Shown: positions 1 through 53,164 of the stretch, in pieces
Layout: every line of letters starts with the position of its first letter
How positions within the stretch are numbered: position 1 is the first letter of the stretch
Assembly (NCBI RefSeq): GCF_002744755.1
Contig: NZ_KZ319298.1
Coordinates: 32,525-85,688, forward strand
Direction of reading: 5' to 3'
Source: Leeuwenhoekiella nanhaiensis
GTDB lineage: Bacteria > Bacteroidota > Bacteroidia > Flavobacteriales > Flavobacteriaceae
Length of the DNA: 53,164 nucleotides
The notes under the pieces: generated by a model
What the model saw: the letters and a program-made list of their open reading frames with translations, nothing else
What the model was told of the DNA's origin: nothing
Databases searched by the model: none
Position numbers and translations under genes: made by a program

Positions 1-11
1 CAATAAATCAG

Positions 12-571
12 AAATACAAAATTAGAAATGCAGAACATAAGGTGTAACATTGAAAATACTCAACCAGAAGGTCATATAAGATATAAGCACTAATGAGCTC
101 CCTTCTCTGTGGGAGAAGGGCGGGGGGATGAGGCCAGAATTCAGAGTGCAGAATGTAGAGTGCTGAGTGCTGAGTGCTGAGTTTCGTAATTCAAATAACT
201 CAATAATAAATTATAAATGCAGAACACCAGGTGTAACATTGAAAATACTCAACCAGAAGATCATATAAGATATTAGCACTAATGAGCTCCCTTCTCTGTG
301 GGAGAAGGGCGGGGGGATGAGGCCAGAATTCAGAGTGCAGAATGTAGAGTGCTGAGTGCTGAGTTCTGAGTTTCGTAATTCAAATAACTCAATAATAAAT
401 TATAAATGCAGAACACCAGGTGTAACATTGAAAATACTCAACCAGAAGATCATATAAGATATTAGCACTAATGAGCTCCCTTCTCTGTGGGAGAAGGGCG
501 GGGGGATGAGGCCAGAATTCAGAGTGCAGAATGTAGAGTGCTGAGTGCTGAGTTTCGTAATTCAAATAACC
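12..571. repeat. Three tandem 189-bp repeats, non-coding
   Basis: The same block occurs three times: the marker gtgtaacatt lies at 42, 231 and 420, an exact 189-bp period. Copies two and three start at caataataaa (201 and 390); copy one is more diverged at its left end. Each copy holds a GC-rich inverted repeat (ctcccttctc/gagaaggg) followed by ggcggggggatgagg, then a 7-bp microrepeat (tgctgag), present three times in copy 1, twice plus a variant in copy 2, and twice in copy 3. No convincing gene is present; a 61-codon frame on the minus strand only reads through the repeat. Confidence 0.9.
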
Positions 572-713
572 CAATAACTTTTTAGCTTAATAACCCATTT
601 AACAATTAACCAAACATCAGCTAGCGCGCGATTGGATCGCGTGCGGAGCCTTATAAGTATATAACAAAAAAGAGCCCAAAGGCTCTTTTGTAATTCACGC
701 AATATCAACAGAC
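572..713. other. Intergenic stretch next to the repeat array
   Basis: No gene is visible between the repeat array and the rhodanese gene. The only recognisable element is the terminator hairpin at 667-690. A GC-rich patch around 620-645 (gctagcgcgcgattggatcgcg) has weak self-complementarity of unknown meaning. Confidence 0.6.
667..690 (-). terminator. Rho-independent terminator of the redox operon
   Basis: Stem agagcc/ggctct (671-676 and 681-686, loop caaa) is extended by A:T pairs. Read on the minus strand it is followed by a run of T. It lies 24 bases past the rhodanese stop codon. Confidence 0.8.
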
Positions 714-1034
714 TTAATCCTCAGGATAAGCAACATCACCATCCCATTCCATAAAACCACCCATCAGATTATAGGTTGTTTCAAATCCCAGCTGATCCAT
801 CAATTGCGCAGCTTGTCCACTTCGGTTACCTGAACGGCAATACACGTAATAATTTTTAGTTTTATCGAGCTCATTTACCTTATCAATAAATCCCTGGCCT
901 TCGTAGATATCAATATTATGCGAATCGGGAATAATCCCTTCATCCACTTCATTTTGCGTACGCACATCCAGAATAAAAGCATTATCGTCAGCAGCCAGTT
1001 TTCGGCGCCATTCTTCTTGTGATAAATTTTTCAT
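714..1034 (-). CDS. Rhodanese-like domain protein
   Basis: A 106-residue single-domain rhodanese-fold protein without signal peptide, so probably cytoplasmic. The loop YCRSGNRSG carries the expected catalytic cysteine (about C66), and FILDVRTQNEVDEG near residues 20-33 is the usual CH2A-type motif. Such proteins carry sulfur as a cysteine persulfide; the acceptor here cannot be read from sequence. It is the last gene of a minus-strand cluster with two thioredoxin-fold proteins, 65 bases upstream, and is followed by a clear terminator. The context suggests a role in sulfur or thiol homeostasis. Family assignment is firm, substrate unknown. Confidence 0.9.
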   Translation of the reverse strand: MKNLSQEEWRRKLAADDNAFILDVRTQNEVDEGIIPDSHNIDIYEGQGFIDKVNELDKTKNYYVYCRSGNRSGQAAQLMDQLGFETTYNLMGGFMEWDGDVAYPED

Positions 1035-1099
1035 GTTTTCAGTTTCAGGTTGAAATTCAAAGTTAAGGTTTTAGCCTAATACTTCCGAATTATTTTAAG

Positions 1100-1720
1100 C
1101 TAGACCTTTATAGAACAACCTATAGCTTTAGTGCTGTTTGGCGTTACCGGCTCACCGTTTAGAAGTGCCTGTACCGCATCCTGAACAAAATGTTTTGTTG
1201 CAGTTGAAGCATCACGGGCACTGTCATCTATCGCCCCTGTATATTTCACAATCAATTGCCCTTGATCTTTTTGCAAAATATAAACATGCGGAGTTTTGGT
1301 TGCTCCGTATTGCGGATAAATCTCCTGCCCTTCATCAAAAAGATAGGGGAAGGTAAAACCTTTCTCCAAGGCACGCTCTTGCATAGCTTCAAAACTGTCA
1401 CCGGGCTGTACTTCCGGATTATTGGGATTGATAGCAATTACCGGATAGCCTTCAGATTTAAATTGCTTATCTAAAGCAAGGATGCGATCTTCGTTAGCTA
1501 TTGCAAACGGACACGTATTACACGTAAAAACCACAATAAAGCCTTTAGCTTCTTCGAAATCGGATAGCGAAACGTACTTGCCGCTTACATCCTTAAGTTT
1601 GAAGTCGGTAGCCACATCACCCACTTCATACCCACTCTCAAAGCTATCAATCTGGGTAAATGCAAATGCGGAAACAACCAGCAATAAGGTTAATACAACA
1701 AGAATTTTTAGGGATTTCAT
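1100..1720 (-). CDS. Exported thioredoxin-family (redoxin) protein
   Basis: A 206-residue protein with an N-terminal hydrophobic segment (residues about 4-22) typical of a signal peptide or anchor, then a redoxin/AhpC-TSA fold. The active site reads FTCNTCPFA, a CxxC pair at about C67 and C70. TPHVYILQK is the cis-proline region, and the tail KAIGCSIK matches a group of thioredoxin-like proteins common in Bacteroidota. It is likely an envelope thiol-disulfide oxidoreductase or peroxidase. It starts 10 bases after the TlpA-like gene stops, so the two are almost certainly co-transcribed. The exact redox partner is not known. Confidence 0.88.
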   Translation of the reverse strand: MKSLKILVVLTLLLVVSAFAFTQIDSFESGYEVGDVATDFKLKDVSGKYVSLSDFEEAKGFIVVFTCNTCPFAIANEDRILALDKQFKSEGYPVIAINPNNPEVQPGDSFEAMQERALEKGFTFPYLFDEGQEIYPQYGATKTPHVYILQKDQGQLIVKYTGAIDDSARDASTATKHFVQDAVQALLNGEPVTPNSTKAIGCSIKV

Positions 1721-1730
1721 TTCAATTAAT

Positions 1731-2273
1731 TTAATCAGTTAAGTCACTTTTTATAGAAAGCAATTCATGTTCCAGCGCCGGATATTGAAAAGAGCGCTCA
1801 TAAAATCGGTATTCTTCGGCAGTTATGAATAGAGTTGCGGGTATGGCCCCACTCCAGTCTTCCGAAACCTGGGGAATCCAAACATCCCCGTGCGGATCAT
1901 CCAGAAAGAGCACTTTAGACTTGAGTTCCTTTTTGAGAACAAAAGGTATCAAACGGCTCCTGACCTGATCGGGAAAATCAAGACTCACCAGGATAACTTC
2001 AACCTTTTTATCCTGATACTTCGCTTGTAATTCTTCAAAAGCCGGCAGCTCGGCCAGACAGGGCTTGCACCAGGTTGCCCAAAAGTTTATCACCCGCACC
2101 ACATCGGTATCTGCTACCTTCAAAAAAGGCTTAAAATGCTCATAATCATAAACCGGTAACTCATAATTCTGATCGTTTATTACCTTCAGCGGTTTTGGCA
2201 ACTCCTGCCCTGTGGTCGCATCGGTACATCCCAAAGCCAAAAAGGCGAACGTAAAAAATAAATAAAGTCTCAA
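1731..2273 (-). CDS. TlpA-like thiol-disulfide oxidoreductase lipoprotein
   Basis: A 180-residue protein. The N-terminus ends in a lipobox-like ALGC with the cysteine at 16, so it is probably lipid-anchored. The thioredoxin domain has NFWATWCKPCLAELP, with the redox pair C69-x-x-C72, and AIPATLFI as the cis-proline loop. TlpA/ResA-type proteins reduce disulfides outside the inner membrane. It is the first gene of the three-gene redox cluster on the minus strand. No clear promoter box was seen in the roughly 195 bases that separate it from the divergent marR gene. Confidence 0.88.
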   Translation of the reverse strand: MRLYLFFTFAFLALGCTDATTGQELPKPLKVINDQNYELPVYDYEHFKPFLKVADTDVVRVINFWATWCKPCLAELPAFEELQAKYQDKKVEVILVSLDFPDQVRSRLIPFVLKKELKSKVLFLDDPHGDVWIPQVSEDWSGAIPATLFITAEEYRFYERSFQYPALEHELLSIKSDLTD

Positions 2274-2412
2274 AAAATCGGTTTAAAGCGGCTAAAGCTA
2301 GAGTAAATCAGGTGTTTTCACACAGCCTTTAAGATTTGTATAACATTTAAACCTTGTAATTGCATAAGAATCGACAAGTCTCTTAATAATGCGTTAAACT
2401 CTTCTGCTCCGC

Positions 2413-2442
2413 TTGCAGGAAACCAACTTTAGCATACATTTG
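2413..2442 (+). promoter_or_regulatory. Bacteroidota-type promoter of the marR gene
   Basis: TTG at 2413-2415 and TACATTTG at 2435-2442 match the -33 (TTG) and -7 (TAnnTTTG) consensus with a 19-base spacer. The start codon follows at 2469. Confidence 0.6.
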
Positions 2443-2454
2443 TACATACAAATA
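2440..2454. promoter_or_regulatory. Candidate MarR operator, copy 1
   Basis: TTGTACATACAAATA overlaps the end of the -7 box. Its core TTGTAC/ATACAA is a near-palindrome. The same 15-mer with one change is found at 3571-3585 before the YceI gene, which suggests a shared operator for the MarR protein encoded next door. Confidence 0.55.
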
Positions 2455-2468
2455 TTGTATAGACGACA

Positions 2469-2927
2469 ATGACCATTGAAGAAGCCTTACATATAAGCGC
2501 AAAATTGGATCTGGAATCCAAAACAGCAATAAACCTGCAATACACTTCCCGTATTTTGGAAGAAAAGTTTGCGGGCTTATTAAAGGAGTATGATTTAACC
2601 ACTCCGCAATTTAATGTGCTGCGCATTCTAAGAGGGCAAAAAGGAAAGCCTGCGAGTTTGGCCTGCATTCAGGATCGAATGGTTGACCGCAATAGCAATA
2701 CCACGCGTCTCGTTGATAAACTCATTAAAAAAGACTGGGTAAAGCGAAGGGTATGTCCAGATAACCGAAGAATGGTAGAGATTGAAATCACACCAGACGG
2801 TCTTAAAGTTCTGGAACAACTAGATCCCCTCACCCGAGAGCTTAATGCCAAAAACGTGGCTCCTTTAACGCAAGATGAATTACTAACCTTAAATAAACTT
2901 TTAGATAAATTAAAAACCCATGACTAA
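2469..2927 (+). CDS. MarR-family transcriptional regulator
   Basis: A 152-residue winged-helix regulator. The MarR core is visible: LTTPQFNVLRIL (first helix), the recognition region SLACIQDRMVDRNSNTTRLVDKL, and the wing KDWVKRRVCPDNRRMVEIEIT. MarR dimers bind palindromes and are released by ligands or thiol oxidation; one cysteine lies in the recognition region and another in the wing. It overlaps the next gene by 8 bases, so they form one transcript. Palindromes at 2440-2454 and 3571-3585 are candidate binding sites, suggesting autoregulation plus control of the YceI gene. The inducing signal is not known. Confidence 0.92.
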   Translation: MTIEEALHISAKLDLESKTAINLQYTSRILEEKFAGLLKEYDLTTPQFNVLRILRGQKGKPASLACIQDRMVDRNSNTTRLVDKLIKKDWVKRRVCPDNRRMVEIEITPDGLKVLEQLDPLTRELNAKNVAPLTQDELLTLNKLLDKLKTHD

Positions 2928-3552
2928 ATACGTAGAAGATTTAAACTGGCGCTATGCCACCAAAAAATTTGACGCAAGTAAGAAAATTGCTTCAGATGAT
3001 CTAGAAACCCTTAAAAAAGCAGTACAGCTTTCTGCAAGTTCATACGGCTTACAACCGTATAAAATTCTTGTTGTACAGGATGATGCCGTTAAAGCAAAGC
3101 TGAAAGAAGCCGGGTACAATCAAACTCAGTTTACCGATGCATCAGAGATTTTTGTATTTGCACATCAAACCGATTTTGGTGCAGAATTGGTAGACTCCTA
3201 CATCGAGATTGCTGCTGAAGCAAACGGAGTGAAGCCTGAAGCCATGCAGGACTATGCTAATTTGATGAAGAATTCACTGCTCAATCTTCCACAGGAAGCC
3301 AAAGCAGGCTGGACAGCCAGACAAGCCTATATCGCAATTGGTAATTTATTAAGTGCAGCTGCCGCTCATAAGATTGATGCCTGCCCAATGGAAGGTTTCA
3401 ATGCAGAGGCATTTGATGAAATCCTAAATCTTAAAGGAACCAATTTACACGCAGTTGCAGTGGTTGCTGTAGGATACCGTAGCGAAGAAGACAGTCACCA
3501 GCACGATCCTAAAGTAAGAAGACCTCAGGAAAGCCTGTTTGAAACAATCTAA
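2920..3552 (+). CDS. NAD(P)H-dependent oxidoreductase, nitroreductase family
   Basis: A 210-residue protein of the NfsB-like nitroreductase group, usually FMN-binding homodimers. Visible marks are the N-terminal WRYATKKFD (basic FMN-phosphate contact region), SASSYGLQPYKILVV, and GNLLSAAAAHKIDACPMEGF near residues 140-160. It would reduce quinones or nitro compounds with NAD(P)H. It overlaps marR by 8 bases and precedes the YceI gene. A MarR-nitroreductase-YceI set suggests a response to electrophiles or oxidants. The physiological substrate is not evident. Confidence 0.9.
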   Translation: MTKYVEDLNWRYATKKFDASKKIASDDLETLKKAVQLSASSYGLQPYKILVVQDDAVKAKLKEAGYNQTQFTDASEIFVFAHQTDFGAELVDSYIEIAAEANGVKPEAMQDYANLMKNSLLNLPQEAKAGWTARQAYIAIGNLLSAAAAHKIDACPMEGFNAEAFDEILNLKGTNLHAVAVVAVGYRSEEDSHQHDPKVRRPQESLFETI

Positions 3553-3570
3553 AATTTTTTAATTCAACTC

Positions 3571-3585
3571 TTGTATATACAAATA
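3571..3585. promoter_or_regulatory. Candidate MarR operator, copy 2
   Basis: TTGTATATACAAATA contains a perfect 12-base palindrome (TTGTAT/ATACAA) and matches the site at 2440-2454 in 14 of 15 positions. It lies 13 bases before the YceI start codon. Confidence 0.55.
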
Positions 3586-3598
3586 AATTTCTAAACCC

Positions 3599-4165
3599 AT
3601 GAAAACAGTAAAATCAATTTTAATTCTGGCAGTAGCTGTAGGCACTGCATCATTCACAACAAAAGCTATTATGGAAAAAGTAAGCGTAAAAACCAGCTCT
3701 ATCACATGGACCGGTAAAAAAGTAACCGGCAAACACGTGGGAACCATCGATCTTAAAGACGGTTTCTTTACAATGGAAGGGGACAATATCACTGGTGGTG
3801 AATTTCACATCGATATGGCCAGCATCAATTGCACAGATCTTTCCGGAGACAGCAAAGGTCAGTTAGAAGGGCACTTAAAGAGCGATGACTTTTTTGGTGT
3901 TGACAATTACCCAACTGCAAAACTGGTTATAACCAATTCAGTAAAACAGGGAAATACCTATAAAGTAACCGGAGATCTCACGATTAAGAAAACCACAGAG
4001 CCGGTAACTTTTGAATTGGAGCGTGCCGGTAACAACTTCAGCACCGTTCTTACAATTGACAGAAGTAAGTATGATGTACGTTACGGTTCTGGTAGTTTCT
4101 TCGACAACTTAGGGGATAAAACCATCTATGATGATTTCACCCTGGACATCAACCTGTCTATCTAA
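3599..4165 (+). CDS. YceI-family secreted protein
   Basis: A 188-residue protein with an N-terminal signal-like segment (about residues 1-24), then a YceI lipocalin-like barrel. Typical marks are SSITWTGKKVTGKHVGTID, GGEFHIDMASINCTDL, LKSDDFFGVDNYPTAKLVI and VTGDLTIKKTTEPVTFEL. YceI proteins bind isoprenoid-like lipids in the periplasm and are often stress-induced. The gene follows the nitroreductase by 46 bases and has its own operator-like palindrome just upstream, so it may be both co-transcribed and separately controlled by the MarR protein. Confidence 0.92.
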   Translation: MKTVKSILILAVAVGTASFTTKAIMEKVSVKTSSITWTGKKVTGKHVGTIDLKDGFFTMEGDNITGGEFHIDMASINCTDLSGDSKGQLEGHLKSDDFFGVDNYPTAKLVITNSVKQGNTYKVTGDLTIKKTTEPVTFELERAGNNFSTVLTIDRSKYDVRYGSGSFFDNLGDKTIYDDFTLDINLSI

Positions 4166-4194
4166 TTTTTTTTCAGAACTAAATGTAGATTTTG

Positions 4195-4225
4195 TTTGTT
4201 AACTAAGAAGCTATTTTTATCTTTG
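4195..4225 (+). promoter_or_regulatory. trp operon promoter
   Basis: TTTG at 4195-4198 (also 4191-4194) and TATCTTTG at 4218-4225 fit the Bacteroidota -33/-7 consensus with a 19-base spacer. Transcription would start near 4230-4233, only a few bases before the leader ATG at 4234. Confidence 0.7.
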
Positions 4226-4233
4226 AGCCACTT

Positions 4234-4281
4234 ATGAAAAACAGAATCGCAAATACCTGGTGGTGGATCTCGCAACTTTAA
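4234..4281 (+). CDS. trpL: Trp operon leader peptide
   Basis: A 15-codon frame, MKNRIANTWWWISQL, with three consecutive Trp codons (TGG, 4258-4266). It lies between a good promoter and a terminator hairpin, 127 bases before trpE. This is the arrangement of ribosome-stalling attenuation: with scarce Trp-tRNA the ribosome stalls on the TGG codons and the downstream RNA folds to prevent termination. If the promoter is placed correctly the leader would be nearly leaderless at its 5' end. The peptide itself probably has no other function. Confidence 0.85.
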   Translation: MKNRIANTWWWISQL

Positions 4282-4348
4282 TGTCGTGATGCAACCTCGT
4301 ATTTGATAAATACATATTTAAAGGCCTGTCTCACGACAGGTCTTTTTT
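4250..4348 (+). promoter_or_regulatory. Trp attenuator with alternative RNA structures
   Basis: Three pairings can be read. (1) CAAATAC at 4250-4256 with GTATTTG at 4299-4305, enclosing the Trp codons. (2) TGTCGTGA at 4282-4289 with TCACGACA at 4331-4338, which uses the loop and 3' arm of the terminator and so would act as antiterminator. (3) The terminator ggcctgtc/gacaggtc at 4323-4330 and 4335-4342, followed by tttttt. Pairings 2 and 3 exclude each other. The assignment of states is inference. Confidence 0.75.
4323..4348 (+). terminator. Attenuator terminator upstream of trpE
   Basis: An 8-bp stem (4323-4330 with 4335-4342, one G:U pair, loop tcac) extended by two A:T pairs, followed by a T-rich tract through about 4353. 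It lies 60 bases before trpE, between leader peptide and structural genes. Confidence 0.8.
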
Positions 4349-4407
4349 GTTTTACGCAAAGCGGAAAGACAACATAAAATGAATTTAGGTAGTCAAAGCC
4401 ATAAAAG

Positions 4408-5805
4408 ATGAAATTTACCTTAAAGACACACAGCAAAAAAATTCTGGCAGATACCATTACCCCGGTATCAGTTTATCTGCGTTTGCGCGATAAATTCCCC
4501 AACAGCCTGTTACTGGAGAGTAGCGATTACCGTGCAAACGATAATACCTTCAGTTACATTTGCTGCAACCCCATCGCCTCCATTTCGGTACAAAACGAGC
4601 AGATTAAAGAAGTGTTTCCTGACGGAAGCATGCAGCAAACAAACATCAGTGCAGACACCGATGTCGTGGGGATTATTGAGGGTTTTGCCCAAAAGTTTGA
4701 AACCCAAAACAACGACCGCAAGTTCATTCAAAACGGACTTTTTGGCTATATGAGTTATGACGCGGTTCGCTATTTTGAAGATATTGAGATTGCTAAAAAG
4801 GAAGGCAGCCTTCAGATCCCCGATATTTATTATGCGGTATATCAAAACATCATCGCCATCAACCATTTCAATAACGAGGCCTATATTTTTTCGCATACCT
4901 ATGAAGGCGAAAACAACCTCGATCAAATCGCACAACTGCTTACCGTAAAGAGCTTTTCAGAATACAACTTTAAGCTGGAAGGGGAGCGCAAGTCGGTAAT
5001 GACCGATGCAGAATATGTAGAGCTGGTCAAAACCTGTAAAAAGCATTGTCAGCGTGGCGATGTGTTTCAGATCGTACCTTCCAAGCGTTTTTCGCAAGGC
5101 TTTAGCGGCGATGAGTTTAACGTGTACCGAAGTCTGCGCAGCGTTAACCCATCTCCCTACCTCTTCTATTTTGACTACGGCAACTTCAAGATTTTTGGCA
5201 GTTCGCCTGAGGCTCAATTGATCGTTCAGGATGGCAAAGCCGAAATCCACCCCATCGCCGGAACCTTTAAACGTACCGGTAACGATGAGCAGGACGCTGC
5301 TTTGGCTAAAAAACTATCGGAAGATGCCAAAGAAAACAGCGAGCACGTGATGCTGGTTGATCTTGCGCGTAACGACCTGAGCCGCAATGGCAGCAATGTA
5401 AAGGTTGAAACCTACCGCGAAGTGCAGTTTTTCTCGCACGTGATTCACCTGGTAAGTAAAGTTACAGGAACCAAACACCCCGAGACCTCAACAATGCGGG
5501 TGGTAGCAGATACCTTCCCCGCAGGAACTTTAAGCGGCGCACCCAAACACAACGCGATGAAACTGCTGGAGAAATACGAACCCATCAACCGGGATTTTTA
5601 CGGCGGCGCCATCGGTTTTATGGACTTTAACGGCAACTTCAACCATGCCATTATCATCCGTTCGTTCCTGAGTAAAAACCATCAATTGCACTATCAGGCC
5701 GGTGCGGGTGTGGTAAGCGACAGCGTACCCGAAAAAGAACTCGAAGAAGTGTATAACAAACTGGGAGCCCTTTCTAAAGCCCTCAAACTGGCAGAAGAAA
5801 TTTAG
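4408..5805 (+). CDS. trpE: Anthranilate synthase component I
   Basis: A 465-residue protein of normal length for the family. It converts chorismate to anthranilate, using ammonia delivered by TrpG. The N-terminal LLES motif (residues about 35-38) belongs to the tryptophan feedback site. The chorismate-binding half shows DVFQIVPSKRF, IAGTFKRTG, DLARNDLSRNG, GAPKHNAM and GAIGFMDFNGNFNHAIIIRSF. It is the first structural gene after the attenuator and is followed 37 bases later by trpG. Retention of LLES suggests feedback inhibition in addition to attenuation. Confidence 0.97.
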   Translation: MKFTLKTHSKKILADTITPVSVYLRLRDKFPNSLLLESSDYRANDNTFSYICCNPIASISVQNEQIKEVFPDGSMQQTNISADTDVVGIIEGFAQKFETQNNDRKFIQNGLFGYMSYDAVRYFEDIEIAKKEGSLQIPDIYYAVYQNIIAINHFNNEAYIFSHTYEGENNLDQIAQLLTVKSFSEYNFKLEGERKSVMTDAEYVELVKTCKKHCQRGDVFQIVPSKRFSQGFSGDEFNVYRSLRSVNPSPYLFYFDYGNFKIFGSSPEAQLIVQDGKAEIHPIAGTFKRTGNDEQDAALAKKLSEDAKENSEHVMLVDLARNDLSRNGSNVKVETYREVQFFSHVIHLVSKVTGTKHPETSTMRVVADTFPAGTLSGAPKHNAMKLLEKYEPINRDFYGGAIGFMDFNGNFNHAIIIRSFLSKNHQLHYQAGAGVVSDSVPEKELEEVYNKLGALSKALKLAEEI

Positions 5806-5842
5806 CCTCACAATAAAATAAGAATAGTAAATAGCAATAATA

Positions 5843-6421
5843 ATGGCGCAGCCAATCAAAATATTAGTCATCGACAACTACGACAGTTTTGTGTACAACC
5901 TGGTGCATTACCTGGAAGATCTGGACTGTGAAGTTACCGTAAAACGAAACGATCAGCTTACGCTGGAGGAAGTACAGGATTACGATAAAATTTTGCTCTC
6001 TCCGGGACCAGGTATACCCGATGAAGCCGGACTTTTGAAAGCCATCATAAAAGAATATGCGCCTATCAAGAGTATGTTTGGCGTATGTTTGGGTCAGCAG
6101 GCTATTGGTGAGGTTTTCGGCGGAAGCCTGATCAATCTGGATACCGTTTTTCACGGAGTAGCCACCAAAGCGAAACAGACCGTAAAAGACGAAACGCTCT
6201 TTAAAGACATTCCGGAAGAATTTGAAATAGGTCGCTATCACTCGTGGGTCGTAGCGCCGGAAGAATTTCCGGAAGAACTGGAAATCACCTCGGTAGACGA
6301 TAACGGACAAATCATGTCGTTGCGTCATAAAACATACGACGTGCGTGGCGTACAATTCCATCCGGAATCGGTACTCACTCCCGAAGGCAAAAAAATGATC
6401 AAAAATTGGTTGAATAAATAG
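5843..6421 (+). CDS. trpG: Anthranilate synthase component II (glutamine amidotransferase)
   Basis: A 192-residue class I glutamine amidotransferase. It shows DNYDSFVYNLVHYLE at the N-terminus, LSPGPGIP, the nucleophile elbow GVCLGQQ (C82), and the His-Glu pair in QFHPES (H173, E175). It supplies ammonia from glutamine to TrpE. In many bacteria this subunit is shared with p-aminobenzoate synthesis; the operon position argues for anthranilate here. It is followed by a 166-base spacer with palindromic repeat elements before trpD. Confidence 0.96.
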   Translation: MAQPIKILVIDNYDSFVYNLVHYLEDLDCEVTVKRNDQLTLEEVQDYDKILLSPGPGIPDEAGLLKAIIKEYAPIKSMFGVCLGQQAIGEVFGGSLINLDTVFHGVATKAKQTVKDETLFKDIPEEFEIGRYHSWVVAPEEFPEELEITSVDDNGQIMSLRHKTYDVRGVQFHPESVLTPEGKKMIKNWLNK

Positions 6422-6430
6422 CAATTTATC

Positions 6431-6450
6431 ATTTCCGCGAAGGCGGAAAT
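6431..6450. repeat. REP-like palindrome ATTTCCGC-GAAG-GCGGAAAT
   Basis: Perfect 8-bp stem with loop gaag, 10 bases after trpG. The same 20-mer recurs at 10625-10644, with variants at 6506-6525 and 11103-11122. A half copy (gcgaaggcggaaat) lies at 6471-6484. Confidence 0.85.
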
Positions 6451-6505
6451 CGCTGCCTACAAACTAAAGTGCGAAGGCGGAAATCTCAATTAAAGCATTT
6501 TTTAC

Positions 6506-6525
6506 ATTTCCGCGTAGGCGGAAAT
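6506..6525. repeat. REP-like palindrome, variant loop gtag
   Basis: ATTTCCGC/GCGGAAAT stem with loop gtag in the trpG-trpD spacer. It is one of four related palindromes within the trp operon. Confidence 0.85.
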
Positions 6526-6546
6526 CTTACAAACATCAAAAAAAGT

Positions 6547-6584
6547 TCTCTCCCCTGGGGAGAGATGGCCGAAGGGCAGAGAAG
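6547..6584. repeat. GC-rich palindromic element upstream of trpD
   Basis: Perfect inverted repeat TCTCTCCCC-T-GGGGAGAGA at 6547-6565, followed by tggccgaagggcagagaagg, ending just before the trpD start at 6588. A shortened relative (tctcccaaagggcagagaggg) lies after trpD at 7595-7617, and another forms part of the trpF N-terminus. Confidence 0.8.
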
Positions 6585-6587
6585 GAA

Positions 6588-7589
6588 ATGAAAACACTTT
6601 TAAACAGACTCATCAACCACGAGCAACTCAATAAATCAGAGGCACGTGACGTGCTGGTCAATATTTCGGAAGGCAAGTACAACACCAGCCAGATTGCGGC
6701 ATTTATGACCGTGTATATGATGCGCAGCATCACCGTTGAAGAACTGGCCGGCTTTAGGGATGCGCTTTTAGACTTGTGCATCGCCGTTCCTTTTGAAGGC
6801 TATAATGCCATTGACCTCTGCGGAACCGGTGGCGATGGCAAGGATACCTTCAACATTTCGACCCTGTCGTCCTTTGTAGCTGCCGGAGCTGGAATCAACG
6901 TAACCAAGCATGGCAATTACGGGGTTTCTTCGGTAAGTGGGAGTAGCAACGTGATGGAACATCTAGGTATTACATTCAGCAATGATAAAGACTTTTTAAA
7001 GCGTTGCCTGGACGAGGCCGGGATTTGCGTGCTGCATGCGCCCCTCTTCCACCCTGCTATGAAGAATGTAGGCCCCATACGGCGCGAACTGGGCGTCAAA
7101 ACCTTTTTCAATATGTTAGGCCCTATGGTAAATCCGGCTTTTCCCGACAATCAGTTGGTGGGGGTTTTCAATCTGGAATTGGCCCGTATGTATGGCTACC
7201 TCTATCAGAAAACCGATAAGAATTTTACAATTCTACACAGCATAGACGGTTACGACGAGATTTCCCTCACCGGCGAGACTAAAGCTATTCGTAACACCAG
7301 TGAGCGTATGCTTACCGCTGAAGATTTTGGTGTGGAAACGATAAGACAGGAACAGATTTACGGTGGGGACAGCATCGAGTCTTCTGCTGCGATATTTAAA
7401 AAAGTTATCAGCGGCCAGGGCACTGAAGCTCAGAACAATGTGGTCGCCGCAAATGCCGGTATGGCCATAGCTACGGTAAAAGGCCTGGAACCCAAAGAAG
7501 GATTTGACATCGCAAAAGAAACCCTCCTCAGCGGAAAAGCTCAGGACCGCCTTAACAAACTCATTGATCTCAGTTCAAGAATTTCTTGA
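6588..7589 (+). CDS. trpD: Anthranilate phosphoribosyltransferase
   Basis: A 333-residue protein that transfers phosphoribosyl from PRPP to anthranilate. The PRPP-binding loop GTGGDGKDTFNIST is at about residues 79-92. KHGNYGVSSVSGSSNVMEHLG and NMLGPMVNPAFPDNQLVGVF are the expected substrate-site segments. The start codon follows directly after a palindromic element, so the native ribosome-binding region may be derived from the repeat. Length and motifs are intact. Confidence 0.96.
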   Translation: MKTLLNRLINHEQLNKSEARDVLVNISEGKYNTSQIAAFMTVYMMRSITVEELAGFRDALLDLCIAVPFEGYNAIDLCGTGGDGKDTFNISTLSSFVAAGAGINVTKHGNYGVSSVSGSSNVMEHLGITFSNDKDFLKRCLDEAGICVLHAPLFHPAMKNVGPIRRELGVKTFFNMLGPMVNPAFPDNQLVGVFNLELARMYGYLYQKTDKNFTILHSIDGYDEISLTGETKAIRNTSERMLTAEDFGVETIRQEQIYGGDSIESSAAIFKKVISGQGTEAQNNVVAANAGMAIATVKGLEPKEGFDIAKETLLSGKAQDRLNKLIDLSSRIS

Positions 7590-7594
7590 AAAAA

Positions 7595-7617
7595 ATCTCC
7601 CAAAGGGCAGAGAGGGC
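7595..7617. repeat. Partial GC-rich repeat element after trpD
   Basis: tctcccaaagggcagagaggg resembles the second half of the 6547-6584 element. It sits directly after the trpD stop codon. Confidence 0.55.
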
Positions 7618-7659
7618 AAATAAGTACCGACTTTGATTTAAATAACAATAGCAATAGTT

Positions 7660-8442
7660 TTGAACATTTTAGATAAAATAATCGCAGACAAACGAAAGGA
7701 AGTAGCCTTACGTAAGCAATTAATTCCCGTGAGCCAATTAGAACAATCCGTTCTTTTTGATCGCAAATCGCCTTCACTAGCTCAGGCTTTACGAGATAGT
7801 GACACCGGCATCATCGCCGAGCATAAACGCCGTTCACCCAGCAAGCAGGTAATCAATCACAACCTCAACGTACAGGATGTCGCAACCGGTTATGAAAGTG
7901 CCGGTGCCTGCGGTATGAGCGTTCTTACAGACGGTAAATACTTTGGCGGTTCGCTGGACGATTTGCTTTTAGCCCGTGCTTCAAGTAGTTTTCCGCTATT
8001 GCGAAAAGAGTTTATGATTGATGAATATCAAATTCTGGAAGCCAAAGCCTATGGTGCAGACGTTATTTTATTGATCGCTGCGGTGCTTTCGCAAAGCGAA
8101 ATCAAAAGCCTGTCTGAATTCGCAAAAACGCAGGGAATGGATGTCCTGCTGGAGGTGCACAATCTTGAAGAATTGCAAAAATCGATTATGCCTTCCCTCG
8201 ACATGCTGGGGGTCAACAACCGAAACTTAAAAACCTTTGAGGTTAGCCTCGATATCAGTAAAACGCTCTCTGAAGAAATCCCTGACGAATTTGTAAAAGT
8301 CTCCGAAAGCGGAATCAGTACTATTGAAGCAATCAAAGAGTTACGACCTTTTGGCTATCAGGGCTTTTTAATTGGTGAAAACTTTATGAAAACCGATAAT
8401 CCTGGCCGCAGCGCGGAAGCTTTTATCAAAGAACTCAAATAA
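7660..8442 (+). CDS. trpC: Indole-3-glycerol-phosphate synthase
   Basis: A 260-residue (beta-alpha)8 barrel enzyme, with a TTG start codon. TTG is preferred because the reading begins with NILDKIIADKRKEV, the usual family N-terminus, and no ATG is near. Catalytic landmarks are IIAEHKRRSPSK (E54, K56), LLRKEFMIDEYQI, LGVNNRNLKTF and VSESGI. It closes the indole ring from carboxyphenylamino-deoxyribulose phosphate. It stands alone and is not fused to trpF, which follows after an 89-base spacer with a repeat element. Confidence 0.95.
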   Translation: MNILDKIIADKRKEVALRKQLIPVSQLEQSVLFDRKSPSLAQALRDSDTGIIAEHKRRSPSKQVINHNLNVQDVATGYESAGACGMSVLTDGKYFGGSLDDLLLARASSSFPLLRKEFMIDEYQILEAKAYGADVILLIAAVLSQSEIKSLSEFAKTQGMDVLLEVHNLEELQKSIMPSLDMLGVNNRNLKTFEVSLDISKTLSEEIPDEFVKVSESGISTIEAIKELRPFGYQGFLIGENFMKTDNPGRSAEAFIKELK

Positions 8443-8445
8443 AAA

Positions 8446-8502
8446 GCTCCCCTTCTTTCCAAGGAGGGGAACGTTTCAGCTTTGCTGAAACAGGGGTGGT
8501 TC
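8446..8502. repeat. REP-like element between trpC and trpF
   Basis: The stretch reads ctccccttctttccaaggagggg followed by a perfect hairpin GTTTCAGC-TTT-GCTGAAAC (8473-8491) and aggggtggt. It belongs to the same GC-rich family as the elements at 6547 and 8566. Confidence 0.7.
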
Positions 8503-8531
8503 TACTGCCCCCGGATTGGAAATAATCTAAA

Positions 8532-9332
8532 ATGAAAAATAAAGACACACATAAAAAAGAAACTCCCGCTCTCCCGACCACCTTGGGGATGGAGAGGGCT
8601 GGGGTGAGGACGAAAGTCTGTGGGATGAAATACAACACCGCAGCCGTTGCAGCCTTGCAACCCGATTATCTGGGGTTTATTTTTTATGAGAAGAGTCCGC
8701 GCAATTATGATTTAGAAGAAATTCCTTCTTTACCACTCGGAATCAAGAAAGTAGGGGTATTTGTCAACGCCAGTTTGGATTTTGTTCTTGAAAAAGTACA
8801 GCAATTTGGTTTTGACATCCTCCAGTTGCACGGTAACGAGTCACCGGAATATTGTTCAGAACTGCGAAAGCTCAATGCTGAACTTGTTTCAGCATCTTAT
8901 CTTGATAATGAAGCACCCGCACTGAGTGAAATCGAAGTGCCTGCACTGAGCCCAGTGGAACAGCCTGTACCGAGCTCAGTCGAGGTATGGAAAGTGTTTA
9001 GCATAAAAGACGCATTTGATTTTTCAGTCTTAGGAGCCTATGAACCCTATGTAGATGCGTTTTTATTCGATACTAAAGGCAAAGAGAAAGGAGGCAACGG
9101 CTATACCTTTGACTGGGAAGTTTTAAAAGACTATCCCTCTAAAAAACCCTTCGTACTGAGTGGAGGTATTGGTTTGGACGAACTCGACTCCGTCAAAAAT
9201 ATGCTGAAGACTGATTTACCGCTGTTTGCCATTGATGTAAACAGTAAATTTGAAGACCAGCCCGGATTAAAAAATACAAGCGATTTAGAGAAGTTATTGT
9301 GCTTTTTTAGAAATCCTGATAGTGCGAAATAA
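8532..9332 (+). CDS. trpF: Phosphoribosylanthranilate isomerase with repeat-derived segments
   Basis: A TrpF barrel converting phosphoribosylanthranilate to the ribulose form. Conserved parts are KVCGMKY (catalytic cysteine C30 in this numbering), YLGFIFYEKSPR, LQLHGNE, DAFLFDTKGKEKGGNGYTFDW (general acid aspartate), LSGGI and IDVNSKFE. The family usually has 200-215 residues; this frame has 266. Two excesses explain it: about 25 N-terminal residues encoded partly by a GC-rich repeat element (8566-8610), and 24 residues (130-153) encoded by three 24-bp units at 8919-8990. A GTG at 8604, inside the element, is an equally plausible start and would leave 242 residues. Catalytic motifs are intact, so the gene is probably functional. 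Confidence 0.9.
   Translation: MKNKDTHKKETPALPTTLGMERAGVRTKVCGMKYNTAAVAALQPDYLGFIFYEKSPRNYDLEEIPSLPLGIKKVGVFVNASLDFVLEKVQQFGFDILQLHGNESPEYCSELRKLNAELVSASYLDNEAPALSEIEVPALSPVEQPVPSSVEVWKVFSIKDAFDFSVLGAYEPYVDAFLFDTKGKEKGGNGYTFDWEVLKDYPSKKPFVLSGGIGLDELDSVKNMLKTDLPLFAIDVNSKFEDQPGLKNTSDLEKLLCFFRNPDSAK
8566..8610. repeat. GC-rich repeat element forming the trpF N-terminus
   Basis: gctctcccgaccaccttggggatggagagggctggggtgagga resembles the ctccc...gggag...ggcggggggatgagg blocks seen in the tandem repeats at 1-571. The family homology of TrpF begins right after it (KVCG), so the element supplies the start region of the gene. Confidence 0.7.
8919..8990. repeat. Three 24-bp repeats inserted in frame within trpF
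   Basis: Units at 8919-8942, 8943-8966 and 8967-8990 each encode eight residues: ALSEIEVP, ALSPVEQP and VPSSVEVW. The sequence type (gcactgag...gtcgaagtgc) resembles dispersed intergenic repeats of flavobacteria. The first unit starts exactly on a codon boundary. Confidence 0.8.
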
Positions 9333-9357
9333 AAAATAGAAATAAGAATACTAAGAG

Positions 9358-9402
9358 ATTTCCGTCGAAATCTATCCTGAGCGATAGCCGAAGGGCGGAA
9401 AT
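9358..9402. repeat. Nested palindromic element upstream of trpB
   Basis: ATTTCCG at 9358-9364 and CGGAAAT at 9396-9402 form the ends of the 20-bp palindrome family, but the loop is replaced by a second element (ctatcctgagcgatagccgaagg) that is itself partly self-complementary (ctatc/gatag). This looks like one repeat inserted in another. Confidence 0.65.
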
Positions 9403-9420
9403 GAAAATATAGAATAGAAA

Positions 9421-10605
9421 ATGAACTACAACGTAAACGAAAACGGATATTACGGCGATTTTGGAGGAGCATACATCCCCGAGATGCTGTATCCCAATGT
9501 AGAAGAACTGCGCCAGAATTACATCAAGGTCATGCAGGAACCTGAATTTCAGGAGGAATTTCACGAACTGCTGCGCGAGTACGTAGGTCGCCCTACCCCG
9601 CTTTATTTCGCGAAGCGCTTTTCTGAAAAGTACGGGACTAAAGTCTACCTGAAACGCGAAGACCTCTGCCATACCGGGGCGCACAAGGTTAACAATACCA
9701 TCGGGCAGATTTTGATGGCTAAACGTTTAGGCAAAACCCGCATCATCGCAGAGACCGGTGCCGGGCAGCACGGGGTGGCCACTGCTACCGTTTGTGCTTT
9801 GATGGGACTCGAGTGCATCGTCTATATGGGTGCTGTTGATATCAAACGCCAGGCGCCAAACGTTGCCCGTATGAAAATGCTGGGCGCCAAAGTCGTTCCG
9901 GCAGAATCAGGAAGTAAAACCCTGAAGGACGCCACAAACGAGGCCATTCGCGACTGGATCAACAATCCTACCGATACGCACTACATCATAGGTAGCGTCG
10001 TGGGACCACATCCCTATCCCGATATGGTTGCGCGTTTTCAAAGCGTGATTTCCGAAGAGGTTAAAAAACAACTGGTGGAGAAAGAGGGGCGTGAAAATCC
10101 CGATTATGTAGTGGCCTGCGTAGGCGGCGGCAGCAATGCTGCGGGTATTTACTACCACTATCTTGACAATCCGAATGTGGGTATCATCGCGGTTGAAGCT
10201 GCCGGTAAGGGTATTGACAGCGGCGAGAGCGCAGCCACCTCAGCACTGGGCAAAGAAGGTATCATTCACGGCAGTAAAACCCTGCTTATGCAAACGCCAG
10301 ACGGTCAGATCACCGAGCCCTATTCCATTTCAGCCGGTTTGGATTATCCCGGAGTTGGACCTATGCACGCGCACCTGTTTCGCAGCGGACGTGGCGAATT
10401 CATCAGCATAACCGATGATGCTGCTATGCAGGCCGGTCTGGAACTCAGCAAACTCGAAGGCATCATCCCGGCGATTGAAACCTCACACGCCTTAGCCATT
10501 TTCAAAGACCGAAAATTTAAAAAAGACGATGTGGTAGTGATTAATTTAAGCGGTAGAGGGGACAAGGATTTGAATACATACATAGAATATTTCAACCTTG
10601 CCTAG
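9421..10605 (+). CDS. trpB: Tryptophan synthase beta chain
   Basis: A 394-residue PLP enzyme that joins indole and serine to form tryptophan. The PLP lysine is in [13 protein letters not shown] (K89), the phosphate loop is [11 protein letters not shown], and [26 protein letters not shown] and SGRGDKD are all present. Length is normal for TrpB1. It is separated from trpA by a GIY-YIG gene and repeats, unusual because the two subunits form one complex and are often adjacent. Its stop codon lies inside a hairpin followed by six T residues. Confidence 0.97.
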
Positions 10606-10623
10606 GCAAGTTGAAGCTTTTTT
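10591..10623 (+). terminator. Terminator-like hairpin at the trpB stop codon
   Basis: TTCAAC-CTTGCC-TA-GGCAAG-TTGAA folds with a single bulge around the perfect palindrome cttgcctaggcaag (10597-10610) and is followed by gctttttt. The TAG stop codon is in the loop region. Whether it ends transcription within the operon is not known. Confidence 0.6.
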
Positions 10624-10624
10624 C

Positions 10625-10644
10625 ATTTCCGCGAAGGCGGAAAT
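10625..10644. repeat. REP-like palindrome, left flank of the GIY-YIG gene
   Basis: Identical in all 20 bases to the element at 6431-6450. Confidence 0.85.
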
Positions 10645-10669
10645 CTTATGATCCAAACCCCAATGCTCA

Positions 10670-10960
10670 ATGGAAGAATTGTTTTACACCTATATTCTTA
10701 CCAATAAAAACCACACCGTTCTTTACATTGGGGTAACCGCAGATTTGAAAAAACGCTTAAGACAACATACACAAAAAAGTAATAAAGGATTTACGGGAAA
10801 ATACAATGTAGAAAAACTGGTCTATTTTGAATCAACGCCCTATGTGAATAATGCGATACACAGGGAGAAGCAACTCAAAAAATGGAATCGGGAATGGAAA
10901 GAAAATCTAATAAGCGACATGAATCCGGATTGGAATGATTTGAGTTGGATGCTTGAGTGA
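10670..10960 (+). CDS. GIY-YIG domain protein inside the trp operon
   Basis: A 96-residue single-domain protein with the GIY-YIG signature spread over YTYILTN...YIGVTADLKKRLRQH, followed by AIHREKQLKKW, as in the UPF0213/YhbQ-like group. Such domains cut DNA in homing and repair enzymes; small stand-alone members in Bacteroidota mostly lack a known role. It lies between trpB and trpA, has no evident link to tryptophan synthesis, and is flanked by related palindromes at 10625-10644 and 11103-11122. This suggests a cassette that inserted in the operon. Confidence 0.88.
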   Translation: MEELFYTYILTNKNHTVLYIGVTADLKKRLRQHTQKSNKGFTGKYNVEKLVYFESTPYVNNAIHREKQLKKWNREWKENLISDMNPDWNDLSWMLE

Positions 10961-10999
10961 AAATATTCCGGATTAAATAAAGGGTTTTAAATAAAAATA

Positions 11000-11111
11000 A
11001 CGATACGATTGAAGAGGTTTCCGCAGGAACTAAGCTAAAATAAGGATACGATTGAAGAGATTTCCGCAGGAACCAAACTAAAACAAGGATACGATTGAAG
11101 AGATTTCCGTC
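11000..11111 (+). repeat. Three tandem 43-bp repeats upstream of trpA
   Basis: The marker gatacgattgaagag occurs at 11002, 11045 and 11088, an exact 43-bp period. Each unit contains a half palindrome (tttccg, twice as tttccgcaggaac). The last unit runs into the complete palindrome at 11103-11122. Confidence 0.85.
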
Positions 11112-11122
11112 TTCACGGAAAT
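11103..11122. repeat. REP-like palindrome, right flank of the GIY-YIG gene
   Basis: ATTTCCGT-CTTC-ACGGAAAT. Its loop cttc is the reverse complement of the gaag loop in the left copy, so the two copies are in inverted orientation. The first in-frame ATG of the trpA frame (11121) overlaps its end. Confidence 0.8.
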
Positions 11123-11141
11123 GACTAAAAAAGAATTTATA

Positions 11142-11906
11142 ATGAACAGAATCAATAAAAAACTACAGGAAGATAAAAAACTGCTTTCCATCTATTTTAC
11201 GGCAGGTTATCCAAAGCTTGAGGATACCACGACCGTTATTCACGAACTGGTAAAAGCAGGCGTCGATATGATCGAAATTGGCTTGCCGTTTAGCGATCCG
11301 CTGGCAGATGGGCCTACCATTCAGGAGAGTTCGACCGCAGCCCTTAAAAACGGGATGACCACCGCTACCCTTTTTGAGCAAATCAAAGACATCAGAAAAA
11401 CTGTGGATATTCCACTCATCGTGATGGGCTATTTCAATCCAATGCTTCAGTATGGCGTGGAAGAATTCTGCGCTAAATGTGCCGAGATAGGTATTGACGG
11501 CCTCATTATGCCCGACCTTCCGCTGGCTGAATACGAAATGCATTATAAAGCCATTTTTGAGAAGTATGACCTTAAGATGATTTTCCTCATTACCCCACAA
11601 ACGGCAGATGCCCGCATCCGCCAGATTGATGCTGCCAGCGACGCGTTTATCTATATGGTAAGCAGTGCTAGTACCACCGGTAAAACTTCAGGCTTCAGCA
11701 CGGTACAAACCGATTATTTTGAGCGCATTGCAAAGCTTCAGCTTAAAAACCCACAGATTGTAGGCTTCGGTATTAAGGATGAAGAGACCTTTAAAGCCGC
11801 CACTCAAACAGCCAAAGGAGCCATAATTGGCTCGGCATTTATTAAAGCCTTAACCGCAGATGGTATAGAAGGCATTGGCAATTTCATTTCAAAAATTCGA
11901 CCCTAA
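11142..11906 (+). CDS. trpA: Tryptophan synthase alpha chain
   Basis: A 254-residue barrel enzyme that cleaves indole-glycerol phosphate to indole for TrpB. The catalytic glutamate is in MIEIGLPFSDPLADGPTIQ, the catalytic aspartate in GLIMPDLPLAEY, and VSSASTTG and VGFGIKDEE are the phosphate-site loops. The start at 11142 (MNRINKKL) is preferred over the in-frame ATG at 11121, because the latter lies in a repeat palindrome and adds seven unconserved residues. It is the last trp gene of the operon. Confidence 0.95.
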   Translation: MNRINKKLQEDKKLLSIYFTAGYPKLEDTTTVIHELVKAGVDMIEIGLPFSDPLADGPTIQESSTAALKNGMTTATLFEQIKDIRKTVDIPLIVMGYFNPMLQYGVEEFCAKCAEIGIDGLIMPDLPLAEYEMHYKAIFEKYDLKMIFLITPQTADARIRQIDAASDAFIYMVSSASTTGKTSGFSTVQTDYFERIAKLQLKNPQIVGFGIKDEETFKAATQTAKGAIIGSAFIKALTADGIEGIGNFISKIRP

Positions 11907-12024
11907 AATCAACAAGTGGTTGATTGCGAAGTCTTTTTGCATATTTTAACGGGATCTTAATACTGCATTATCAGTATTTAACACGCGCCGTAAGTATCTT
12001 GAAGAAAATTTAAAAGATAGTATT

Positions 12025-12159
12025 ATGGCAAAGAAATTTGAAAGAAGTGTAGACCAAAAAGACAGTGACCCTACAAGTAGTATTGGGGACCGTAAAAAAC
12101 AGACTAATAAAGTTGATATTGATGAGAAAACCATCAAAGATCAACAGAATAAAAAATAA
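12025..12159 (+). CDS. Small hydrophilic protein of unknown function
   Basis: A 44-codon frame starting MAKKFERSVDQKDSDP and ending KDQQNKK, very rich in Lys, Asp and Gln, without hydrophobic segment. It lies 118 bases after trpA and ends 48 bases before a strong terminator, as expected for a real short gene. An overlapping minus-strand frame (11946-12137) is judged an artefact. I do not recognise a family. The composition suggests a disordered protein, possibly binding nucleic acid or another protein. Confidence 0.5.
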   Translation: MAKKFERSVDQKDSDPTSSIGDRKKQTNKVDIDEKTIKDQQNKK

Positions 12160-12207
12160 GATTTACGTAATGTAAATTCCATTTTCGCCCAACTTTGTAG
12201 AATGGAA

Positions 12208-12240
12208 GCCGGTGCACTTAGGTGTACCGGCATTTTTTTT
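12208..12240 (+). terminator. Terminator after the trpA region
   Basis: Stem gccggtgcac/gtgtaccggc (12208-12217 with 12222-12231, one G:U pair, loop ttag) followed by eight T residues. Confidence 0.9.
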
Positions 12241-12259
12241 GGCATAGAATCAACGAGAC

Positions 12260-13006
12260 TTAGAATACCAGTTTCCCCAGCAAAACAGGATTGGTAATAT
12301 CCTCCGCATTCAGTTCGTACTGCCTCAATTCACTGGCTCCAATAACCAGCAAATGATTGTCTCTGATGATGACATCAAAAGCGTCGATCTCAATGCCACC
12401 CAGCAAATCGGGCTCTGCAGGATTGGTCACGTCAAAAATACGCACCGTACCTGCATCTGTCACCAGCAGGTAGTTTTGGTAAAGGCCAAGGCCTATGGGA
12501 CGATCCATTTCTACTGTGGTGAGCAATACCGGTTCCCGAGGATTTTTAGTATCATACACCTGAAGCTGATTGATATTACCCAAACACACCGCGTTGGTAT
12601 GCAGGGTCACGTAGGTATAATCGCCGCTCGATACCACAGGATCACAACTGCGTACGTGCTGCACTTCAGAAAGCTTCAACGGAAACTTGGGATCTGAAAT
12701 ATCGTAGATAAACATACCCAGCCTGCTTCCCATAAACAAATACTCATCAAGCGCGTAAAGCGTTTCGATATCAAAACCAATGTATTTATCACCGGTCTTA
12801 ACGGGTTTATCAGGATCTGTAATATCAAAAATATTCAAGGCCTGATCGTCTACCGTATAGAGGTAGTCTCCCACCAGAGCAAAACGGGCCAGGGAGCCAC
12901 CCTGACCATCCCCACCGGCAGCGTCATTGGTTACCGCACTGGTATCACCCTCGCACGAAGTAAGGATCAAAACAAAAAGCAACAACGTGTATCCTATATT
13001 TTTCAT
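12260..13006 (-). CDS. LVIVD-repeat lipoprotein
   Basis: A 248-residue protein with a lipoprotein signal (LILTSC, cysteine about 18). It then has about five beta-propeller-like LVIVD repeats, each built as YLYTVDD...LNIFDITDPDKPV, LFMGSRLGMFIYDISDP, LQVYDTKNPREPV, LLVTDAGTVRIFDVTNPAEP and LLVIGASELRQYEL. The protein is probably anchored in the outer membrane or exported. It begins 3 bases after the stop of a second, related lipoprotein gene, and the pair is likely co-transcribed. Function is unknown; such repeats usually make binding surfaces. Confidence 0.85.
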   Translation of the reverse strand: MKNIGYTLLLFVLILTSCEGDTSAVTNDAAGGDGQGGSLARFALVGDYLYTVDDQALNIFDITDPDKPVKTGDKYIGFDIETLYALDEYLFMGSRLGMFIYDISDPKFPLKLSEVQHVRSCDPVVSSGDYTYVTLHTNAVCLGNINQLQVYDTKNPREPVLLTTVEMDRPIGLGLYQNYLLVTDAGTVRIFDVTNPAEPDLLGGIEIDAFDVIIRDNHLLVIGASELRQYELNAEDITNPVLLGKLVF

Positions 13007-13009
13007 GAT

Positions 13010-13531
13010 CTAGTCTTCTTTTAGTTTATACCCCACGACAATCAACTCCTCTTCTACGCCATAATTTTCAGGACTTAAACCTTCGGGAGATATCAAAGCC
13101 GGAAACGCGTTCTGCTCCCGGTGTAGCAGCTTCAATTCATCAGCACCTCTTTCATAGCGAAAAGCGACAAGATCAATTAAATGATGCGAGTACATCGCGT
13201 TCCCCCGTATGGCCAGATCGGTACTCCCCGGAATGCTGATAAAAGCCAAAGATTGCGGATCGTCAGGATTGGTATTATCGAAGATGTGAAAACCTTCCTG
13301 CTTTTCATTGATGTACATCATGGCATCTTTGATGTAAATCTTTCCCGCCTTTTGTACGGGGCGCGAAGGCATCAGTTTTATAGTTTCTTCAAAATCGGCG
13401 CGGGTTTGCGTAATGGGCTCGTAGGCTATATAATAGGGATCTACAAGCTGATCCCCATCATCATCTGTTGTGTACCAGCAGGACTGCAACAGCAAGGCTA
13501 CTCCAAAAAAAAGGAAGTACATGTGTTTCAT
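13010..13531 (-). CDS. Lipoprotein related to LVIVD proteins, first of a pair
   Basis: A 173-residue lipoprotein (signal ending LLLQSC, cysteine about 18). It has one recognisable LVIVD-like unit, KIYIKDAMMYINEKQEGFHIFDNTNP, followed by FISIPGSTDLAIRGNAMY. The rest (EPITQTRADFEETI, FPALISPEGLSPENYG) shows no known domain to me. With its neighbour it may form one propeller-like assembly. The paired layout looks like one known from other flavobacteria, but the function is not established. Confidence 0.75.
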   Translation of the reverse strand: MKHMYFLFFGVALLLQSCWYTTDDDGDQLVDPYYIAYEPITQTRADFEETIKLMPSRPVQKAGKIYIKDAMMYINEKQEGFHIFDNTNPDDPQSLAFISIPGSTDLAIRGNAMYSHHLIDLVAFRYERGADELKLLHREQNAFPALISPEGLSPENYGVEEELIVVGYKLKED

Positions 13532-13712
13532 AATGGATTGGTTTAGTTTAACTTATTTATTCAGAAGATGAGTTTTTATGCAAAAGGTTGCGTTTCAAAA
13601 CTAAATAGCTAGGTATTTTAATCGAGAGGCCTGTAGCCGTTAAACTTATACTAATCTGCTTCTTGAAAAACCCGAAGGATATGAAAAACTTTAATTTCGT
13701 AAAAAACTACCT

Positions 13713-14984
13713 ATGCGTAAATTATTCTACACACTAGCATTAGCAGTCGCTTTTACAGCCTGTAAAAATGATAGAAAGGTTTCTGAAGAGACCAAAGAAG
13801 ATCTTGCCGACAACGGCAGCGTCACGGTTGAAACTACTGTGGGTCCTTTAGAACTTCCTGCTCCCTTTGCTTCCGAATCGGTTGCCAAAGAAAGCAAGGT
13901 GGTCGCCTGGCCCGAAGGCAAGACTCCCGTAGCCCCTGAAGGTTTTACAGTAACCCGCTTTGCAGATGAACTGCAACACCCACGATGGACCTACGTTGCG
14001 CCCAATAACGACATCTTCGTAGCCGAATCAAATACCCGTAATAGCGCCAATCAAATCACCCTGCTTCGCGATACCAACAGCGACGGAAGCGTTGATGAAC
14101 GTTTTGTGTTTAAAGACGGACTCAATCAGAATTTTGGGATGCTGGTACTAGGTGACTATTTCTACATCGCCAATACAGACGGACTATACCGTTACCCGTA
14201 TACCGAAGGTCAAACCAAACTGGAAGGCGAGGGCGAGAAAATCGTTGAACTTTCGGCCAGCGGTTACAACAACCATTGGACGCGTAACATCATCACCAAC
14301 GAAGCTCAAGACAAAATATACATTTCGGTAGGTTCTGCCAGTAACGTAGGGGAACAGGGAATGGAGAAAGAGGAGCGTCGTGCGGTAATTTTAGAAGTAA
14401 ACCCCGACGGAAGCGGCGAAATCACCTATGCCTCAGGATTGAGAAATCCCGTGGGAATGGACTGGAACCCCGTTACCGGCGAACTTTGGACCGCCGTAAA
14501 CGAACGGGATGAATTGGGAAACAATCTGGTTCCTGATTACGCAACCAGTGTCAAAAAAGGCGGCTGGTACGGATGGCCGTACAGCTACTATGGCCAGATT
14601 AATGATCCACGCTGGGAAGAAGACCCGCATCAGGATTTGGTTGACAAGGCCATTGTTCCCGATGTACCTTTAGGTCCACACACTGCCTCTTTAGGATTTA
14701 CCTTTTACACCGCAAATCAGTTTCCGGCTGAATATCAAAACGGAGCTTTTGTAGGTCAGCATGGTTCCTGGAATCGCGAACCCTTCTCGGGCTATAAAGT
14801 GGTTTTCATTCCCTTTGAAAACGGAAAGCCAAAACCGGCTGTTGATTTCCTTACCGGTTTTATCCCCGATGAAAACGGAAACGAAGTTTATGGTCGCCCG
14901 GTTGCAACTACCGTTGCTCCTGATGGCTCCTTGCTGGTTAACGATGACGACAGCGGTATAATCTGGAAGGTTTCAGCAAACTAG
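13713..14984 (+). CDS. Sorbosone/PQQ-type sugar dehydrogenase lipoprotein
   Basis: A 423-residue protein with a lipoprotein signal (AVAFTAC, cysteine about 17), a variable acidic linker, and from about residue 80 a six-bladed propeller of the glucose/sorbosone dehydrogenase family. Marks are HPRWTYVAPNNDIFVAESN, NNHWTRNIITN, YISVGSASNVGE, ASGLRNPVGMDWNP, VKKGGWYGWPYSYY, AFVGQHGSWNR and GSLLVNDDDSGIIWKV. Members oxidise sugars or polyols, often with PQQ; the substrate here is unknown. The TonB-dependent receptor starts on the base directly after its stop codon, so the two belong together. Confidence 0.88.
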   Translation: MRKLFYTLALAVAFTACKNDRKVSEETKEDLADNGSVTVETTVGPLELPAPFASESVAKESKVVAWPEGKTPVAPEGFTVTRFADELQHPRWTYVAPNNDIFVAESNTRNSANQITLLRDTNSDGSVDERFVFKDGLNQNFGMLVLGDYFYIANTDGLYRYPYTEGQTKLEGEGEKIVELSASGYNNHWTRNIITNEAQDKIYISVGSASNVGEQGMEKEERRAVILEVNPDGSGEITYASGLRNPVGMDWNPVTGELWTAVNERDELGNNLVPDYATSVKKGGWYGWPYSYYGQINDPRWEEDPHQDLVDKAIVPDVPLGPHTASLGFTFYTANQFPAEYQNGAFVGQHGSWNREPFSGYKVVFIPFENGKPKPAVDFLTGFIPDENGNEVYGRPVATTVAPDGSLLVNDDDSGIIWKVSAN

Positions 14985-17066
14985 ATGAAAAACCTCCTGC
15001 TGCTCTGTACCTTATTGCTTACGTCCCTTGGCTTTTCTCAGGAAGAAACAGCGACCGACTCGTTGACTCAACGCAATACCTTAGGCGAAATCCTGATTAC
15101 CGCTACTCCGGTTCAAAACCAACTGCAGCGCGTTCCGGCGGCAGTGGCTGTAATCACCGCCCAAAATTTAGAGCGGGGTGATCAGCTTTCGGTGGCTAAT
15201 GAGATCAATAAGATCCCCGGAATACAGATACAGCAGGGTGCGCTGAACACCAGCCGCATCAGCATTCGCGGTCTGGGTGCACGCAGTCAGTACTCCACAA
15301 ACCGGGTAAAAGCGTATCTCGAGGGTATTCCACTTACTACCGGCGAGGGAGAAACGACTCTTGAAGATTTAGATCTCAGCCTCATCCAAAACATAGAAAT
15401 CATCAAAGGTCCCGCGAGCAGCAGCTACGGTGCCGGTCTGGGAGGCGCAATGCTGCTTTCGGTTATAAAACCCAAAAAATCGGGTTTTGCGGTGCGTTCA
15501 AATGCTCTGGCAGGTTCGTACGGACTTTTTAAGACGGGGGTATCGGGCTTATATGCAGATGAGCAAACGCAAGGGCTTGTAAGCTACAACCACCTGGAAC
15601 GCGACGGTTTTAGGGATAACAGCGGGTATAACCGCAACAGTCTTACGGCTTATGCCAAAACCCAGCTTAACGAAGTTTCAAGCCTTAGTTTTTTCGGGAA
15701 TTACATTCGTCTCAAAGCCTACATTCCCAGTTCGATAAACGCAAATGACTTTAGAGAAACTCCGCAAAAGGCAGCCTTTACCTGGGCTCAGGCACGGGGT
15801 TATGAATCTTACGATAAAGTATTGGCAGGTCTGTCTTACGACTGGCAAATCAACGCTCAAAACCGCTGGACCACCAGTGTATTTACCAATACCCGCGACG
15901 GCTATGAGCCAAGACCTTTTGATATTCTGGACGAAAGCAGCCTTGCTTTCGGTATACGCAGCAATCTGAATTCTGAATTTTCGATTTTTCAGCTAAACGC
16001 GAAAAGCAGCGTTGGCGTAGAATATTTTGATGAACACTATAAAGCCGAATTGTTTGAGAATAACTACGAAAGCAATCCGGGTAACGGAAGCATTCAGGGA
16101 AACCGCTTTGCTGATCAGGAACAGGACCGAAAATACCTGAATCTTTTCGCCCAAATACAACTGCAATTTACAGAGCGGCTTACGGGCGATTTCGGCCTTA
16201 ATTACAACCACAGCCGTTATATTCTGGAGGATATTTTAAACGAAAACGGCACAGACAATTCGGGCACCTATACCTATCCCCGCATATTTTTACCTCAGGC
16301 GGGACTGACCTACGAGGCTTTTACCGATAAGTTTATCTACGCGACCGTCGCCCGCGGGTTTTCACTGCCCACAGTTGCCGAAACCCTGACACCCGAAGGC
16401 GCCATCAATCCCGAAATCAAACCGGAAACCGGCGTAAATTATGAGCTCGGTTTTAAAGGGCAATGGTTACAAAAACGGCTCTATACCGAAGTAGCATTCT
16501 ACACGGTGCAGGTTGACAATCTGCTGGTGGCAGAACGTGTGGGCAACGACCAGTATGTAGGCCGCAACGCCGGAAAAACCGATCACAACGGTTTAGAATT
16601 TTTCGCACAATACCGGGATTATGTAGGTGAAAACCTGATGCTTCAGCCCTACGCATCTGTAGCGCTAAACGACTATTCCTTCGAAAAGTTTACAGACCGG
16701 GACGTCGATTACAGCGGCAATGAGCTTACCGGCGTCGCAGACCGGGTGATTAATCTGGGCTTTGATGTGTCGTGGAAAAGCTGGAGCTTCAATACCAACT
16801 ACCGCCACACCGGAAGTATTCCGCTTGACGATGCAAATAGTATTTACAGCGATTCGTATAATGTGGTGAATCTGCGTAGCGATTATGCCTTTGAGTTAGG
16901 CAAAATTTTAGACCTGAATGTATTTGGAGGCATCAACAACCTGTTTGACACAGACTACGCCGCTCAGATTTTACCCAACGCGACTGGCTTCGGAGGTAGT
17001 TTACCCCGATATTACTATCCCGGCGAACCGATTAATTTTTACCTGGGACTGAATTTTCAATTCTAA
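14985..17066 (+). CDS. TonB-dependent outer-membrane receptor
   Basis: A 693-residue protein with a signal peptide (ending near GFSQ), a plug domain at about residues 35-160 (ILITATPVQNQLQRVPAAVAVI, RISIRGLGARS, IEIIKGPASSSYGAGLGGAML), then a 22-stranded barrel ending in the aromatic YLGLNFQF. It has no N-terminal carboxypeptidase-like domain, so it is of the siderophore/cofactor-receptor type and not SusC-like. It sits at zero spacing behind a sugar dehydrogenase. The partner could be the enzyme's cofactor or a metal, but the cargo is not readable from sequence. Confidence 0.92.
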   Translation: MKNLLLLCTLLLTSLGFSQEETATDSLTQRNTLGEILITATPVQNQLQRVPAAVAVITAQNLERGDQLSVANEINKIPGIQIQQGALNTSRISIRGLGARSQYSTNRVKAYLEGIPLTTGEGETTLEDLDLSLIQNIEIIKGPASSSYGAGLGGAMLLSVIKPKKSGFAVRSNALAGSYGLFKTGVSGLYADEQTQGLVSYNHLERDGFRDNSGYNRNSLTAYAKTQLNEVSSLSFFGNYIRLKAYIPSSINANDFRETPQKAAFTWAQARGYESYDKVLAGLSYDWQINAQNRWTTSVFTNTRDGYEPRPFDILDESSLAFGIRSNLNSEFSIFQLNAKSSVGVEYFDEHYKAELFENNYESNPGNGSIQGNRFADQEQDRKYLNLFAQIQLQFTERLTGDFGLNYNHSRYILEDILNENGTDNSGTYTYPRIFLPQAGLTYEAFTDKFIYATVARGFSLPTVAETLTPEGAINPEIKPETGVNYELGFKGQWLQKRLYTEVAFYTVQVDNLLVAERVGNDQYVGRNAGKTDHNGLEFFAQYRDYVGENLMLQPYASVALNDYSFEKFTDRDVDYSGNELTGVADRVINLGFDVSWKSWSFNTNYRHTGSIPLDDANSIYSDSYNVVNLRSDYAFELGKILDLNVFGGINNLFDTDYAAQILPNATGFGGSLPRYYYPGEPINFYLGLNFQF

Positions 17067-17090
17067 ATTCAGAATTCAGAATTCAGAATT
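17066..17090. repeat. Short 8-bp direct repeats between convergent genes
   Basis: aattcaga is repeated three times and ends in aatt, just after the receptor stop codon. No terminator hairpin was found in the 50-base space between the convergent genes. Confidence 0.7.
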
Positions 17091-17116
17091 ATTGAATAAC
17101 CTAATAATCAATAACT

Positions 17117-17899
17117 TCAATTACTCCCGGGTTTCGCCAGCCCCTCTTGCTTATACTTTTTAATTTCGGCATTAAAGCTTTCACTAAGGGCAAGAAGTTC
17201 TTTCAACAGATCGAGTTGGTGCTCGGTTTCGAGCAGGATTCCATCCAGATTTACCGCGCCCACATATTCAAAAAAGAGATTTTGATATTCGGCTTCGATC
17301 TTAAGTTGTTCCCTTAAAAACTTCTGATCAAAATAGGCGTCAGTAGCAAATAACTGCTGAATGCGCTCATACGAGATCACTCCGTAATCCTTCTCCTTTT
17401 TCGAAGGATCTTTCTTAAACAAGCTTGCAAAGCGTTTGGCCAACATTATAAAATCGATACCCTGAGAAGTGTATTGCGGCCGGTAAGCCTGTGGATTGAG
17501 CTCATAATCCCTTTTGACAAGGTCATTAACCTTGGCTGTATATTCTTCCTGATTGAATTCTTTGGGCTTCGGCGCTTCGGTCAGGCGTACTTCGTCAAGT
17601 TCGTTGAGATTTTCATTCAATGCAACCACCCAGCGTTGCTCGAGTTGCTCTTGTTCCACAATAAAAACCTGAGTTTCCATAAAAGGCGCGCTAAACACGA
17701 GCGAATCATTCAGGCGGGCTGCGATACTAAAATCGCCCGCATCGGTAGTAACGGTCGACTTGTTCTGGGTACGGTTTTCCACCAAAACACCCGGCACACG
17801 CTTATCGCCGGCATAAACCTTACCCGAGGTATTTTGCGCTTTCGCGGCTGCGAAAATCAAAAAAGCAACAAAAAAAATAAGGTTTCTGATCATAAACAA
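17117..17899 (-). CDS. Secreted protein with carboxypeptidase-like regulatory domain
   Basis: A 260-residue protein with a signal peptide (ending AAAKAQ near residue 22). A CarboxypepD_reg-like beta-sandwich covers about residues 23-95 (GKVYAGDKRVPGVLVENRTQNKSTVTTDAGDFSI). The remaining helical half contains charged helices (FASLFKKDPSKKEKDYG, LRQLKIEAEYQNLFFEY type) of unknown fold. An internal start at codon 3 is possible. Such proteins are common in Bacteroidota envelopes without assigned function. It lies upstream-convergent to the receptor and 50 bases downstream of coaD. Confidence 0.75.
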   Translation of the reverse strand: MFMIRNLIFFVAFLIFAAAKAQNTSGKVYAGDKRVPGVLVENRTQNKSTVTTDAGDFSIAARLNDSLVFSAPFMETQVFIVEQEQLEQRWVVALNENLNELDEVRLTEAPKPKEFNQEEYTAKVNDLVKRDYELNPQAYRPQYTSQGIDFIMLAKRFASLFKKDPSKKEKDYGVISYERIQQLFATDAYFDQKFLREQLKIEAEYQNLFFEYVGAVNLDGILLETEHQLDLLKELLALSESFNAEIKKYKQEGLAKPGSN

Positions 17900-17949
17900 G
17901 ATGTAGACTTACTCTAAAGACCTGACTAGCGGACTTGCGTTGCAGTTTT

Positions 17950-18402
17950 CTAAATACGCACAGCATCAGGTACCAGCCCGGTGTAATCCCCACCATTACG
18001 AATAACGTCGCGCACAATTGAGGACGAAATATAACTCTTGCCTGAAGAGGTGAGTAAAAACACAGTCTCAATCTGCGCCAGTTTTCGGTTGGTATGGGCA
18101 ATGGCCTTTTCAAACTCAAAATCCGCCGGATTGCGCAGACCCCGCAGAATAAAGCCGGAGTCGGTTTTGTTACAAAAATCTACGGTAAGCCCCTCGTAGG
18201 TCATCACCTTAATGCGGGATTCGTCTTTAAACGATTCCTTTAAAAAGTGTTCGCGTTGCTCAAGCGTAAACATGTATTTCTTTTCGGCATTAACCCCGAT
18301 GGCGAGAATGATCTCATCAAAAAGCTTGAGCCCACGCTCAATGATGTCGTAATGCCCTAAGGTAAGGGGGTCAAATGATCCTGGAAATACTGCGCGTTTC
18401 AT
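17950..18402 (-). CDS. coaD: Phosphopantetheine adenylyltransferase
   Basis: A 150-residue nucleotidyltransferase that transfers AMP to 4'-phosphopantetheine in coenzyme A synthesis. It shows the N-terminal AVFPGSFDPLTLGHYDIIER with the T/HxGH motif, FILRGLRNPADFEFE and the C-terminal YISSSIVRDV. The start at 18402 (MKRAVFPGSF) is chosen because family members begin there; an in-frame ATG at 18423 would add seven residues. The neighbourhood coaD-ddl-PASTA-rluD is typical for the phylum. Confidence 0.95.
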   Translation of the reverse strand: MKRAVFPGSFDPLTLGHYDIIERGLKLFDEIILAIGVNAEKKYMFTLEQREHFLKESFKDESRIKVMTYEGLTVDFCNKTDSGFILRGLRNPADFEFEKAIAHTNRKLAQIETVFLLTSSGKSYISSSIVRDVIRNGGDYTGLVPDAVRI

Positions 18403-18603
18403 AAATAGGAATTCAAAATTCAAGGTTGAATATTAAAAGTACAAAAACAAGTGCGTTTAAAATCTGTTTACGGTTTGAGGTTTACGGTTACTTCAAGCTT
18501 GAAAACAGTTAAACCTTGGAAAACTTTAATCTTTTAGGTATTTTAAACACCTTACTCTTAACTCTGTGATACTAATTCTGAACCAATAAGTCTAAAATAA
18601 AAA

Positions 18604-18642
18604 ACTGCATACTGAGACTGCCTGCTGAGACTACCTTCTGTT
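18604..18642. repeat. Three imperfect 13-bp repeats over the ddl stop codon
   Basis: ACTGCATACTGAG, ACTGCCTGCTGAG and ACTACCTTCTG follow each other from 18604. The last unit covers the ddl stop codon (18631-18633). Confidence 0.6.
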
Positions 18643-19614
18643 AATCGCCTGTTGAATAACATTATCAAATAAATCTGGGAGCGAAATCCCCGCAACCTTT
18701 GCCTGCTGTGGGATGATACTCGCCGGGCTAAGGCCCGGAGTGGTGTTCACTTCCAGAAAATGCGGTTCGCCGTGATGGAAAATAAATTCAGCTCGTGTAA
18801 GTCCCTTCAGCTTTAAAATTTTAAACACGCGTTCTGCTTCGCGCTGTACGGCTTCGGTCTGCTCTGGTGAAATGCGTGCCGGTGTGATCTCCTGAGACTT
18901 TCCGGCATATTTGGCCTCGTAATCAAAAAAATCATTCTCGCTCACAATTTCGGTGACCGGCAGGGCCGTGATTTTTCCGTTATAATTAATCACACCCACC
19001 GAAACTTCGGTCCCTTCCAAAAAGGATTCGATAATGATCTCGTCGTCTTCCTTAAACGAATTTTCTAACGCTGCTTCCAGATCTTCCACAGCATAAACCT
19101 TTGAAACCCCAAAGCTGCTCCCCGCTTTATTCGCTTTTACAAAACACGGCAAGCCCACCTTGCTGATGATTTCTTCGACATTGATGGCATCGCCCTGATT
19201 GATAAAATAATTGGTTGCTGTTTTAATTCCGTAAGCCCTAAGCACACTGATACAATCGCGTTTGTTAAAGGTTAACGCAGCTTCATAATAATTGCAGGCC
19301 GTCTGCGGAATATTAAGCAGACCTAAATACGCCTGAATACGCCCGTCTTCCCCGGGAGTACCGTGAATGGTATTGAATACACAGTCAAACTTGATTTTTG
19401 TCCCATCAAGAGTTATCGAAAAATCACTTTTATCTACCGGAATGGGTTTATGATCGGGGTGCGTACAATGCCATCCGTCTTTTAAAATGGAAATAGGATA
19501 AACGGTATATTTTGAAGGGTCGAGGTGTTTGCAAACGGTATTCCCGCTCATTTGTGAGATTGCGGCTTCACTTGAATAACCACCCATCAGGACCGCAATA
19601 GTTAACTTAGACAT
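18631..19614 (-). CDS. ddl: D-alanine--D-alanine ligase
   Basis: A 327-residue ATP-grasp ligase making the D-Ala-D-Ala dipeptide of peptidoglycan. Recognisable parts are AVLMGGYSSEAAIS (N-terminal substrate loop), FNTIHGTPGEDGRIQAYL, FVKANKAGSSFGVSKV, ESFLEGTEVSVGVI, TRAEFIFHHG and LEVNTTPGLSPASI (metal and substrate binding). The start at 19614 (MSKLTIAVLM) is chosen over the upstream in-frame ATG at 19686, which adds 24 unconserved residues. It diverges from the PASTA-rluD transcript. Confidence 0.96.
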   Translation of the reverse strand: MSKLTIAVLMGGYSSEAAISQMSGNTVCKHLDPSKYTVYPISILKDGWHCTHPDHKPIPVDKSDFSITLDGTKIKFDCVFNTIHGTPGEDGRIQAYLGLLNIPQTACNYYEAALTFNKRDCISVLRAYGIKTATNYFINQGDAINVEEIISKVGLPCFVKANKAGSSFGVSKVYAVEDLEAALENSFKEDDEIIIESFLEGTEVSVGVINYNGKITALPVTEIVSENDFFDYEAKYAGKSQEITPARISPEQTEAVQREAERVFKILKLKGLTRAEFIFHHGEPHFLEVNTTPGLSPASIIPQQAKVAGISLPDLFDNVIQQAINRR

Positions 19615-19701
19615 AGTAAAACGAAAGCTTAACGTTAGGTATTCTTTACGGCCCCAAAGAACGCCAATTTTAGAATAAATAGGCAAAAAAAATGATTGTA
19701 A

Positions 19702-19732
19702 TTGAGCTTCAGCTTAAATTAAGTTAAGTTTG
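19702..19732 (+). promoter_or_regulatory. Promoter of the PASTA-rluD transcript
   Basis: TTG at 19702-19704 and TAAGTTTG at 19725-19732, spaced by 20 bases, fit the Bacteroidota consensus. The start codon is about 95 bases further on. Confidence 0.65.
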
Positions 19733-19827
19733 CAAACGCATTCAGACTCCCTAAATAAGGCACGCATACGTTTTAGAAGAGGTTGTCGTTTTAAACTAAA
19801 TCAAAGGGCTTTAAGAAGCACAGTTAT

Positions 19828-20481
19828 ATGGGATTTTTTAAATTTTTATTCAGTAAAACCTTTTTAAAACAACTGCTTTTCGCAGTACTTGTTTTAGTCG
19901 TTTTAGGTTTTGGCGTGGTATTTTGGTTAGACAGTTCAACCAATCACGACCAGCGTATTGCGGTACCTGACCTCAGCAAAATGACGTTAAGCCTTGTGGA
20001 ACAGGAACTCGAGAATGCAGATTTACGCTATGTGGTCATAGACTCCTCAAACTTTAATCCCGACTACCCCAGATATTCGGTAATCGAACAAAACCCGGCG
20101 CCGGGTAAATTTGTAAAGGAGGACCGAAAGATCTATCTCGTGCTCAACCCATCGGGCTATCGTGAGATTACGCTACCCCAATTGGTAGGCCGTACCCAGC
20201 GCCAGGTAGAACCTACGCTTTTGGCTTTAGGTTTTAAGATTGGCAAAATAGATTTACGTGATCACATTTCTGAAGATGAAGTGCTGGAGCTGCGCCACGA
20301 CGGTAAAACCTTAAAAGAAGGTGATGCCCTGCGTAAAACCTCGGTAATTGATTTGGTTGTAGGGAACGGGAAGGGGCGTTATATTCCGGAAGATAGCGGG
20401 TCTATGGACAATTATGATGGGGATTACGTTCCTGAAGATGAATTTATGGATGAGGAAGCTACAGACGATGCAGGAATTTAA
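19828..20481 (+). CDS. PASTA-domain membrane protein
   Basis: A 217-residue protein with one N-terminal membrane segment (about residues 14-32) and an extracytoplasmic part with two PASTA domains. The first begins at VPDLSKMTLSLVEQELENA, with NPAPGKFVKEDRKIYLVLN; the second begins at LPQLVGRTQRQVEP. The tail after about residue 180 is very acidic (YDGDYVPEDEFMDEEATDD). PASTA domains bind peptidoglycan or muropeptides. No kinase domain is attached. Location beside ddl fits a cell-wall role. The next gene starts inside its last codons (14-base overlap). Confidence 0.9.
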   Translation: MGFFKFLFSKTFLKQLLFAVLVLVVLGFGVVFWLDSSTNHDQRIAVPDLSKMTLSLVEQELENADLRYVVIDSSNFNPDYPRYSVIEQNPAPGKFVKEDRKIYLVLNPSGYREITLPQLVGRTQRQVEPTLLALGFKIGKIDLRDHISEDEVLELRHDGKTLKEGDALRKTSVIDLVVGNGKGRYIPEDSGSMDNYDGDYVPEDEFMDEEATDDAGI

Positions 20482-21502
20482 AACCGAAGATCCCGAAGAA
20501 GGAGACGACGACCTGTATGAGCATTACAGCTTTACTGCCGGAAAAGGACAGGAACCGCTGCGTGTAGATAAATTTCTGATGAATTTTATCGAAAAAGCCA
20601 CGCGAAATAAAATACAGCAGGCCGCCAAAAATGGAAACATTGAAGTTAATGGCGCTGTGGTTAAACAAAATTATAAGGTAAAAGCCGGCGATGTTGTACG
20701 GGTTTTGTTTGAACACCCGCCCTACGAGTTTTTACTAACGCCCGAAAACATTGCGCTTGACATTGTTTATGAAGATGACACTTTGTTAGTTGTAAACAAG
20801 CCGGCAGGAATGGTGGTACACCCCGGTCACGGAAACTACAGCGGTACGCTTATCAATGCACTGATTTATCATTTCGAAAATTTACCCGAAAACAGCAGCG
20901 GCCGCCCCGGCCTGGTGCATCGTATTGATAAGGACACCAGTGGTCTGCTTGTAGTAGCCAAGACCGAAGAAGGCATGACCCATCTGGCCAAGCAGTTTTT
21001 TGATAAGACCAGTGAACGCGAGTACATCGCTTTGGTTTGGGGAAATGTAGAAGCAGACAGCGGTACAGTGGAAGGGCATATAGGTCGTCATCCCAAAAAC
21101 CGCCTGCAGAACACAGTTTATGAAGATGGTTCGCAGGGTAAAGAAGCCGTAACCCATTATAAAGTCATAGAGCGCCTGGGTTATGTCACTTTAATAAGCT
21201 GCAAGCTGGAGACCGGTAGAACACACCAGATCCGGGTGCATATGAAGTATATAGGTCATACCCTATTTAACGATGCGCGTTATGGTGGTGATGCGATACT
21301 TAAGGGAACGACCTTTAGCAAATACAAGCAGTTTGTAGAAAATTGCTTCACGGCTTTACCCAGACAGGCCCTACACGCAAAAACATTAGGCTTTGAACAT
21401 CCTAAAACCGGCGAATGGCTGCGCTTTGACAGTGTAATACCCGAAGATATGGTCGCCTGTATAGAGAAATGGCGTACCTATTCAAAGCACGCGCTCGAGT
21501 AA
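20468..21502 (+). CDS. RluA/RluD-family ribosomal RNA pseudouridine synthase
   Basis: A 344-residue protein. It has an acidic N-terminus, an S4 RNA-binding domain (LRVDKFLMNFIEKATRNKIQ...NGNIEVNG, about residues 31-75) and the synthase domain with GLVHRIDKDTSGLLVVAK, catalytic D154. KPAGMVVHPG and LETGRTHQIRVHM are further family motifs. The domain layout matches RluD, which modifies the 23S rRNA helix 69, but the exact site cannot be proven. The start at 20468 is preferred over the earlier ATG at 20414, whose extra residues only read the PASTA gene in another frame. Confidence 0.93.
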   Translation: MQEFKTEDPEEGDDDLYEHYSFTAGKGQEPLRVDKFLMNFIEKATRNKIQQAAKNGNIEVNGAVVKQNYKVKAGDVVRVLFEHPPYEFLLTPENIALDIVYEDDTLLVVNKPAGMVVHPGHGNYSGTLINALIYHFENLPENSSGRPGLVHRIDKDTSGLLVVAKTEEGMTHLAKQFFDKTSEREYIALVWGNVEADSGTVEGHIGRHPKNRLQNTVYEDGSQGKEAVTHYKVIERLGYVTLISCKLETGRTHQIRVHMKYIGHTLFNDARYGGDAILKGTTFSKYKQFVENCFTALPRQALHAKTLGFEHPKTGEWLRFDSVIPEDMVACIEKWRTYSKHALE

Positions 21503-21529
21503 GCAAATCTGTTTCAATACCTTTGTGTT

Positions 21530-21715
21530 ATGTTTGATTTTATACCCGAAAGTTTACAACCTATTCTGATCATCGTTATCCTTGCGGTGCTGTTTTTTGT
21601 CGTGATGGCAAATAACCGTAAAAACCAAAGCAAGCTGCGCGAACACAAGAAACGTAACTTTAGAGCAGATTATCAAAGACGCAAAGCAGAGCGCGAAAAA
21701 TCCCGCGAAGACTAA
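21530..21715 (+). CDS. Small basic membrane protein
   Basis: A 61-residue protein: one hydrophobic segment (PILIIVILAVLFFVVMAN, about residues 11-28) followed by a strongly basic tail (KLREHKKRNFRADYQRRKAEREKSRED). It lies 27 bases after rluD and 16 bases before the adenosyltransferase gene, in the same direction, so it is likely part of the operon. I do not recognise a family; the positive tail should stay in the cytoplasm and could touch RNA or lipid. Confidence 0.7.
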   Translation: MFDFIPESLQPILIIVILAVLFFVVMANNRKNQSKLREHKKRNFRADYQRRKAEREKSRED

Positions 21716-21731
21716 GCTAAAAAACACACCC

Positions 21732-22307
21732 GTGAAAATTTATACTAAAACAGGAGATGATGGCACCACCGCCCTTTTTGGCGGCACCCGCGTTTCTAAA
21801 CATCACATACGCATAGACAGTTATGGTACGCTTGACGAACTCAATTCGCACCTGGGTTTATTACGCGATCAGGAAATTGATCAACACAGCAAGGCGATAC
21901 TTTTAAAAATTCAGGAAAAGCTTTTTGTGATTGGAGCTATTTTGGCCACAGATCCTGAAAAGGAAATGCTGAAAAATGGCAAAAAACGTCTGGATATTAA
22001 ACGTATCTCTGACGAAGACGTCAATATATTAGAAAGCGAAATGGACGCGATGGATGAAACCCTCCCTCCTATGACGCATTTCATTTTACCGGGCGGACAT
22101 CAAACCGTGTCATTCTGTCACGTAGCGAGATCGGTTTGTCGCAGAGCAGAGCGCTTAGCCACAGCACTTTATCAGCACAGCCCTTTTGAGGCAAATGCCT
22201 TAAAGTACCTAAACCGCCTATCTGACTATCTATTTGTGCTGGCACGTTTCTTGTCAAAACAGGTACAGGCAGAAGAAATTAAATGGATTCCTGAAAAGGA
22301 GATTTAA
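21732..22307 (+). CDS. PduO-type cob(I)alamin adenosyltransferase
   Basis: A 191-residue protein that adds the adenosyl group to reduced cobalamin. PduO-type motifs are clear: YTKTGDDGTTALFGGTRVSKHH (ATP site, near the N-terminus), YGTLDELNSHLGLLR, VARSVCRRAERLA and LNRLSDYLFVLARFL. The product would serve adenosylcobalamin enzymes, none of which is in this window. It is the last gene of the PASTA-rluD transcript. Confidence 0.94.
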   Translation: MKIYTKTGDDGTTALFGGTRVSKHHIRIDSYGTLDELNSHLGLLRDQEIDQHSKAILLKIQEKLFVIGAILATDPEKEMLKNGKKRLDIKRISDEDVNILESEMDAMDETLPPMTHFILPGGHQTVSFCHVARSVCRRAERLATALYQHSPFEANALKYLNRLSDYLFVLARFLSKQVQAEEIKWIPEKEI

Positions 22308-22403
22308 TCATTTGATATTCAACAAAAAAAAGTCTTTAACGCCAATAATTACAGGTAGTTATAAACGTTCTTAAAAATAGTTTTGAAATAATTGATAATT
22401 TAC

Positions 22404-22433
22404 TTGGTTATTACGTTAATAAATTTATTTTTG
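22404..22433 (+). promoter_or_regulatory. Promoter of the DUF2795 gene
   Basis: TTG at 22404-22406 and TATTTTTG at 22426-22433 with a 19-base spacer; the start codon follows at 22457. Confidence 0.7.
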
Positions 22434-22456
22434 CAAAAAATTAAACACGTTAACTT

Positions 22457-22678
22457 ATGTACTGGACATTAGAACTAGCTTCTCACCTGAGTGACGCACC
22501 CTGGCCTGCAACCAAAGATGAATTGATTGATTATGCGATTAGAACAGGAGCACCCCTGGAGGTTGTAGAAAACTTGCAGTCTATGGAAGATGAAGGTGAC
22601 TCGTATGATTCTATCGATGAGATATGGCCAGACTATCCGTCTGATGACGACTACCTCTGGAATGAGGATGAATATTAA
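22457..22678 (+). CDS. DUF2795 domain protein
   Basis: A 73-residue, very acidic protein matching the DUF2795 pattern: WTLELASHLSDAPWPATKDELIDYAIRTGAP and VVENLQSMED, then a tail full of Asp, Glu, Tyr and Trp. Its own promoter and a terminator about 24 bases after the stop show a single-gene transcript. Close homologues are known to me as short conserved proteins of Bacteroidota without experimentally known role. Confidence 0.85.
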   Translation: MYWTLELASHLSDAPWPATKDELIDYAIRTGAPLEVVENLQSMEDEGDSYDSIDEIWPDYPSDDDYLWNEDEY

Positions 22679-22701
22679 TAGTTACCACAGGTAAACCTAA
22701 T

Positions 22702-22729
22702 AAAAGTCTCGCTTTGAGGCTTTTTTTTT
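22702..22729 (+). terminator. Terminator of the DUF2795 gene
   Basis: Stem agtctc/gaggct with A:T extension and a run of nine T residues, 23 bases after the stop codon. Confidence 0.75.
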
Positions 22730-22917
22730 GCTTAAATTTGAACCCGTTTTCACAGGAAATAAGCCTGTTTAAACACCTTAAAATTGTAAACTCACATCAA
22801 AATCTAGTTAGGTTTTGAGTACAACATAAAGCCTGCTCCGTCAGGCATACTGAAATTAATCAACCGGGCAAAACCGCATACACAGCGCTATTGCTTCGGA
22901 AAAAATGCAAACCAGTT

Positions 22918-25900
22918 ATGGGATTATTAGATAAAGTTTTAAAGGTTTTTGTAGGAGACAAATCAAAACAGGATGTCGCTTCCATTCAGCCTATTGTAGA
23001 TAAAATCAAAAGTTTTGAAGCCGAGCTTGAAAAACTTTCACACGATGAACTTAGAGCCAAGACTACAGCTTTTAAAGCTAAAATAGCTGATGCCCTTGCA
23101 GACAATAATGCGGAGCGCCTAAAACTGGAAGCTGAGGCTGATGAGACTGAAGACATCGACCGTAAAGAAGAGATTTATACGCAGGTTGACAAGCTCAAAG
23201 ACGAAGCTTACGAAATCAGTGAAAACATCTTAAATGAAATTCTCCCCGAAGCATTTGCAGTCGTTAAAGAAACCGCCAAACGCTTTTTCCACAATGAAAC
23301 CATAACCGTTACCGCCAGCGCCTTTGATCGCGAACTGAGCGCAGAAAAGGATTTTGTTACCCTTGAAGGCGACAATGCCCTTTGGTCTAACAGCTGGGAT
23401 GCCGCAGGAAAACCCATCACCTGGGATATGATTCACTACGATGTGCAGCTCATAGGTGGTGTGGCAATGCACCAGGGTAAAATCGCAGAGATGCAAACGG
23501 GTGAAGGTAAAACCCTTGTGGCTACGCTTCCGGTGTATTTAAATGCACTTACCGGAAAAGGAGTTCACCTCGTAACTGTAAACGACTATCTTGCCAAGCG
23601 TGATAGCGCCTGGATGGCACCGCTGTTCAACTTCCACGGACTTACCGTTGACTGTATTGATTATCACAGACCCAATTCCGCAGCACGACGCAAAGCGTAC
23701 GCCGCAGACATCACCTACGGTACCAATAATGAATTTGGTTTTGACTACCTGCGTGATAATATGGCGCACGCGCCAAACGATCTGGTACAACGCGAGCACA
23801 ACTACGCCATCGTCGATGAGGTCGACTCGGTATTAGTTGATGATGCCCGTACGCCGCTTATTATTTCAGGACCGGTACCTAAAGGCGATCAGCACGAGTT
23901 TGATGCCTTAAAACCTAAGATTGAAAGTCTGGTTAACCTACAGCGTCAAAACCTCACCGGGGTATTGGCAGAGGCTAAAAAATTAATCGCCGCCGGAGAT
24001 ACCAAAGAAGGAGCGATCTTATTGCTTCGCGTATATCGCGGTCTTCCGAAAAACAAAGCGCTTATCAAGTATTTGAGTGAAGAGGGAATCCGTCAGTTGC
24101 TTCAGAAAACTGAAAATCATTATATGCAGGACAACAATCGCGAAATGCACGTGATTGATGCCGAATTATACTTCACGATTGATGAGAAAAACAATCAAAT
24201 AGAACTTACTGATAAAGGTATCGAACACCTTTCCGGAAAAGACGATCCTAATTTCTTCGTCATGCCCGAAATGGGAATGGAAATCAGTAAGATCGAAAAC
24301 GCCAATCTCACTCCTGAAGAAGAGGCTCAGAAAAAAGAAGAACTGTTCCGTGAGTTCAGCATCAAGAGTGAGCGTATTCACACGATGAACCAGTTGCTTA
24401 AAGCCTATACCCTGTTTGAAAAAGACACCGAGTATGTGGTGATTGACAACAAGGTGAAAATCGTTGATGAGCAAACCGGTCGTATTATGGACGGGCGTCG
24501 TTATAGCGATGGTCTGCACCAGGCGATTGAAGCTAAAGAAAATGTAAAGATTGAAGATGCTACTCAGACTTTTGCAACCGTAACCCTTCAAAATTACTTT
24601 AGAATGTACCGCAAACTCAGCGGTATGACCGGTACTGCGGTAACTGAAGCCGGTGAATTCTGGGAAATCTACAAGCTCGATGTGGTAGAAATCCCAACCA
24701 ACCGTCCTATTGCCCGTGATGATAAAGACGACAAGGTTTACAAGACCAAACGCGAAAAATACAATGCGGTAATTGATGAAGTACAGAATCTGGTAGAGCA
24801 AAACAGACCGGTACTTATTGGTACCACTTCGGTAGAAATATCGGAATTGCTAAGCCGTATGCTTTCGCTTCGCAAAATCAGCCACAACGTATTGAACGCG
24901 AAACTGCATAAAAAAGAGGCCGACATTGTTGCTGACGCAGGTAACTCGGGTCAGGTAACCATCGCCACAAACATGGCCGGTCGGGGTACCGATATTAAAC
25001 TAAGTAAGGCGGTAAAAGAAGCCGGTGGTCTGGCCATCATAGGTACAGAACGTCACGACTCCCGCCGCGTTGACCGCCAGTTGCGTGGTCGTTCGGGACG
25101 TCAGGGAGATCCCGGTAGTTCACAATTCTACGTATCGCTTGAAGATAACCTGATGCGCCTTTTTGGTTCTGAACGTATCGCCAAGATGATGGACCGTATG
25201 GGTCTTAAAGAAGGCGAAGTGATTCAGCACGGAATGATTTCAAAATCTATAGAGCGCGCTCAGAAAAAAGTGGAAGAGAACAACTTTGGCGTACGTAAGC
25301 GACTGCTGGAGTATGATGATGTGATGAACGCCCAGCGTGAAGTGATTTACAAGCGTCGGTACCACGCTTTATTTGGAGAGCGTCTACGCGTAGATATCGC
25401 AAATATGATTTACGATACCTGTGAGCTGATTGCAGAGACCAATAAAATGGCTCAGGATTACAAGAATTTTGAGTTTGAATTGATCCGTTTCTTCTCGATG
25501 AGCAGTCCGGTTGAAGAAGCCGAGTTTGCAAAGCTTTCTGCGAAAGATTTAGCGGTGCGTATTTACGATGCGGCCTTAAAACACTATCGCGAAAAAATGG
25601 AGCGCAACGCGGCTATTGCTTTCCCGATCATCAGTAATGTGTATGAAAACCCAAACAGCAACTACGAGCGTATTGTTGTACCGTTCTCAGACGGAAACAA
25701 AGAACTGAAGGTTGTAACTAACCTGAAAGACGCCTATGAATCTAAAGGTAAACAGCTGATCACCGATTTTGAGAAGAACATCACCCTTGCCATCATTGAT
25801 GATGCCTGGAAAACGCATTTGCGTAAGATGGATGAATTGAAGCAAAGTGTGCAGCTGGCTGTTCACGAGCAGAAAGATCCCTTGCTTATCTATAAGTTTG

Positions 25901-26280
25901 AAGCTTTTGAACTCTTTAAGCAAATGATTGATCAGGTAAACAAAGATGTGATTTCATTCCTGTTTAAAGGCGAATTGCCGGTGCAGCAGGAAAATCAAAT
26001 CCGTGAGGCCCGTCAAACCCAGCAAACCGAGAAAACACAAACTTCTAAGGAAGAAATCCCGAATCTGGATGAGCGTGCGGCTCAAAGTCGTGCTGCAAGT
26101 GGAAACACACAACCGCAACGTCAGCAGATCACCGAAACCATTACCCGTGAGCGACCCAAAATAGGTCGTAACGATAAGGTGACGATCAAGCACGTGATGA
26201 ATGGGGAAAATAAAACCATGAAGTACAAACAGGCCATTCCGCTTTTAGATAAAGGCGACTGGGTGCTGGTAGAAGAATAG
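22918..26280 (+). CDS. secA: Preprotein translocase ATPase
   Basis: A 1,120-residue SecA, the motor of the Sec export pathway. Walker A is MQTGEGKT (about residues 192-199), Walker [20 protein letters not shown], helicase motif [11 protein letters not shown] and [19 protein letters not shown]. The length exceeds the roughly 900 residues of E. coli SecA because of extra segments in the preprotein-binding region, as is usual in this phylum. The C-terminus lacks the zinc-binding CxC motif and ends with a [10 protein letters not shown] tail. The start at 22918 ([10 protein letters not shown]) is chosen over an upstream in-frame TTG at 22891. Confidence 0.97.
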
Positions 26281-26306
26281 ACCTATTCTTCCCCAAATAA
26301 TTCAGA

Positions 26307-26335
26307 AGCCCGAAGATTCTCTTCGGGCTTTTTTC
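26307..26335 (+). terminator. Terminator of secA
   Basis: Perfect 10-bp stem AGCCCGAAGA/TCTTCGGGCT (26307-26316 with 26320-26329, loop ttc) followed by Ts, 26 bases after the stop codon. Confidence 0.92.
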
Positions 26336-26444
26336 TGTTTGAAATTCAATCGATTACCTGCAAATAAATACTTAACACTAACTTAATATTGAGGTTTGTG
26401 GTGCTATTACATAAACCTTATTTTCGCTCAAAATCTGAATCAAA

Positions 26445-26801
26445 TTGTTTTCAAAAGAACGCCTGCATAACGAATTACTGAACGCGACCAATATGAACGC
26501 GGTAGAACTGCGCGCCTGGTTGCGTACCGATATTGCGCCCATAACCGTGGCCAACTACAAAGACGCTCCATCGCTGGATCTGTCAAACAAACTGTTGCGC
26601 ATTTTAATGAAAACAACAGACGAGCTTACCCGTACCGATTGCCTGATCATTCAAAGTGTACTGCAACGTATCAAATACCTGAAAGCTAACCGCTCCCGCG
26701 ATTCCTTTTTGCGTTTAGACTGGGAAAACAGTTTACGCAATCTGGGTTATGACCTTAAAAAAACGACATCAGGTATTCAAAAAACAAAGACCTACTTTTA
26801 A
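26445..26801 (+). CDS. Hypothetical protein, all helical
   Basis: A 118-residue frame starting with TTG, with no family I recognise. It appears helical and basic at the end (LKANRSRDSFLRLDWENSLRNLGYDLKK). An ATG at 26493 would give a shorter product, but the N-terminal residues FSKERLHNELLNATN look coding. It has its own spacer after the secA terminator and precedes the DUF4199 gene by 147 bases. Confidence 0.6.
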   Translation: MFSKERLHNELLNATNMNAVELRAWLRTDIAPITVANYKDAPSLDLSNKLLRILMKTTDELTRTDCLIIQSVLQRIKYLKANRSRDSFLRLDWENSLRNLGYDLKKTTSGIQKTKTYF

Positions 26802-26948
26802 AATCGGGTTTCCTACTCTTGTGAATTATAGTATCTTAGAGGAAACAACCTCGGGCTTGTTCACGAGGCATTCTTTGAAAGTAGTTTTTAGTTTCCCGGC
26901 AGGCTTCAGGATATAGTATTCTTTGGCAATGCCTATAAAATTTTAGGG

Positions 26949-27425
26949 ATGATTTCGTTTAGACTTGAATTTAAATGGGCGGTGATTTATACCTTCTTCC
27001 TGTTTATCTGGATGATTTTTGAAGTTCAGATGGGCTGGCACGACGCGCTAATTGCCCAACATCATCTTTACACCCTGTTTTTCTATATTCCCGCTGCACT
27101 AATTTACTATTTGGCACTTACCGATAAGCGCAATAACTTTTACGGTGGCATTATGAGCTACCGCCAGGGTTTTCTGGCCGGCCTGGTGATAACTTTATGT
27201 ATCGCACTTCTTGCCGCCCCGGCTCAATACATCATCAGCACCTGGATTACACCCGATTATTTTGAAAATGTAAAAGCTTATGCCGTGCAAGCCGGCAAGA
27301 CCACGCCTGAAGAAGCAGAAGCCTTTTTCAACCTCAAAAGCTATATGATTCAGTCTGTAGCGGGCAGTCTGGCGATTGGACTTCTGTTTAGTGCCGTTTT
27401 ACCGCTATTAGTCAAGCGGAAATAA
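26949..27425 (+). CDS. DUF4199-like integral membrane protein
   Basis: A 158-residue protein with four hydrophobic segments at about residues 9-27, 42-58, 74-95 and 135-153. The order and the loop GGIMSYRQGFLAGL, plus the region YFENVKAYAVQAGKTTPEEAEAFFNLKSYM between segments 3 and 4, match DUF4199 proteins of Bacteroidota. No function is known for the family. It precedes a HAD phosphatase by 45 bases. Confidence 0.8.
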   Translation: MISFRLEFKWAVIYTFFLFIWMIFEVQMGWHDALIAQHHLYTLFFYIPAALIYYLALTDKRNNFYGGIMSYRQGFLAGLVITLCIALLAAPAQYIISTWITPDYFENVKAYAVQAGKTTPEEAEAFFNLKSYMIQSVAGSLAIGLLFSAVLPLLVKRK

Positions 27426-27470
27426 GCATTTTAGCCTCTAGCTTTTTCATACAAAACGTATTTTTACGGT

Positions 27471-28292
27471 ATGAATAAAGACTTAAAACTCATCTGCTCA
27501 GATATTGACGGCACCCTATTAAATGCTGATCGTGATATCGCTCCTGAAACGGCTTCGGCCTTTGGCAAACTTCCAAAAGATTTCCCGGTGATTCTGGCCT
27601 CGTCAAGAATGCCGTCGGCTATGTATTACCTGCAGGAAAAAATTGGCCGATATGGCAGTCCGCTTATTTGCTATAATGGCGCATTGGTTTTAGATGAAGA
27701 CGGAAAGACCCTGCAATCACATATGGTATCTCTTGAACTGCTAAATACCATTATTGAGCATCACAAGGATTACGATTACAACATCAGTACACATTGCACC
27801 GATACCTGGCGCACCGAAAAAATGGATTACTGGACGATGCGTGAAATACGCAGCACCCGTATGCAACCCGTTTATGTACCACTAAAAGACCTTATCGCTT
27901 CTCTTGAAGCCGTAGAGGAGCAACCCCATAAAATCATGTGTATGGGCTCTCCTAAAGCCCTGGACAGCCTAATTGAGCTTTTAAAGGAACGACATCCCAA
28001 TGAAGCACATTTATACCGCTCGAAGGATAGTTATGTTGAGATTTCAGCAAAAAATATTGATAAAAGTACTGCCCTGGAAGATTTGATAAAAAACAAATAC
28101 AATCTGGAATTAGGTAACGTTATGGCTTTTGGAGATAATTTCAACGATACCCAACTCCTTAAACGAGCGGGTATGGGCGTCGCGATGGCAAATGCAGCGC
28201 AGGAAGTAAAAGATGCTGCAGACTATGTTAGTGAATATACAAACAAGCAGCACGCAGTGGCTAAAGCCATCGAAAAATTCTTAATATCCTAA
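27471..28292 (+). CDS. Cof-type HAD-IIB phosphatase
   Basis: A 273-residue haloacid-dehalogenase-fold hydrolase. Motif 1 is CSDIDGTLLN (nucleophile aspartate at about residue 10), motif 2 is ILASSRMPS, and motifs 3/4 are NIDKSTALEDL and VMAFGDNFNDTQLLKRAGMGVAMANA. The C2B cap sits between. Members remove phosphate from sugars, FMN or PLP; the substrate cannot be assigned. Confidence 0.92.
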   Translation: MNKDLKLICSDIDGTLLNADRDIAPETASAFGKLPKDFPVILASSRMPSAMYYLQEKIGRYGSPLICYNGALVLDEDGKTLQSHMVSLELLNTIIEHHKDYDYNISTHCTDTWRTEKMDYWTMREIRSTRMQPVYVPLKDLIASLEAVEEQPHKIMCMGSPKALDSLIELLKERHPNEAHLYRSKDSYVEISAKNIDKSTALEDLIKNKYNLELGNVMAFGDNFNDTQLLKRAGMGVAMANAAQEVKDAADYVSEYTNKQHAVAKAIEKFLIS

Positions 28293-28359
28293 AGTAATGA
28301 CAGAGTCAAAAAACTAATAGCAGCAAGCGGAAAGTCTTTTGAACAAGATTTAGCTTTAT

Positions 28360-28396
28360 AAAAAAAGAGGCACACTCCAACCAAAAAGTGCGCCTC
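28360..28396 (-). terminator. Terminator of the ABC1 kinase transcript
   Basis: Stem gaggcacact/agtgcgcctc (28367-28376 with 28387-28396, one G:U type mismatch). On the minus strand it is followed by seven Ts. It may also serve the plus-strand HAD gene. Confidence 0.8.
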
Positions 28397-28418
28397 TCAA
28401 ACAACCTAACCAATAATC

Positions 28419-29738
28419 TTAAATATCGTTCTGAATATAATTCTTGTAATTATTCACTTTAATTTTTGCCCCCAGATCGTGCATCAGGTTATATAAACCG
28501 AAAAACGTGCGGTTGATATAGAGAAAATGCTTGCTGCCACGATTACCATTCATTTTTCGAAGTTGGGTATCTTTTGAGTATTTATCACTCAAATCGGCTA
28601 TTCTAGCAAAGAATGTCTCATCACTAAAATCAAACGTATCGAGGTGAAAGGGCTGAGTAAATAAACTCAGCATTTCGTGAAATAATTCGGAAAAGAATTT
28701 AAGTTCTTCAGGGGAATCCTCTTCGCGAAGTATTTCGAGTTCAAACATTTTCTCTGTAAAAACCTCGGGGTTATTGATATTTTCTGGGTCCGCCAGTTCA
28801 AAATACGGCGTATAAAATTCTTCAGGCACTTGTTTGATGCAACCAAAATCTATGGCGATTAAATTGTGCTCCTCATCTACTAAAAAGTTACCGGGATGCG
28901 GATCTGCGTGCACCGCTTTAAGGTGGTGCATTTGATACATATAAAAATCCCAAAGTGTTTGTCCTACCTGATCTGCGGCCTCTTTATCGGTATTACGCGC
29001 TGTAAACTCACTCAGGTGCTCCCCTTCCATCCAGTCCATCGTAATAATACGTTCACTGGAAAGTTCGGGATAATACTGCGGAAACTTCAAGTTTGGAATA
29101 ACACTGCATTTCTCAGTGATTTCCTGACTTTGTTTGACTTCGAGAACGTAATCAGTCTCTTCGAGAAGCTTATCTTCAACCTCCTTAAAATACTTTTCTT
29201 TATCCTTTCCTTTTAAATTAAACATCCTGCTAGCGACCGGCTTCACTAGAGCCAGGTCGCTGCTGATGCTGTCTGCAACGCCGGGATATTGTATTTTCAC
29301 AGCAAGTTTTTTCCCATCTTTCGTGGCCTGATGCACCTGTCCGATGCTGGCCGCATTAACGCTTTGGGTTGCAAACGTATCGTATAATTCTTCAGGATAT
29401 TTATTCAAATAATTTTTAAAAGTCTTTCTAACCAAAGCTGCACTTAATGGGGGAACTGAAAATTGAGACAGCGAAAATTTTTCAACATAAGCTTTGGGCA
29501 AAATATTCTTTTCCATACTCAGCATTTGCGCTACTTTAAGCGCACTGCCTTTCAAGCTTTTCAATCCATCATAGATATCTTCTGCATTCTCATCATCAAG
29601 CTCCTCCCGTGTCAATTCGGAATTAAAAGCCTTTTTGCCATAATATTTGGCATAGTTACCACCTACTTTAATACCCGTCTTCACCAGCTGCGAAGCCCGT
29701 TGGATCTTATTTGTTGGTATGTAATCGATGGTTTTCAT
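28419..29738 (-). CDS. ABC1/UbiB-family kinase-like protein
   Basis: A 439-residue atypical kinase of the ABC1/UbiB/AarF group. Diagnostic parts are the N-terminal KxGQ-like helix region (LKGSALKVAQMLSMEKNILPKAYVEKFS), ASIGQVHQATKDGKKLAVKIQYPGV (ATP-site lysine), HADPHPGNFLV (catalytic loop) and IDFGCIKQVPEEF (metal-binding aspartate). Members support quinone or lipid metabolism; the target here is unknown. It follows a TetR-like gene by 5 bases, so the regulator probably controls its own operon including this gene. Confidence 0.93.
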   Translation of the reverse strand: MKTIDYIPTNKIQRASQLVKTGIKVGGNYAKYYGKKAFNSELTREELDDENAEDIYDGLKSLKGSALKVAQMLSMEKNILPKAYVEKFSLSQFSVPPLSAALVRKTFKNYLNKYPEELYDTFATQSVNAASIGQVHQATKDGKKLAVKIQYPGVADSISSDLALVKPVASRMFNLKGKDKEKYFKEVEDKLLEETDYVLEVKQSQEITEKCSVIPNLKFPQYYPELSSERIITMDWMEGEHLSEFTARNTDKEAADQVGQTLWDFYMYQMHHLKAVHADPHPGNFLVDEEHNLIAIDFGCIKQVPEEFYTPYFELADPENINNPEVFTEKMFELEILREEDSPEELKFFSELFHEMLSLFTQPFHLDTFDFSDETFFARIADLSDKYSKDTQLRKMNGNRGSKHFLYINRTFFGLYNLMHDLGAKIKVNNYKNYIQNDI

Positions 29739-29743
29739 TTTCT

Positions 29744-30430
29744 TTATTTAGTTTTTGAAAAATTTTCTTTGAAAAGAAACTTTCCAAAATCAAGTACACT
29801 TTCTAAAGGTGTTGTATTAAATACGTCAAAAATAGCGTTGACGGATTTCTCAATAGCCACATCTGTTTTTTCAAAGCGGGCCGAATTATCATCCATCCAA
29901 TATTTTAAAAGGAATAAGGTTTGTAACCACGCGCCTTCGCTAAAAATCGAAACCGGATTTTTACTCAATCGCGATGACTTTTCATCGTTAGCCTGTTCAA
30001 TTAAGTCTCCGGCAAATTCGCGTACTTTAATACGTAAATCTCTTAGCTGAGCTAAACTCTTCAAATGATTTTTCTCTTCTTCCAACGCAAAAAGCACATA
30101 ACTGCGATTTGCAGTCAACACCTCAAAAAAGGTGTAAAAGAAGGACAACATTTTTTCCCTATTGGGATAAGTCTTGTAATCGGAATTTTTGTGTAGTACA
30201 CTAATCGTATTCTCATAAAATGCAATCCATATAGATTCCCGTATTCCCTGAAACGATCCGAAGAAATTATAAAACTCTCCTTCCTGTATATTATGGTCTT
30301 TACAGAATTTAAAAACAGAGGCAGGACGTTTACCATGTTCTAGAACATATTCCATATACAGAGTCATCACGGCTTCTGCATTAAGCTCTTTCTTATTAGA
30401 CTTTGTGGATGTTGCTTTCTTTGCTACCAT
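29744..30430 (-). CDS. TetR-like transcriptional regulator
   Basis: A 228-residue protein with a basic N-terminal tail (KKATSTKSNKKELN) and a TetR-type DNA-binding domain at about residues 20-65 (RPASVFKFCKDHNIQEGEFYNFFGSFQGIRESIW). The remainder is helical, as in ligand-binding domains. The helix-turn-helix is divergent from classical TetR (GEFYNFF instead of GTLYHYF), but the spacing fits. It is the first gene of a two-gene operon with the ABC1 kinase. Confidence 0.82.
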   Translation of the reverse strand: MVAKKATSTKSNKKELNAEAVMTLYMEYVLEHGKRPASVFKFCKDHNIQEGEFYNFFGSFQGIRESIWIAFYENTISVLHKNSDYKTYPNREKMLSFFYTFFEVLTANRSYVLFALEEEKNHLKSLAQLRDLRIKVREFAGDLIEQANDEKSSRLSKNPVSIFSEGAWLQTLFLLKYWMDDNSARFEKTDVAIEKSVNAIFDVFNTTPLESVLDFGKFLFKENFSKTK

Positions 30431-30530
30431 TGTTTTAATCTTCTCCTGTAAAATTACCTCTGTTTAACCTTTTATCAAAACGCTTAAACAAAATGTTACG
30501 TTAATGTTCTTTCATAAAATTTGAAACTTG

Positions 30531-30570
30531 TGCCAGTTTGTCACGAGCGGAGCTTTGGTATTTTTTTTGA
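30531..30570 (+). promoter_or_regulatory. Possible sigma-54-type promoter of htpG with upstream repeat
   Basis: TTGGTATTTTTTTTGA (30555-30570) has the GG and G of a -24/-12 element separated by exactly the expected 12 positions (30557 and 30569). Upstream, TGCCA-GTT-TGTCA (30531-30543) forms an imperfect repeat that could bind an activator. A normal TAnnTTTG box with good spacing was not found. This is inference. Confidence 0.4.
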
Positions 30571-30632
30571 AAACTTGAACGTGAAAAAATTTTTAAAATT
30601 AATGGCGCGAAGCGCATAAATTCACAATACAT

Positions 30633-32522
30633 ATGTCCACAGGTAAAATAAATGTTGCTGTTGAAAACATTTTTCCGCTGATCAAAAAGTTCTTATACAG
30701 TGATCACGAAATTTTCTTACGCGAGCTGGTATCTAATGCAACAGATGCTACGATTAAGCTAAAACATCTTACCAGTATAGGTGAGGCTAAAGTTGATTAT
30801 GGTAATCCTATTATCGAAGTGAAGGTTGATAAGGAGGCCAAAAAACTTCATATTATTGACCAGGGTATCGGGATGACCGAAGCCGAGGTGCAGAAGTATA
30901 TTAACGACATTGCCTTTTCAGGAGCCGAAGAATTCCTTGATAAATACAAAGACACCGCTAAAGACAGTGGAATCATCGGTCATTTTGGTCTTGGTTTTTA
31001 TTCTGCTTTTATGGTTGCCAGCAAGGTAGAAATCATAACCAAATCGTATAAGGATGAGCCAGCTGTACATTGGGTATGTGATGGTTCACCAGAATTTGAA
31101 CTTACAACTGCTGAAAAGACCAAACGTGGTACCGAAATCATCCTTCACATCGCAGAAGACTCCACTGAATTCTTAGAAGAAGGTCGCATCCGCGAATTGC
31201 TTACCAAGTACAATAAATTTATGCCGGTGCCTATCAAATTTGGCACTAAAGAAGAAGAGCTTCCGTTACCGGAAGATGCTGCTGAAGACGCAGAGCCCGA
31301 AACCAAAACGGTTGACAATATCATCAACAACCCAAATCCAGCCTGGACGAAGCAGCCTACTGATCTGGAAGATAAAGATTACAAGGAATTTTATCGCGAG
31401 CTCTACCCCATGCAGTTTGAGGAGCCGCTCTTCCACATTCATTTAAATGTTGATTATCCCTTCAACCTGACCGGTATCCTGTATTTCCCAAGACTGGGCA
31501 AGGATATGAACATTCAGCGTGATAAGATTCAGCTGTATCAAAATCAGGTTTTTGTAACCGATAATGTAGAAGGTATAGTGCCGGAATTCCTTACCATGTT
31601 GCGTGGTGTGATTGATTCGCCAGATATTCCGCTTAACGTATCACGCTCGTATTTGCAGGCTGATGGTGCCGTGAAGAAAATATCAAGCTACATCACCCGT
31701 AAGGTTGCAGATAAGCTAAAATCCCTGTTTAATGAAGATCGCGCAGATTTTGAAAAGAAATGGGACGATATCAAAGTAGTAATTGAGTACGGAATGCTCA
31801 GCGAAGAGAAATTCTTTGATAAGGCTGAAGCATTTGCCCTCTACCCTACTGTTGATGGAACTTATTATACCTACCCTGAGCTTGAAGAAAAGATTAAAGA
31901 AAATCAGACTGACAAAGATGGTAAACTGATTGTCCTTTATGCTTCAGACAAAGATGCGCAGCACAGTTACATCGCTTCTGCAAAAGATAAAGGTTATGAA
32001 GTATTGTTGCTCAATTCGCCAATTGTTTCGCACCTGCTTCAAAAGCTTGAAACCTCAAAAGATAAGGTAAGCTTTGTACGTGTAGACGGTGATGACATCA
32101 ATAACCTCATCAAAAAAGACGAGGAGCACATCTCAAAACTTTCAGATGAGGAAAAAGAAAATCTGAAAAAATTGCTTGATGAGACTATTGCAGATAAAGC
32201 CTATACCGTAAAACTGGAAGCTTTAGACAGTACTACGGCTCCATTTACTATTACGCAGCCCGAGTTTATGCGTCGTATGAAAGAAATGCAGGCAACAGGC
32301 GGTGGCGGCGGTATGTTTGGTATGGGCAATATGCCAGATATGTATAACCTCGTTGTGAATACAAACAGCGAACTGGTAGGTGAAATACTAAACACCAAGA
32401 CCAAGAAAAAGCAGGAACGTTTAATCACACAGTCATTAGATTTGGCGCGTTTGTCTCAGGGCTTGCTTAAAGGCGAAGCTTTAACTAACTTTGTCAAACG
32501 CTCCTATGAGATGATTAAATAG
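30633..32522 (+). CDS. htpG: Molecular chaperone HtpG (Hsp90)
   Basis: A 629-residue bacterial Hsp90. The N-terminal GHKL ATP site shows ELVSNATDATIKL, IDQGIGM and IGHFGLGFYSAFMV. The middle domain has DYPFNLTGILYFPRLG, IPLNVSRSYLQAD. A glycine-rich stretch (TGGGGGMFGMGNMPDM, about residues 557-572) precedes the dimerisation end. It folds or stabilises client proteins under stress. It stands alone, with a terminator after the stop. Confidence 0.97.
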   Translation: MSTGKINVAVENIFPLIKKFLYSDHEIFLRELVSNATDATIKLKHLTSIGEAKVDYGNPIIEVKVDKEAKKLHIIDQGIGMTEAEVQKYINDIAFSGAEEFLDKYKDTAKDSGIIGHFGLGFYSAFMVASKVEIITKSYKDEPAVHWVCDGSPEFELTTAEKTKRGTEIILHIAEDSTEFLEEGRIRELLTKYNKFMPVPIKFGTKEEELPLPEDAAEDAEPETKTVDNIINNPNPAWTKQPTDLEDKDYKEFYRELYPMQFEEPLFHIHLNVDYPFNLTGILYFPRLGKDMNIQRDKIQLYQNQVFVTDNVEGIVPEFLTMLRGVIDSPDIPLNVSRSYLQADGAVKKISSYITRKVADKLKSLFNEDRADFEKKWDDIKVVIEYGMLSEEKFFDKAEAFALYPTVDGTYYTYPELEEKIKENQTDKDGKLIVLYASDKDAQHSYIASAKDKGYEVLLLNSPIVSHLLQKLETSKDKVSFVRVDGDDINNLIKKDEEHISKLSDEEKENLKKLLDETIADKAYTVKLEALDSTTAPFTITQPEFMRRMKEMQATGGGGGMFGMGNMPDMYNLVVNTNSELVGEILNTKTKKKQERLITQSLDLARLSQGLLKGEALTNFVKRSYEMIK

Positions 32523-32578
32523 GTAGTTAGATCGTAGATTTGAGAACCTTGATCTAGAAACCCTGACTTCATATTAAG

Positions 32579-32606
32579 AACCGCTCGTTATTCGGGCGGT
32601 TTTTTT
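32579..32606 (+). terminator. Terminator of htpG
   Basis: Nine-pair stem aaccgctcg/cgggcggtt (loop ttatt, one G:U pair) followed by seven Ts. Confidence 0.9.
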
Positions 32607-32700
32607 ATGCCTAAAACTTGCCAAACGCTAACGTTTCTTTAACCTCCTTAGCTAACGAGTTCCTTCCTTTTTAGGTAACTTTCGACCTATAACCAAGAAT

Positions 32701-34101
32701 ATGTTCCACTTTACCGCAACCTATACAGACCTGTACCAACTGAGTATGGCTCAGGTTTACTTCAATAAAAATGAAAATCAGCAGGCTGTTTTTGACTATT
32801 ACTTCCGCAATTTGCCTTACAAAGGCGGTTATGCCGTTTTCGCAGGGCTGGAAGAATTGCTGGATATCATTGAAACCCTTCGGTTTTCTGAAGCCGATTT
32901 GGAATACCTGAAAAGCCATGATTTTGAACCCGCATTTTTAAAGTATCTGAAAGATTTTCGCTTTAGCGGAAGCATTAAAAGTATGGCTGAAGGCGAGGTG
33001 GTTTTCCCAAACGCACCTATTCTAGAAGTAGAAGCAAACCTGATCGAGGCACAGATTATTGAAACCATTTTGCTCAATATTCTGAATTTTCAAACCCTCA
33101 TAGCTACCAAAGCCAGCCGCATTCGCAATGTAGCCGGCAACAAGACCCTGCTTGATTTTGGTTTACGCCGTGCTCAGGGCCCGGGTGGATATTATGCATC
33201 GCGGGCTGCTATGGTAGGTGGTTTTGACGGAAGCAGTAACGTGGTGACGGGAAGAGATTTTGGGATTTCGATAAGCGGCACGATGGCGCACGCCTTTGTA
33301 CAAAGTTATGATGACGAGCTGACTGCCTTTCGGGATTTTGCAAAACACAGACCCAAGAACTGCGTTTTACTCGTAGACACCTATGACACACTTAAAAGCG
33401 GTGTGCCTAATGCCATCACGGTCGCTAAAGAAATGGAAGAACGCGATCAGAAATTACTGGCCATACGTTTAGACAGCGGGGATCTTGCTTACCTCGCCAA
33501 GCGAAGCCGTAAATTACTGGACGACGCCGGTCTCAATTATGTAAAAATCGCAGCTTCTAATCAACTGGATGAGTACGTGATTCAAAGTTTACAGAATCAA
33601 AATGCGCCTATTGACATTTACGGTGTAGGTACAAATCTGGTCATCGGCAAGCCCGATGGCGCTCTGGATGGTGTTTATAAATTGGCTTTCGCCAACGGAA
33701 AGCCTAGAATTAAAATTTCAGAAAGCATCTCTAAGGTGACACTTCCGCATAAAAAGCAGGTCTTTCGTGTATTTACAGAAGATGGAACGATGGTGGGTGC
33801 AGATGCTGTGGCGCTTGAAGAAGAATGGCATATCAACCGCATGCACCATCCGGTTGAGCCTTTTAAAAATCTGGTGCTAACAAGCCTAAAACAGGAACCT
33901 ATGCTGCATCCGGTGATGGAATCGGGTAAGCGTCTTAATCCCAAAAAAAGTCTTCAGGAAATCGCCGCATTTAGCCGGAAGCAGGTAAACGCACTTCCCG
34001 ATGAGTATAAACGTTTTGATAATCCGCATATTTACAAAGTGGGTATAAGCACCCAACTTAAGCAGGAACGCGATAAACTTATTGAACAACATAAAGAATA
34101 A
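32701..34101 (+). CDS. pncB: Nicotinate phosphoribosyltransferase
   Basis: A 466-residue enzyme that makes nicotinate mononucleotide from nicotinate and PRPP, the entry step of NAD salvage. Family marks are TATYTDLYQLSMAQVYF, YFRNLPYKGGYAVFAGLEE, DFGLRRAQGPGGYYASRAA, GSSNV, ISGTMAHAFVQSY, LLVDTYDT, AIRLDSGDL and YGVGTNLV. The nicotinamidase gene pncA lies two genes downstream, so nicotinamide would be deamidated and then converted here. A small secreted protein gene lies between them and begins 2 bases after this stop codon. Confidence 0.95.
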   Translation: MFHFTATYTDLYQLSMAQVYFNKNENQQAVFDYYFRNLPYKGGYAVFAGLEELLDIIETLRFSEADLEYLKSHDFEPAFLKYLKDFRFSGSIKSMAEGEVVFPNAPILEVEANLIEAQIIETILLNILNFQTLIATKASRIRNVAGNKTLLDFGLRRAQGPGGYYASRAAMVGGFDGSSNVVTGRDFGISISGTMAHAFVQSYDDELTAFRDFAKHRPKNCVLLVDTYDTLKSGVPNAITVAKEMEERDQKLLAIRLDSGDLAYLAKRSRKLLDDAGLNYVKIAASNQLDEYVIQSLQNQNAPIDIYGVGTNLVIGKPDGALDGVYKLAFANGKPRIKISESISKVTLPHKKQVFRVFTEDGTMVGADAVALEEEWHINRMHHPVEPFKNLVLTSLKQEPMLHPVMESGKRLNPKKSLQEIAAFSRKQVNALPDEYKRFDNPHIYKVGISTQLKQERDKLIEQHKE

Positions 34102-34103
34102 TC

Positions 34104-34619
34104 TTGCAAAAACTTACTTTATTTCTACTTCTGGCCCTATCCTTCTCAAAACTTTCTGCCCAATCTGAAAATGAAAAGGAATACCTCACGAAAGAAGATA
34201 ATGCCGCTTGGATAGAGTCCTTTAAGAATTTAGACACCAAAGAGCTTCAGCTTAAAGCCATAAGAGAAAAGATTTACAGCGATAGCATTTATATTGCTCC
34301 GAGACCGGGAATTTCGCACACCGGTTTATCTGATGAATCTAAAAAAAGCCTGAAAGCAAGACAGGAATCATTACCTCAAGTAACATCTGATTGTAAGATT
34401 TTAATGGTGTTGAATTCAGAAAATATTCAAACTGAAATTGATTTGAAGAAAAATCCGGAATCTATAGCATTGGTTGAAAAGCTCATTCCGCAAAACATTG
34501 AAGGTATTCAAATACTGGAAGGTACAGAAGCTATGGCCATTTTTGGTGCCCGCACGCGGGGCTGTGCTGTTTTACTCTTACAGGCAGCTTCAGACAAGCT
34601 AAGCCTTCCTGAAAACTAA
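34104..34619 (+). CDS. Small secreted protein with TonB-plug-like end
   Basis: A 171-residue frame with a TTG start, placed directly at a signal peptide (LFLLLALSFSKLSAQ). The middle is charged and without known domain (about residues 20-95). The end, IEGIQILEGTEAMAIFGART, resembles the plug-domain signature of TonB-dependent receptors and of plug-like modules in other Bacteroidota envelope proteins (IESIEVLKG..A.A.YG.RG). No barrel follows. It lies 2 bases behind pncB and 30 bases before pncA, so it is co-transcribed with NAD salvage genes, which is unexplained. Confidence 0.7.
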   Translation: MQKLTLFLLLALSFSKLSAQSENEKEYLTKEDNAAWIESFKNLDTKELQLKAIREKIYSDSIYIAPRPGISHTGLSDESKKSLKARQESLPQVTSDCKILMVLNSENIQTEIDLKKNPESIALVEKLIPQNIEGIQILEGTEAMAIFGARTRGCAVLLLQAASDKLSLPEN

Positions 34620-34649
34620 ATCACAAACCCACTAGAACGTTACTACTAT

Positions 34650-35258
34650 ATGAAAGCACTTCTCATCATAGATATGCAAAATGATTTTATGCCTGGCGGA
34701 GCGCTCGCGGTACCCGGCGGAGACCAGATTATTCCACTGGTAAACAAGCTACAGGATAAATTTGAACTGGTCATCGCCACTCAGGACTGGCATCCTGAAA
34801 ATCATTCCAGCTTTGCTGAAAACCATCACAATAAAGCAGAATTTGAGACCATAGAGCTTGACGGCCTTGAGCAGACGTTGTGGCCTGTACATTGCATTCA
34901 GACTTCAGACGGAGCAGATTTTCACCCCCACCTTAACGCTTCGCGCATTGAAGCTATTTTTAGAAAAGGTACCGACCCAAAAATTGACAGTTACAGCGGC
35001 TTCTATGATAATGCTCACCTCAAATCAACAGGACTATCGGGATATTTAAAGGAGAAGGGGGTTACCTCAATCTATTTTTGTGGTCTTGCCGCGGAATATT
35101 GTGTTGGATTCTCGGTACTGGATGCCCTCAATGAGGGTTTTAAAGCAACCCTCTTTGAAGATGCTACACGAGCCTTAAATGAAGATGCTTTTGAGGCTAC
35201 AAAAAAACAAATTCTTGATAAGGGTGGAAGAATTAAGCGCGCTGAAGACTTATTTTAG
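34650..35258 (+). CDS. pncA: Nicotinamidase/pyrazinamidase
   Basis: A 202-residue cysteine hydrolase of the isochorismatase fold. It converts nicotinamide to nicotinate. The catalytic triad can be read as D8 (IIDMQNDFMPGGALAV), K106 (IFRKGTDP) and C151 (CGLAAEYCVGFS). Metal ligands D46, H48 and H52 lie in ATQDWHPENHSSF. Its product feeds PncB, encoded upstream in the same operon. A terminator follows at 35324. Confidence 0.96.
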   Translation: MKALLIIDMQNDFMPGGALAVPGGDQIIPLVNKLQDKFELVIATQDWHPENHSSFAENHHNKAEFETIELDGLEQTLWPVHCIQTSDGADFHPHLNASRIEAIFRKGTDPKIDSYSGFYDNAHLKSTGLSGYLKEKGVTSIYFCGLAAEYCVGFSVLDALNEGFKATLFEDATRALNEDAFEATKKQILDKGGRIKRAEDLF

Positions 35259-35323
35259 GGCGAAGAATTCAATCAAAGGATAGTACTTGACCACTTAAGA
35301 CTACCGGTTAATTACAGCTTACA

Positions 35324-35346
35324 GCCTGCATTATGCAGGCTTTTTT
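35324..35346 (+). terminator. Terminator of the pnc operon
   Basis: Perfect stem GCCTGCA/TGCAGGC (35324-35330 with 35334-35340, loop tta) followed by six Ts. Confidence 0.9.
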
Positions 35347-35493
35347 ATGCGCCAATTTCGGCAAGAAGGCAATTCGATTACCTGTATTTTCAGTATAAAA
35401 AATTATGAATTTTCAATCAAAAAAGTATTTACATTAGATACGATTAGTACACCATAAACACCAACCAGAATTGCGGTATTCCGCATCATTTTT

Positions 35494-36078
35494 ATGATAC
35501 ACCCACATACTGAAATACGCTTTATTAACGAACAAAAAGGTCATGGCGTTGTAGCCACTCAATTCATCCCAGCGGGCACCATTACCTGGGCATTAGACAA
35601 ACTCGACCGGGAGTTTAGTCCTGCCGAATTTCAAAAGCTCGATCCGCTTTATCAACATATTCTGGACACCTATACCTACCGGAACAAAAGTGGGAATATG
35701 GTTCTGTGTTGGGATAACGGCAGATTTGTGAATCACAGTTTTAAATCGAATTGTTTAAGCACCGCGTACGATTTTGAAATTGCTATTCGTGACATTCACC
35801 CCGGAGAAGAACTGACTGACGACTATGGCTATCTCAACGTAACCAGTCCGTTTGAAGGTATAGATGAAGGCACCTCCAGAAAAGTGGTGTATTCTGATGA
35901 TTTATTGAATTTTTCCGAAATGTGGGATGCTCAATTACTTGAAGTGTTTCCGAAAATTCTTGAAGTTAATCAGCCTCTTAAAAATCTGGTTTCCGGAGAA
36001 ATCTGGTCTACGATCCAGGCAATCAATGCCGGTCAGGTAACGATGGCTTCCATTGGAGAAAATTACTTTCGGCCTTAA
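35494..36078 (+). CDS. SET-domain protein
   Basis: A 194-residue protein with the SET lysine-methyltransferase fold. KGHGVVATQFIPAGTITWALD near the N-terminus is the first strand pair, RFVNHSFKSNCLSTAYDFEI carries the NHS-type cofactor motif, and PGEELTDDYGYLN the catalytic-tyrosine region. The post-SET zinc cysteines of eukaryotic enzymes are absent. If active it would methylate a protein lysine; the target is unknown. The gene stands alone between two spacers of about 235 and 66 bases. Confidence 0.85.
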   Translation: MIHPHTEIRFINEQKGHGVVATQFIPAGTITWALDKLDREFSPAEFQKLDPLYQHILDTYTYRNKSGNMVLCWDNGRFVNHSFKSNCLSTAYDFEIAIRDIHPGEELTDDYGYLNVTSPFEGIDEGTSRKVVYSDDLLNFSEMWDAQLLEVFPKILEVNQPLKNLVSGEIWSTIQAINAGQVTMASIGENYFRP

Positions 36079-36144
36079 AGGCGCAAAAAATAAGAATCTG
36101 TCCCTTTTAGAACGTATTTAAACCGTATTTTTCATCAAAAAGAG

Positions 36145-36861
36145 ATGATTTTTGGTGGAATAGACGGTTGCAAAGCGGGATGGCTACTTATTACTTACGA
36201 AAGCGGCAACTACGATTGGGAGGTTGTTCCAAAAATAAACGACCTAACCTCCTGTTTAAATCTAAAATCCCGGGTGTTCATTGATATGCCCATTGGCCTG
36301 GCTTCTAAAGAGTACCCTCGTACGATTGAACAGGTTCTACGAACGGAATTAGAAAACCGAAGCTCAACCGTTTTTAGTGTGCCGGTAAGAGCTGCTGTTT
36401 ATGAAAAGAACCGGGATCTGGCCAAGCAGCTAAACAAGGAGGCTACAGGAAAAAGTCTTTCTGAGCAATCGCTAAATATTAAGGATAAAATCTGTGAGGT
36501 TGATCTGTTTATACGGAATTGTAGCTCTCCTATCGAGCTTATTGAGTCACATCCTGAACTGTGTTTTAAATATTTAAATGGCAGCATTCTTCAGACAAAA
36601 AAATCCCAGAAAGCAGGAATTGAAGAGCGTCTTAGCATCATCAACAGGTACGACCCTGATTGCGCGAAGCTGTTTTATGAAATACTAAAAAATACCTTAC
36701 GTAAAAACGTAAAGCCCGATGACATTGCAGACGCGCTGGTTTTATGTTTGGCTAACCGGCTCAATTCAGAACAACAGCCTGATTTTTTAATAGATGCTAA
36801 TCTTCACGACGCGTTTAAAATCCCTATTAGAATAGGTTATCACAATCCCGAAAGCGAATAA
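36145..36861 (+). CDS. DUF429 protein, predicted RNase H-like nuclease
   Basis: A 238-residue protein of the DUF429 family. The N-terminal GGIDGCKAGWLLI, FIDMPIGLAS and VFSVPVRAAVY are typical, as is IESHPELCFKYLNG. The C-terminal DDIADALVLCLANRL would give a further acidic residue of an RNase H-like site. The biochemical role of the family is predicted, not proven. It follows the SET-domain gene by 66 bases in the same direction. Confidence 0.88.
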   Translation: MIFGGIDGCKAGWLLITYESGNYDWEVVPKINDLTSCLNLKSRVFIDMPIGLASKEYPRTIEQVLRTELENRSSTVFSVPVRAAVYEKNRDLAKQLNKEATGKSLSEQSLNIKDKICEVDLFIRNCSSPIELIESHPELCFKYLNGSILQTKKSQKAGIEERLSIINRYDPDCAKLFYEILKNTLRKNVKPDDIADALVLCLANRLNSEQQPDFLIDANLHDAFKIPIRIGYHNPESE

Positions 36862-36973
36862 ATTTTAAATTTTACGGAATTCCATAAAATTTCAGACTTT
36901 CCAATACTTATATTCGCCAGGCCTAACTTAATCGTGACCAAATTTTTGATTATCAAAACAAAACCTTTCACCT

Positions 36974-37387
36974 ATGATTACACTTAGGCACCGCAAACGA
37001 AAGCGCTTTCTCAATCTTACGTTGGGTATTCTTTGGCTTCTGATTTTCGGATTTAGAATCATTTCTAAACCAAAGCCTGATGCGTTTGATTTTTGGATCA
37101 TTGCTTTTGCGCTCTTCTTTATCCTTTATTTTGTATACCTCACTAAACGCCCAGTCCTAACCCTTAGTGAAACGCAAATAATAAGACATCATTTTTTGAA
37201 AGATAAAATCTTACCCGTCAGTGACTTGTCAGAATTTGTAGTAAATGCTAAGGGTGATTATGTACTTAAGTCTAATTCGGGTAAATCTATTTGTTTTAAA
37301 CCGGTATATTTAGACCAGAAATCTCTGGGAGTATTTAAAAAATTTTTAGCTGTTCTTATTTCTGAAAAGAAAGACAGACGTGATTAG
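36974..37387 (+). CDS. Small membrane protein with PH-like tail
   Basis: A 137-residue protein with a basic N-terminus (RHRKRKRF), two membrane segments at about residues 14-30 and 40-58, and a soluble C-terminal half (VLTLSETQIIRHHFLKDKILPVSDLSEFVV) that resembles the short bacterial PH-like domains on membrane proteins. It overlaps the following gene by 8 bases, suggesting translational coupling. No function can be named. Confidence 0.65.
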   Translation: MITLRHRKRKRFLNLTLGILWLLIFGFRIISKPKPDAFDFWIIAFALFFILYFVYLTKRPVLTLSETQIIRHHFLKDKILPVSDLSEFVVNAKGDYVLKSNSGKSICFKPVYLDQKSLGVFKKFLAVLISEKKDRRD

Positions 37388-37772
37388 ACTCCCTTACAAA
37401 TTCAGATTTATGATTGAGGCTCCCTGGCACTATTATAGTATGGCGGCAATGTATATTGTTGCAGGCATTATGCATTTTATAAAGCCAAAAGCGTATATGC
37501 GCATTATGCCCAGATATCTGCCTGCCCATAGAACACTGGTATACCTTAGCGGCCTTGCTGAAGTAGTTTTTGGTATATTATTATTTTTTGATTCAACACA
37601 AGTACTTGCTACTTGGGGAATAATTGCGATGCTAGCTGTTTTTCTGCTGGTCCACGTATATATGCTTTCATCTGCCAAGGCTGGCCTTAATTTACCCAAA
37701 TGGTTGCTCTGGCTCAGATTACTTTTACAATTTGGCCTCATGTACTGGGCCTATTTTTACCTCAACACATAA
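37380..37772 (+). CDS. DoxX-like membrane protein
   Basis: A 130-residue protein with four membrane segments, starting with GTG at 37380 or ATG at 37410. MAAMYIVAGIMHFIKPKAYMRIMPRYLP is the usual DoxX-like start (segment plus NP/KP loop), followed by LVYLSGLAEVVFGILLF and two further helices. Such proteins are of uncertain function; some relate to quinone or thiol redox chemistry. It overlaps the PH-like membrane protein gene by 8 bases. Confidence 0.82.
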   Translation: MIRLPYKFRFMIEAPWHYYSMAAMYIVAGIMHFIKPKAYMRIMPRYLPAHRTLVYLSGLAEVVFGILLFFDSTQVLATWGIIAMLAVFLLVHVYMLSSAKAGLNLPKWLLWLRLLLQFGLMYWAYFYLNT

Positions 37773-37800
37773 AAAAACCCACGCTTTGGCGTGGGTCTTT
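37771..37800 (-). terminator. Bidirectional terminator between convergent genes
   Basis: Perfect stem ACCCACGC/GCGTGGGT (37777-37784 with 37789-37796, loop tttg). On the minus strand it is followed by seven Ts, on the plus strand by a weaker T stretch. Confidence 0.85.
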
Positions 37801-37821
37801 GTAAAGTTTTTTAGTATCTGA

Positions 37822-38406
37822 TTACTGAAGCGTAATAGCTTTAGTAAAGTAATCGTTTCCTATAGATACTCCTATTTTATAGGTACCTGCAGGTAATGAA
37901 TTTAGGTCTAAAGCCTGTTTTACAATAAGATCTTTATTTGAAATAGATTCAATGATCTCACCATTTGCATCATAGATACGGGTTGTTGTTTTTACTTCTT
38001 TAGGATTAGTAAAGGAGATCAAAACAATACCTTCATTTACTTTGTAACTTGGCTTAAAGATGGTTTTGCTCTCATCACTTACAATATCAAGTCCGTCAGA
38101 TTTTCTTGAAATTGTTGTATATGATTTTGCATAGTCATCTTCATAAATAAGATAATACTTTCCAACGGGAAGTTCTTCAAGACTTAAAGTCTTACTGTCA
38201 TTTGAAGTAGCGCCTGCATATTCACTAAATAATCGCTCTCCGTCAACATCTTCAAGATAGATCTGAGCACCTTCTATAGCATTAGTATAAGCTACATTAA
38301 CGCGGAAATTGTCATTAACTGTTACCGCTATTCCGTCTGCTGCGTTTACATTCAAACTTAAAAGTACGATTGTAAACAGAACCAAAGTTTTAAATAGAGT
38401 TTTCAT
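37822..38406 (-). CDS. Secreted protein with T9SS-like C-terminal motif
   Basis: A 194-residue protein with a signal peptide (ending NVNAAD). It seems to have two similar beta-sandwich halves, each ending in a line of the type LPVGKYYLIYEDDYAKSYTTI and LPAGTYKIGVSIGNDYFTKAITL; the latter resembles T9SS type A sorting tails. IYDANGEIIESI fits the same fold. The start at 38406 is chosen because a TAAGTTTG promoter box lies at 38436-38443 (minus strand), downstream of the alternative ATG at 38481. Function unknown; it may be a small surface or envelope protein. Confidence 0.75.
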   Translation of the reverse strand: MKTLFKTLVLFTIVLLSLNVNAADGIAVTVNDNFRVNVAYTNAIEGAQIYLEDVDGERLFSEYAGATSNDSKTLSLEELPVGKYYLIYEDDYAKSYTTISRKSDGLDIVSDESKTIFKPSYKVNEGIVLISFTNPKEVKTTTRIYDANGEIIESISNKDLIVKQALDLNSLPAGTYKIGVSIGNDYFTKAITLQ

Positions 38407-38435
38407 AGTTTTGGGTTTTTTCAATTTGTTTGATA

Positions 38436-38443
38436 CAAACTTA
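38436..38443 (-). promoter_or_regulatory. Promoter -7 box of the secreted protein gene
   Basis: Reads TAAGTTTG on the minus strand, about 30 bases before the chosen start at 38406. A clear TTG -33 box at the right distance was not found. Confidence 0.5.
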
Positions 38444-38560
38444 GGGCGATTTTCCACTTCTAAATAGAAGCCATTATGCATATTTATGTCCTATTTTAAC
38501 TCCACAACCGATTTAAATTTTAATTTTGTGAAAAATATACATATTAAGGTTAAAATAGCA

Positions 38561-38586
38561 TAGTCAATTATGATTGCTCTTGACTA
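38561..38586. promoter_or_regulatory. Inverted repeat upstream of the first AraC-type gene
   Basis: TAGTCAA (38561-38567) and TTGACTA (38580-38586) are perfect inverted copies with a 12-base spacer, about 30 bases before the start codon. It may be an operator. Confidence 0.4.
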
Positions 38587-38616
38587 ATTTTAGAGTAGCT
38601 AAAAAGATTTCTAATT

Positions 38617-39495
38617 ATGATAAAATCCCCAAAACCCGCTTTTGAGAAAATTGAACCCGGTTTTGGCAGTTCATTTTCATATAGAACCTACGATGAAAAC
38701 CACGAGAACAACAATCTTAATTTCTGGCACTACCACCCCGAGCTTGAGCTTGTTTATGTAAAGAAAGGTACTGGTAAAAGGCAAGTAGGCAGCCATATTT
38801 CGTATTATAGAAACGGCGAACTTATTCTGATTGGCTCAAACCTGCCGCATTGTGGCTTCACAGACTCGTTAAGCAATTATGAGCGTGAAACCGTAATACA
38901 AATGAAACCTGATTTTCTAGGTGAATCTTTTTTTCAAATTCCTGAGATGCGAAGTATTCAGGGATTATTTGAACGAGCTAAAATGGGGATCGTGTTCCAT
39001 GGTGACTCTAAGCGTGAGATTGGCTCAAAGATTGAATCTTTAAAAGATCTACAAAGCTACGAGCGTCTTTTGGGCCTTCTGGAAATCCTTAAACTTCTTG
39101 ATCGGACTGATAATTATACCATTTTGAATGCTCAGGGTTTTATTCTTGAAACTGAGTTACAAGATAATAACCGTATAAATGTCATATTTAACTTTGTAAA
39201 GGAAGAATTTAAAAGACAAATCTCATTAGAAGAAATTTCTGAATTAGTAAATATGACCGTTCCTGCCTTCTGCAGATATTTTAAAAAAATTACAGGAAAG
39301 ACTTTTACGCAGTTTGTAAATGAGTATCGCCTGGTTCACGCCGCAAAGCTTCTCCATGAAAAGCCCATCAGTATCACAGATGTATGTTTTGAAAGTGGAT
39401 TCAATAACTTCAGTCACTTCAATAAACAATTCAAAAAGTTCACTGGTAAAACTCCTTCAACTTACCGAAACGAGCTAAAAAACGTTGTCTCTTAA
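38617..39495 (+). CDS. AraC-family regulator with cupin sensor
   Basis: A 292-residue regulator. The N-terminal cupin-like sensor (residues about 20-105) shows NLNFWHYHPELELVYVKKGTGKR and GELILIGSNLPHCG. The C-terminal AraC domain has two helix-turn-helix units: ISLEEISELVNMTVPAFCRYFKKITGKT and ISITDVCFESGFNNFSHFNKQFKKFTGKTP. Such proteins usually respond to a carbohydrate or related small molecule; no target operon lies next to it. It is divergent from the secreted protein gene, with a 210-base space between, so it may regulate that gene. Confidence 0.93.
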   Translation: MIKSPKPAFEKIEPGFGSSFSYRTYDENHENNNLNFWHYHPELELVYVKKGTGKRQVGSHISYYRNGELILIGSNLPHCGFTDSLSNYERETVIQMKPDFLGESFFQIPEMRSIQGLFERAKMGIVFHGDSKREIGSKIESLKDLQSYERLLGLLEILKLLDRTDNYTILNAQGFILETELQDNNRINVIFNFVKEEFKRQISLEEISELVNMTVPAFCRYFKKITGKTFTQFVNEYRLVHAAKLLHEKPISITDVCFESGFNNFSHFNKQFKKFTGKTPSTYRNELKNVVS

Positions 39496-39798
39496 AGGAT
39501 ATCTAAATCCGATTAAGTACTTGTAAAATTCTGGCAAGTACGGTTATAAGTGTGAAATTAACGCTATTTGTTTATAGGGAAACATTATTTTAATTACATT
39601 TATCAACCCTCAAATTCAGTCCCTCCCTAGGTTATTTTATCATCATTTTGACGTATTTTTATGATGCATTGTAAGATTTTCATTCTTACAATAGTGTTAA
39701 ATTATTAGTCAAACCGTAACTTTTAAAAGTTTTTAACAACTATTAGTATTGATCAGTTAGAATTCTAAAGTCCCAAATCTAAAAAATCATACCCAACC
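39496..39798. other. 303-base spacer between two AraC-type genes
   Basis: No open reading frame was found. The main feature is a perfect 9-bp inverted repeat, ATTGTAAGA/TCTTACAAT, at 39668-39676 and 39684-39692 with a 7-base loop, about 105 bases before the second regulator. It has no T run and may be an operator. Confidence 0.6.
39668..39692. promoter_or_regulatory. Perfect inverted repeat upstream of the second AraC-type gene
   Basis: ATTGTAAGA-TTTTCAT-TCTTACAAT. Symmetry and position suggest a regulatory site rather than a terminator. Confidence 0.4.
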
Positions 39799-40662
39799 AT
39801 GATTCTACTTAATTGGCAGGAAATTTTCTACATAAATAGATTCACCACATCCAGGTGGGATCCTCAAAGTCGTGATGATGTCTATTTTGAAATGATCTTC
39901 ATTGAAGAAGGAAGTGGTCGCATAAGTCTTAATGGAAAGACAATCAATTATAAAGGTCGAGACAGTTTCATATTTTCTCAAGAGGAAAAACCCGAGATAA
40001 AAATTTACGAAACCACCACTTTTATAGTCTACCGCTTGACGCAACTTATGTTTTCGAGCAAAATAAATCTCAACGAAAGACAGTATTGGCTCAGAAGGTG
40101 CGAGTATATCTTCAATCATCCCAAGCGCAGTTTTGATACCGCCGTGCGCAAAATGGAAGATCAGGATTTAATTTGGCGTATTATCTTCTTTATAAATAAA
40201 GAAAATTCCAACAAGGAACAATACTATCTCGAAATCATAGCTAATATGCTGAGTACGCTCTTAAGTATTTTAGCGCGCAATGTTACAGACACTCCATTTT
40301 CAAAGGAATTATTACTTAAGTCAGCCAAGAAGACAGAACGTATAGATGAGATTTACGCATACATCAGATACAATATTTACGACTCTAAAAAGCTCAAGAT
40401 TGCTAACATCGCAAGACATTTTCACATTACCAGTAGTACTTTAAGTAATTACTTTAAGAAAGAAACGGGTAATTCCCTGCACAATTATATCATTCTTTAT
40501 AAACTAGAGATAGTAAAAGACCGTTTATTGAATTCTGAATTCACCGTCTCACAGATTGCAATTCAATTAGGCTTTACCGATGAAAGCCATCTAACCCGAA
40601 TCTTTAAGAAATATTGCGACAGTACTCCAAAGCAGTTTAAGATTGATAACGGACAGGAGTGA
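39799..40662 (+). CDS. AraC-family regulator
   Basis: A 287-residue regulator. The N-terminal half is a divergent cupin-like domain (DDVYFEMIFIEEGSGRISLNGKTINYKGRDSFIFS). The C-terminal AraC domain shows LKIANIARHFHITSSTLSNYFKKETGNSL and FTVSQIAIQLGFTDESHLTRIFKKYCDSTPKQF, both helix-turn-helix units. The inducer is not evident. It lies between the first AraC-type gene and the convergent nuclease gene; no target genes can be named. Confidence 0.92.
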   Translation: MILLNWQEIFYINRFTTSRWDPQSRDDVYFEMIFIEEGSGRISLNGKTINYKGRDSFIFSQEEKPEIKIYETTTFIVYRLTQLMFSSKINLNERQYWLRRCEYIFNHPKRSFDTAVRKMEDQDLIWRIIFFINKENSNKEQYYLEIIANMLSTLLSILARNVTDTPFSKELLLKSAKKTERIDEIYAYIRYNIYDSKKLKIANIARHFHITSSTLSNYFKKETGNSLHNYIILYKLEIVKDRLLNSEFTVSQIAIQLGFTDESHLTRIFKKYCDSTPKQFKIDNGQE

Positions 40663-40684
40663 AATTAGGTCTCAGATTTAGGAT

Positions 40685-41461
40685 TTAGTCAAAAATTTCA
40701 TTTAAAACAGCAGCCAGTCTGAGTCCTCCTTTTTGCAGTTGTTGAGTCACAAGACTCATATAGTCTGCAGAATACCGGTACCCTAATTCCTCTCCTATTT
40801 CGGCAGAACTATATACCTCGTCGGCCAGTTTTTGGCCCTCTGAAACCCATGATAACAAATCACCAGAGGTAAACATCTTAAATTCCTTTTTTGTCACTTT
40901 ACCGAAATTAGTGCTCAATTCACTATAAGACATTCCGTAACCTTCAATCATTTTAGTATCCCAAACTGAGTGCAGATTGGTACCATCTTTAAACCAGCGC
41001 ACCTGAAAATCATTTCCGCCTTTATCAGCTGCGTGACCTAAGTGCAAAGGTTGGTGCAAATCACCTATAAAATGTACCAGCAGTTTAAGGTGAAATGCTT
41101 TTTCTTCCCTGGAACTCGTATCACTCGTCAATACGTCTTCACAGGTTCTGATGGCCATTACTAAATCGCCGTATTCATTCTTATCAGCATCCGCGTAACT
41201 CAACCTGGGCTCGATATTTACATAATGCCAGCTGCTGTACTTTCGATATTCCTTGTAGCTTTTTATTTCATCAGCATAAGTAGAAACGGTTACTAAGGTC
41301 TCATCTTCCAGAATTTCCTTTATAGCCTTTTTTGCTTTACCGGATAGATAATTAGTTGCAATAGCTGCTGTTGCCCTATGTCCTTTTTGACCCCAATCAT
41401 CAGCCAGGCCTGAAAAGCAGGATAATAACGTGAGTAAAATACAGATACCTAATTTATTCAT
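40685..41461 (-). CDS. Secreted S1/P1-type nuclease
   Basis: A 258-residue zinc nuclease with signal peptide (cleavage near SGLA/DDW). The mature N-terminal Trp (W23) is a zinc ligand in this family, followed by H28 in WGQKGHRA. Further ligands are in WHYVN, LLVHFIGDLHQPLHLGHAADKGGNDF and NLHSVWDTKMI. It would degrade single-stranded DNA and RNA outside the cytoplasm, for nutrient or phosphate gain. A TACTTTTG promoter box (41478-41485, minus strand) lies about 20 bases upstream, so the transcript is separate. Confidence 0.94.
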   Translation of the reverse strand: MNKLGICILLTLLSCFSGLADDWGQKGHRATAAIATNYLSGKAKKAIKEILEDETLVTVSTYADEIKSYKEYRKYSSWHYVNIEPRLSYADADKNEYGDLVMAIRTCEDVLTSDTSSREEKAFHLKLLVHFIGDLHQPLHLGHAADKGGNDFQVRWFKDGTNLHSVWDTKMIEGYGMSYSELSTNFGKVTKKEFKMFTSGDLLSWVSEGQKLADEVYSSAEIGEELGYRYSADYMSLVTQQLQKGGLRLAAVLNEIFD

Positions 41462-41759
41462 TGCCTATTTTTTTTTGCAAAAGTAAGCATTATAGCCACC
41501 ATGAAACACCCTTTTAGCCTACAGCAAAACCACTAGACCCCCTTAAAAACTGATTAAGAGTCTATTACAGACTTATTTATTCTTAATTTTTTTGAATACC
41601 GGGTCATGATGACCCTTTATCAATTTTGGTATATTTTTAGATAAGAAAGAACTGGTTTAAAGCTGTAACAAATAATGCTATCTTACGTTTAATTGTGGTT
41701 GAGCCTAGATTTTTCTTAATAACTTTGATAGTAGCTAACACTTATAGATTTGGTCCCAT

Positions 41760-42263
41760 ATGAATACCTTTAAAGAAGTCCAACGATTTGACCAATGGTG
41801 GTTACGACTGCTTTTAGTCGTAATACTTGCCCTTGCAGTAAGTCCGCTTATTATGGATTGGGACACGCTTAAGCTATCGCGTTTTGAAATCGCATCAGTT
41901 ATACTTAGCATTATAGTTATTCTGGGCGTATTTATAGGTTTTTGGTATGTTTTTAAGCTTGAAACATTAATTGATTCCCGAGGAATCACCTACCGGTTTT
42001 TTCCATTCCACATCAAATCCCGATTCAAGGCCTGGGAAGAAATTAAAAGCGCTACGGTACGCAAATACAATCCTATACGTGAATATGGAGGCTGGGGTTA
42101 TCGAATATCATTTACCAAACGAAAAGCTTTGAACACGAAAGGAAATAAAGGTGTTCAACTCTATTTTAAGGATGGTAATGAGTTACTTCTGGGTACGCAA
42201 TACCCTGAAAAAATGAAAAAGATTCTTGACCATTATAAAATTCCGGTAAACTCTACTTTGTAA
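41760..42263 (+). CDS. Membrane protein with PH-like domain
   Basis: A 167-residue protein with two membrane segments at about residues 18-36 and 43-65, then a soluble domain beginning LIDSRGITYRFFPFHIKSRFKAWEEIKSA, similar to bacterial PH-like domains. GVQLYFKDGNELLLGTQYPEKM belongs to the same domain. The stop codon overlaps the ATG of the next gene by one base (taatg), so both are co-translated. The role is unknown. Confidence 0.7.
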   Translation: MNTFKEVQRFDQWWLRLLLVVILALAVSPLIMDWDTLKLSRFEIASVILSIIVILGVFIGFWYVFKLETLIDSRGITYRFFPFHIKSRFKAWEEIKSATVRKYNPIREYGGWGYRISFTKRKALNTKGNKGVQLYFKDGNELLLGTQYPEKMKKILDHYKIPVNSTL

Positions 42264-43192
42264 TGAAACCATTTCTTTACGTGCTTGTTTTGTTTCTGTC
42301 GCTATCTTCAAGTGCGCAGCAGTGGACGGAATCTGAAATACGTGTAAACGACTTAATAAGTGGCACCTTACTAGAACCTTTAACTAAGACGGACACGCTT
42401 GCCATAATCATTGCCGGATCGGGTCCTACTGACCGCAACGGCAACCAGCAAATGCAACAGAATAACAGTCTAAAAAAACTGGCAGAAGCACTTACCCGTG
42501 AAGGTTTTGCTACATATAGATACGACAAAAGGATTCTCAAGCTTCTTCGGAATAATGCTTTAAAAGAAGAGGATTTACGTTTTGACGACTTTGTAAAAGA
42601 CGCTGAAGATGTAGTTCGCTATTTTAAGAATCAAGGTTTTAGACATATTACTCTTATAGGTCACAGTCAGGGTGCACTTGTTGCCAGCCTTGCTGCCTTG
42701 AACGAACCGGTAGATAAACTTGTTTCACTTGCAGGCAGTGGTCAGCCTCTTGACTTGCTCATTATAGACCAATTGACCAAACAGGCTCCCGGACTTGTTG
42801 AGAATGCCAGGCAGGCTTTTAATGATTTAAAAACTCAGGGCAAAGCCGAAAACTTTAGTATAGGTCTGGCCTCACTCTTAAGACCTTCGGTGCAACCCTT
42901 TATGAAGAGTTGGATGATTTATGATCCAACAACAGTAATTCAAGATCTTGATATTCCCATTCTGCTAATATCAGGTACAAAAGATATACAGGTTCCTCCA
43001 AGTGAATCCCAGTTGCTTAAAGAAGCTAAACCCGAAGCAAAACTTGTGCTAATTGATTCTATGAATCACGTGCTAAAAGAAGTGAATGGTGATGATTTAG
43101 AAAATGCAAAAACCTACAGCAATCCCGGACTTCCGGTTGTAAAAGAGCTTATTCAAGAAATTGCCTTATTTGTCAGAGAAGGCAAAAACTAA
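42263..43192 (+). CDS. Secreted alpha/beta hydrolase
   Basis: A 309-residue protein with a signal peptide (ending SSSAQQ) and an alpha/beta-hydrolase fold. The nucleophile elbow is GHSQGALVAS (S135). LLISGTKDIQVP supplies the acid, and MNHVLKEV the histidine. IIIAGSGPTDRNGN near residue 50 forms the oxyanion loop. It fits the group of exported dienelactone-hydrolase-like or peptidase-like esterases; the substrate is not known. It is coupled to the upstream membrane protein gene by a one-base overlap. Confidence 0.88.
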   Translation: MKPFLYVLVLFLSLSSSAQQWTESEIRVNDLISGTLLEPLTKTDTLAIIIAGSGPTDRNGNQQMQQNNSLKKLAEALTREGFATYRYDKRILKLLRNNALKEEDLRFDDFVKDAEDVVRYFKNQGFRHITLIGHSQGALVASLAALNEPVDKLVSLAGSGQPLDLLIIDQLTKQAPGLVENARQAFNDLKTQGKAENFSIGLASLLRPSVQPFMKSWMIYDPTTVIQDLDIPILLISGTKDIQVPPSESQLLKEAKPEAKLVLIDSMNHVLKEVNGDDLENAKTYSNPGLPVVKELIQEIALFVREGKN

Positions 43193-43292
43193 ACCTGAAT
43201 TTCATTTCGGTTATTTGTAAAATTTAAGAAGGCTTTTATAGTGGTATATCTTACAGAATTTAGGCATATTTGTACCCCTTAAAAACAACCTT

Positions 43293-44054
43293 ATGCAGAT
43301 TAAAAATTTACTTGTTTATTGTTTACTTTTTAGTACACTGCTCAGCTGTAGCAAGAGTGGAAACTTTGTTCTAACCGGTAAAGTAAACGGTTTACGAAAA
43401 GGGGTTCTCTACCTCCAGAAAGTTGAAGATACCGTGCTTGTCAATCTGGATAGTGTAGTTGTTGATGGCGATCCGGAGTTTGAACTGTACGCAGATCTTA
43501 AAGAGCCTCAGGTTGTTTACCTTACTTTAGAAAAAGTTGACGCCTCAGACTATGATGATCGTATTTTGATTTTTGCAGAGCCTGGAGAAATGACCTTAAA
43601 CACCTCCCTCAAAAATTTTCAGAGTCAGGTGGCTATTACAGGCTCAGAAAATCAACTAAAGCTTGATGAATACAATAAAGTTCTGCGCAGGTTTAATGAT
43701 GAAAATCTAAACTTGATTAAAAAGAGCTTTGAGGTTCGCAAAGACGAAAACGAAGACTCTATAGTATTCTATGACCAAAAGATTCAAAATCTTATTAAGC
43801 GAAAATATTTGTACACGGTTAACTTCGCAATGAACAATAAAGATTACGAAATCGCCCCTTATCTTGCCGTGTCCGAAATTTTTGATGCAAATGTGAAGTA
43901 TCTCGATACCATTTACAAATCATTAGAACCAAAAGTAAGACGTTCTAAATACGGTAAAGTTCTGAAAGATTATATCGAAGAGCGCGAGAATACTAACATC
44001 GAAGAGCAGACTCAGACCAAAACAATCTCGGAAACAGACGGCATCGAAGAATAA
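43293..44054 (+). CDS. DUF4369 lipoprotein
   Basis: A 253-residue lipoprotein (signal ending STLLSC, cysteine about 19) with a DUF4369 domain at about residues 25-120 (FVLTGKVNGLRKGVLYLQK, LDSVVVDGDPEFELYADL, ILIFAEPGEMTL). In many Bacteroidota this domain precedes a TlpA-type thioredoxin domain; here the second half is helical and has no CxxC motif, so the redox part is missing. The C-terminal tail is Glu/Thr-rich. Function unknown. Confidence 0.82.
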   Translation: MQIKNLLVYCLLFSTLLSCSKSGNFVLTGKVNGLRKGVLYLQKVEDTVLVNLDSVVVDGDPEFELYADLKEPQVVYLTLEKVDASDYDDRILIFAEPGEMTLNTSLKNFQSQVAITGSENQLKLDEYNKVLRRFNDENLNLIKKSFEVRKDENEDSIVFYDQKIQNLIKRKYLYTVNFAMNNKDYEIAPYLAVSEIFDANVKYLDTIYKSLEPKVRRSKYGKVLKDYIEERENTNIEEQTQTKTISETDGIEE

Positions 44055-44075
44055 TTAACAGCTAGCATAAAAACA

Positions 44076-44107
44076 AAAATCCGGTAATGATACATTACCG
44101 GATTTTT
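44076..44107. terminator. Bidirectional terminator between convergent genes
   Basis: Long perfect stem AAAATCCGGTAATG/CATTACCGGATTTT with loop ata (44090-44092), followed by T residues on the plus strand and by TTTTGTTTTT on the minus strand. Confidence 0.92.
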
Positions 44108-44126
44108 GTTTGTTACCAATCGAAGA

Positions 44127-44393
44127 TTAGAGCGCGTTAACCCTATCGATTAATTTACCTGCTTTTTCCTCAAGCTCGGTATTAACCGCTTTAAGATGTT
44201 TTCTTCTATTTTCTACGGTTTGATCGTTTACTTTAGAGATTAACTCATCAAATAAAGCTATAGAATCATCTACAATAGCTTCTGCTTCTTTATGATCTTC
44301 TTTAGGATTAGAAGCTTCCCAGAAATAAGCTGCTTCTATAATATCACCCAATACAAAATTGATGTCTTTTTTTAAGTCTCGTATACTTGCCAT
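44127..44393 (-). CDS. Small helical protein, conserved type
   Basis: An 88-residue acidic, entirely helical protein (IRDLKKDINFVLGDIIEAAYFWEA, DDSIALFDELISKVND, KHLKAVNTELEEKAGKLIDRV). No domain name comes to mind, but the clear promoter box (TACTTTTG at 44410-44417, minus strand) and the terminator after the gene show an independent transcript. Probably a small cytoplasmic protein that oligomerises by coiled coils. Confidence 0.75.
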   Translation of the reverse strand: MASIRDLKKDINFVLGDIIEAAYFWEASNPKEDHKEAEAIVDDSIALFDELISKVNDQTVENRRKHLKAVNTELEEKAGKLIDRVNAL

Positions 44394-44469
44394 AATTCTA
44401 AATTTTCTGCAAAAGTAAGTCTATTTTAGGTAGTAAGACAGATCTGTCAAAAATCATTACAAAATTCTC

Positions 44470-45438
44470 TTAGAGATAAACCTCTAAGACTTCACAAGCT
44501 TCAGCTGAGATTGTAAGTCCGCTGTTTGCCGCGGGTAACAGCAAAGTTTGCCCGGTATTAATAGATCCTGAAGCACCGCTACCTTCATAAGTGAGACTTC
44601 CGGAAACTACTATGAGAATAGTAAATGAATCTGTTCTGTTTATGATGTAGTCTTTACCTTCCAACTTGAGCCAGTCGGTTTTAAAATAGGTATGATGCTT
44701 AAGCGTTTGAGGTGTATTACTTGCTTTCCTGTCGTATTCCAGCTTAAAATCCTGGGTTAGCTCAAAGTCCAGCACTTCACGCGACTCAGCAACGTGTAAG
44801 TCTCTTAAATTCCCTGAATCGTCTTTGCGGTTGTAGTCATACACACGATAGGTTACGTCTGAGGTTTGCTGAATTTCGGCCAATAAAACCCCACCTCCAA
44901 TGGCGTGAATGCGACCGGCATTAATAAAAAATGAATCTCCTTCGGTAACCACATGAGTATCCATCACTTCTTCTATGGAAAGATCTTCAATACGCTTATC
45001 GTACTCTTCCTTAGTGATTTTTTTGTTAAAACCTACAGTTAACAAAGCTCCGGGATCAGCTTGCATAATATACCACATCTCTGTCTTACCGGTTCCTGTG
45101 GGTGAAGTCTCATCTGTGGGGTGTACCTGAATGGAAAGATCCTGAGCTGCATCTATAAATTTTATCAGCAATGGAAAATTTTTACCAAATCGCTTATAGA
45201 CTTTTTCGCCTAATAAAGCTTCCGGATTCATTTCAATAAGTTCGTGCAAGGTTTTTCCCTGCAGGTCTCCGCTCTTAACAAGGCTTTGTCCCTCCGGAAG
45301 ATCTGCAATTTCCCAACTCTCTCCCATTTTTGCCTGGGCGTCATTGCCTTTCTGAAATAAAGAATAAAGCTTTTGACCTCCCCATATTTTCTCCTTTAAT
45401 ACAGGCTGAAAGGTAAACGGATAAAATGATGTTTGCAT
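44470..45438 (-). CDS. manA: Class I mannose-6-phosphate isomerase
   Basis: A 322-residue cupin-fold metal enzyme that interconverts fructose-6-phosphate and mannose-6-phosphate. Marks are FQPVLKEKIWGGQKL, GESWEIADLPEG, DLSIQVHPTDE (metal-binding), KTEMWYIM, FINAGRIHAIGGGVLLAEIQQTSDVTYRVYDYNR. The short length is that of the bacterial ManA/YvyI type. It supplies mannose units for surface glycans. It follows queD by about 27 bases and is the last gene of an idi-queD-manA cluster. Confidence 0.93.
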   Translation of the reverse strand: MQTSFYPFTFQPVLKEKIWGGQKLYSLFQKGNDAQAKMGESWEIADLPEGQSLVKSGDLQGKTLHELIEMNPEALLGEKVYKRFGKNFPLLIKFIDAAQDLSIQVHPTDETSPTGTGKTEMWYIMQADPGALLTVGFNKKITKEEYDKRIEDLSIEEVMDTHVVTEGDSFFINAGRIHAIGGGVLLAEIQQTSDVTYRVYDYNRKDDSGNLRDLHVAESREVLDFELTQDFKLEYDRKASNTPQTLKHHTYFKTDWLKLEGKDYIINRTDSFTILIVVSGSLTYEGSGASGSINTGQTLLLPAANSGLTISAEACEVLEVYL

Positions 45439-45465
45439 AGTATAAATCAGCTAATTGTTTTGAGT

Positions 45466-45879
45466 TTAAGTTCCTGAATAGGTCACAAAATTGCGAGCAG
45501 TCTCGTAAAGCGTTATTTCAAGGTCAAATTTAGTATCAAGCCTACTCTTCAATTTATTATAAATTACCACACAAATATTTTCTGCAGTAGGATTGAGATT
45601 TTTGAATTCGGGTAAGTCTTCGTTTAAGTTTTTATGATCAAAATGATCTTCGATCTCTTCTTTGATAAGGTCTTTAAGCACTTTTAAGTCGATAACAAAT
45701 CCCGTCTCAGGATCAATAGCCCCGGTTACGCTTACGATCAAATCATAATTATGACCATGATAGTTAGGGTAACTGCACTTGCCAAAAACTTCCAGATTCT
45801 TTTGATCATCCCAATCTGCTCTAAACAGTCTGTGTGCAGCATTAAAATGGGCCTTACGTTTTACAGTTACTCGGGTCAT
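45466..45879 (-). CDS. queD: 6-carboxytetrahydropterin synthase family protein
   Basis: A 137-residue enzyme of the PTPS/QueD family. Zinc ligands are H16 (FNAAHRL) and H41/H43 (YHGHNYD); the catalytic cysteine is C35 (FGKCSYPNYHGH). The C-terminal NLNPTAENICVVIYNKL has the conserved Pro-Thr-Glu substrate motif. QueD makes the precursor of queuosine, but some family members make tetrahydropterins, so the exact product is open. The start codon overlaps the idi stop by 4 bases. Confidence 0.9.
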   Translation of the reverse strand: MTRVTVKRKAHFNAAHRLFRADWDDQKNLEVFGKCSYPNYHGHNYDLIVSVTGAIDPETGFVIDLKVLKDLIKEEIEDHFDHKNLNEDLPEFKNLNPTAENICVVIYNKLKSRLDTKFDLEITLYETARNFVTYSGT

Positions 45880-46394
45880 TGCTCAATATGATTGTAGAAC
45901 TTCTCAAAAATAATTTTAAACCAGGCTGTATACACTTGTGGATTCTTTTCCATATCGGTTTTGATATCGGGTAAAGACATCCATTTCCAGGCTGCCACTT
46001 CTTCAGGATTTAAATTGGGTTCTCCGTTATAAGATCCTGTTAGGATATGATCGTATTCGTGCTCAGTAAGACCATTATCGAAGGGGGCCTTATAAATAAA
46101 TGAGATACTTTCTTCAAGCTCTGCCGTGAACCCCATTTCTTCCATCAGGCGTCTTTTACCAGCTGCAATATGGCTCTCCCCTTCCCGCTGATGACTGCAA
46201 CACGTATTGGTCCATAAACCGGGAGAATGGTATTTTGACAGCGCGCGTTGCTGTATCATAAGCTCTTTAGCATCGTTAAATATAAACACCGAAAATGCTC
46301 TGTGTAATAATGCCTTTTCGTGGGCTTCCATTTTTGGCATTAAGCCCACCTGGTTATCGTTTTCATCAACAAGAATTACCAGTTCTTCTGTCAT
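45876..46394 (-). CDS. idi: Isopentenyl-diphosphate delta-isomerase, type I
   Basis: A 172-residue Nudix-fold isomerase that interconverts isopentenyl and dimethylallyl diphosphate. LWTNTCCSHQREGE carries the catalytic cysteine, ESHIAAGKRRLMEEMGF the Nudix-type helix, and FIYKAPFDNGLTEHEYDHILTG the catalytic Glu and metal site. The start at 46394 (MTEELVILVDENDNQVG) is preferred; an in-frame ATG at 46442 adds 16 unconserved residues. It is the first gene of the cluster with queD and manA. Confidence 0.94.
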   Translation of the reverse strand: MTEELVILVDENDNQVGLMPKMEAHEKALLHRAFSVFIFNDAKELMIQQRALSKYHSPGLWTNTCCSHQREGESHIAAGKRRLMEEMGFTAELEESISFIYKAPFDNGLTEHEYDHILTGSYNGEPNLNPEEVAAWKWMSLPDIKTDMEKNPQVYTAWFKIIFEKFYNHIEQ

Positions 46395-46446
46395 AGTTTG
46401 CTTTTTTTTGGTAAATGTACAAATACACTTGAGGCTTAACAATATA

Positions 46447-46473
46447 AAAAAGCCTTCTTATTCAGAAGGCTTT
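46447..46473 (-). terminator. Terminator after the OmpA/PD40 gene
   Basis: Stem aaagccttct/agaaggcttt (46449-46458 with 46464-46473, loop tattc); on the minus strand it is followed by six Ts. It lies between the adhesin locus and idi. Confidence 0.85.
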
Positions 46474-46499
46474 AGGGTTTTTGTTATGTTAGATGCGTA

Positions 46500-48431
46500 T
46501 TAATAATCCTGAACAAGAAATTCACTGCGTCTGTTAAGCTGATGTTGCTCTTCAGTACACGATACACCATTGCTACATTCATTAAGCAATTGTGATTCTC
46601 CATAGCCTCTACCTGTTAAACGATCTCGACTTATACCACCTTTCTCAACTATGTAATCAATTGTTGACTTATTACGTCTCTCTGAAAGAGCCATATTGTA
46701 TGCATCATTACCGCGACTATCGGTGTGGGAGCGCACATCGATACGAAGCTGAGGGTATTCTTTCATAATTTCGATAATCTTGGCTAGCTCAACTGCCGCA
46801 TCAGGTCGTATATACGATTTATCAAAATCAAAATAGATAGGATTGATTAACTTAGCTAAATCGAAGTCTGGTGGAATATCAATAATTGAAGGCTCAAGTT
46901 CAATAACGAGTACTACCTCACTCGATTTTTCGGGAATGGTAACATTCTTCTCAGCTGTCGCGTAACCTTCCATTTCTGCTCTTGCAAAATAATCTGCGCC
47001 ACAATCCGGATTCTCATAATTAAACTTAGCATCAGGAGCTTCCGCAACCCCTGCAATTATAAGTTCATTATCGATGTTGCGAATACCTACCTGAGCACCA
47101 TTTAAGGGCTCTCTGGTATTTTTATCGATTACCTGTACTATGAGCGTGCTTTCGCAGGCAGCTCTGGTAAACGTGTAAATATCATCATCCAAAGGATCAT
47201 TTGAACGGTTTGAAGCAAAGTAGCCTGTACTCGATTCTGTGTCGTAGATAAAGGTAAAGTCATCTTTAGGGCTGTTTACAGGCTCTCCTAAATTTGTAAT
47301 ACTGTTCTTCTCAGAATCGTAAACATACACATCAAGACCTCCAAGGCCTCCACGACCGTCAGTAGAGAAATACAGCTTACCATCTGCATCAACAAACGGA
47401 AAGGTATCTCTGCCAGGGGTGTTTATGTCTGCACCAAGATTTTCAACGGTACCGTATCCATTTTCAGTGATCTCAACCTTCCATAAATCAGATTCGCCGT
47501 AAGTACCCTCTCGATCTGATGAAAAATAGAGTGTTTTACCATCTGCTGAAACTGCAGGATGCGCTGTAGAGAAACTGTCGCTATTAAAAGGTAATTCCTG
47601 AACATCACCAAAAGGACCATCTCCTGTTCTTGTAGCCTTGTAAAGTTTTAACTTATTAGTATTCTTCTTATCGGCACGATAGACCTCATTGGTGAAATTA
47701 TTTCGTGTAAAGTAAAGCGTATTCCCATCTGGCGAAAGGCTTGCGGTACTCTCGTGAAATTCGGTATTTACGCTTCCTTTAAATTTAGAAACTCCATTTA
47801 CCTGCCCCTGGTCTGTAATATCACCAATATATAAATCTAAAAAAGGCTGATTATTCCAGGAGTGGATTCGAGTGGTCAAAGTACCGGTATCGCGTGTTGA
47901 AGAAAACAATAATTTTTCACCAAAATAGGCAGGAGCAAAATCAGAATAGCCAACACTATTGGCGCTAAGACGTTCAATCTCAAATGTACCAAAAGCATTG
48001 CCCGATTTTATTTCGTTTATAGACACCGCATTGTCATAACCGTCACCTTCGGCCTGAGCCAATTCTTCATATTTTTTGATCATGGCATCTGAAGCATCAT
48101 AATCTTCAGTAGCCCGCAAAGTCTGAGCGTAACGAAAATATTGATTAGGTGTTACTTCCTGAGGGTATTTCTCAACCAGTTTTGCGTACCACTTTGCAGC
48201 ATCATCATAATCTGCATTGTAATAATAACTATCTGCGAGTTTCCCAAAAAGATCTGCAGACTCGTAACCTGCTTCTGCTACACGTAAAAATATCTTTTGA
48301 GAATCTACAAAAGCATATTGATTAAACTTCTTTGTTCCTTTAGAAAGATCGCGTTCCTGAGCATAGACAAACGTGCTAAAACAAACCAGAACTACTATTG
48401 AAAGTTGTAATTTTTTAAACATAAGGTTCAT
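46500..48431 (-). CDS. OmpA-family protein with TPR and PD40 repeats
   Basis: A 643-residue envelope protein. A signal peptide (ending TFVYAQ) is followed by TPR-like helices (about residues 30-130, YYNADYDDAAKWYAKLVEKYP), then PD40 beta-propeller repeats (SLSPDGNTLYFTRNN, VSADGKTLYFSSDREG, VDADGKLYFSTDGRGG), a carboxypeptidase-like domain (VIDKNTREPLNGAQVGI) and a C-terminal OmpA peptidoglycan-binding domain (YFDFDKSYIRPDA, VRSHTDSRGNDAYNMALSERR). It should bind peptidoglycan and the outer membrane. It follows a PorP/SprF gene and a T9SS adhesin, an arrangement typical of gliding/T9SS loci. A start at codon 4 is also possible. Confidence 0.93.
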   Translation of the reverse strand: MNLMFKKLQLSIVVLVCFSTFVYAQERDLSKGTKKFNQYAFVDSQKIFLRVAEAGYESADLFGKLADSYYYNADYDDAAKWYAKLVEKYPQEVTPNQYFRYAQTLRATEDYDASDAMIKKYEELAQAEGDGYDNAVSINEIKSGNAFGTFEIERLSANSVGYSDFAPAYFGEKLLFSSTRDTGTLTTRIHSWNNQPFLDLYIGDITDQGQVNGVSKFKGSVNTEFHESTASLSPDGNTLYFTRNNFTNEVYRADKKNTNKLKLYKATRTGDGPFGDVQELPFNSDSFSTAHPAVSADGKTLYFSSDREGTYGESDLWKVEITENGYGTVENLGADINTPGRDTFPFVDADGKLYFSTDGRGGLGGLDVYVYDSEKNSITNLGEPVNSPKDDFTFIYDTESSTGYFASNRSNDPLDDDIYTFTRAACESTLIVQVIDKNTREPLNGAQVGIRNIDNELIIAGVAEAPDAKFNYENPDCGADYFARAEMEGYATAEKNVTIPEKSSEVVLVIELEPSIIDIPPDFDLAKLINPIYFDFDKSYIRPDAAVELAKIIEIMKEYPQLRIDVRSHTDSRGNDAYNMALSERRNKSTIDYIVEKGGISRDRLTGRGYGESQLLNECSNGVSCTEEQHQLNRRSEFLVQDY

Positions 48432-48442
48432 AGTTTTTGATT

Positions 48443-49384
48443 TTAGAAGAATCGAGGAGTTAGCATTCTGTCGTACTCTTTAAACAATTCAAAGCGTAAG
48501 AAGACTTCATAAGTACCGTCATTGTACGTGGCATTACCCAATTCAGTACTTTCACGATCATAGGCAAAACCTACCAAAAGACCATCACTTATTTGAAATC
48601 CTACTAAACCACTTAAAGCAGCACTCCAGCGATAGGAAGCTCCTAAAGTAAGTTTGTCATAGAATAAAAAGTTAGCGTTAACATCTACAGCCAATGGCGC
48701 CCCAGCTACCATTTTAACAAGGGTAGAGGGTTTAAACTTGACATCACTGCTTAAGTCAAATACATAACCTGCCAAACCATAATAGTGAATGCGCTCTTCA
48801 GCAACAAAAGTCTCAGCTGTTTGCGTACCGCTCCGATCAAAATGATTGGTTTGCAATAACTGTGGTGCCGACAGTCCACCATAGAACTTTTCATTATGAT
48901 AAAAAATACCTACACCAACATTTGGAGAAAGCTTGTTATCTATGTTAATCAAAAAAGGATCTCCGGCATTGAAAGGATTAGTCCGAGCAAAGTCTACATC
49001 TAATAAGTTCAGTGATCCTTTTAAACCAAAGCTTAGTTTACCTTCCATACCCGTTTCAATGGTATAACTGAAATCTGCATTGAAATAGGTTTCACGTGCG
49101 GGACCTAAAGCATCGTTTACTAAACTAAAACCCAGTCCCACCTTACCCAGACCAATAGGACTGTGAACAGTAAGGTTTTGTGTTCTGGGAGCTCCGTCAA
49201 GACCTACCCACTGACTACGGTGCAACATCAATATACTGGTCACTCCACGGTTACCTGCATAGGCAGGGTTTATAACCAGTGGGTTATACATATACTGTGT
49301 ATATTGAGGATCTTGTTGTGCCTGAGCATTAAAGCTCAGAAGCACAACAAAACCACACATTAGACTTTTTACTATTCTTTTCAT
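48443..49384 (-). CDS. PorP/SprF-family outer-membrane protein
   Basis: A 313-residue protein with signal peptide (ending NAQAQQ) and the family opening DPQYTQYMYNPLVINPAYAGNRG. The body is a predicted outer-membrane barrel (VGLGFSLVNDALGPARETYF, LSFGLKGSLNLLDVDF, VGVGIFYHNEKFYGGLSAPQLL), ending with LRFELFKEYDRMLTPRFF. PorP/SprF proteins attach or anchor a specific T9SS-secreted partner at the surface; the partner here is very likely the giant repeat protein encoded just upstream. The start at 49384 is chosen among three nearby in-frame ATG codons (49414, 49387, 49384). Confidence 0.93.
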   Translation of the reverse strand: MKRIVKSLMCGFVVLLSFNAQAQQDPQYTQYMYNPLVINPAYAGNRGVTSILMLHRSQWVGLDGAPRTQNLTVHSPIGLGKVGLGFSLVNDALGPARETYFNADFSYTIETGMEGKLSFGLKGSLNLLDVDFARTNPFNAGDPFLINIDNKLSPNVGVGIFYHNEKFYGGLSAPQLLQTNHFDRSGTQTAETFVAEERIHYYGLAGYVFDLSSDVKFKPSTLVKMVAGAPLAVDVNANFLFYDKLTLGASYRWSAALSGLVGFQISDGLLVGFAYDRESTELGNATYNDGTYEVFLRFELFKEYDRMLTPRFF

Positions 49385-49428
49385 CATTACCAGCTTGTTT
49401 TTATAAATACTCATCTAATGATGTTTTA

Positions 49429-52400
49429 TTAATTAATGTATAAGAATGAAGCTAATCGACGTATTTCTCCATTATCGCGCTCGTACTCGATAACATAGTA
49501 ATAAGTACCTGTAGGTAATCGTTCTCCTCTTCGCACTGTTGCGCGACCGTCAGAGAATCCTCTAAAGACATTATCACTCATTGGATTGTATCCTGTAGTA
49601 CTGAATACTTCAACACCCCATCGGTTAAATATTTGAACCTTGTTATTAGGGAAGTTCTCAATATTCTGAATCATAAAGATATCATTCAATCCATCACCAT
49701 TTGGAGTCATCACATTGTAGACGATTATATCTTCTACATTTTCGACACCTTGTAGTGGTGTAAACGTCGCATCATCAGGCTCACCATCTCCATCCAGATC
49801 CTCATCTGTTGTATTGTTTGGATCATCTGAAAGATCTTCAATCACTTCACCATTAGATAATACTCCACTAGCAATAGCCTGGTTAGTTACACCTGCTGAT
49901 TCAATATCTTCCTGAGTGATCGTGTAGATTGCACTGAAGGTTGAAGAATCAACTGCGCCTGGAGCAAGGTCTATTGGTCCACCTGTAACAGGAACTAATG
50001 GATCGTCAATTACAATATCAAATATTGCTGTCTCACCCGTATTGTATACCGTAAACGTATAGGTAATCGTTTCACCTTCGTCTGGAATACCATCACCATC
50101 TTCGTCATTAAACACTCCTACTTTCTCAACACTCATTCCTGTAACTCCAGGAGTAACTGTTACGGTAGGATCATTACCCGGATCACCGTCACCATCGTCA
50201 TCAGCAAGTTCGTCTCCGTTATCTGAAACATCGGTAACTTCTTCTCCAAACTGATCTGTACCTGTAGCAATTGCCGTGTTCGTTACAAAACCTGCCTCAA
50301 TATCTTCCTGAGTGATCGTGTAAACTGCCGTCACCACACCGCTTTCACCGGCAGCTAATGTTTCGGGAACTAAAGCAAGTCCGGAAATATCAAGTCTATC
50401 ATCTTCAATTACAATATCACTTACACTGGTATTACCCGTATTGGTTACCGTGAAGGTATAGGTAATGGTTTCTCCAACCTGTGCAAAAGCATCCTGATTT
50501 TCATCATTCAACACTGCAGTTTTCACAAATTGAAGTTGTGACACCGGTGATTCTTCGATAACAATGTACACCGTTGCAACATCTGTTGCCACAGGCGAAC
50601 CTGCATCAAATATCTGATACGTGAATTGATCTGTACCTGTAAAGCCGTCATTTGGCGTATAGGTAAATGTACCATCACTATTAATGACTACAGTACCATT
50701 AGCTGGACCCACTATTGGAGATACTGAAGTATCAACCGTCTGAGTTTGGCCTTCAGGGTCTGAATCATTGTCCAATACATTACCGCTAACAGGTGAATTT
50801 AATTCTCCGTAATAAGCATCATCATTTGCAACGGTAGTGTTTCCTGTATCAGCAATAACTTCGATGGTAACAGTACCTGTTGCACAAGCCTGTGGATCTC
50901 CGTTATCACAAACAGTATACTCAAAACTATCCTGACCTGAATAACCTGGATCTGGAGTATAGGTATACGTACCATCAGGATTTATTACAACCGTTCCATG
51001 TTCAGGATCAGTATTACCAGTTACCGTGATCGGATCTCCGTCAGGATCAAAGTCATTGCTCAATACATTGCCTTCAATAGGAACACCTACTTCTGTGATA
51101 TTGGTATCATCATTCGCAACCGGAGGATCATTCGTCGTAGTTGGGAATGGAATCACCTGAATCACTACATCTGCCTGATCGCAAGCTCGTGGGCTACCAC
51201 CGTCACACACTTCATAGGTGAAGCTGTCCTGACCGATAAAGCCGTCGTTTGGTGTATAGGTATACGTTCCATCTTCATTGAACACTAAAGTACCGTTGGC
51301 TGGCTGAGTCACTACCGTGTAAACCTCACTGCCCGCAGGACCGTCTGGGTTCTCATCGTTAGTGCCTACATCGCCACTTACAGCCTGACCTTCAAAGGTA
51401 TCGTTGATGTCATTGATCGCTAAGATATCATTACCACCGTTCTCACTTGGATCGATGCTGATGTATACCGTTGCAGTATCAGTAGCGCCCTGTGCATCTG
51501 TGATGGTATAGGTGAACTGGTCTGCTCCGCTATAACCCATCTCAGGGGTATAGGTGAAGCTACCGTCTGTTCCTATTTCTACTGTTCCGTGTGCAGGTGC
51601 TGTGTTACCAGTTACAGTAAAGCTGTCGCCCTCAGGATCGCTGTCGTTATCCGTTACATTACCGGTGATCTCGTCTCCGATAAAGCCGAAGTACGCATCA
51701 TCATTGGCCACTACTATATTAGCAGTATCTGCAACTACCTCGATCGTTACTTTTCCTTCCGAACAAAGTGCAGGGTTACCACTGTCACATACCGTATAGG
51801 TGAAGCTGTCCTCGCCTACAAAACCAGGCTCTGGAGTATAGGTAAAGCTGCCGTCAGGGTTAACCACTACACTACCATTGGTTGGTTGTGTATTACCGGT
51901 TACCGTGATCGTATCACCATCAGGATCAAAGTCATTGCTCAGTACATTACCGTCTACAGGTATACCTGCTTCAGTAATCGCTGTGTCGTCATTAGCTACA
52001 GGGGCTGCATTCTCAGGACCACCAACCGGCAATACCTGAATCACTACATCGGCCTGATCGCAAGCTCGTGGGCTACCACCGTCACACACTTCATAGGTGA
52101 AGCTGTCCTGACCGATAAAGCCGTCGTTTGGTGTATATGTGTACGTTCCGTCTTCATTGAAGACCAAAGTACCGTTGGCTGGCTGAGTCACTACCGTGTA
52201 AACCTCACTGCCCGCAGGACCGTCCGGGTTCTCATCGTTAGTGCCTACATCGCCACTTACAGCCTGACCTTCAAACGTATCGTTGATGTCATTGATCGCT
52301 AAGATATCATTACCACCGTTCTCACTTGGATCGATGCTGATGTATACCGTAGCGGTATCAGTAGCGCCCTGTGCATCTGTGATGGTATAGGTGAACTGGT

Positions 52401-53055
52401 CTGCTCCGCTATAACCCATCTCAGGGGTATAGGTGAAGCTGCCGTCTGTTCCTATTTCTACTGTTCCGTGTGCAGGAGCAGTGTTGCCCGTCACTGTAAA
52501 GCTATCCCCCTCAGGATCGCTGTCGTTATCCGTTACATTACCGGTGATCTCGTCTCCGATAAAGCCGAAGTACGCATCATCATTGGCCACTACTATATTA
52601 GCAGTATCTGCAACTACCTCGATCGTTACTTTTCCTTCGGAACAAAGTGCAGGGTTACCACTGTCACATACCGTATACGTGAAGCTGTCCTCACCTACAA
52701 AACCAGGCTCTGGAGTATAGGTAAAGCTACCGTCAGGGTTAACCACTACACTACCATTAGTTGGTTGTGTATTACCGGTTACCGTGATCGTATCACCATC
52801 AGGATCAAAGTCATTGCTCAGTACATTACCGTCTACAGGTATACCTGCTTCAGTAATCGCTGTGTCGTCATTAGCTACAGGGGCTGCATTCTCAGGACCA
52901 CCAACCGGCAATACCTGAATCACTACATCGGCCTGATCGCAAGCTCGTGGGCTACCACCGTCACACACTTCATAGGTGAAGCTGTCCTGACCGATAAAGC
53001 CGTCGTTTGGTGTATAGGTGTACGTTCCGTCTTCATTGAAATTGTTCCAGTGGCT
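49429..53055 (-). CDS. Giant Ig-like repeat adhesin with T9SS sorting domain, 5' part disrupted
   Basis: The C-terminal part (about 1,200 codons) of a surface protein; no valid start is visible. From N to C: tandem Big_9/tandem-95-type beta-sandwich domains (pattern [11 protein letters not shown]...[11 protein letters not shown]...[23 protein letters not shown]), in which a 293-residue block of three domains is repeated twice almost exactly at DNA level, then a third diverged set, two DUF11-like domains ([19 protein letters not shown]) and a C-terminal T9SS type B/gliding domain ([48 protein letters not shown]). The protein should be secreted by T9SS and held at the surface, with the downstream PorP/SprF protein as partner. 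The frame is closed by a TGA at 53056-53058, upstream of an abrupt sequence change at 53040/53041. Confidence 0.88.
51183..52940. repeat. Two tandem 879-bp coding repeats
   Basis: The marker aagctcgtgg lies at 51183, 52062 and 52941, an exact 879-bp (293-codon) period. Two full copies and 100 bases of a third are present before the break at 53040. By eye the two copies differ at about 20-25 positions, all apparently silent. Confidence 0.92.
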
Positions 53056-53164
53056 TCAACAGGACTATTTGCAACGGTTCCATTTGTAACTGTTACTACG
53101 ACTGTAAATGTTTCATCCTCTTCAAATGCTGTATCATCTACTGTTGGTACTGTGATTGGACCGC
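53041..53164 (-). CDS. Fragment of a Calx-beta-like domain, truncated at window edge
   Basis: Read on the minus strand in a frame different from the main adhesin frame, it encodes [20 protein letters not shown] and [17 protein letters not shown], a Calx-beta-type sandwich as found in surface proteins. It is likely the upstream part of the same or a related adhesin gene, joined out of frame to the repeat array at 53040/53041. The frame hits a stop shortly after the junction. Confidence 0.55.

Follow-up and report, generated by a model that had tools for sequence, protein, structure and literature searches.

Probable recurrent in-frame capture of REP-like DNA in the alpha4-beta5 loop of TrpF in Leeuwenhoekiella nanhaiensis and other flavobacteria

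Intragenic REPs have been published for several species (PMC3733652, Di Nocera et al. 2013). The same paper identifies RPE-4 and RPE-6 of Rickettsia as CGTC REPs and reports different REPs at about the same recB site in two Xanthomonas species (PMC3733652). CGTC REPs have an unpaired tag (CGTC, TGTC or CCTC) at one end, a stem of 8-9 bp opening with A-T and T-A pairs, a loop of 4-5 nt, an unpaired tail that fits CCA, and a high, mainly intergenic copy number. The sections of the paper on these REPs report no single loop shared among different repeat families, and its main text contains 'flavobacteri' 0 times and 'Bacteroidetes' once. Rickettsia palindromic elements (RPEs) of approximately 150 bp are described as lying in frame in unrelated genes, with the protein presumably still functional (PMC10969869). 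Here we describe a composite insert, containing two repeat elements referred to as A and B, in the trpF gene of Leeuwenhoekiella nanhaiensis. The gene lies in a 53,164-nucleotide stretch of DNA, the whole of which is called the window herein. We consider it probable (about 0.8) that the insert reflects recurrent in-frame capture of REP-like intergenic DNA at a tolerant surface loop.

The trpF gene of the window and its repeat elements

The features of the window that bear on the insert are as follows.

8532-9332, plus strand: trpF, encoding phosphoribosylanthranilate isomerase, 266 aa (ORF call, Pfam, AF2 fold)
8591-8609, plus strand: candidate element F, GGAGAGGGCTGGGGTGAGG, identical to a portion of the TrpF loop at locus L074
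8871-8898, plus strand: element A hairpin (fold z -4.18; core CTGAACTTGTTTCAG; AF2 helix 105-124)
8910-8987, plus strand: element B array of about 3.2 degenerate 24-bp units (period-24 score; simulations)
8979-9002, plus strand: strand beta5 region, VEVWKVFS (AF2 strand 151-158; junction codons in 137 TrpF genes)
Insert-encoded peptide: includes AELVSASYLDNEAPALSEIEVP

The product of the ORF at 8532-9332 matches PRAI (PF00697) with an E-value of 3.4e-30 in Pfam, is the sole trpF match found in its own genome (G000), and has Leeuwenhoekiella species as its closest named relatives by TrpF. An AF2 model, for which 50 of the 81 listed sequences served as alignment input, adopts a TrpF barrel (pLDDT 87.5), and the 12 closest solved folds are all TrpF or TrpC-TrpF. 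C30 and D180 are invariant across 50 rows, and we take them to be the catalytic Cys and Asp by analogy with T. maritima TrpF. The PRAI domain, the TIM barrel and these two residues place the protein among the TrpF enzymes. The two halves of the core gave dN/dS values of 0.26 and 0.075 against L. parthenopeia, synonymous sites in the other pairs being at or near saturation, and the barrel core is kept under purifying selection. In the model, helix alpha4 spans residues 105-124 and element A lies inside its extension. Residues 125-150 form a coil of reduced confidence between helix and strand (pLDDT 76, 69 and 65 for the blocks of residues 121-150), and strand beta5 follows at residues 151-158, where the end of element B, GTC-GAG-GTA, fuses with the first beta5 codons.

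A preliminary description of this DNA had likened the insert to the palindromic elements of Rickettsia. This likeness is apt for element A, RPE-4 and RPE-6 being counted among the CGTC REPs, and a palindromic element does exist at 8871-8898; it adjoins the 24-mer, however, and had been overlooked, whereas the 24-mer itself is not palindromic by folding (z -1.22, -0.16 and 0.13 for the three window units). The stem of element A comprises 8 bp (8875-8882 / 8888-8895, ATGCTGAA/TTCAGCAT) around a loop of 5 nt and opens with A-T and T-A pairs, as in the stem and loop of CGTC REPs, and some copies elsewhere have other outer pairs (cc..gg). Several copies read cgtc-a-stem-CTTGT-stem-tctca, with the outer stem pairs changing on both sides. 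At the tag position the window has CTCA, while the TrpF of relative G002 and several other copies have CGTC; the tail, TCTT in the window and TCTCA or TCACA in several copies, is not CCA. The element encodes LNAELVSAS, modelled as the extension of helix alpha4. Its core CTGAACTTGTTTCAG was found in 11 of 13 genus genomes, at 3-10 exact cores each and with 0 control matches, and of the 45 sites found, 29 were fetched and located, 22 of these in open frames shorter than 150 aa (58 of 60 fetched sites were located in the repeat-context survey as a whole). Element A also occurs in frame, as HPELVSGSH, within HsdS in the window's own genome (L145) and HsdM in G002 (L128), both of which are type I restriction-modification proteins.

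The repeat first noted at this locus was a triple 24-bp repeat at 8919-8990 encoding ALSEIEVP, ALSPVEQP and VPSSVEVW. The repeat is real and in frame and its units encode the peptides as given, but it is degenerate, with pairwise identities of 17, 13 and 13 of 24 among the three 24-mers, and has a better register from 8910. The period-24 triple score tops the window at 48 at 8910 and 43 at 8919, the best unrelated place scoring 40; simulating the window 200 times with a first-order Markov model, for period 24 only, gave a maximum of 42, and 0/200 reached the array. The array is absent from the Tandem Repeats Finder output at score 50 and is therefore degenerate; nor was it among the 20 listed of at least 60 families in a general repeat search, and an Rfam search of 8400-9450 returned no match up to E 1. 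In the best register, units start at 8910, 8934 and 8958, followed by the partial copy GAGGTA, and encode EAPALSEI, EVPALSPV and EQPVPSSV, then EV entering beta5. The third unit was thus not wholly inserted as had been proposed: VEVW is native strand (AF2 151-158), and VEVWK is present also in array-less TrpF genes such as that at locus L109. Likewise, the insert is larger than the 24 residues originally assigned to it, with 36 residues between conserved anchors versus 3 in L. blandensis; in all it is a composite of approximately 108 bp, with units of 24-28 bp. The window's B units have 4, 3 and 8 mismatches to a hand-written 24-mer. Folding of two B consensus forms gave z 0.48 and 0.51, and neither forms the stem-loop of a REP.

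The 19-nucleotide stretch GGAGAGGGCTGGGGTGAGG at 8591-8609 encodes MERAGVR at the TrpF N-terminus, directly ahead of the KVCGM motif, and may be a further repeat (F). The F consensus had 2 matches in the non-TrpF pool with 0 in the control, and 1 match versus 1 control match in own-genome stretches.

Other repetitive features were observed in the window. A small GIY-YIG ORF at 10670-10957, between trpB and trpA, is flanked (10625-10644, 10994-11122) by the palindrome ATTTCCGCGAAGGCGGAAAT upstream and by a 43-bp tandem array and a related inverted repeat downstream; similar GIY-YIG ORFs adjoin element A in L124, L132 and L136 and occur in 5 of 13 BioF loci. A palindrome family, ATTTCCGC..GCGGAAAT, occupies four places in the trp operon (6431-6450, 6506-6525, 10625-10644 and 11103-11122); arbitrary stretches of the own genome, 220 kb in all, contain 0 matches to it when up to 3 mismatches are allowed. 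Three tandem copies of 189 bp lie at 13-579, the second and third sharing 96% and 87% identity with the first, and direct repeats spaced by approximately 290-300 and 580 nt at 50599-53040 probably belong to a repetitive protein.

Dispersed repeat families

A and B belong to two dispersed repeat families. A genome search for the 24-mer, proposed in the preliminary description, showed that its core is dispersed: the window's own genome contains 19 exact copies of CTGAGCN{2,3}GTCGAAG, against 0 in controls, the window's degenerate B units not being among the 19, and 16 of these copies lie outside open frames of at least 150 aa and three within them. The B core was present in 60 of 66 genomes searched, at up to 78 copies, with 3 control matches altogether. 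Coding context was assessed through open frames of at least 150 aa rather than annotation; by this measure 6 of 17 C copies are in such frames, of which those in BioF and GDP-L-fucose synthase were judged clear. Repeat copies in the window's own genome include that in GDP-L-fucose synthase and one in a CusA/CzcA-type efflux protein. The core GAGCGCAGTCGA is common to B and C, and C is probably a variant of the same family as B. Palindrome D, at up to 2 mismatches, was found in 6 of 14 genomes searched with 0 in controls, including all 3 genomes that have D in the TrpF loop (11, 8 and 4 places, the TrpF copy counted), and its copies show paired stem changes. Elements A to E were also found in the non-TrpF pool at 8 to 26 sites against 0 or 1 for reversed controls, and F and F2 had 2 and 0 matches only. 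The loop elements encode the following peptides.

A: HAELVSAS
B: PALSAVEV, NTEPVEW, VPRTEPVEV
C: QIERSRD
D: NRPDRFSKPVRSG
E: IPACAGMT
F: SGEGWGE

The alpha4-beta5 loop among relatives

At 151 loci holding 137 distinct TrpF genes, the alpha4-beta5 loop ranges from 0 to 74 residues in length, and in 137/137 genes it is in frame with no stop inside. When recognised by consensus elements at up to 20% mismatch, repeats were present in 39 of the 137 loops versus 7 of 2,740 control windows, matched in length and drawn from the conserved regions of these genes (Fisher p 4e-47, the windows not being independent). Six consensus elements were written after particular loops; with these template loops removed, 30 of 128 loops keep a recognised element. 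In a set chosen by kinship, comprising 70 distinct genes from 69 of the 73 TrpF-matching genomes (G075, G076, G093 and G095 left out), 13 of 70 loops contained an element, and in the genus the count was 9 of 13. Among the 31 loops of at least 16 residues, 22 have a recognised element and 9 match no consensus. A 16-mer pool test also supports a hotspot: 246 of 4,455 loop k-mers were matched, compared with 147 of 36,750 from the N-core and 185 of 43,878 from the C-core, the reversed controls giving 3, 113 and 115, respectively, and 18 of the 31 loops of at least 16 residues lacked any pool 16-mer. We rank the consensus-element test above the 16-mer test because the 16-mer pool held motif-fetched loci, and the flanking regions are uninterpretable in the latter because the neighbouring genes are homologous.

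Alignment of TrpF with relatives, as had been suggested, showed that the insert DNA is missing or different in related genes. Neither outcome set beforehand as counting against an insertion, namely conservation in the TrpF of distant relatives or a lack of copies elsewhere, appeared. What did not hold is the view of the case as a single insertion, as the window is one state of a hotspot common to many flavobacteria. On a conserved-core tree of 121 rows (16 of the 137, L215-L230, left out), with element labels assigned by hand, there were at least 31 changes of loop state, gain and loss not being separable, and 24 changes between present and absent. Merging B and C and disregarding strand left at least 30 state changes, and setting F aside as well left 29. 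In this quick tree, 52 of 118 inner branches are open. Dokdonia alone shows loop states A, B, C, F and none. Two sister rows (SH-aLRT 100) differ in that L. palythoae has C in a loop of 18 residues and L. blandensis has no element in a loop of 3. L. parthenopeia, the sister row of the window, has 91% identity to it in the cores, yet the first loop element is A in the window versus C in L. parthenopeia, and the lengths are 36 versus 74. In L. parthenopeia a 24-nt B is nested in C, which is uninterrupted in L. aequorea and L. marinoflava. Different repeats thus occupy the TrpF loop in different species. No target-site duplications were discernible by eye in empty/filled pairs of TrpF, BioF and HisA.

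In 17 loops ending in B or C, the junction codons read by eye are GTC/ATC, then GAA/GAG, then GTx/ATx, so that the end of B or C encodes the first beta5 residues, loops having been classed partly by the same motif. The distances between B ends within TrpF loops are 21 (2), 24 (6), 39, 48 (2), 63, 83 and 118, of which 83 and 118 are not multiples of three, and five close B pairs outside TrpF are spaced 29, 31 or 32.

Two further enzymes of the genus share this pattern. One loop of BioF (8-amino-7-oxononanoate synthase; L121, L160, L261-L273) contains repeat elements in 11 of 13 Leeuwenhoekiella genomes: by eye, 3 genomes have A in the opposite orientation, 7 have C (accompanied in 3 of them by extra B copies), 1 has a B-like copy and 2 have none. 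Further variable stretches occur elsewhere in the BioF protein. In HisA (L303-L315; 2 of the 13, G007 and G012, were unfit for the pattern and uncounted), B- or C-type elements, also assigned by eye, lie between ILEE and the strand preceding ASGG in 7 of 11 readable loops, and the remaining 4 are of a short form, for example ILEETENLKLI. To judge from the sequences, the BioF and HisA sites would be helix-to-strand turns.

Origin of the insert and comparison with known systems

We propose that A, a hairpin resembling CGTC REPs, and B, a repeat of GTCGAAG type, entered the trpF alpha4-beta5 loop from their dispersed families, and that B afterwards expanded into a tandem array of 24-bp units. Under this explanation, repeat DNA would enter coding genes at many places and be purged where the protein is broken, surviving in barrel loops opposite the active site where frame and length permit. 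Array growth would proceed by slippage in frame-keeping steps, and gain, nested insertion, array growth and replacement together would give a fast-changing loop without a known host function. The alpha-beta loops of TIM barrels face away from the active site. As the loop probably lies on this side of the barrel, cells would tolerate an open-frame element of the right length, and we infer that such tolerance is the reason for the use of the alpha4-beta5 loop. The B end GTC-GAA-GT(x) encodes V-E-V, fitting the [VI]-E-[VI] that beta5 needs; this fit either aids recombination of B at beta5 or marks the sole register kept by selection.

Local slippage could instead have made the 24-bp repeat as a home-grown minisatellite, its likeness to dispersed repeats being coincidental. 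Most B spacings in TrpF loops are indeed 24 or 21 (8/14), and unit number varies between species as slippage predicts. The core of the unit, however, recurs as a dispersed repeat across 60 of 66 genomes, other loops hold single copies or other elements, and in L. parthenopeia the 24-nt element lies inside C. Slippage as the origin of the unit is therefore largely refuted, and we regard a minisatellite as very unlikely, although slippage is likely to account for growth of the array. Least probable, in our judgement, is that selection acts on the loop peptides for a function, such as a binding tail or an enzyme-enzyme contact, for which the repeats are mere raw material. Recognised elements in 9 of 13 Leeuwenhoekiella genomes and the one common frame of forward A copies in TrpF loops, xAELVSAS or xELVSGS, would fit such selection, but the other 4 genomes have no recognised element in the TrpF loop, A also occurs reversed and in another frame (L082, L009), and sequence, length and even presence differ between sister rows; the coil predicted with reduced confidence also points away from a function.

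A third possibility, which we consider unlikely, is that the mobilising machinery picks the site, which would then be more than tolerated, by way of TGTCA tags, the microhomology GTCGAAGT or a nuclease, for which the GIY-YIG protein encoded nearby is a candidate. The meeting of element and gene at (G/A)TC-GA(A/G)-(G/A)T of beta5 in the 17 B/C-ending loops (by eye) is consistent with targeting, except that this class of loop is recognised partly by the junction motif itself, and A and D are unlike the beta5 codons. GIY-YIG ORFs occur in 24 of 150 TrpF, 10 of 32 element-A and 6 of 37 BioF/HisA/Y1 loci, compared with 0 in the own-genome stretches, whether arbitrary (220 kb) or hit-chosen (180 kb), and an element is present in 10 of 20 TrpF genes with a GIY-YIG neighbour versus 29 of 117 without (Fisher p 0.03). 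Against this, the GIY-YIG-bearing A loci are largely one repeated neighbourhood near bioF, flank lengths differ among loci, and there was no GIY-YIG at B, C or D loci (0 of 49, 17 and 10, respectively). As a mobiliser, GIY-YIG therefore shows a weak association only. A broader form of the same idea, no more likely, is that the alpha-beta loops of TrpF, HisA and BioF in Flavobacteriaceae are site-preferred exchange points at which swaps via TGTCA tags or GTCGAAGT microhomology, possibly helped by small GIY-YIG nucleases whose genes adjoin the trp operon and bioF alike, keep re-coding the loops with new peptides. RAYT was also considered as mobiliser and rejected: Y1_Tnp genes are present (7 of 13 genus genomes have a match, 6 above the cut-off), but no A, B or C motif lay within 1.5 kb at the 9 scanned of 11 genus Y1 transposase loci.

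Recurrent capture at a tolerant loop would make this locus a natural replicated experiment in which non-coding repeats become protein. One enzyme loop is filled by different repeats in dozens of species, sister rows exist in both the empty and the filled state, and the pattern recurs in two more enzymes of the genus. It becomes testable which elements, frames and structural positions proteins accept, and whether the inserts are neutral or useful.

In-frame REP insertion is already known, and we have found no description of a bacterial family in which one loop is used again and again; the titles and abstract openings of the open-access literature gave no account of repeat capture in TrpF, HisA or BioF loops. 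Compared with CGTC REPs as presented in the relevant sections of PMC3733652, element A has the same 8-bp stem with A-T and T-A first pairs, the 5-nt loop and, in several copies, a CGTC-like tag; it too lies mostly outside long frames with in-frame copies inside ORFs, and TrpF loops L082 and L086 contain inverted element pairs, as found in CGTC REPs. It differs in the unconserved tag of the window, in having 3-10 exact cores per genome and in a tail that is not CCA. With the RAYT-mobilised GTAG REPs and REPINs, as outlined in PMC6006769, the elements share short dispersed hairpins and inverted pairs, whereas no GTAG tag was seen by eye beside A copies and no cognate Y1 gene flanked by the repeats was found in the scanned genus loci. 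Like the RPEs described in PMC10969869, the TrpF insert is an in-frame insertion into a gene. The approximately 150-bp unit and conserved peptide of those elements are absent from it; unlike them, its units are 20-30 bp and of several families, its hosts are free-living marine bacteria, and one loop is reused.
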